Shown here: piece after piece, positions 1 through 25,573 of the stretch
How the letters are laid out: each line of letters starts with the position of its first letter
Position numbering within the stretch: position 1 is the first letter of the stretch
Source of the DNA: a virus
Reading direction: 5' to 3' (one strand)
Virus record (IMG/VR): IMGVR_UViG_3300028548_002164
Location: 1-25,573 of that record
DNA: 25,573 nucleotides
The notes under the pieces: generated by a model
Databases searched by the model: none
Seen by the model: the letters and a program-made list of their open reading frames with translations, nothing else
Told to the model about the DNA's origin: nothing
Translations under genes and position numbers: made by a program

Positions 1-2
1 GT

Positions 3-1787
3 GAGGGTGGGCTTGTTTGGCTTAAAATGAGAAATGATTCTAACAATCATAATCTTTTTGATACAGAACGAGGGGTAACTAAAGAGTTAAATAGTAATGC
101 TGAGTATGTCCAAAACACTGTAAGTGGTTTAACCTCTTTTAATTCAAATGGTTTTACTGTCGGAAGTGAATATGGAAATAATGGCGGGACTATGGCATCT
201 TGGACATTCCGCAAGAAAGAAAAGTTTTTTACCTGTTTAACCTATTCTGGGAATTCAAATGGCTCTCCTCAGACTATAGCTCACAACTTAGGCTCAGTTC
301 CAGCTATGATTATTGTCAAAGCTACTGGCCTAGAGAAAGATTGGATTGTATATCATAAGAACTTAGCCTCTAGCTCTCCAGAAGATAAATACCTAATCTT
401 AAACTCAACAAGGGAAACTAGAGACTATACTTATTGGTACGATACTGCCCCTACAGATTCTGCATTTACTGTGGGTGATGATTACGATGTTAATGGATAT
501 AACGCTACTTATGTAGCCTACCTATTCGCTGACAACTCCTCAGAAGATGCAGAAGATCAGATGATCAAGTGCGGGGGTTATACGGGTACTAATACTAATA
601 ATGGCCCTGTAATTGACTTAGGGTGGGAACCTCAGTTTGTAATGATTAAAAGTTCTAGTGGTACTGGTAATTGGATTATGTTTGATACGATGAGGGGGAT
701 GACTGTTGACGGCACCGATAGTTTTTTGATGGCAAACGCAGCCAATAATGAGTCTGGGTTCTCATTTATAAATGTAACACCAACAGGTTTTAAGTTAATT
801 ACTAACGAAGGCCAAGTAAATGGAAATTCAACATACATCTACATGGCAATACGTGGGCCGATGATGGTCAAGCCAAAAGCTGCTACTGATGTGTTTGCTG
901 TTGATGCTGCTGGTAGTGGTGCTCTACCTGCTTGGGTGAGTGGATTCCCTGTGGACTTTGCACTTTACAGAAATGTGTCTAGTGCTGTTGGTACTGGTGC
1001 AGGTACTCGTATGCTTGGTACGGGTGAACTGTTTACTAATAACACTGCTAATATAGCAGCTTCTGCTGCTGTTAAATGGGATTTCAGTAATGGTTTTTAC
1101 GACAGCAATAGTCGATCAGCAAGTTATTATTCGTGGATGTGGAAACGGGCAAAAGGCCATATGGACTGCGTTGCTTATTCTGGGTCTGGTAACCAGCCTA
1201 CTAATCATAAACATAGCTTAGGTGTTGTACCCGAACTGATACTTGTGAAGGTTAGAGATAAAGCTGGTGAAAACTGGGTAGTGATGGATACTAAGACTGC
1301 GGCAGGTTTTCCTTCATCTGGTTCAGTTAATACGTTGGGGCTAAATCAAACTAATGCATCGTCTGAAACTAATATATGGAATTACACCGCTCCTACTGAT
1401 GTACATTTTACAACTAACGATAATGTATTAGTTAATAGTTCTAGTTACAACTACATAGCATACCTATTCGCCACACTAGCTGGTGTCAGTAAAGTCGGCA
1501 GCTACACTGGTAATGGTTCTTATCAAACTATTAACTGTGGATTCTCGTCAGGAAGTAGGTTCATTCTAATTAAGCGTACTAATGCAGCAGGAGACTGGTA
1601 TTACTGGGATTCAGTGAGAGGAATTGTCGCAGGTAACGACCCACACTTATCACTCAACACTACAGCAGCACAAGTAACTAATGACGATTCAATAGACCCT
1701 GCTAACTCAGGATTTATTGTTAATCAAGTCTCAGCAACTAACATCAACGTGTCTAGCGGCACTTACATCTTTTACGCAATCGCATAG
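3..1787 (+). CDS. Phage tail fibre/spike-like protein with repeated DUF7483-type modules (5' partial)
   Basis: The reading frame is open to the first bases of the window (…EGGLVWLK before the first Met at 27), and that upstream stretch matches the usual start of such a module, so the gene begins outside the window and the Met at 27 is internal. Counted from that Met, modules recur at about residues 69-169, 180-279, 379-483 and 488-586. Each has YSG/YTG, then xLGxxPxxxxxK, then a W-containing strand, then a closing Y(I/V)AYLFA-like strand. A more divergent stretch lies at 282-375, and the N-terminal 50 residues are the end of another module (LFDTERG, GFTVG). The pattern is that of DUF7483 tail proteins known from marine phages; a host-binding role is inferred. 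It is followed 11 bp later by the tail chaperone gene. Confidence 0.8.
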   Translation, partial: EGGLVWLKMRNDSNNHNLFDTERGVTKELNSNAEYVQNTVSGLTSFNSNGFTVGSEYGNNGGTMASWTFRKKEKFFTCLTYSGNSNGSPQTIAHNLGSVPAMIIVKATGLEKDWIVYHKNLASSSPEDKYLILNSTRETRDYTYWYDTAPTDSAFTVGDDYDVNGYNATYVAYLFADNSSEDAEDQMIKCGGYTGTNTNNGPVIDLGWEPQFVMIKSSSGTGNWIMFDTMRGMTVDGTDSFLMANAANNESGFSFINVTPTGFKLITNEGQVNGNSTYIYMAIRGPMMVKPKAATDVFAVDAAGSGALPAWVSGFPVDFALYRNVSSAVGTGAGTRMLGTGELFTNNTANIAASAAVKWDFSNGFYDSNSRSASYYSWMWKRAKGHMDCVAYSGSGNQPTNHKHSLGVVPELILVKVRDKAGENWVVMDTKTAAGFPSSGSVNTLGLNQTNASSETNIWNYTAPTDVHFTTNDNVLVNSSSYNYIAYLFATLAGVSKVGSYTGNGSYQTINCGFSSGSRFILIKRTNAAGDWYYWDSVRGIVAGNDPHLSLNTTAAQVTNDDSIDPANSGFIVNQVSATNINVSSGTYIFYAIA

Positions 1788-1798
1788 GACAATCAACT

Positions 1799-2284
1799 AT
1801 GAATTACCGCAACAAAACAACAGCAAAAGTTAGCACTCAAGGTGAAATCCGCCGAGCTAACGCAAACACTTCATTCCCTAGAGTTTGGGACGCAGACGTA
1901 TGTACTCACCTAAACATTGACCCTGTACTCGCAGCACCACAGCCGTCATGTACTGCATTGCAAAGGGTTAACTCTGTTGCTCCAGTACAAGATGCTAATA
2001 ATAATTGGGTAGAGGGTTGGTCAGTAGTAGACGCGTTTGCAGACACGACAGATGATGGTGTAACTACTACCAAAGCAGAGCATGAAGCAGCTTTTACAGC
2101 CAGTGAACTAGCTAAAGTTGCAGCAGAAGCGCGTGTTACCCGTGATGGATTACTCGCAGCTACAGACTTCTATGCTTTGTCTGACGTGACCATGAGTGCT
2201 GAAATGACAGCATACAGGGCTGCTTTGCGTGATGTTCCAACGCAGTCAGATTTCCCCACAGTAACATGGCCTACAGCACCATGA
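1799..2284 (+). CDS. Phage tail assembly chaperone-like protein (Phage_tail_APC type)
   Basis: A 161-residue protein. The last ~55 residues carry the signature of the Phage_tail_APC family: R-x-x-LLAATDFYALSD, then AYRAALRDVPTQ, then FPTVTWP at the very C-terminus. The N-terminal ~100 residues look like the variable fibre-end-related part often attached to this domain. The family usually sits directly after a tail fibre gene, as here, and is thought to help fibre folding or assembly. AGGAC at 1786-1790 gives a suitable ribosome binding site for the ATG at 1799. The stop overlaps the next start (ATGA at 2281-2284), so translation is probably coupled. Confidence 0.75.
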   Translation: MNYRNKTTAKVSTQGEIRRANANTSFPRVWDADVCTHLNIDPVLAAPQPSCTALQRVNSVAPVQDANNNWVEGWSVVDAFADTTDDGVTTTKAEHEAAFTASELAKVAAEARVTRDGLLAATDFYALSDVTMSAEMTAYRAALRDVPTQSDFPTVTWPTAP

Positions 2285-2439
2285 GCCTGTATGGAAATAT
2301 TGCTGCTAAGAAAAAACGCATTAAAGCTGGCTCTGGCGAAACAATGAAAAAAGCAGGGGCCAAAGGCAGGCCCACAGCTAATGATTTTAAACAGGCCGCA
2401 AAGACAGCAAAGCCAGTTAAGAAAGCTAAGAAGAAATAG
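2281..2439 (+). CDS. Small Lys-rich phage protein, unknown function
   Basis: A 52-residue, very basic protein beginning MSLYGNIAAKKKRIKAG and ending PVKKAKKK. Its ATG overlaps the previous stop as ATGA and it closes 8 bp before the next gene, so it fills the gap between two tail genes exactly. Small proteins starting MSLY…I..(K/R)(K/R)(K/R)(A/I)G with a GxKGxPTA-like centre and a lysine tail are common next to tail genes in many phages. No function is assigned to them as far as I know. The charge suggests nucleic-acid contact, which is only a guess. Confidence 0.7.
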   Translation: MSLYGNIAAKKKRIKAGSGETMKKAGAKGRPTANDFKQAAKTAKPVKKAKKK

Positions 2440-2447
2440 GATTAACG

Positions 2448-3929
2448 ATGCCATTATTACCACTTGATATTCCAGCAGGCATTTATCGCAATGGCACTGA
2501 CTTGCAAAGCCAAGGGCGTTGGCGTGATTCTAATTTAGTGCGCTGGCATGATGGAACGATGCAACCCATTCAAGGCTGGCGTATACGCTCTGCGACAGCA
2601 ACGGCAAACATTCCGCGCTCATTAAAGATATGGATTGATAATTCTAATAATCGCTGGATTGCAGCAGGCACTTTTCAAAACCTGTACGTTTATAATGATG
2701 ATTCGGCTCAATACAACATAACACCCTCAAACTTAACGGCTGGTTCTGAAACTGCGGTTGATTCAACATCATTTGGTGGTGGCTCGTATGGCAATGACCC
2801 TTATGGTGAACCAAGGCCCGAATCTACTTTAGGTGTTCCAGCAACTACCTGGTCACTCGATCAATGGGGCCAATACTTACTCGCTTGTTCTAATGCTGAC
2901 GGCAAAATCTATGAGTGGCAATTAAGCACAAGCACGATTGCAGCAGTTTTAAGTAACGCGCCAACTGGCAATACGGCAATCATGGTAACTGATGAACGCT
3001 TTGTATTTGCATTAGGTGCAGGCGGCAACCCTCGTAAAATACAATGGTCAGATCGTGAAAATAACAATCTGTGGGCTGCGGCAGCAACCAATGAGGCTGG
3101 TTCAATCGAATTACAAACGTCTGGCGTGATTCAATGTGGTGTTCGTGTACAGAACCAAGCGTTGATTTTGACCACTACAGACGCGCACACAGCGACTTAC
3201 TCAGGCCCACCCTATGTGTATGGGGTTGAACGCGTAGGCACTTCCTGCGGCTGTGTAAGCGCGCAGGGGGTTGCTGTAGTCGATATGGGTGCGGTGTGGA
3301 TGGGCAGGGAATCATTCTTTGTTTATTCTGGCGGTACAGTTCAAGAATTGGCTTCTGATGTTTCTGACTACATTTACAGTGACATTAACGTGGCTCAAAT
3401 GAGCAAGATTGTTGCTGTATCCAATGCCAAGTTTAGTGAGATTAGATGGTTCTATCCTTCTGCTGAATCTACAGAAAATAATCGTTACATTGCATTTAAC
3501 TATCAAGAAAACACTTGGACGATTGGGCAAATTGCTAGAACGGCTGCGGCTGATGCTGGTGTTTATCGTTATCCAATCTACGCTAATCCAACCGACAAGA
3601 AATTATACGAGCATGAAATAGGGTTCAATTATGATGCCCTAACGCCCTTTGCTGAGACAGGCCCAATCATACTAGGCACAGGCGATAATGTAATGTCGGT
3701 CACTCAGCTAATACCTGATGAACGCAATCAAGGTGATGTAAAAGCCACACTAAAGACTAGATTTTATCCCAACGATACTGAGCGCAGTTATGGGCCGTTT
3801 ACAATGACTAACCCTGTTTCATTAAGATTAACAGGTAGGCAAGTTCGATTGCGGATAGACACGTTTGTACCGGGTGATTGGCGCGTAGGTATTAATCGCC
3901 TCGAAGTTAAAGCAGGGGGTAATCGTTGA
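2448..3929 (+). CDS. Virion structural protein, putative tail nozzle/stopper-like beta-propeller
   Basis: A 493-residue protein starting MPLLPLDIPAGIYRNGTD and continuing with GRWRDSNLVRWHDG…QGWR, an N-terminal signature I recognise from marine podovirus and siphovirus structural proteins. The body has repeated W/Y-rich beta segments (RWIAAGT, LYVY, WSLDQWGQYLLAC, YEWQ, RFVFALG, WSDREN), consistent with a propeller. P22 gp10 (packaged DNA stabilisation) has a comparable architecture, but I cannot show homology. The C-terminal segment (LRLTGRQVRLRID, DWRVGINRLEVK) is typical of this group. It lies within the tail/ejection cluster and its stop overlaps the next start (TTGA). Confidence 0.6.
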   Translation: MPLLPLDIPAGIYRNGTDLQSQGRWRDSNLVRWHDGTMQPIQGWRIRSATATANIPRSLKIWIDNSNNRWIAAGTFQNLYVYNDDSAQYNITPSNLTAGSETAVDSTSFGGGSYGNDPYGEPRPESTLGVPATTWSLDQWGQYLLACSNADGKIYEWQLSTSTIAAVLSNAPTGNTAIMVTDERFVFALGAGGNPRKIQWSDRENNNLWAAAATNEAGSIELQTSGVIQCGVRVQNQALILTTTDAHTATYSGPPYVYGVERVGTSCGCVSAQGVAVVDMGAVWMGRESFFVYSGGTVQELASDVSDYIYSDINVAQMSKIVAVSNAKFSEIRWFYPSAESTENNRYIAFNYQENTWTIGQIARTAAADAGVYRYPIYANPTDKKLYEHEIGFNYDALTPFAETGPIILGTGDNVMSVTQLIPDERNQGDVKATLKTRFYPNDTERSYGPFTMTNPVSLRLTGRQVRLRIDTFVPGDWRVGINRLEVKAGGNR

Positions 3930-4291
3930 GTATTCAAATGCCACCAAAACCAACGGGTAATAGTTGGAATAATTATGCACAGAGATTAAGTGATTACTTA
4001 TTACAAGTTCGATCACAATTACGGCACAAATCTTCAACTGACTCAGCGACAGAAAACGGCATTTTATTGTGGGACACAACAGGCTACCCCGTAGTTTCAA
4101 AAAACAATACATTTGTGGGCGTTGAATTAAAATCGCCTGGTTACACTGTGGCAGCATTACCTACAGGTGTAGTGGGGCAAAGAGAATATGTTACTGACGC
4201 ATCTTCACCTAGTTTTGGTGCAGCAGTGTCAGGTGGCGGTTCAGTCGTAATACCTGTGTTTAAAAATGCCTCGGCTTGGGTCGTGGGTTAA
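3926..4291 (+). CDS. Small virion protein with fibre/knob-type C-terminal motif
   Basis: A 121-residue protein read from a TTG that overlaps the upstream stop (TTGA). An in-frame ATG at 3938 gives a version four residues shorter and is equally possible. The N-terminal ~35 residues look helical (NNYAQRLSDYLLQVRSQL). The C-terminal ~50 residues carry YTVAALPTG…GQREYVTDA, PSFGAAVSGGGSVV, then PVFKNASAWVVG. That ending is widespread at the C-terminus of phage fibre and structural proteins. It is probably a minor tail or fibre component; the exact role is unknown. Confidence 0.55.
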   Translation: MSIQMPPKPTGNSWNNYAQRLSDYLLQVRSQLRHKSSTDSATENGILLWDTTGYPVVSKNNTFVGVELKSPGYTVAALPTGVVGQREYVTDASSPSFGAAVSGGGSVVIPVFKNASAWVVG

Positions 4292-4293
4292 GC

Positions 4294-4650
4294 ATGAATG
4301 AGCTAGAAAGATGCAGAGGTTGGATAGAAAGCGCACTTGAATATGGTGGCGGTACGCACACTTTTGAAGATGTGAAATGTGGTATAATCGAAGGTAAATC
4401 ACAGCTATGGCCTGCGGCTAATTCCTGCATTGTGACAGAGATAACGAAGCACCCACAAAAGAAGGTTTTACACGTTTTCTTAGGTGGTGGAAATCTTGAA
4501 GAAATTATAAGCATGCACGACTCAGTAATACAGTGGGCCAAAGATCAGGGCTGTGAAAGTTTAACCATGACAGGCCGAAAAGGTTGGTCAAAAGCATTAA
4601 AGAAATCTGGCTGGAAATCGCAGCTAGTTCTACTTGAAAAGAGGTTTTAA
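4294..4650 (+). CDS. Small phage protein, possible GNAT-like (T7 gp13-type) protein
   Basis: A 118-residue protein from the ATG at 4294, 2 bp after the previous stop; an in-frame TTG upstream (4276) lies within the preceding gene and is less likely. The N-terminus (ERCRGWIESALEYGGG, HTFEDV) and C-terminus (a VTEITKHP strand, LHVFLGGGNLEEI, IQWAKDQGCESLTMTGRKGW, ALKKSGW) resemble short phage GNAT-fold proteins found among internal virion protein genes, of which T7 gp13 is the known example. The acetyl-CoA-binding motif is not convincing, so an enzyme activity should not be assumed. It sits between tail and ejection genes. Confidence 0.5.
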   Translation: MNELERCRGWIESALEYGGGTHTFEDVKCGIIEGKSQLWPAANSCIVTEITKHPQKKVLHVFLGGGNLEEIISMHDSVIQWAKDQGCESLTMTGRKGWSKALKKSGWKSQLVLLEKRF

Positions 4651-4652
4651 GA

Positions 4653-6278
4653 ATGTCAAAAGGCGGCACTACATCAGCAGGCTCGGCAACAGAAATACCA
4701 CAGTGGGTGCAAGACGCTGGACGCAAACAATATCAGACGGGTACAGAACTAGGGCAAATAGGTTACACGCCCTATTATGGTGCTGATGTTGCAGCCTTTA
4801 ATCCCTTGCAAACGGCTGCTTTTGATTCAACAGGAATGGCTGCTAATGCCTTTGGAATGGGTGGTGGTTCACCTACGTTTGCCACAGACGGAATACAAGC
4901 ACCTCAGACCTTTGCAGGCGGTATGCGAGGCTATTCGGGTATGCCCATGTATACAGAGGCATTAAATACGTTAGAGCAGCAACGTCCGTTCCAGAAACAG
5001 CAACTTGAACAACAGTTCATTGACCCAACAACAGGGTTAACGCCAGAAGGCCGTAAAATTCAAGACATTAATTCTTTATACAACGAAGCCTTTAATCGCA
5101 ATGTTGGGCTAGAAGGTGTTTCTACATATCTTCCTTTGGTTCAGCAGGGTATGACGCAGAACGAATTACGCAGAGTTTTATACGATAGCCCAGAAGCGAA
5201 GGCTTTAGGGAAATCATCATTAGGCGCACCCATTGAGATAGGTGTTGGCGGTGGCTTATTAGGTGGCGCAGAATATGTTCCTCCAGCCTTAGTTTCTGGC
5301 TCTAGCGGTGTTTTAGATTCTGTGACAGGCGCAGGCTCAACAGTGGTTGATACAGGCTCAACAGTGGCTAATACAGGCTCAACAGTTAATGATGGTCTTT
5401 TATCAACAGTAGCCGATGTAGCATCAGGCCAGCAGATGATCGGTGACATACTAACTGATACTGATATGTCTACAGCAACACCTAGCACGTTCGATCTTTA
5501 CGGCTCACAAATTGACCAGTTAATGCCTATTTACCAGCAAGAGTTAGGGCGCGGTTTACAAGACTCTGAGGCATTAGCTTACTACGGAGAAGAATTAAAA
5601 AGTGGACGCATGACCCCAGAACAAGTTAGAGCCAATATAGCTAGTAGCATTGAAGGTCAGGATTATATAACGCCAGCAGAACAGGCGGCTATTGACGCTC
5701 AAAACTCAGCCAATCTAGGCTTTGGCACAAGTTCAACAACGGGTAATGCTGCTGATGATGCGGCTCAACTTGCTGCATTTAATCAATTTTCTTCAGATAG
5801 TAATGATGTTCGCCTTGCGGGTCTCACAAACCGCGGCCCAGGTGGAGAGTTTACTTTACCAGACTATGAAAATGATTTAACAAACGTCTTTACGGGTGCG
5901 TCTGAATACCTTAAAGGCTTTGCAACTGAAATGACAAAAGTTTTAGACAACAGTTTAGTGGGCAAGATTGCTAATACTCTTGAGGGACAACAGACCTCAA
6001 GCGCACTTGTTGCCGCAACTGGTGCGCCAAAAGAAGACATTAATCTAGCTATGGAAATATTGAGCAAAGGAAATGAAGTGGTACAGGCTGGATTTAAAAT
6101 GACGCCACTTGGTCAGCTTGTGTCTGCCATTATTGCTTCTACTGCTGCTGGCGGTCTTGTTTCTAGCAGCACTACTGACTCTAGTTACACTACTGGCAAT
6201 AATGACAATAAATCTAATAACAACATAAACAGCAATGTTGGTTTACAGGCTGGTCAAACTGATTACGGATTATATTGA
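4653..6278 (+). CDS. Putative internal virion/DNA ejection protein with DUF4214-like segments
   Basis: A 541-residue protein with a GAGG ribosome binding site 8 bp before the ATG. The start MSKGGTTSAGSATEIPQWVQ is typical of a recurring phage ejection-cluster protein. Residues ~130-180 (LYNEAFNRNVGLEGVSTYL, LRRVLYDSPEA) and ~290-330 (YQQELGRGLQDSEALAYYG, MTPEQVRANIASS) each look like a DUF4214 unit (LY..vlgR.pd..gl.yw…S.eevr..i..S). The region between them is Ala/Gly/Ser/Thr-rich and contains a 7-residue tandem repeat, GSTV(V/A)(D/N)T. Near the C-terminus, MTPLGQLVSAIIASTAAGGLV is a hydrophobic stretch. A role as an ejected or internal protein is inferred from position and composition. Confidence 0.55.
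   Translation: MSKGGTTSAGSATEIPQWVQDAGRKQYQTGTELGQIGYTPYYGADVAAFNPLQTAAFDSTGMAANAFGMGGGSPTFATDGIQAPQTFAGGMRGYSGMPMYTEALNTLEQQRPFQKQQLEQQFIDPTTGLTPEGRKIQDINSLYNEAFNRNVGLEGVSTYLPLVQQGMTQNELRRVLYDSPEAKALGKSSLGAPIEIGVGGGLLGGAEYVPPALVSGSSGVLDSVTGAGSTVVDTGSTVANTGSTVNDGLLSTVADVASGQQMIGDILTDTDMSTATPSTFDLYGSQIDQLMPIYQQELGRGLQDSEALAYYGEELKSGRMTPEQVRANIASSIEGQDYITPAEQAAIDAQNSANLGFGTSSTTGNAADDAAQLAAFNQFSSDSNDVRLAGLTNRGPGGEFTLPDYENDLTNVFTGASEYLKGFATEMTKVLDNSLVGKIANTLEGQQTSSALVAATGAPKEDINLAMEILSKGNEVVQAGFKMTPLGQLVSAIIASTAAGGLVSSSTTDSSYTTGNNDNKSNNNINSNVGLQAGQTDYGLY
5332..5387 (+). repeat. 21-bp in-gene tandem repeat (2.7 copies)
   Basis: Three successive copies begin CAGGCTCAACAGT at 5332, 5353 and 5374, spaced exactly 21 bp, the last one partial. 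They encode the GSTV(V/A)(D/N)T repeat of the surrounding virion protein and keep the frame. This is a likely slippage-prone, length-variable linker. Confidence 0.85.
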
Positions 6279-6364
6279 TGAATAATATTATTAATTAATT
6301 TTTACGCAAACAAATGTTAGTAAGCATACTTTTTAATGTGAATAAAGTAGCAAAGGATTAAATT
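6279..6364 (+). promoter_or_regulatory. AT-rich intergenic gap with possible late promoter
   Basis: This 86-bp gap is the only sizeable break in the tail/ejection block before the capsid gene. It holds a 12-bp perfect palindrome AATAATATTATT (6281-6292). A weak sigma70-like pair follows: TTTACG at 6301-6306 and CATACT at 6325-6330, 18 bp apart. AAAGGA before the ATG at 6365 is a clear ribosome binding site. The promoter is tentative. Confidence 0.3.
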
Positions 6365-7138
6365 ATGGCAGGCTCATCGACAGGCAACACTATTGCCCAA
6401 ACAGGTACAGGAATAGGCCAGGCGTTGCCTCTTGCTAACCAAAACATTTACCAGCAATCACAGCAAGGTTTGGCTAGAGCAAACCAAGCAACTAACGCTG
6501 GTACTCAATTTAGCCCTATGGCGATTACGGCTCCAACTGCTGCAACAATGAATCAGTATTCAAATCCGTATGAAACGGGTGTGATAAACACAAACCTTGC
6601 TGACATTGAACGATCACGGCTTCTTGCTCAGAACAACATGGGCGCACAGGCTACCGCAGCTAACGCCTTTGGTGGCGCAAGGCATGGCATTGCTGAATCC
6701 GAAACTAATCGTGGCTTTGCAGATCGTGCAGCAGCCATGTCAGGTCAGTTAAGGCAGCAAGGTTATAACACCTCACAGCAAATGGCACGACAAGCGCAAA
6801 TGCAGAACCAGCAAGCCCAGTTGCAAGGTCAGCAACAGCGTATGGGTGCAGCTAACCAGTTAGGCACTTTGTCTAACTTAGGTTTTGGCATGGGTCAACA
6901 GATTGATGCTCAGATGCAGAATCAAGGGCTACAGCAACAAGGCGTTCAGCAAGCGGTTATTGATGCCGCCAAGGCTCGATATGCAGCCTTTGTAGCGCAA
7001 CCAAACCAAGCGTTAAATATGCCACTACAGGCGTTAGGTGCTGCTCCATATAATCAGAATACAAATGAAACAAGCACCTACAGGCCAGGTTTGTTTGATT
7101 ATTTATCGCTTGGTGCAACTGCCGCTGGAGGTAGATAA
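6365..7138 (+). CDS. Internal virion protein (T7 gp14-like position), Gln/Ala-rich
   Basis: A 257-residue protein. It contains the signature seen in many podovirus internal proteins: NPYETGVINTNLADIERSR, then AQNNMGAQATAANAFGGARHG, then a long Gln/Ala/Met-rich helical region (~residues 125-200). The motif 'dIer.r….igaqA.aagAfGGsR.gv' is common to ejection proteins lying between tail and portal genes. A conserved PxQALG…AAPY segment follows at ~218-228. In T7 the equivalent small internal protein is inserted in the host outer membrane during DNA entry; that role is inferred here. It ends 2 bp before the next gene, whose ribosome binding site (GGAGGT, 7127-7132) lies inside this gene. Confidence 0.6.
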   Translation: MAGSSTGNTIAQTGTGIGQALPLANQNIYQQSQQGLARANQATNAGTQFSPMAITAPTAATMNQYSNPYETGVINTNLADIERSRLLAQNNMGAQATAANAFGGARHGIAESETNRGFADRAAAMSGQLRQQGYNTSQQMARQAQMQNQQAQLQGQQQRMGAANQLGTLSNLGFGMGQQIDAQMQNQGLQQQGVQQAVIDAAKARYAAFVAQPNQALNMPLQALGAAPYNQNTNETSTYRPGLFDYLSLGATAAGGR

Positions 7139-7140
7139 TC

Positions 7141-8346
7141 ATGGGATTACTGGATAACTTTGGCAGTAAAGTAGGCACTTATTTAGGTGATAAAGAAAAC
7201 CTTCTTAATCTAGCTTCTGGCTTTGCCAGCATGAGTGGTAATCCAAACACCGCAAGCATTATGGCAGGTATTCAAAGTCAAAAAGCATCGTTACTAAAAA
7301 GGCGTGATGCTAAAGCCGCACAAGATTTAGCCACAAGTCAGGCAACAGGTCAAAGAAATAAAACGGCTGCCATGCTTATAGCTAAAGGTGGAAAATACGC
7401 AGAAATAGGCAATCAACTACAAAATGGTTCAATAACTTTTGAACAAGCTAGAGATGATTATCAAACTCTAAGTAAATTTGATATGGAGCAAGGTGTCAAA
7501 AAACCTCCTGTAACTTACAGTATGCTTCCATTTACAGAAGCTGTAAGGCTTGGGTTAGACCCATCAATTCCGCGTCAGGTAAGTAGTGATGGTAAAATTA
7601 TGCCAATTAATAGTGGCAGTGGTGGGCCTAACATTGACATTACAAATAATGCTGCTCCTATTGGAGATAAACTTACTAATACTGCTGATGAACAACAATT
7701 TAAAGAAATTGGTTTGGGTTCTGGTCGATCTGTTAATTCACTGGCGTCTACTTATGAATCTTCAAGAGCATCACTAAAGCAAATTGATTTATTATCCCAA
7801 GTCGGGTCAATAATGGATAATAGTTCTTCATTGCCTCCAGCTATGTTAAATATGCTTCCCGAAGGCTTTGGTAGTAGCCCATTAGATGCGTATCGTGCTG
7901 TTGCTAATGGTGTAGCCCAAGGGATGTATGTTCCTGGTTCTGGTACACAAACAGAAAATGACTTTAGAGTATTATTGTCACGCGCTGGTAGTGCGAGCAT
8001 GACTTCTGATGCCAGAATACTGATTCAAAAAGGGCTTAGAGCAGCAACTCAAAGAAAAATGGATTTAGCAGCAGCAGCACAGGCATATCAAATAAATGCC
8101 AACCCAGACACAAGAAAAATTTACCAAGACGCAGTTAAAGAAATTCAAGATAGACCATTATTCTCACAAGAAGAAAGAAATTTACTTAATTCTTTTGGGC
8201 CTACGTTTGACTTTAGTAAATTACCAAAGCCTCAACAAGTTTATGCTTCTCAGTTATCTGATAAAAATGCAAAGGCATTTCTTACTATGCCTAAAGATAT
8301 GCAAGCTAAACTATATGCAGCGTATTTGGAAGATAAGGTAAATTAA
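7141..8346 (+). CDS. Putative internal virion/ejection protein
   Basis: A 401-residue protein starting MGLLDNFGSKVGTYLGDKENLLNLASGFASMSG, with a strong GGAGGT ribosome binding site. The N-terminal ~100 residues look helical and Ala/Gln/Lys-rich. At ~255-290 is MYVPGSGTQTENDFRVLLSRAGS, a motif found in phage internal-protein clusters (GS(G/A)(Q/T)xS(D/E)xD…). No enzyme motif is visible; in particular I see no lysozyme or transglycosylase signature. It lies directly between two other ejection-like proteins with 0-2 bp spacing. The assignment is mainly from context. Confidence 0.5.
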   Translation: MGLLDNFGSKVGTYLGDKENLLNLASGFASMSGNPNTASIMAGIQSQKASLLKRRDAKAAQDLATSQATGQRNKTAAMLIAKGGKYAEIGNQLQNGSITFEQARDDYQTLSKFDMEQGVKKPPVTYSMLPFTEAVRLGLDPSIPRQVSSDGKIMPINSGSGGPNIDITNNAAPIGDKLTNTADEQQFKEIGLGSGRSVNSLASTYESSRASLKQIDLLSQVGSIMDNSSSLPPAMLNMLPEGFGSSPLDAYRAVANGVAQGMYVPGSGTQTENDFRVLLSRAGSASMTSDARILIQKGLRAATQRKMDLAAAAQAYQINANPDTRKIYQDAVKEIQDRPLFSQEERNLLNSFGPTFDFSKLPKPQQVYASQLSDKNAKAFLTMPKDMQAKLYAAYLEDKVN

Positions 8347-10569
8347 ATGGCTGATTTGAGTGCTGGTGAACAAGTAATTTTTGATGAATATTTTGCTAAT
8401 AATTCTAATGGAGGGTTAACCGCAGATCAGTCTTTTGATCAGGAAATGGAAAAGCAAGATAATCGCGGAAGCATTGAAAAGGGAGTTGATGCTGTTGTTA
8501 GTGCTGTTGGTTCTGCTGCTGATTGGGTTACTGGTGCTAATACAGAACCACAAATACCAAAACTAAGTGATTTAGGCGTAAACAAATTAGCCACTAGCAA
8601 AGCTGGAAAATCTTTAATTATGGGGGTTCTTGCCTCATCTTCTGATGATGATCGTATTAAAAAAGGATTTCAGCAAGCGATACCTGATGCTGAATTTAGC
8701 CAAGACAGTTTTGGTAACTTAGTTGTAACAGCCGCAACTAGCAGAAATGAGAAGGGTCAACCTCAAACATATCAAAGGTTTTACCCTAACCCACAAGGCG
8801 CAGATTTGGCTACAGCATATAATGTTTCCAGCATTGCCTCATTAGCCGTACCTATACAAAAATTTGTAGGTGGCACAGGATATACTGCCGCAGCATTAAC
8901 TGGTGGCATTGAGGGCGGTTTGCTAGAAGCGTTTTCATCATACTTGGCTAAAGATAAATACAATGTAATGGAAGTGCCAAAGACTGCGCTTGGAACAATA
9001 ATAGCCAAGCCATTTGGTGACTTATTAGGAGCAGCTTTTAATAAAGTTAAAGAAATAGTAAATAGAGCAAAGTTGGGCGATATGCCTACTGGCGCAGCAG
9101 AGCAAGAGATTGCTGACGCTTTAGTAGAAGAAGGGTTAAACCCTGACGATGTATTAGACTCAGTTTATCGTGAAATGAACGTAGATATTGGCTCTGGCTC
9201 TACTCCTGCTGAAACTGCAAGGTACAGGACTGCACAGGCATTAAACCCACCTGTTCCAATGACAAGAGGTGATGTGTCAAATGACAAAAGCCGTGGACTA
9301 CTTGAAGACTCTATTTTATATGGAAATTATGGCGATTCAGCAAGGTCGCAAATGGAAGGGATTAGGGCAGATCAAAATATAGCCATTGAGCAGAATTTAG
9401 GAAATATTAAACAGCAGATGGCAGGCCCAGAAGGGCAAGTAATAGATAAAAGGGTAGGTGGCGCACAGGCACAAGCAGAACTTGTTGCTTCAAAGGCTGC
9501 ACAAGGCACTGCAAGGGATGCGGCATACGATACTGCAAGAGGAAGTGAAGCGTTTATTGACCCAGATAACGGAAGCCAAATAGCAGGCACAATATTACAG
9601 AATGTTAATGCTAACTTTAGCGATATTAGTGCGCCTACTGCATATCGTTTATTCAATAAAGAACTAGCACCATTGCTTCAAGAAGGTCAGTCTTTAAGGT
9701 CAATATTTGAAGCTAGAAAACTTCTTAGCAGTCATGCTAATCAAGCAGGCCCAGAAGGTGCTGCTGCTGCTGCAATGAACCGACAATTAGATCAGCAATT
9801 AGTAGACCAATCAAATGACTTGCTCTTGTATGGGGATTCTGACTCTGTAGCCACTTGGCTTGATGCTATAAGTCAACACAAAGACTTTATGAAAAAGTGG
9901 GAAGATAACGGCATATTAAAAGAATTAACATCTAAAAGTATCCGTGACGGGGAAATGGTCTTAAATAAAGACCCTACTGATGTAGCTAACGCTATATTTA
10001 GTATTGCTTTAAACCCAAATAAAACAGGCATGACTCGTAATCTTATTACTTTAAAAAAGGAACTTTCCTCAGAAACATGGAACGGATTGCGCCAAGAGTT
10101 TTTCATTAAACTATCTGAAAAAATGATGAAAACAAATGGTGATTTAGCTGGTCAAACATTTGCTACGTCATGGAAAGCAGTAAAGTCTAATAAGACGCTT
10201 GTTAATACCCTATTTACAAAAGAAGAAAGATCTAAAATTGATGCTTTAGCGTCTACTGCAATGAGAATTAGTAGTAAGGCAGCAAACTACTCCAACTCAG
10301 CTAATAGTCTTTTAAATGGGCTTAAAGGGGTTATCAATATGTTTGGCCCCACACCTGTTAGCAGGGGTGCTGGTAGCTTGCCAATCGTAACTCAGGCAAT
10401 GAGTGCTAGTGCCAAAGGTTCAATGGCACAAAGCCCACTACCCAAAAGGCCAAGTGCAATGAGACAGTGGCTAACTACAACGGCTGGCATTACAGTAGGT
10501 GCAGAAACAGTTGAAGGTACAACCAACGCTCTGCTAGGTAATTCAGCATCATCTGGAGAAAATAAGTAA
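8347..10569 (+). CDS. Large internal virion/DNA transfer protein
   Basis: At 740 residues, the largest protein of the ejection group. It opens acidic and Asn-rich (GEQVIFDEYFANN), followed by Ala-rich helical sequence. At ~300-340, PVPMTRGDVSNDKSRGLLEDSILYGNYG…M is a motif I recognise from large phage DNA-transfer proteins ('pvpltrGd.tgd…lED…G.yG'). Residues ~345-560 are helical with AAQGTARDAAYD. Gly/Ala-rich segments and two mildly hydrophobic stretches (AALTGGIEGGLLEAF, AGITVGAETVEG) lie at either end. A role comparable to P22 gp16 or T7 gp15/gp16 is inferred; no peptidoglycan-cleaving domain is apparent. Its stop overlaps the portal start (TAATG). Confidence 0.55.
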   Translation: MADLSAGEQVIFDEYFANNSNGGLTADQSFDQEMEKQDNRGSIEKGVDAVVSAVGSAADWVTGANTEPQIPKLSDLGVNKLATSKAGKSLIMGVLASSSDDDRIKKGFQQAIPDAEFSQDSFGNLVVTAATSRNEKGQPQTYQRFYPNPQGADLATAYNVSSIASLAVPIQKFVGGTGYTAAALTGGIEGGLLEAFSSYLAKDKYNVMEVPKTALGTIIAKPFGDLLGAAFNKVKEIVNRAKLGDMPTGAAEQEIADALVEEGLNPDDVLDSVYREMNVDIGSGSTPAETARYRTAQALNPPVPMTRGDVSNDKSRGLLEDSILYGNYGDSARSQMEGIRADQNIAIEQNLGNIKQQMAGPEGQVIDKRVGGAQAQAELVASKAAQGTARDAAYDTARGSEAFIDPDNGSQIAGTILQNVNANFSDISAPTAYRLFNKELAPLLQEGQSLRSIFEARKLLSSHANQAGPEGAAAAAMNRQLDQQLVDQSNDLLLYGDSDSVATWLDAISQHKDFMKKWEDNGILKELTSKSIRDGEMVLNKDPTDVANAIFSIALNPNKTGMTRNLITLKKELSSETWNGLRQEFFIKLSEKMMKTNGDLAGQTFATSWKAVKSNKTLVNTLFTKEERSKIDALASTAMRISSKAANYSNSANSLLNGLKGVINMFGPTPVSRGAGSLPIVTQAMSASAKGSMAQSPLPKRPSAMRQWLTTTAGITVGAETVEGTTNALLGNSASSGENK

Positions 10570-12737
10570 TGCCACAAATGAAAGAAGATGAAATCCAAGG
10601 CGCAGTAAAAGCCGCTATTGAGGCTGCTATTGATTACGTTGACAGTGACATTCGAGATCAGCGAGAACGCGCTCAAAAGTATTTTGATGGTGCTGTAGAC
10701 CTTAGTCACGAACAGGGCCGATCTAAAGTTGTTTCAACTAAAGTGCGTGATGTTGTGCGTGGTGCAAAGCCTGGTTTAATGCGTGTGTTTCTGACTAACG
10801 ATAAGTTTGTTGAATTTACACCCAAAGGCCCAGAGGACGTTCAAAATGCAGAACAAGCCACAGCATACACTCATTGGGTGTTTAACAAAGTTGGGGGCTA
10901 CAACGTATTAAGTAATGCGATACATGATTCGCTGGTTAAGAAAGTCGGCATAGTGAAGGTGTGGTGGAATAACGAGACCATTGCAGAATCGCACACTTAT
11001 GAGAATTTGTCTGATGAAGAAGTTGAAATGCTCTTGTCTGATGATGAGGTTGAAATCGTTGAACACTCGCAAGAGATAGAAATGGAAATGGACGAAATGG
11101 GCATGGAAATGTCTCGCAATGTTCATTCAATGTTAATTTCTCACAAGCGAGAAGAAGGGGAAATGGTCATTGAGGGTATCCCCCCAGAAGAATTCTTTAT
11201 TGACGGGACTGCAAAGTCGATTGATGATGCCTACATTGTCTGCCATAAATCTGAAAAATATGCAGGCGATTTGGTTGCAATGGGATTTGACCAAGACATT
11301 ATTGATGGTTTAGCTGGAGAAGAAGATGAATCATTAAGTGATGAAGAAAGTTTGTTACGTTTTGGAACCAGTATTGATACCTCAAATAACACTGTAAATG
11401 ACCCATCCATGCGTGTCGTTGTGGTTACCGAAGCCTATTTAAAAATAGACATTGAAGGTGATGGTGTACCAACACTACACAAGTTTTTATGTGGCGGCAC
11501 TAATTACGAAATATTAGAGCAAGAGCCTTGGGATAAAGCCCCATTTGCTGATTTCCACGTTGACCCAGAACCACACGCATTTTATGGAAGATCGCTTGCT
11601 GAATTAGTAATGAATGACCAAGACACAACCACTAGCGTATTACGCGGCATACTAGATAACGTGGCCTTGGTAAACACGCCCAGATTAGAAGTTAATGAAG
11701 ATTTGGTGGAAATGGACGATGTGCTTAATAACGAGATCGGCGCAATCATTCGCAGTGAGCAAATAGGGTCAGTAAACCCCCTTGTAGTGCCTTTTGTAGC
11801 TGGTTCCACACTACCAGCACTACAATACCTAGATATGCTCGTAGAGGAGAAAACAGGCATCTCTAAGATGAGTATGGGCCTTAACGCAGACGCCTTGCAG
11901 AACACAACAGCGACGGGTGCAGCATTGACCGCACAAGCCAGCGCAGGCCATGTAGAAGTTATGGCTAGAAACCTCGCAGAAGGCATGAAACGATTATTCC
12001 AACTCATGCTACACGTTTCCATCAAAAACAGCCCAGATGAGCAAATGATGCGTCTTAACGGGGAGTTTATACCTGTTGACCCGTCAGTGTGGGATAGCAC
12101 GATGGATATGGAAATCAATGTCGGTCTAGGTACTGGCAAAGAGGACGTTAAAGCTGCCGCGCTAATGCAAACTTTCCAAACTCAGCAGCAGATATGGCAA
12201 ACCTACGGGGCGCAAAATGGCTTAGTTTCAATGACTCAAATGCGAAACACGCTATCAGATATGCTGGCTTTAAGTGGCCTTAAAAATGCTGACCGCTATT
12301 ACGCGCCAATGACACCAGAGAAAGAGCAGCAGTTAATGGCTCAAATGGCACAACAAGCCCAACAAGAAGCTGCTATGGCTCAACAGCAGGGCGACCCAAT
12401 GGCACAGGCATTGATTGAATCTGAGCAGATAAAAGCGCAAGCGCGTATGCAAGGCGATCAAATGAAAATGCAGGGCAAGATGCAGGCTGATAACATTAAG
12501 ATGCAAGCCAATATGCAAGTTAAAGCGGCTGAAATGCAGAGCGCACAGGGCAAGGAACTGGCTGATTTACAACTTAAATATCGTGAATTACAAACTGGTG
12601 ATGATCTGAACCGAGATAAAATGAACCAGGAGCTACTTATTGAAGCCGCTAAAATCTTAGGTCAGTACGGAACAGCAGTGGATGTTGAACGTGTTAGAGC
12701 CATGCAAGCGGCTCCCAGATTAGGCAATGTGCAATGA
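10569..12737 (+). CDS. Portal protein (P22-type)
   Basis: A 722-residue protein. The head DYVDSDIRDQRERAQKYFDG, then SKVVSTKVRDVVRGAKPGLMRVF, is the conserved start of the P22-like portal family. Further family segments are IPPEEFFIDGTAKSIDDAYIVCHK, ARNLAEGMKRLFQLM and VGLGTGKED. Residues ~155-185 carry an unusual run of Glu/Met (EMEMDEMGMEMS). The C-terminal ~145 residues are Gln/Met/Ala-rich and would form a long helix, like the barrel of P22 portals. The portal is the dodecameric DNA gate at one capsid vertex. Its stop overlaps the next gene (ATGA), and the scaffold and capsid genes follow, which supports the call. Confidence 0.85.
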   Translation: MPQMKEDEIQGAVKAAIEAAIDYVDSDIRDQRERAQKYFDGAVDLSHEQGRSKVVSTKVRDVVRGAKPGLMRVFLTNDKFVEFTPKGPEDVQNAEQATAYTHWVFNKVGGYNVLSNAIHDSLVKKVGIVKVWWNNETIAESHTYENLSDEEVEMLLSDDEVEIVEHSQEIEMEMDEMGMEMSRNVHSMLISHKREEGEMVIEGIPPEEFFIDGTAKSIDDAYIVCHKSEKYAGDLVAMGFDQDIIDGLAGEEDESLSDEESLLRFGTSIDTSNNTVNDPSMRVVVVTEAYLKIDIEGDGVPTLHKFLCGGTNYEILEQEPWDKAPFADFHVDPEPHAFYGRSLAELVMNDQDTTTSVLRGILDNVALVNTPRLEVNEDLVEMDDVLNNEIGAIIRSEQIGSVNPLVVPFVAGSTLPALQYLDMLVEEKTGISKMSMGLNADALQNTTATGAALTAQASAGHVEVMARNLAEGMKRLFQLMLHVSIKNSPDEQMMRLNGEFIPVDPSVWDSTMDMEINVGLGTGKEDVKAAALMQTFQTQQQIWQTYGAQNGLVSMTQMRNTLSDMLALSGLKNADRYYAPMTPEKEQQLMAQMAQQAQQEAAMAQQQGDPMAQALIESEQIKAQARMQGDQMKMQGKMQADNIKMQANMQVKAAEMQSAQGKELADLQLKYRELQTGDDLNRDKMNQELLIEAAKILGQYGTAVDVERVRAMQAAPRLGNVQ

Positions 12738-12958
12738 TTTTAAAATCACAGGCTGAAAATTTGTTAACTAATGAGACTTTTTTGGAAGTTTTTGTTAGCC
12801 TACGAACAAATCAGTGTAATGTTTTCTTACATTCCAAGGCTGATGAAGTAGCAAAAAGAGAAGAAGCCCATAACTTATTACGGGCTTTAAATGAATTTGA
12901 GAATATCTTGAAACGGGCAATAACCAATCAAGATTTTCGAGATAAACGCAGCAAATAA
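12734..12958 (+). CDS. Small conserved protein between portal and scaffold
   Basis: A 74-residue protein whose ATG overlaps the portal stop (ATGA). It is largely helical, with FLEVFVSLRTNQCNVFL and a conserved-looking EEAHNLLRALNEFENILKRA segment. Short proteins with a 'HxLRALxxLxxxLxxxI' core occur at the same place in other phages with P22-type portals. No function is known to me; a head-assembly accessory role is only suggested by position. Confidence 0.6.
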   Translation: MILKSQAENLLTNETFLEVFVSLRTNQCNVFLHSKADEVAKREEAHNLLRALNEFENILKRAITNQDFRDKRSK

Positions 12959-12969
12959 AGGATAGCACC

Positions 12970-13953
12970 GTGGAAACGACTACCGAGTTGAGCATGGAAA
13001 ATGCAGTTGAGGCGTTAATGGCTCAAGAGCCAGAAGTAGCCAAGGCAGAAACTACCGATACCGAAGTGGATGAAGTAGAAGAAACCGAGGTTGAAGAGGC
13101 TGACGTTGAAGATTCAGATGAAGATGCAGATGATGCAGATGATGATGAAGATGAATACGAAAGTGACGAAGGTGATATAGATTCCGAAGAACTAGACGAT
13201 CAAGCTGAGACAAAACTTTACCCCGTAAAAATAGACGGGGAAATAGTTAATGTAACTCTAAGCGATCTAACCAAAGGTTATGGCGGTGATCAATTTAACC
13301 AAAAAAACATGAGACACAATGCTGAACAGCGCAAAGTTATGGAAGAGGCTTTTAATAATCTCAACCAGCAACGAGCGCAGATTGATCAGTATGCACAAAA
13401 ACTTAGTCAGAACGGCTTAGTGGCAAAACCTGTTTTTCCCTCAAGAGAATTATTTACAAATGACCCTCTGGGTTATATGGATGCTGAACTTGAGTACCGA
13501 GAAAAGATGGGATTGTACCAAGACGATCAAAACCAGTTACAGCAAAACCATCAAGAAGTGCAAAAGGCGCAGGCAGAAGCTAACCAAGCGAATTTGCAAT
13601 ATCAGCAAGAAGAATTGAAACGATTAGTTCCAGATTTTGCAGATGCTAAAAAAGCAACAAAATTGAAGGACAATCTTATTGAGCATGGCAAAAAGCGTAA
13701 TTTTACTGCGGCTGAAATAAATTCAGTTGTAGATGCGCGAACCATGCACGTTCTTCACGAAAGTATGCTGTGGCGTCAGTCATTAGAGGGCAAGAGTAAT
13801 GTGCAAGCAAAGCTTAAAAAAGCCCGTCCGTTAATGAAATCTGGCGTCAAGAAAACTGGTGAATCTGCTAAAAGTGTTGAAACAAAACTCATGTCTAAAT
13901 TGAAAAAATCAGGCAGCGTCCAAGATGCAGCCGCATTATTGTTTAATAACTAA
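12970..13953 (+). CDS. Capsid scaffolding protein
   Basis: A 327-residue protein starting at GTG, chosen because AAAGGA (12957-12962) lies 7 bp upstream; an in-frame ATG at 12994 has no such site. Residues ~28-75 are almost all Asp/Glu. A conserved KIDGEIVNVTLSDLTKGYGG segment follows (the 'V.g.e..vtl.el..gY' motif of phage scaffolds), then a Gln-rich coiled-coil region (~115-215), and a basic C-terminus (KKARPLMKSGVKK, LMSKLKKSG). An acidic head, helical middle and basic tail is the normal scaffold plan, the basic end binding the shell. It lies immediately before the major capsid gene. Confidence 0.8.
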   Translation: METTTELSMENAVEALMAQEPEVAKAETTDTEVDEVEETEVEEADVEDSDEDADDADDDEDEYESDEGDIDSEELDDQAETKLYPVKIDGEIVNVTLSDLTKGYGGDQFNQKNMRHNAEQRKVMEEAFNNLNQQRAQIDQYAQKLSQNGLVAKPVFPSRELFTNDPLGYMDAELEYREKMGLYQDDQNQLQQNHQEVQKAQAEANQANLQYQQEELKRLVPDFADAKKATKLKDNLIEHGKKRNFTAAEINSVVDARTMHVLHESMLWRQSLEGKSNVQAKLKKARPLMKSGVKKTGESAKSVETKLMSKLKKSGSVQDAAALLFNN

Positions 13954-13977
13954 CTTATTGATTTTAAAGGATTTATC

Positions 13978-14931
13978 ATGGCACAACCCACCAACACGTT
14001 CGATACATATGATTCTAAGGCCCTAAAAGAGGACGTTTCTTCCGTCATCTATAACGTCGACCCCAGTGAAGTACCTCTGCTTAGTTCGATTCCCAAAGTT
14101 TCAGCAACTAACACTTTGCACCAGTGGCAAACCGATACTTTACGTCCTGGAGTTTCAACAAACAAAAATATCGAAGGTGACGCAACAACCGCAGAGCAAC
14201 GAACCTCTGTTGCTCGTATTCACAACTTCACTCAGATATTTAAAAATGCTGTCACAATTTCTGGCACTGATCAGAGCGTAACCAATATCGGTTATGGTCA
14301 ACAAATGGCGCATGAAATAATCAAAGTCGGCAAAGAGCAAAAGACAGACATTGAATCTAGTATTTTTGCCAATCTCGCGTTTGCTTCTGGTAATGCAACC
14401 ACTGCGCGTGTAATGGGTGGATTAACGTCTTACATTAAAACCAATGTGACCAACATCACGGGCGGTGGTGGTGCTAACCCAACGGGAACTGTTCCTGGTG
14501 CAACTGCTCGGACAAATGGAGCCTTGACTGTGTTTAATCAGACTAAGTTTGATGCTTGTATGCAGCAAATTTGGACCTCAGGGGGCACTCCCGATACTGT
14601 ATATCTAACCAGTGGACAAATGCAGAGGGCACTTTCATTTGTGGGCAACAATAATGAACGCGCTACTGCTCAAAATGGCAAGGTTTCACAGCTACTTTCG
14701 ATCTATATGACGCCCTGGGGTTCTGTGACGTTCACTCCGTCGCGTCATCAGGAAAGCAGAAGTGTGTTCATCTTACAGAGCGATATGCTGGCATTAGCAT
14801 CATTACGTCCGATGAAAACTGAGGAACTTGCTAAAAATGGGGATAATGTCACGAGACAATGCTTAACGGAGGCCACTTTGGTCGTTCGTAATGAGAAATC
14901 ATTAGGATTGGTTGCTGACTGTTCAGCTTAA
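13978..14931 (+). CDS. Major capsid protein, SU10-like (DUF5309 family)
   Basis: A 317-residue protein with an AAAGGA ribosome binding site. The start TFDTYDSKALKEDVSSVIYNVDPSEVPLLSSI and then NTLHQWQTDTLRP are the hallmark of the DUF5309/SU10 major capsid family, an HK97-fold group found in marine and enteric podoviruses. Further family features are FKNAVTISGTDQSV, QMAHEIIKVGKEQKTDIES, and DTVYLTSGQMQRALSF near residue 200. The C-terminal ERATAQNGKVSQLLSIYMTPWGSVTFTPSRH also fits. It is preceded by scaffold and followed by a strong terminator, as expected for a highly expressed capsid gene. Confidence 0.9.
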   Translation: MAQPTNTFDTYDSKALKEDVSSVIYNVDPSEVPLLSSIPKVSATNTLHQWQTDTLRPGVSTNKNIEGDATTAEQRTSVARIHNFTQIFKNAVTISGTDQSVTNIGYGQQMAHEIIKVGKEQKTDIESSIFANLAFASGNATTARVMGGLTSYIKTNVTNITGGGGANPTGTVPGATARTNGALTVFNQTKFDACMQQIWTSGGTPDTVYLTSGQMQRALSFVGNNNERATAQNGKVSQLLSIYMTPWGSVTFTPSRHQESRSVFILQSDMLALASLRPMKTEELAKNGDNVTRQCLTEATLVVRNEKSLGLVADCSA

Positions 14932-14946
14932 TTAAAGCACAACACC

Positions 14947-14973
14947 AAGGGGCTGAAATACGCCCCTTTTTTT
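14947..14973 (+). terminator. Rho-independent terminator after the capsid gene
   Basis: A perfect 7-bp stem, AAGGGGC (14947-14953) and GCCCCTT (14962-14968), with an 8-nt loop, runs directly into a seven-T tract (14967-14973). It lies between the capsid stop and the next ribosome binding site, so it probably lowers expression of the downstream genes relative to capsid. Confidence 0.9.
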
Positions 14974-14985
14974 AGGATAACTTTA

Positions 14986-15273
14986 ATGGCTAAGATTTCA
15001 GAAAAATGGGTTGCTGATGGTGACAAAATTCATGTAATACGAAAGCATGATTGGAACCCAATGTTAGACCAAGCGCAAGCATACCGCGACCAAGGCATTG
15101 ATGGGTTTGGCGAGAACAAACTTGTTGGCGTTATTGATGCGGCATTGATGGGCGAATGGCTAAAAGAGGCTGGCGTGGCTTGGGATGATACTCATGCTAA
15201 AGCCGAAGTGGTTAAGCGCAAAATGCTATCGGGTGAGTTTGATAAATTGCGTGTTTGGGATAAGACTTATTAG
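14986..15273 (+). CDS. Small conserved phage protein downstream of capsid
   Basis: A 95-residue protein with AGGATAA before the ATG. The sequence KISEKWVADGDKIHVIRKHDWNPMLDQA, then GFGENKLVGVIDAALMGEWLKEAGVAWDD and MLSGEFDKLRVWDKTY, follows a pattern I recognise from proteins placed just after SU10-type capsid genes in several podoviruses. It may be a head-completion or head-decoration accessory; that is position-based only. Its stop overlaps the next start (TAGTG). Confidence 0.65.
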   Translation: MAKISEKWVADGDKIHVIRKHDWNPMLDQAQAYRDQGIDGFGENKLVGVIDAALMGEWLKEAGVAWDDTHAKAEVVKRKMLSGEFDKLRVWDKTY

Positions 15274-15449
15274 TGTGGCCCAGCCCCTTAGAGCTTTATC
15301 CTGTTCATGTATCTCCAACGATAGCACCACAAGGCATGGCTTATGTAATTGAACCGCAAGTAATACGGGAGCAAGATTATATGCGTGTACAGCCAATCAG
15401 CAAACCATACGAAATAACCGCTTACAGCACTTTACACTGGATTGTCTGA
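15273..15449 (+). CDS. Small head-region protein (58 aa, GTG start)
   Basis: Reads from GTG at 15273, whose first base is the last base of the upstream stop (TAGTG), to a TGA at 15447-15449 that overlaps the next ATG (TGATG). It therefore fills the space between two conserved genes without a gap. The product begins MWPSPLELYPVHVSPT and ends YEITAYSTLHWIV; it has a Met-Tyr-rich YVIEP…DYMRV centre. No family is recognised. Confidence comes from the tight fit and absence of another reading. Confidence 0.6.
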   Translation: MWPSPLELYPVHVSPTIAPQGMAYVIEPQVIREQDYMRVQPISKPYEITAYSTLHWIV

Positions 15450-15892
15450 TGCTTGCGGAAATTGCGATTGCGAATGCAATTTGGAAGACTTTATCGACTG
15501 CTCTCAAAAATGGCAAGCAGCTATATGAGGTAGGTGGTCAAGTAAGTGATTACCTGTCAGCAACGCAAAAGGTAAAAGAGAAAGCTGGAGATGCCAACAG
15601 CCGTGGCACAGCCCTAGAAGCGTACCAATTTGCAGAGCAAGAGCGAGTTAGGCGTTCTCAGCTTGAATTCCACCTAAAAAAGAGCCGATTAAATGGGTGG
15701 AGTGACTTTGTAAAATTCGAGGCCGAGTGGCACAGGCAACGAAAAGAAGAAGAAAAGGAGAAAATAAACGCTCGTATTAGAAGAAATAACAAACTACAAA
15801 AAGATATTTCTTTAGCTATCAATATAGGTATTTTCATGATTATAGCAATGGGGCTTTTGTTCGGAATTGCAGTTTATTATATGAGACCATAA
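15449..15892 (+). CDS. Helical membrane-anchored phage protein, unknown role
   Basis: A 147-residue protein. Residues 1-45 hold a mildly hydrophobic/Ala-rich helix (AIANAIWKTLSTALKNGKQLYEVGGQVSDYL). Residues ~62-118 are highly charged and helical, with a WSDFVKFEAEWHRQRKEEEKEK segment. A single membrane segment lies at ~124-143 (INIGIFMIIAMGLLFGIAVYY), followed by MRP. Proteins with 'a..K.i...i..G.el…i..f…' and 'W.dwv.fqaeaRR.rre' occur after capsid genes in other marine podoviruses with no assigned function. The TM tail and its position just before lysis genes leave a lysis role possible. Confidence 0.6.
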   Translation: MLAEIAIANAIWKTLSTALKNGKQLYEVGGQVSDYLSATQKVKEKAGDANSRGTALEAYQFAEQERVRRSQLEFHLKKSRLNGWSDFVKFEAEWHRQRKEEEKEKINARIRRNNKLQKDISLAINIGIFMIIAMGLLFGIAVYYMRP

Positions 15893-16072
15893 ATGAAAGA
15901 CATCGAATTAAGTGACGCACAACTAGATAAAATTGCTGAACTCGCTAGTGAAAAATCTATGGCAAAATTTCACCAAGCTGTAGGCAAGTCTGTAATTAAA
16001 AAAGGTTTATGGCTTGCTGCTGCTGTCGGTGTGGCTGTTCTAGTTTTTCTACAGGAGGGAATGCAAAAATGA
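15893..16072 (+). CDS. Small single-TM protein upstream of endolysin
   Basis: A 59-residue protein; the ATG directly follows the previous TAA and the stop overlaps the endolysin start (ATGA). The N-terminal half is soluble and amphipathic (DIELSDAQLDKIAELASEKS). Residues ~38-54 form a short membrane segment (GLWLAAAVGVAVLVFL), preceded by KSVIKK. 'lsdeql..IAe.aAe.a…..vGksv.kk..w' proteins of this size are common near phage lysis genes. It could be a pinholin- or antiholin-like regulator, but nothing in the sequence proves this. Confidence 0.65.
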   Translation: MKDIELSDAQLDKIAELASEKSMAKFHQAVGKSVIKKGLWLAAAVGVAVLVFLQEGMQK

Positions 16073-16491
16073 GTTATTCATTTGGTAAAAATAGTTTAAA
16101 ACATCAAGAGGGTCTTAACCCTGACTTAAAGTTGATTTTAAAACGCGCCTTGGAAATATCAGTTTTCGATTTCGGTGTTCCACAAACGGGTGGGGCGAGA
16201 TCAGCAGAGACTCAAAACCGCTTATACTTAGATGGCAAGAGTCAACTAGATGGTCTGAACCACCTTTCAAATCATCAAAGCGGAAATGCTGTAGACGTTT
16301 TCGCAATAGATCCAGAAACGGGGAAAGCCTCATGGGATCACGAAATGCTTGCCGTAATCGCAGCGGCTATGCTTCAAGCTGCTAGTGAGCTTGAGACAGC
16401 ACCATTACGATGGGGTGGCTTATGGGGTCATTACGGGAGAAATGGGGCGTTTTGTGACAGACCTCACTTTGAATTAGTAATAGAGGACTAA
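16069..16491 (+). CDS. Endolysin, M15-family L-Ala-D-Glu/D-Ala-type peptidase
   Basis: A 140-residue protein, chosen to start at 16069 because AGGAGG (16053-16058) lies 10 bp upstream and the ATG overlaps the preceding stop; frame open further upstream encodes a Cys-rich artefact. The zinc-peptidase motifs are visible: GGARSAETQNRLY, then SNHQSGNAVDV (H69, D76), then the C-terminal DRPHFEL (H133). These are the two His and one Asp that bind zinc in the VanY/Peptidase_M15 family. Length matches the short phage form with no separate wall-binding domain. No signal peptide or SAR helix is seen, so release should depend on the adjacent holin. Confidence 0.9.
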   Translation: MSYSFGKNSLKHQEGLNPDLKLILKRALEISVFDFGVPQTGGARSAETQNRLYLDGKSQLDGLNHLSNHQSGNAVDVFAIDPETGKASWDHEMLAVIAAAMLQAASELETAPLRWGGLWGHYGRNGAFCDRPHFELVIED

Positions 16492-16493
16492 TT

Positions 16494-16892
16494 ATGGGCT
16501 GGTTATCAAGTTTAGTAGGCGGTGGGGTTGTAGAGCCGATAGCAGCGATTGGCTCAGTCTTAGACAATCTGATAACTACTGATGAAGAAAGGGCAGCAGC
16601 AGACCTTTTAAAGTCTAAACTGGCACAACAGCCAGCAATGGCCCAAGCTGAAATAAACAAAGTGCAAGCGCAACACAGGTCAACATTTGTTGCAGGAGCA
16701 AGGCCATTCTTAATGTGGGTTTGTGGTCTAGGCTTTTTGTTTGCTTTTGTTGTTAACCCCATTCTTCAATGGTTAGCACCCGATTTAGGCGCACCAGAAT
16801 TGCCGTTAGATGCAATGATGGAATTAACCCTAGCCATGCTAGGACTAGCTGGATTACGCACAGCAGAGAAGATTAAAGGCGTATCTAAATAA
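16494..16892 (+). CDS. Holin, GTA-type three-TM family (Holin_3TMs)
   Basis: A 132-residue protein, 2 bp after the endolysin, with AGAGGA before the ATG. EINKVQAQHRSTFVAGARPFLMWVCGLGFLFAFVVNPILQWL and ending LAMLGLAGLRTAEKIKGV is the diagnostic pattern of the 'Holin of 3TMs, for gene-transfer release' family. Membrane segments are at ~73-92 and ~105-122, and a less hydrophobic N-terminal one (SSLVGGGVVEPIAAIG). It would form the inner-membrane lesion that lets the M15 endolysin through. A terminator follows directly, closing the late operon. Confidence 0.88.
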   Translation: MGWLSSLVGGGVVEPIAAIGSVLDNLITTDEERAAADLLKSKLAQQPAMAQAEINKVQAQHRSTFVAGARPFLMWVCGLGFLFAFVVNPILQWLAPDLGAPELPLDAMMELTLAMLGLAGLRTAEKIKGVSK

Positions 16893-16919
16893 TTCCCCAT
16901 GCTAGTTCTCCCTAGCCTT

Positions 16920-16948
16920 AGACCACTATGATCAGGTGGTCTTTTTTT
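16920..16948 (+). terminator. Rho-independent terminator of the late operon
   Basis: AGACCAC (16920-16926) and GTGGTCT (16936-16942) form a perfect 7-bp stem with a 9-nt loop, followed by seven T (16942-16948). The convergent minus-strand gene ends inside this hairpin. There is no T tract on the other side, so it should work only rightward. Confidence 0.9.
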
Positions 16949-17117
16949 GTGCGGCATTATTTAAAGATTCAGTAACCCATTGAGCTAACTTTTGACCTTT
17001 AGCCGCATTGACCCACTTAGCCTTTTCGCTAGGTGTACAGCGCATAGTTAGCACTGATGATTTGGTCACTTCTTTTCTGGCGTTATTGTTGCCAGCGCTT
17101 CCATGTTGTTCAGTCAT
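16932..17117 (-). CDS. Small ribbon-helix-helix-like (mobilisation/CopG-type) protein
   Basis: A 61-residue protein. VLTMRCTPSEKAKWVNAAKGQKLAQWVTESLNNAA has the strand-helix-helix pattern of MobC/CopG-like proteins (RCTPSEKxxWxxAAxxxxxxxWVxxxLNxA). The N-terminal ~18 residues are a basic, Asn-rich tail. DNA binding is therefore likely, perhaps as an autoregulator of the accessory operon. No strong ribosome binding site is visible. The stop codon is inside the terminator hairpin of the convergent lysis operon. It is the last gene of the leftward accessory set. Confidence 0.6.
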   Translation of the reverse strand: MTEQHGSAGNNNARKEVTKSSVLTMRCTPSEKAKWVNAAKGQKLAQWVTESLNNAAQKKTT

Positions 17118-17147
17118 TAAGTAACTCGCTTAAACTTTTTATATCAT

Positions 17148-17336
17148 TTAACTCTTTTTATAGTCGCCAGCCATTTCAGCCGCATTTATCTCTTTTTCGG
17201 TCATTTGGTCAAAGAAATAATCAAGCATGCAATACGCTTTGCTTCGACCATCTTTATCATCTTCATCAACTCGCATAAATATATCTAGTGCTAAAACAAG
17301 AGCCTCATGGTTATTGTTTGGTTTTCTATATCTCAT
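17148..17336 (-). CDS. Small acidic protein, paralogue of the 17646-17825 product
   Basis: A 62-residue protein whose ATG overlaps the upstream stop (ATGA). Its core KPNNNHEALVLALDI matches KPTNDYEALVLALNL of the other small protein in this operon, and the remainder aligns without gaps to a shared helical pattern ending in an (E)IxxAE/(E)VARAK segment. I recall the EALVLAL…A..E….A..IA…..ee.v..AK family as a common small phage protein without known role. Copies of one gene flanking a third gene suggest an old duplication. Confidence 0.6.
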   Translation of the reverse strand: MRYRKPNNNHEALVLALDIFMRVDEDDKDGRSKAYCMLDYFFDQMTEKEINAAEMAGDYKKS

Positions 17337-17656
17337 ACATCAAATCCACTTCTTTTTGAGCCGTAATTACTTAGAATACACCAGCCCCAAAAATCACCAT
17401 CAATACCATCAATGTAACAATCGTCCCAAAACAAGCCAGCTTTAAAGCCTTCACTTTTTAAAACCTGTAACGCAATTACAGCTTGGAGTGCGCCACCATC
17501 TACCCAATGAACATGACTGTCGGATAAATCAAACTCTTTTATTTCGTCACCTTCTTCCCAGATGAAGCGATCAGCATTAGACATTTCAATGCCGTCAGTT
17601 GAACATTGCGTATGACTAAACATTTTAAAATGCTTCAAGGTTAGTTCAACATTCAT
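17333..17656 (-). CDS. Hypothetical protein (107 aa) in accessory operon
   Basis: Starts with a nearly ideal ribosome binding site (GGAGGTGAT, 4 bp before the ATG) lying inside the end of the upstream gene, and stops in an ATGA overlap with the next, so it is clearly translated. The product is acidic and rich in Trp, Asp and Cys: FIWEEGDEIKEFDL, HVHWVDGGALQAVIALQVLKSEG, then GLFWDDCYIDGIDGDFWGWC near the C-terminus. I recognise no family. The high aromatic/acidic content recalls small phage proteins that bind and inhibit other proteins, but that is not evidence of function. Confidence 0.6.
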   Translation of the reverse strand: MNVELTLKHFKMFSHTQCSTDGIEMSNADRFIWEEGDEIKEFDLSDSHVHWVDGGALQAVIALQVLKSEGFKAGLFWDDCYIDGIDGDFWGWCILSNYGSKRSGFDV

Positions 17657-17825
17657 GTATCACCTCCACTTCTTTTTTGGCCCTAGCCACTTCAATGTCT
17701 GTAAGTTTTGCAGCAAAGCTTTCAGCCATTTGTAAAGCACGATTAAACTGTTCGTCTGTGTCTGCTGTAATACCTAAGTTTAAAGCCAGCACTAAAGCCT
17801 CGTAGTCATTCGTTGGCTTGTTCAT
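17646..17825 (-). CDS. Small helical phage protein, paralogue of the 17148-17336 product
   Basis: A 59-residue protein: ATG overlapping the upstream stop (ATGA at 17825-17822), stop TGA at 17648-17646, 11 bp inside the next gene. It begins MNKPTNDYEALVLALNLGIT and ends VEVIHEC. The pattern EALVLAL…A.tDEqf..AL.mAE..A..L.d.eV.rAKk is a recurrent small phage family of unknown function. Its 15-residue core is closely shared with the gene two places downstream. The C-terminal end overlaps the ribosome binding site of the following gene. Confidence 0.6.
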   Translation of the reverse strand: MNKPTNDYEALVLALNLGITADTDEQFNRALQMAESFAAKLTDIEVARAKKEVEVIHEC

Positions 17826-18238
17826 GCGTCACCTCCAAAAAGATAATCGTTTTCTGCAATAAATTTGTTAAGCACAATCTGAACATCAGCATGGCCTTTA
17901 AATTCTTTGGCCTCTTGAATAGTTAAGAAGTAGCAGTTACTAAGGTCATGCCCAATGGATTCTTTGGCTGCGTCAATTTCGCTATCAGCATCTTTTAAAG
18001 AGTAACATTCTGTTTGACCTGACCATCCAACAACTATTACTTTTTTATCATTCTTTAAAATTTCGTTATATTCATCAGGAATTTCATCTCCAAAACAATC
18101 AACAGCGTTTTCCATATTCCATTCTTCATAGCAAAAATCATGCACTTCACTTGCCATTTGAATTATGTGTTGTTCATCTTTTGCAACCCAAACGCTTGGG
18201 CTTCTTTGATGGGGTACTTCTACTATTATAATGCTCAT
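17822..18238 (-). CDS. Hypothetical protein (138 aa), first gene of the accessory operon
   Basis: First gene behind the promoter at 18299-18327, with AGGAG 8 bp before the ATG. The acidic product begins MSIIIVEVPHQRSPSVWVAKDEQHII, followed by an acidic Cys-containing stretch (HDFCYEEWNMENAVDCFGDEIPDEYNEIL) and a central strand KKVIVVGWSGQTECYS. I do not recognise the family; no catalytic motif, TM segment or signal peptide is visible. The stop overlaps the next start (ATGA). Being promoter-proximal in an attP-adjacent operon makes it the best candidate for a lysogeny-expressed effector. Confidence 0.6.
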   Translation of the reverse strand: MSIIIVEVPHQRSPSVWVAKDEQHIIQMASEVHDFCYEEWNMENAVDCFGDEIPDEYNEILKNDKKVIVVGWSGQTECYSLKDADSEIDAAKESIGHDLSNCYFLTIQEAKEFKGHADVQIVLNKFIAENDYLFGGDA

Positions 18239-18298
18239 AATCTACTCCTAGTACCAAGTGCCGCCTGGTCGGTGTGGGCTAACTCAACCCATAACCAT

Positions 18299-18327
18299 AT
18301 TGTATAGACATAACGGATAGATGTAAA
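18299..18327 (-). promoter_or_regulatory. Sigma70-like promoter of the leftward accessory operon
   Basis: On the minus strand TTTACA (18327-18322), exactly 17 bp, then TACAAT (18304-18299): five of six matches in each box. It points to the gene at 18238, about 60 bp away. The spacer contains an inverted ACAT…ATGT pair (18308-18311 and 18321-18324), which could be an operator half-site pair. Confidence 0.7.
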
Positions 18328-18442
18328 GGGTTATTGGTAATAGAATGTCAATTCACCCAAATCAAAAAAGGTGGGTCTGCAATAGAACTGTCCGAACAGT
18401 TTAAGAAGTGTCCGACTTTCATCCAGTTGAGTAATTAATTGT

Positions 18443-18457
18443 TCGGTTTAAAACCGA
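18443..18457. repeat. 15-bp perfect palindrome in attP region
   Basis: TCGGTTTAAAACCGA is a perfect palindrome. Its left end merges with TTGTTCGG (18439-18446), which is the reverse of the TTCCGAA-like arm sequence with one change. A protein-binding site (excisionase, integrase or regulator) is possible. Confidence 0.55.
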
Positions 18458-18503
18458 GAAATTAAATTTACAATATGGTTATGCGGGCATGTACACTTTT
18501 TGC

Positions 18504-18536
18504 GCGCAGAAGTACCCGTATGTGCGCAGACGGGTA
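18504..18536. repeat. Direct repeat plus hairpin in attP region
   Basis: GCGCAGA occurs at 18504-18510 and 18524-18530, 20 bp apart (about two helical turns). Overlapping it, TACCCGT (18513-18519) and ACGGGTA (18530-18536) form a perfect 7-bp stem with a 10-nt loop. It lacks a T tract, so a protein-binding site is more likely than a terminator. Confidence 0.5.
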
Positions 18537-18551
18537 TTTAAAATTAATCAT

Positions 18552-18594
18552 GGGTGGTTCTAAGTCAGACAAATTATCTGAGTTAAGGCCACCC
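18552..18594. repeat. 43-nt imperfect hairpin between integrase and accessory operon
   Basis: GGGTGG (18552-18557) pairs with CCACCC (18589-18594). Inside, TAA/TTA and TCAGA (18565-18569)/TCTGA (18577-18581) pair around a 7-nt loop, with two mismatches and two wobble pairs in between. It lies 327 bp beyond the integrase stop. It could slow transcription between the two leftward units or act as a DNA cruciform; there is no T tract. Confidence 0.6.
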
Positions 18595-18663
18595 TAAATT
18601 AAATTAATTATTTATAGCAACAGAACGGGGTTTACTTTATAGTGTCGTTTTTCAACAAAACAC

Positions 18664-18739
18664 TTTCCGAATATACAGTGTTGAAGTTTGAAAGAAACCA
18701 GGCGGTTTAGGGTTGTAAAAATCGTAAATTGTTCGGAAA
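18664..18739. promoter_or_regulatory. Left attP arm: integrase arm-type sites
   Basis: TTTCCGAATATACAGTG at 18664-18680 is repeated exactly at 18881-18897 on the other side of the core. A second copy of the core motif lies inverted at 18729-18739 (TTTCCGAACAA on the minus strand). Further, weaker relatives (GTCCGAA at 18390, GTCCGAC at 18410) are more distant. Paired arm sites on both sides of a core are the normal organisation for tyrosine-integrase attP. Confidence 0.7.
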
Positions 18740-18741
18740 TA

Positions 18742-18777
18742 GAGGGTTAAGTCTTTGTTTTAATAGATTAAACCCTC
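18742..18777. repeat. Inverted repeat next to the attP core
   Basis: GAGGGTT (18742-18748) and AACCCTC (18771-18777) form a perfect 7-bp inverted repeat with a 22-nt, AT-rich interior. It ends 1 bp before the tRNA-derived core begins. It may position integrase or an accessory bending protein. Confidence 0.5.
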
Positions 18778-18778
18778 A

Positions 18779-18825
18779 GATTGTGATTCCGGTGGTCGTG
18801 GGTTCGAGCCCCATCGTCCACCCCA
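18779..18825 (+). other. attP: attP core: 3' half of tRNA-His(GTG)
   Basis: From the anticodon loop (TTGTGAT, anticodon GTG at 18782-18784) to the CCA end (18823-18825) the sequence is a tRNA-His 3' half. It has the anticodon 3' stem TCCGG, the T arm (stem 18798-18802/18810-18814 around TTCGAGC), the acceptor strand CGTCCAC and discriminator C, which in tRNA-His pairs with the extra 5' G. The 5' half and the 5' side of the anticodon stem are absent, and no D arm is present, so this is not a functional tRNA. It is the piece that would restore the host tRNA gene on integration. Flanking phage genes on both sides show an unsplit attP. Confidence 0.9.
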
Positions 18826-18859
18826 CTATGTATACCTTTCAGCGATAGCCCTTACTAAC

Positions 18860-18897
18860 TTCCGAACACTTCCGAATATTTTTCCGAATATACAGTG
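18860..18897. promoter_or_regulatory. Right attP arm: three direct TTCCGAA sites
   Basis: TTCCGAA occurs three times in the same orientation at 18860, 18870 and 18882, the last within the 17-bp sequence shared with the left arm. The spacing of 10 and 12 bp puts them on nearly the same DNA face. They lie between the core and the integrase stop, 23 bp from the latter. Confidence 0.7.
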
Positions 18898-18920
18898 GTG
18901 TTCATCCATCCAGTTTGGGC

Positions 18921-19928
18921 CTATTTTAGAGTAGGAGTGACCTTTACTTTTCGATCATAGATTGCCACTTGCGCCTGAGTTTTGTGACCAGAAAATTCTT
19001 GCTTGTTTCCCTCGTAGTCAGAAATGGCTTTTGCTTTAATATCGTGAAAAGTAAAATCTATACTTAATTCACCATCATATTTAAGCTTTGCTTCTTTTCT
19101 GGCTTTTAATGCCCATACTTGTAATGTGTCTTGTGCTGGACGATGCCCTTTCTTGTTACAAAACACTAATTCAAAATTAGTTACTTCTTGTACTGACAAA
19201 GCCAGGTCAACCGCAGCCCTTAATCGTGGGTTCCATTCTTTGATTTGCTTCTTGCCTGTTTTACCCTGTCGAATAAAAATACCTTCTTTTCTTAATTGGC
19301 TGCGCTTTAGACTCCATACATCACCTTGTCTAGCTGCACAGCAATAGCTTATTTCCATTGCCGCAGCCAATAAAGGCCACTTAATATAAGCCTCTGCCAA
19401 CCAAAGGAAGTATTCCCAATCCTCAATATAGCGATCACGGGCAGGCTCTTTAAAGTCTTTAACACCTATAGCTGGGTTTATTTGAACTTTGCCGTTTTCA
19501 TAGGCCCATGCAAAAACTGTGCTTAAAAATGATCTTTCACGATTGGCTTGAGTAGTTACGCCACCTTCTTTGCGCTTATCCATGTATTGTCTGATATGGT
19601 GCGGCTTAATGCGGTGACGATTCATTTGACCAAAACCAGATATAAACTTTTCAGCGTATCGCGCATAATCTATTTTAGTTCTTGGCATTAAGTCTCTGTG
19701 GTTTACGCTTGCCATGTACCCACGGATAACTTCAGCGAACGCACCTGTTGGTTCTTCATGCAGCAATCTAGCCGATTGATACTTTGCTAGGATTATTTCT
19801 TTAGGCTCAGTTAACTTTCCCAGACGCACACAGCCGCCAGCCTTGGGTCTGTACTCAAATGCCGACTTACCTAAATAACATCTGGTTGGTAGCCAATCTG
19901 GGCCGTTAATTCTTTTTCTAGGAGCCAT
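18921..19928 (-). CDS. int: Tyrosine-type site-specific integrase
   Basis: A 335-residue tyrosine recombinase that should integrate the phage at host tRNA-His. The N-terminus (~1-60) is an arm-DNA-binding-like region. Residues ~63-160 are the SAM-like core-binding domain (FAEVIRGYMASV…ANRERSFLSTVFAWAYENGKVQINPAIGV). Catalytic residues visible are R200 (CCAARQGDVWSL), K223 (QGKTGKK), H295 (FHDIKAK), H315 (FSGHKT) and the nucleophile Y324 (AIYDRK). The second conserved Arg (normally HxxR) is Lys298, a substitution that I recall from a subgroup with the same FHDIKAK…SGHKT…YDRK ending. The start follows the DUF4224 stop without a gap (TAAATG), and attP lies just past the stop codon. Confidence 0.92.
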   Translation of the reverse strand: MAPRKRINGPDWLPTRCYLGKSAFEYRPKAGGCVRLGKLTEPKEIILAKYQSARLLHEEPTGAFAEVIRGYMASVNHRDLMPRTKIDYARYAEKFISGFGQMNRHRIKPHHIRQYMDKRKEGGVTTQANRERSFLSTVFAWAYENGKVQINPAIGVKDFKEPARDRYIEDWEYFLWLAEAYIKWPLLAAAMEISYCCAARQGDVWSLKRSQLRKEGIFIRQGKTGKKQIKEWNPRLRAAVDLALSVQEVTNFELVFCNKKGHRPAQDTLQVWALKARKEAKLKYDGELSIDFTFHDIKAKAISDYEGNKQEFSGHKTQAQVAIYDRKVKVTPTLK

Positions 19929-20150
19929 TTATAAACCCATTGAGCTAAAGTCTGGTTCATCATTATGCGCCAAGGCTTCATTAAACCGCAAATGTGTGGG
20001 ATTGTTAAAAGAATACCAGGTAACGTGAGGCGCACCATTAGCGTCTTTAACAAAGAATATGCCATGTTCAGTTAACACTTTGCATTGCTTGGCTTGGGCT
20101 TTATATCCCGTTACTCGTTCAAGCTCTTGTTCGCTCATTAAATCATTCAT
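19929..20150 (-). CDS. DUF4224 protein, possible directionality factor
   Basis: A 73-residue protein directly upstream of integrase (no gap). Residues 5-45, MSEQELERVTGYKAQAKQCKVLTEHGIFFVKDANGAPHVTW, match the DUF4224 pattern (LsexELxELTGyxxxxxQxxwLxxxGIxfxxxxxGxPxV). This family is typically encoded next to phage integrases. An excisionase-like role is often assumed from position, and no other excisionase candidate is evident here. AAGGAAA upstream of the ATG is a good ribosome binding site. A second Met at residue 5 would also fit the domain start. Confidence 0.75.
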   Translation of the reverse strand: MNDLMSEQELERVTGYKAQAKQCKVLTEHGIFFVKDANGAPHVTWYSFNNPTHLRFNEALAHNDEPDFSSMGL

Positions 20151-20275
20151 TTTTTAATTTTCCTTTTACGCGCCCATTTAATTAAAAGGTGTCGCCTATT
20201 TATCTCTGCAACAATGTCAGCGTCACTAAGCATTGTTATAGGCACTGGCACTTGCACTTGAAGTTTATTATTCAT
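20147..20275 (-). CDS. Basic microprotein (42 aa) in integrase operon
   Basis: ATG at 20275-20273 overlaps the upstream stop and TGA at 20149-20147 overlaps the DUF4224 start, both as ATGA. The product begins MNNKLQVQVPVPITMLSD and has a helical, very basic C-terminus (RRHLLIKWARKRKIKK). Coupling at both ends makes translation likely. The function is unknown; the basic tail would suit DNA or RNA contact. Confidence 0.6.
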   Translation of the reverse strand: MNNKLQVQVPVPITMLSDADIVAEINRRHLLIKWARKRKIKK

Positions 20276-20472
20276 ACCCAACCCATAATTTCATCGTGTG
20301 CCATTTCCTGCACAAACTCTGGGTTGTCATTAGTTAAAGTTTCTAACTGTTCATCTGACAATGGGTTGCCATTCGCATCATCTGCACTTTCAATATAAGC
20401 GTCTACAAAGTCTGGGTAATCTGCTGTGCAAATGCCAGATATGGTGACATTGGTTAAACTATTAATGTTCAT
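20272..20472 (-). CDS. Small acidic phage protein (66 aa)
   Basis: Starts immediately after the upstream stop (TAAATG) and ends in an ATGA overlap. It is acidic, with ADYPDFVDAYIESADDANGNPLSDEQLETL and a C-terminal EFVQEMAHDEIMG. I recognise the 'DYPDF.DAYIe.A…dG.pLtdeeLe.ln' pattern as widespread in phages and plasmids; its function is unknown to me. Confidence 0.65.
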   Translation of the reverse strand: MNINSLTNVTISGICTADYPDFVDAYIESADDANGNPLSDEQLETLTNDNPEFVQEMAHDEIMGWV

Positions 20473-20712
20473 TTACCACTCCCGGTGCATTTGTTCATCA
20501 GTTAATGCTTCTGGGTGATGCCAAGTAAAATTTTCATCTTCAACCGACATATTGCAGTCTGAACAATATTTTTTATCTACAAACAAAAGTGCAGCATCAA
20601 TGGCGTCATGGGCCTTTTGGTGGTATTCACCTCGGTATATTTCATTGCTATATTCATCAAGAACGATGGGCAAGTAGCCCACCCCGTCCACTTTCTTAAT
20701 AATGAAATCCAT
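20473..20712 (-). CDS. Hypothetical protein (79 aa) with possible CxxC/HH metal site
   Basis: A 79-residue protein placed between the SSB-tip protein (10 bp) and the 66-aa gene (0 bp). An N-terminal strand-rich part (FIIKKVDGVGYLPIVLDEY) is followed by a helix (KAHDAIDAALLFVDKKY) and C50-S-D-C53 with H65-H66. Two Cys plus two His might bind zinc, but the spacing is not one I know. No family is recognised. Confidence 0.5.
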   Translation of the reverse strand: MDFIIKKVDGVGYLPIVLDEYSNEIYRGEYHQKAHDAIDAALLFVDKKYCSDCNMSVEDENFTWHHPEALTDEQMHREW

Positions 20713-20722
20713 AACTTACCCC

Positions 20723-21031
20723 TTAAAATGGTATATCGTCGTCGAAAGCATCGTGTGGCCCTTTATCCATGCCAGCCATGACCGCTTCTTTAGCCTGCGC
20801 CATTTGTGTTGACTGCTGCGGTAGCTGGCGGTGTGCTTGCGTCTCTTTAGGTGTAAAAGAAAACTTCATAGCTGGCGCATTAGGGTTCCCATCCTTGTTA
20901 CGCAGCCAACCAGACACCCAGTAATCAACACCGCCTACTTCTGCATTGCCCTTAAAGTGGGGGTGTGTCTCAGATTCACGCTTGTCGTTTTTCCAAATAC
21001 CGCCTTTATTTGAATTATCCCAATTACTCAT
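20723..21031 (-). CDS. SSB-like/accessory protein with SSB-type acidic C-terminal tip
   Basis: A 102-residue protein that overlaps the end of the ERF gene by ATGA. N-terminal sequence GGIWKNDKRESETHPHFKGNAEVGGVDYWVSGWLR…MKFSFTPKE resembles the small 'xGxLFKNdkk…HPdyxGxxxvxGxeYWIsaW' proteins found beside phage recombination genes. The C-terminus DAFDDDIPF is the acidic-hydrophobic tip by which bacterial SSB recruits partner enzymes. Whether the body binds ssDNA is not shown. It is likely a partner of the ERF annealase or a way of attracting host SSB-interacting proteins. Confidence 0.65.
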   Translation of the reverse strand: MSNWDNSNKGGIWKNDKRESETHPHFKGNAEVGGVDYWVSGWLRNKDGNPNAPAMKFSFTPKETQAHRQLPQQSTQMAQAKEAVMAGMDKGPHDAFDDDIPF

Positions 21032-21804
21032 GCTGCTTCTCCTTTGCCAAAGTAGGCTTGTTTAAATTCAGTGGTTCTAATTAACTTTTGTTCTTCTGTT
21101 GTGAACACTCCACCTTTTGAATATGCTTTCCACAACCCCATTTGATCGTCCTCTGTAAGCTCAAACCAAGCCTCTGCTGCTGCTGTAATTTCTCCTGACT
21201 CAATGCCAGCTTTTACACATTCAATAGTCGTAGAGTGCTTTGTAGCTAGATCGTTGTAGACTATATTGGCCTCTTCTTTCGACATATTTGGTTCTGGGCT
21301 GGCTGGCTGACTCGCCATACCTTCAAGACTTATTTCTGAATCGTTTGTCATATCAATCACTACAGTTTTATCTTCATCGTGCTTATTTGTAACGTCTGAA
21401 TCAGCCTCAGAATCTATGGAGAAAAGCCCTGCTAAACAATACTTACGAGCATAGGAGCTAGTGCTTCCCGTTAGCTGGCTAGAATCCATGCCTTTCTTAA
21501 CGCTTGCTTCTCTAGCGTAAGCTGTGGCGGTTATAGTGTCTGTTCCGCTGCTAAGTGTTGCAGTAGCCTTAATGTATACGCGCTGAGTTTTAACAGTGAC
21601 GCCAGCCGCTACAATTTCATCCTCTAACATTCCACTAAATACAAGTTCATCACTTAGCGTTAATGACAAGTCGCCTAGAAATGGCTTAACAGCTTTTAAT
21701 ATATCTTCACATGATCGAAAGTTGTATTTGCCAAAATTATTACGCTGGCCTTTTGGTGCTTTAAGATTTTGCTGAATTTCAGACAGCTTTTTTTGAATAG
21801 TCAT
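21028..21804 (-). CDS. erf: ERF-family single-strand annealing recombinase
   Basis: A 258-residue protein with a strong GAGGTGA ribosome binding site inside the previous gene. Residues ~1-140 are the ERF domain: FGKYNFRSCEDILKAVKPFL, then ATATLSSGTDTITATAYARE, then the signature KGMDSSQLTGSTSSYARKYCLAGLFSID. An acidic linker (~135-180) leads to a C-terminal helical region (SKEEANIVYNDLATKHS…AWFELTEDDQMGLWKAY). ERF proteins, named for P22, anneal homologous single strands and help circularise or recombine phage DNA. Its coupling with the SSB-tip protein is a typical arrangement. Confidence 0.92.
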   Translation of the reverse strand: MTIQKKLSEIQQNLKAPKGQRNNFGKYNFRSCEDILKAVKPFLGDLSLTLSDELVFSGMLEDEIVAAGVTVKTQRVYIKATATLSSGTDTITATAYAREASVKKGMDSSQLTGSTSSYARKYCLAGLFSIDSEADSDVTNKHDEDKTVVIDMTNDSEISLEGMASQPASPEPNMSKEEANIVYNDLATKHSTTIECVKAGIESGEITAAAEAWFELTEDDQMGLWKAYSKGGVFTTEEQKLIRTTEFKQAYFGKGEAA

Positions 21805-21953
21805 ACGTCACCTCTTTTTATTTCATCAACAATTTTTAATGCTGCTTCTTTGTAAGCCAAATGCTTTTCAGCGTTTAGGTTTTGGCAATATGGATTGTTG
21901 TATTCAAACAATTTGTGAAAATCGCTTAAAGCCTCTAAATAAATATCGTTCAT
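21801..21953 (-). CDS. Small protein (50 aa) upstream of ERF
   Basis: The start at 21953 is chosen because the ATG overlaps the stop of the 21-aa microprotein (ATGA) and GGAG lies 8 bp upstream; an in-frame GTG at 21995 lacks such support. The product begins MNDIYLEALSDFHKLFEYNN and ends VDEIKRGDV; it looks helical and carries no known motif. It ends in an ATGA overlap with the ERF gene, so it probably mainly keeps the chain translated or acts with ERF. Confidence 0.6.
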   Translation of the reverse strand: MNDIYLEALSDFHKLFEYNNPYCQNLNAEKHLAYKEAALKIVDEIKRGDV

Positions 21954-22015
21954 ATCTGTACTCCACTTATTATTAAAATGGCGACAAACAACCACACTTG
22001 AGTTGTTGCGCTCAT
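21950..22015 (-). CDS. Candidate 21-aa membrane microprotein
   Basis: ATG at 22015-22013 and TGA at 21952-21950 overlap the neighbouring stop and start codons as ATGA at both ends. The 21 residues begin MSATTQVW and are dominated by the hydrophobic segment LFVAILIISGV. That is long enough to span or sit in the membrane. No obvious ribosome binding site of its own is seen, so it would rely on coupling. Real expression is plausible but unproven. Confidence 0.45.
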   Translation of the reverse strand: MSATTQVWLFVAILIISGVQI

Positions 22016-22101
22016 GCGCTCATGCCTACCCAGAACCACACTGAACATATAGCCCATATTAAGCATCCGACTGTGTTAATTATTAAAGTCTCTTTAGTCA
22101 T
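22012..22101 (-). CDS. Candidate 29-aa membrane microprotein
   Basis: The ATG at 22101-22099 has CGGAG about 8 bp upstream, inside the end of the preceding gene, and follows that gene's stop by 2 bp. TGA at 22014-22012 overlaps the next ATG. The product, beginning MTKETLIINTVGCLIWAICS, is almost entirely one hydrophobic segment with four Trp/Phe near its end (VWFWVG). A short phage inner-membrane peptide is likely; possible roles include exclusion or modulation of a host membrane protein. Confidence 0.55.
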   Translation of the reverse strand: MTKETLIINTVGCLIWAICSVWFWVGMSA

Positions 22102-22103
22102 GG

Positions 22104-22451
22104 TTAATACTCCGAGTGTTTTTCTGCGTGATATTGCAAAGTTAGCTCTGGGTGGTGGTCTTTAAAATAAACAGCAGCGCACTTAGTAATAACGTCTTGT
22201 GAAAGTTGTTGTGCTTCATCGGGAAAGCGGAAAGCTAAATATATGACACGCATCTGTTCGTCCTCATCTCCATACTGGAAAAGGTCGTCAACATGATAAT
22301 GGGTCGTTCCAATCTTGATATAGCTATCATAAAGAAGATCATCTTTTAGCTCGTTGAACGCATCTTCAAGAATGTAGTCAGGTGCTTCAATAACGTCTGT
22401 GTGTGCGTTAATTTGGGCGGTTACATGACAGTGGTTGGTTAATGAGTTCAT
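22104..22451 (-). CDS. Hypothetical protein (115 aa), first gene of the leftward early operon
   Basis: AAGGAAA lies 8 bp before the ATG. The acidic product begins MNSLTNHCHVTAQINAHTD and continues with LEDAFNELKDDLLYDSYIKIGTTHYHVDDLFQYGDEDEQMRVI…FRFPDE. It ends His/Glu-rich (YFKDHHPELTLQYHAEKHSEY). His residues are unusually frequent, but no known metal-site spacing is seen. No family is recognised. As the first gene of the leftward early unit it may act early after infection. Confidence 0.6.
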   Translation of the reverse strand: MNSLTNHCHVTAQINAHTDVIEAPDYILEDAFNELKDDLLYDSYIKIGTTHYHVDDLFQYGDEDEQMRVIYLAFRFPDEAQQLSQDVITKCAAVYFKDHHPELTLQYHAEKHSEY

Positions 22452-22528
22452 CTTAAATTTCCTTAGTCAGCTTTATGTCTGTGGTTATGTTAGCTAACTC
22501 ACAATCAAAAGTACAGCTTTTTCGGAAA

Positions 22529-22543
22529 AACATTTAAAATGTT
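22529..22543. promoter_or_regulatory. Operator-like palindrome upstream of leftward early operon
   Basis: AACATTTAAAATGTT is a perfect 15-bp palindrome within an AT-rich 155-bp intergenic stretch (22452-22606) that should carry the leftward early promoter. A 13-bp version differing at the centre (ACATTTATAATGT) lies in the rightward early promoter at 23559-23571. A second small palindrome, GTTAGCTAAC, is at 22489-22498. I see no convincing -35/-10 pair here. Confidence 0.5.
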
Positions 22544-22606
22544 AGTTTTTTAATGAATTTTTAGGTAATTTTACTGATATTTTAGAGGGCATTAATAATG
22601 ATTAAA

Positions 22607-22813
22607 TTATTTATTAGGTGGGCCTTGAGGACACTGTTCGTTTAAATTATTGCCAAAGTTCGTTTTCATGAACTCAAACATTACACCCATTGGGCCATTC
22701 TTGGGTCTGGTGTTAGATGAGTGATCGGTGTGAATCAGCCACCATTTATACACAGACTCACGCATCCACGCTAACGCCCGATTTTTATTATTGTTTAATT
22801 CTGAAACTAGCAT
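22607..22813 (-). CDS. Hypothetical protein (68 aa) downstream of repressor
   Basis: Starts 1 bp after the repressor stop; an in-frame TTG at 22840 would overlap the repressor by 26 bp and is less likely. The product begins MLVSELNNNKNRALAWMRES, then VYKWWLIHTDHSSNTRPKNGP, and ends CPQGPPNK. Trp and Asn are frequent. No family is recognised. Because it lies in the repressor transcript it should be expressed in the lysogen, so an exclusion or repressor-modulating role is conceivable. Confidence 0.5.
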   Translation of the reverse strand: MLVSELNNNKNRALAWMRESVYKWWLIHTDHSSNTRPKNGPMGVMFEFMKTNFGNNLNEQCPQGPPNK

Positions 22814-22814
22814 T

Positions 22815-23444
22815 TCATTTCTCTGATTGATAAGAACCAACTACAGTTCCTATAATCCTGGTTGATGATGAAAACTCTTTTATAGGATAGCGATCATTCA
22901 AAGGTTTTAAATGTTCAACACCACCTGTTATAACGTATTCCCGAAAAAAAGAACTTAAATTTTCAGTATCTATCGCCACAATGCGATCTCCACTTACTGG
23001 CGTTTTGTCTGGGTCAACGAAAATTAAAACACCTAGCGGATACGATCTGCCATTGCTGGCAGTCATTACTTCATCTTGCACTTCAAGCGCAAAAGAATTT
23101 TCCGATAAGTCGTATGGGCATCCTACCCAGTGCTCACTCTCTAACATAAATTTTCCCTCTATTAAGGCTGATAGGGAATTCCAGCTTACCACGGGGGCTT
23201 TCCGAGTGATCGGATTTAGCTTTAATCCCCCCCTCGATTCGAGCGCATTATTTGATAATAATTGCTCTATGGTGCATCCAAAAGCCTTAGCTATGGACAC
23301 TAACCCTGCCGCTTTAACTTCTGCGGTAGGATCAGTTTCTAGTTGAGCAACCCTTGCTCTTGATATTGAGGTTCGATTAGCAAAATCTTGTTGTGACCAA
23401 CCTTGATCTTTACGCAATTTTTTTACTCGCTCGCCTAAATTCAT
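22815..23444 (-). CDS. CI/C2-type repressor with degenerate S24 peptidase domain
   Basis: A 209-residue protein. Residues ~4-62 are an XRE helix-turn-helix (LRKDQGWSQQDFANRTSISRARVAQLET). Residues ~82-205 are the LexA/S24-like domain: APVVSWNSLS, FALEVQDEVMTAS, GVLIFVDPDKTPVSGDRIVAI, LKPLNDRYP, IIGTVVGSY. In active relatives the second segment reads FALxVxGDSM; here the position of the catalytic Ser is V126 and the preceding GD is DE. The catalytic Lys (TFKQYVIxGG-like) aligns with R168, and the usual cleavage dipeptide after SWVQ (Ala-Gly) is L91-S92. The fold for dimerisation is kept, self-cleavage probably lost. Divergent from the Cro-like gene, it should hold the lysogenic state. Confidence 0.85.
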   Translation of the reverse strand: MNLGERVKKLRKDQGWSQQDFANRTSISRARVAQLETDPTAEVKAAGLVSIAKAFGCTIEQLLSNNALESRGGLKLNPITRKAPVVSWNSLSALIEGKFMLESEHWVGCPYDLSENSFALEVQDEVMTASNGRSYPLGVLIFVDPDKTPVSGDRIVAIDTENLSSFFREYVITGGVEHLKPLNDRYPIKEFSSSTRIIGTVVGSYQSEK

Positions 23445-23465
23445 TTTTTTGTAACCTTAAAATTT

Positions 23466-23493
23466 ATATTAAATGTCGCAAGTAATCTTACAA
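23466..23493 (-). promoter_or_regulatory. Probable repressor maintenance promoter
   Basis: On the minus strand TTGTAA (23493-23488), 16 bp, then TAATAT (23471-23466), about 20 bp before the repressor ATG. AAGG is the only ribosome binding element, followed by a run of A. Moderate match to sigma70 boxes. Confidence 0.5.
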
Positions 23494-23512
23494 TCTAAAT
23501 GTGTGAGTTTGA

Positions 23513-23529
23513 TGTCATTTTGGTTGACA
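23513..23529. promoter_or_regulatory. 17-bp operator-like inverted repeat
   Basis: TGTCA (23513-23517), 7 bp, TGACA (23525-23529) in the repressor/Cro intergenic region. Length and half-site form fit operators of CI/Cro proteins. Its right half is part of a TTGACA -35-like box. Confidence 0.5.
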
Positions 23530-23571
23530 GTTTTCTATTAATTTTAGATAGAAGGTTGACATTTATAATGT
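23522..23571 (+). promoter_or_regulatory. Rightward early promoter region
   Basis: GGTTGACA occurs twice (23522-23529 and 23554-23561), and TATAAT lies at 23564-23569 inside the palindrome ACATTTATAATGT (23559-23571). The ideal 17-bp pairing of a TTGACA with TATAAT is not present: the first is 34 bp away and the second too close. The first may use GATAGA (23547-23552, 17 bp away), or TATAAT may work with a poor -35. This is a promoter region with uncertain boxes. Confidence 0.5.
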
Positions 23572-23591
23572 GAGTAGACTAACATTAAGAA

Positions 23592-23789
23592 ATGAAAGAA
23601 CTACCAGCAATACCAATTACTGATCTAATAGACGCATTTGGGACTAAAACCAAAATAGGCGAGGCTATTGGAGTTACGCATAGTGCAATCTGTCATTGGG
23701 GTGATTTTGTTCCAGCAACAAGACTTCATCAAATGCACTATTTATTGAATCAAATAAATCTAATTGAACAGTCAAGGACGGACATTTAA
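23592..23789 (+). CDS. Cro-like repressor (P22-Cro type)
   Basis: A 65-residue protein divergent from the repressor gene. ITDLIDAFGTKTKIGEAIGVTHSAICHWGDFVPATRLHQMHYLL follows the P22 Cro pattern (DvIDhFGTqxxvAxALGIsxxAVSxWxxxIPxxxAyxLe), with the helix-turn-helix at about residues 20-40. It should bind the early operators and turn off repressor synthesis during lytic growth. Its stop overlaps the next start (TAATG). Confidence 0.8.
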   Translation: MKELPAIPITDLIDAFGTKTKIGEAIGVTHSAICHWGDFVPATRLHQMHYLLNQINLIEQSRTDI

Positions 23790-23983
23790 TGAAAGATAAA
23801 TTGACCAACCCAGTATCAACCTCATTTGATGATGAACTGTACGCGTTTGCAAAAAGAGATGCGGAATTATTAGGTCTTGATGTGTCGTCATACATACGGG
23901 CCACCCTCATAGAAAAACGTGAAAAGCGATTCAATGAACTTAGGGTATTCCAAGACTTAATTAAGATTCAAGAAATAGAATAA
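23789..23983 (+). CDS. Small ribbon-helix-helix-like protein downstream of Cro
   Basis: A 64-residue protein. NPVSTSFDDELYAFAKRDAELLGLDVSSYIRATLIEKREKR has the strand-helix-helix pattern of CopG/Arc-type DNA-binding proteins. It is placed where lambdoid phages carry the cII-type activator; whether it regulates lysogeny, as Arc/Mnt do in P22, or the initiator gene is open. It is coupled to Cro by TAATG. Confidence 0.65.
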   Translation: MKDKLTNPVSTSFDDELYAFAKRDAELLGLDVSSYIRATLIEKREKRFNELRVFQDLIKIQEIE

Positions 23984-24006
23984 ATTTAATAAATTTTAGG
24001 TGCTAT

Positions 24007-24039
24007 ATGGAACATCAAGAATACGCGAGAAGGGTCTAG
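24007..24039 (+). CDS. Possible 10-aa leader peptide upstream of the initiator gene
   Basis: ATG at 24007 with AGGTG just upstream reads MEHQEYARRV and stops at TAG 24037-24039, one base before the GTG start of the initiator gene. It could bring ribosomes to the GTG. Such a short frame may also be chance. Confidence 0.3.
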   Translation: MEHQEYARRV

Positions 24040-24040
24040 A

Positions 24041-24796
24041 GTGAGCTTCACGCTTATGGCTAAAGCCAAGCCTATTAAGGTTGGCAACTCAGGCAGAAAG
24101 CTAGTGCTAATGATGCTGGCTGACATATCTGACGACTCTGGTAGGTGCTTTCCTAGCTACCAACATTTAGCTGATGTTTGTGAAATGTCGCGCAGATCAG
24201 TAATAACCCACATCTTAAACCTTCAAGAAAAAGGCTTGTTAACAATCACTCACAGAAAGTTAAGAGGTGAGTTGATTAATAGCTCAAATATATACCATCT
24301 AACCTTAAAAGAAGCCTCAAAGCCTGATGAAACGGGTAGTGAAAATTCTGCACTAGGTAGTGAAATGGTTGCACTAGGTAGTGAAACAGTTGCACTAGGG
24401 GGTAGTGAAATGGTTGCACCCATAACCTATCACTCTTCTGAACCTATCAATGAACCTATAAAAGAAAAGGCGCATTTCATAAAACCATTGCTTAGTGATA
24501 TTTCTCAGTACATGGCTAATTTTAGTAAAAGCCAAAATATAACATTTGATGATTTTTTACCTGATAACTTTTTTGATTACTACGAAAGCAATGGCTGGAA
24601 GCGTGGCAACCATGAAATTAAGGATTGGCAAGCAACAGCTAGAGGTTGGGTTAGAAAACAAAACAATAAATTAAATGGAGGTCAAAATGCAGGCCAAAAC
24701 AATAAGCCAGCTAATAACTCGGCCCCTGCAAGGGTCAGGGCAATCAACGCAGCAAAACAAGCACAGCGCGACAGAACTGAACGAGCGATTAATTGA
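24041..24796 (+). CDS. O-like replication initiator with winged-helix domain
   Basis: A 251-residue protein. The GTG start gives MSFTLMAKAKPIKVGNSGRKLVLMMLADISDDSGRCFPSYQHLAD, the standard N-terminus of phage helix-turn-helix replication proteins, and AAGGG lies 7 bp before it. Residues ~18-85 form a winged helix (YQHLADVCEMSRRSVITHILNLQEKGLLTI). A variable linker with four GSExxAL repeats follows at 99-128. The C-terminal part (FFDYYESNGWKRGNHEIKDWQATARGWVRKQ) is shared with DnaT/replication-protein C-termini. The DNA for the linker repeats is a candidate origin. It would bind the origin and pass it to the P-like protein encoded next, in an overlapping frame. Confidence 0.82.
   Translation: MSFTLMAKAKPIKVGNSGRKLVLMMLADISDDSGRCFPSYQHLADVCEMSRRSVITHILNLQEKGLLTITHRKLRGELINSSNIYHLTLKEASKPDETGSENSALGSEMVALGSETVALGGSEMVAPITYHSSEPINEPIKEKAHFIKPLLSDISQYMANFSKSQNITFDDFLPDNFFDYYESNGWKRGNHEIKDWQATARGWVRKQNNKLNGGQNAGQNNKPANNSAPARVRAINAAKQAQRDRTERAIN
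24335..24421 (+). repeat. Four 21-bp iteron-like repeats inside the initiator gene
   Basis: GGTAGTGAAANNNNTGCACYM units begin at 24335, 24356, 24377 and 24401; the last is offset by GGG. Phage lambda has its origin as four iterons inside gene O, so position and copy number fit an origin. The repeats also encode a regular 7-residue linker, so a coding explanation remains possible. Confidence 0.65.
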
Positions 24797-25145
24797 CCGA
24801 CTATGGGAAGTAATGACTGACCTATTTGGTCACAAGTGGACTAGCAGCCATGACTTTTCTGATAATGGCAGTTGGACTTCTTTTCTTGAGGACTTGAACG
24901 GAAAGCAGTTTAAGGCTGGCATTGACGCGCTAAAAGATTGGACAGAATCATGGCCTCCCACAGCCACAGACTTTAGAAACATGTGTTTGGGAAGGGCTAG
25001 AGGTGGTGAAGAACAAAACATGATTTCTAACCAGCAGGCAATACAGGCAAGGTCAGCACCTTTACTGATTACAAAGCAGTTAAGTGATGAAGATATTGAA
25101 TTTGGAAAAGAACAGGCAGCAGCATTGAGAGGGTTATTTGCATGA
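24687..25145 (+). CDS. P-like replication protein (DnaB helicase loader)
   Basis: A 152-residue protein starting at ATG 24687, supported by GGAGGTC 4 bp upstream; it overlaps the initiator gene by 110 bp in another frame. LIDRLWEVMTDLFGHKWTSSHDFSDNGSWTSFLEDL, then AGIDALKDWTESWPPTATDFRNMCLG is the conserved core of lambda-P-type proteins (lyG.kW.s.yG……W…l..l….i..Gl……WPPslpeFr.lC). The family binds host DnaB and delivers it to the origin. An in-frame ATG at 24675 lies before the ribosome binding site and is less likely. The stop overlaps the next start (ATGA). Confidence 0.82.
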   Translation: MQAKTISQLITRPLQGSGQSTQQNKHSATELNERLIDRLWEVMTDLFGHKWTSSHDFSDNGSWTSFLEDLNGKQFKAGIDALKDWTESWPPTATDFRNMCLGRARGGEEQNMISNQQAIQARSAPLLITKQLSDEDIEFGKEQAAALRGLFA

Positions 25146-25321
25146 AGAATTATTTAGCAAAGCCAAAGTTAAAAAGCGATTACAAAGAATTATTACCTGA
25201 TTACAAAGGGCTAATTACTAAAGGAATGTGGGGTGAGTCTGGTGGCCTTACACACATTATTAAATCACAGCTAAACCCTACAGCCCGTAAAAAATATAAC
25301 AAGGAAAGGAATGCCGCATGA
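25142..25321 (+). CDS. Small basic protein (59 aa) in early operon
   Basis: Tied by ATGA overlaps to the P-like gene before it and the 83-aa gene after it. The product begins MKNYLAKPKLKSDYKELLPD and ends PTARKKYNKERNAA; it is rich in Lys and Tyr. It lies where lambdoid phages carry nin-type genes. No family is recognised. Confidence 0.6.
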   Translation: MKNYLAKPKLKSDYKELLPDYKGLITKGMWGESGGLTHIIKSQLNPTARKKYNKERNAA

Positions 25322-25569
25322 TCCATGAAAACAGCAGTGCCGCATATGCAACGATTCAAGACCTGATTTTGACGCACCAGTTTGCGTTTTTGAAAATCGT
25401 AAAAGAAAACCCAGAGTCTACTGCGCGTGAGATCGAATTATTAAGCAATGGCATACCAGCACCTTGGAAAAGATTGCCAGAGTTAAGGTTTAAAGGATTT
25501 GTCAGCAACCCGTACAAACGCCCATGCAAAGTCACAGGCAAGAAAGCAATGGTGTGGGCAGAAGCATGA
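25318..25569 (+). CDS. Small winged-helix-like early protein (83 aa)
   Basis: Begins MIHENSSAAYATIQDLILTH; then FLKIVKENPESTAREIELLSNGIPAPWKRLPELRFKGFVSNPYKRPCKVTGKKAMVWA. This has the 'N.s..tarEi…lg……v.pRl.EL..kGlv…gkR.C.vTGr.a.vW' pattern of a small phage winged-helix family seen in early regions. It probably binds DNA. The ATG overlaps the preceding stop, and its own stop overlaps the next ATG. Confidence 0.65.
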   Translation: MIHENSSAAYATIQDLILTHQFAFLKIVKENPESTAREIELLSNGIPAPWKRLPELRFKGFVSNPYKRPCKVTGKKAMVWAEA

Positions 25570-25573
25570 AAGT
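25566..25573 (+). CDS. Start of next early gene (partial)
   Basis: ATG at 25566 overlaps the TGA of the previous gene (ATGA), in line with the coupling of the genes before it. Only MK is visible before the window ends, so nothing can be said about its product. Confidence 0.35.

Follow-up and report, generated by a model that had tools for sequence, protein, structure and literature searches.

We conclude from sequence comparison that a temperate phage, represented by a 25.6-kb virus record (the window, the whole stretch of 25,573 nucleotides analysed), encodes a CI (lysogeny) repressor that very probably acts as a pseudo-protease, whose self-cleavage RecA would be unable to trigger. The N-terminal helix-turn-helix (HTH) domain is expected to bind the cI-cro operators, while the S24-fold domain would serve only dimerisation and cooperativity. 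Because the Ala-Gly scissile bond and both catalytic residues, the Ser nucleophile and the Lys general base, have been replaced, RecA filaments would probably not bring about self-cleavage, so at the repressor step the lysogen would be shielded from SOS signalling by the host. Induction would proceed through inactivation of the intact repressor or, rarely, because repression is lost spontaneously.

Naturally uncleavable S24 repressors are already known (Synechocystis LexA, mEpimmI, N15). As far as the literature searched shows, the new element is the complete three-part loss with surviving intermediates, which apparently evolved stepwise. Environmental prophages are usually assumed to be SOS-responsive; here the three self-cleavage elements have all been lost, and the loss fixed, in a well-sampled phage family. 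Phages of this kind would escape prophage surveys that rely on mitomycin.

Repressor gene and switch layout

The structural genes of the window lie on the plus strand, and an integrase with a DUF4224 excisionase lies on the minus strand. A lambda/P22-type switch was found at 22.6-24.0 kb. The genes and domains concerned are as follows.

18921-19928, minus strand: tyrosine integrase, which marks the phage as temperate
19929-20150, minus strand: excisionase-like gene (DUF4224)
22815-23444, minus strand: cI-like repressor of 209 aa, S24-type, with the self-cleavage elements replaced (ORF, Pfam, phmmer, alignment, AlphaFold2, Foldseek)
23247-23444, minus strand: N-terminal HTH domain, residues 1-66 (Pfam HTH_19/HTH_3 above cut-off)
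22827-23195, minus strand: S24-fold C-terminal domain, residues 84-206 (Pfam Peptidase_S24; Foldseek)
23445-23591, strand not applicable: cI-cro intergenic switch region
23592-23789, plus strand: P22-Cro-family gene (Pfam P22_Cro, 37.8 bits against a cut-off of 30.2)

The repressor ORF is a real gene encoded on the minus strand; the first-pass annotation had left the strand unstated. Pfam Peptidase_S24 scored 42 bits on the protein against a cut-off of 23.3, and in phmmer almost its whole length aligned with lambda CI (3bdn, E 3e-11); it also aligned with lambda C-domain structures. The AlphaFold2 model, made from an alignment of 34 sequences, had a mean pLDDT of 85.5, with low confidence at residues 69-76, probably a flexible linker. 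Using this model, Foldseek returned lambda CI first and then LexA and UmuD', and the fit to the lambda CI C-domain (1f39/1kca) had a TM of 0.87 and an rmsd of 1.3-1.5 Å. The model thus indicates that the S24 fold is retained. That annotation had described the S24-fold segments as well kept and had proposed a family HMM and a predicted structure as checks, and both agreed with its description.

By fold and context, the protein is a full-length lambda/P22-type CI repressor; a divergent cro-like gene, an intergenic switch region and an integrase are present in the same genome. The intergenic region contains a sigma70-like promoter pointing to cro (TTGACA-18-TAACAT, 23556-23585), and a search of the switch region for operators as perfect inverted repeats gave none that was conserved. 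The P22-Cro-like gene is divergent from cI and its distances track those of cI (Mantel rho 0.86, 29 loci); it is followed by a small putative ribbon-helix-helix gene and then by O-like and P-like replication genes. Lambda CI and P22 C2 likewise have an HTH and an S24-fold C-domain, a divergent Cro and the same switch layout, at about 25-34% identity, but their self-cleavage Ala-Gly, Ser and Lys are missing from the window repressor.

Megablast of the whole window against phages gave no match, and neither did a search for relatives in a species-genome collection. The major capsid protein (13978-14931, plus strand) was closest to that of Octadecabacter Antarctic DB virus 2 (49%), unlike the integrase and the repressor, which were closest to those of gammaproteobacteria phages.

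Self-cleavage residues and their loss among relatives

The active-site residues were assigned from sequence alignments. Their counterparts in the window repressor, each placed by phmmer and alignments, are listed below.

23169-23174, minus strand: L91-S92 (codons CTA TCA), counterpart of the Ala-Gly cleavage bond (lambda A111-G112)
23067-23069, minus strand: V126 (codon GTA), counterpart of lambda CI catalytic Ser149
22941-22943, minus strand: R168 (codon CGG), counterpart of lambda CI catalytic Lys192

An alignment of 19 sequences (P22 C2, 434, lambda, IME307, VP58.5 and others) agreed with the phmmer columns, and its motifs changed from WVSAG to WNSLS, from GDSM to DEVM and from FKK to FRE. 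Every sequence feature of a self-cleaving S24 peptidase, namely the catalytic Ser, the catalytic Lys and the Ala-Gly bond, is absent from the protein. The same three changes had been pointed out in the first-pass annotation, and they were borne out by phmmer to lambda CI, by the 19-sequence alignment and by the codons.

Relatives were gathered by IMG/VR scans, from 100 down to about 60% identity to the window repressor. The clade of the window contains 33 distinct proteins (support 100/100), and the three self-cleavage elements are missing in 33/33. L91 and R168 are invariant throughout, and residue 126 is V (28) or L (5). Chance or sequencing error as the source of the replacements was ruled out, as they are common to all 33 distinct proteins. 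Residue 92 is P, S, K, E, V, R, I or A and is the 6th most variable of the 126 C-domain positions (2.37 bits against a median of 0.83, 33 proteins); such variability, together with the invariance of L91 and R168, is what one would expect of a bond that has ceased to be a substrate. The dN/dS of cI pairs was 0.03-0.19, which indicates that the gene is maintained. Judged from these sequences, the former scissile position is released from constraint and the protein itself is maintained. Since the three-part loss is real and clade-wide, and the gene is under purifying selection, RecA-stimulated self-cleavage of this repressor is very unlikely.

We see little chance that a relocated nucleophile or base still sustains autocleavage. 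S130, T128, C109 and S165 do lie in or near the relevant segments, and S165 is nearly clade-specific (32/33), but S130 is not conserved (N in L044), T128 and C109 are common also in homologues with an intact dyad, no new invariant Lys occurs among the 33 clade proteins, and the Ala-Gly bond is likewise lost. A defective phage whose repressor is vestigial or in decay could show a similar loss of catalytic residues, but this reading is hardly tenable in view of the low dN/dS, the invariant L91 and R168, and the reading frames that are open throughout about 50 distinct proteins.

The sister clade comprises 14 proteins, and its joint support with the clade of the window is 87/84. Its members differ in what they have kept, as follows.

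L159/L231 and L162: A-G, Ser and Lys intact
L230, L232, L235, L237 and L239: V-S or V-N, with Ser and Lys
L074/L234 and L158: L-S, with Ser and Lys
L153, L160, L241 and L244: L-S, Ser replaced by Gln, Lys kept
L229: L-N, Ser replaced by Leu, Lys kept

By parsimony, Ser was lost three times and Lys once. When a single Ser loss was put to the AU test, the result was borderline (p = 0.0495), and several independent Ser losses are only moderately supported by these sequences; that the Ala-Gly site was lost just once in the group was not rejected (AU test, p = 0.072). The simplest reading is that the site would have been lost first, Ser later and Lys last, with the number of events uncertain. The distant IMG/VR homologues, aligned after two HTH-only hits were set aside, had Ser and Lys in all cases and A-G in all but L074 (L-S) and L089 (A-A). 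The CI of phiHAP-1 (L069) is another partly dismantled S24 repressor: its cleavage bond reads A-A and Arg stands in place of the catalytic Lys, while Ser is kept.

Some of these states correspond to known proteins. The S24 repressor Rep021 of mEpimmI coliphage keeps its catalytic site and lacks A-G, and its lysogens are not induced by UV (PMC11893012). This is the state of L234/L158 in the sister clade; the window repressor is also S24-type and has lost the Ala-Gly bond, but is without Ser and Lys too. LexA of Synechocystis PCC 6803 lacks both Ala-Gly and the catalytic Ser (PMC7567884), which is the state of L153/L160; like the window protein it is an S24 repressor without these two elements, but it is a cellular regulator and not a phage switch. 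The gonococcal NGO1630 is without the A-G motif (PMC12186493). N15 CI was non-proteolytic in a ciprofloxacin test, and 210/271 telN phages were predicted to have a non-proteolytic CI (PMC10432266). N15-type repressors resemble, in their described behaviour, the non-proteolytic phage CI proposed here, but N15 is subject to antirepression. The relatives with partial losses make the order and the consequences of losing SOS inducibility testable on natural variants.

Routes of induction

Because the loss of self-cleavage is common to the whole family of related phages, phages of this family are probably induced by some other route. The first-pass annotation had stated that the normal RecA/SOS route would fail and that an antirepressor or another signal would be needed. 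Its first part stands in that, as predicted from the residues, this route should not work through the repressor; the alternative signal is one that we infer. The most likely inducer, put forward tentatively, would be a CI-binding phage protein of no recognised antirepressor family. No convincing member of a known antirepressor or trans-protease family was found in the records searched. The following alternatives concern induction and are compatible with a cleavage-dead repressor.

A possible but less favoured route is that SOS induces indirectly, through a LexA-controlled antirepressor encoded elsewhere in the genome that binds the uncleavable repressor. The precedent is given by the Gifsy prophages, whose repressors GfoR/GfhR/GftR are not cleaved on induction and are inactivated by LexA-controlled antirepressors (PMC3121763); moreover, the window is a fragment of an incomplete genome and small genes of no recognised family are present. 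Against this, the exact CTGT-N8-ACAG box was absent from the window, near-matches to the SOS box there numbered 8 against 10.4 expected, which is chance level, and the intergenic DNA of another eight contigs from the group (24-44 kb) contained no SOS box, this consensus being gamma-type and perhaps not that of the host. ANT, pRha and P22_AR_N domains were found in 0/13 records, Bro-N gave one sub-threshold match in 12 records, and LexA-controlled antirepressors of the Gifsy kind were not found in the window or the group records searched. The Gifsy repressors also lack a C-terminal protease domain, whereas the window repressor keeps the S24-fold domain. A near-identical contig of 31 kb encodes PAPS reductase, NinB, NinG, a ParB-methyltransferase and terminase in its right operon, with no annotated antirepressor there. 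In this contig (L249), the PAPS-reductase-like gene (7551-8498, minus strand) lies between the replication and NinB genes.

It is unlikely that the repressor is destroyed in trans by another protease, either in an ImmR/ImmA-like manner or by a protease of the host acting under some other stress. Phage peptidases that act in trans are known (PMC10432266 names them) and the probable linker at residues 69-76 would suit such a route, but Peptidase_M78 (ImmA) was found in 0/13 records, which are fragments.

Small genes flanking cI and cro

Two small genes of the switch were considered in this connection.

22607-22813, minus strand: small ORF of 68 aa directly downstream of cI, an exchanged cassette, with the motif WM..W..D..GP[PN]
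23789-23983, plus strand: small putative ribbon-helix-helix gene after cro, also an exchanged cassette (weak NikA-like match below cut-off)

On the strand of cI, the small ORF starts one base past the cI stop and is therefore expected in the lysogenic transcript, where it should be co-expressed with the repressor in the lysogen. It had no Pfam, PHROG or PADLOC hit, and its structure model was poor (pLDDT 53). Across the 47-protein group, almost all readable members have a counterpart behind cI, and none was found after the other S24 repressors examined. This gene after cI, of 66-77 aa in L010, L011, L016, L044, L152-L162 and L174-L244, is hypervariable with conserved ends (..GPP/GPN). Among close relatives in the clade of the window, the flanks were mostly 86-100% identical and the small ORF fell to 54-64%. 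Its dS was 1.1-3.4 against about 0.1 for cI, and that it is a coding gene is indicated by a dN/dS of 0.1-0.6. Pairs with cI at 97-99% had the small ORF at 48-60%, and pairs with cI at 37-60% had it at 82-93%. Over 29 loci, distances of the small ORF and of the post-cro gene barely tracked those of cI (Mantel rho 0.15-0.17 and 0.15-0.20, respectively). Both genes are, on these distances, exchanged cassettes largely independent of cI. Behind similar Cro genes, the post-cro gene takes at least two forms that look unrelated (MTEKLSN.. and MSEKYKMTVN..).

The first-pass annotation had named 22607-22813 as an antirepressor candidate. The presence of the small ORF does coincide with the lineage in which cleavage decayed (the 47-protein group), but that this ORF or the ribbon-helix-helix gene is an antirepressor which replaced SOS cleavage is improbable: both are swapped mostly without regard to cI (rho 0.15-0.20, compared with 0.86 for Cro), the small ORF is predicted to be transcribed during lysogeny, which an antirepressor would undo, and it is found also beside repressors with intact A-G, Ser and Lys (L159, L162). 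An antirepressor specific to one repressor would be expected to move together with it and to stay outside the lysogenic transcript, so the small ORF is more likely lysogeny cargo (exclusion, competition or Hex-like). Likened by position, hex of phage 434 is also a small gene at the cI end in the lysogenic transcript, and Hex protects a cleavable repressor from RecA (PMC3564112).

That cassettes are exchanged on either side of a cI-cro core which otherwise co-evolves is a lead of its own. A broader and rather speculative reading is of a metagenome-only phage lineage in which SOS self-cleavage was dismantled stepwise and a co-evolving repressor-Cro core is combined with the two interchangeable cassettes, one of which would give a swappable non-SOS induction or prophage-competition signal. 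In the left operon, the gene at 22104-22451 (minus strand, cluster C4) was also found in five other contigs of the group, and its region is sharply divergent between close relatives.
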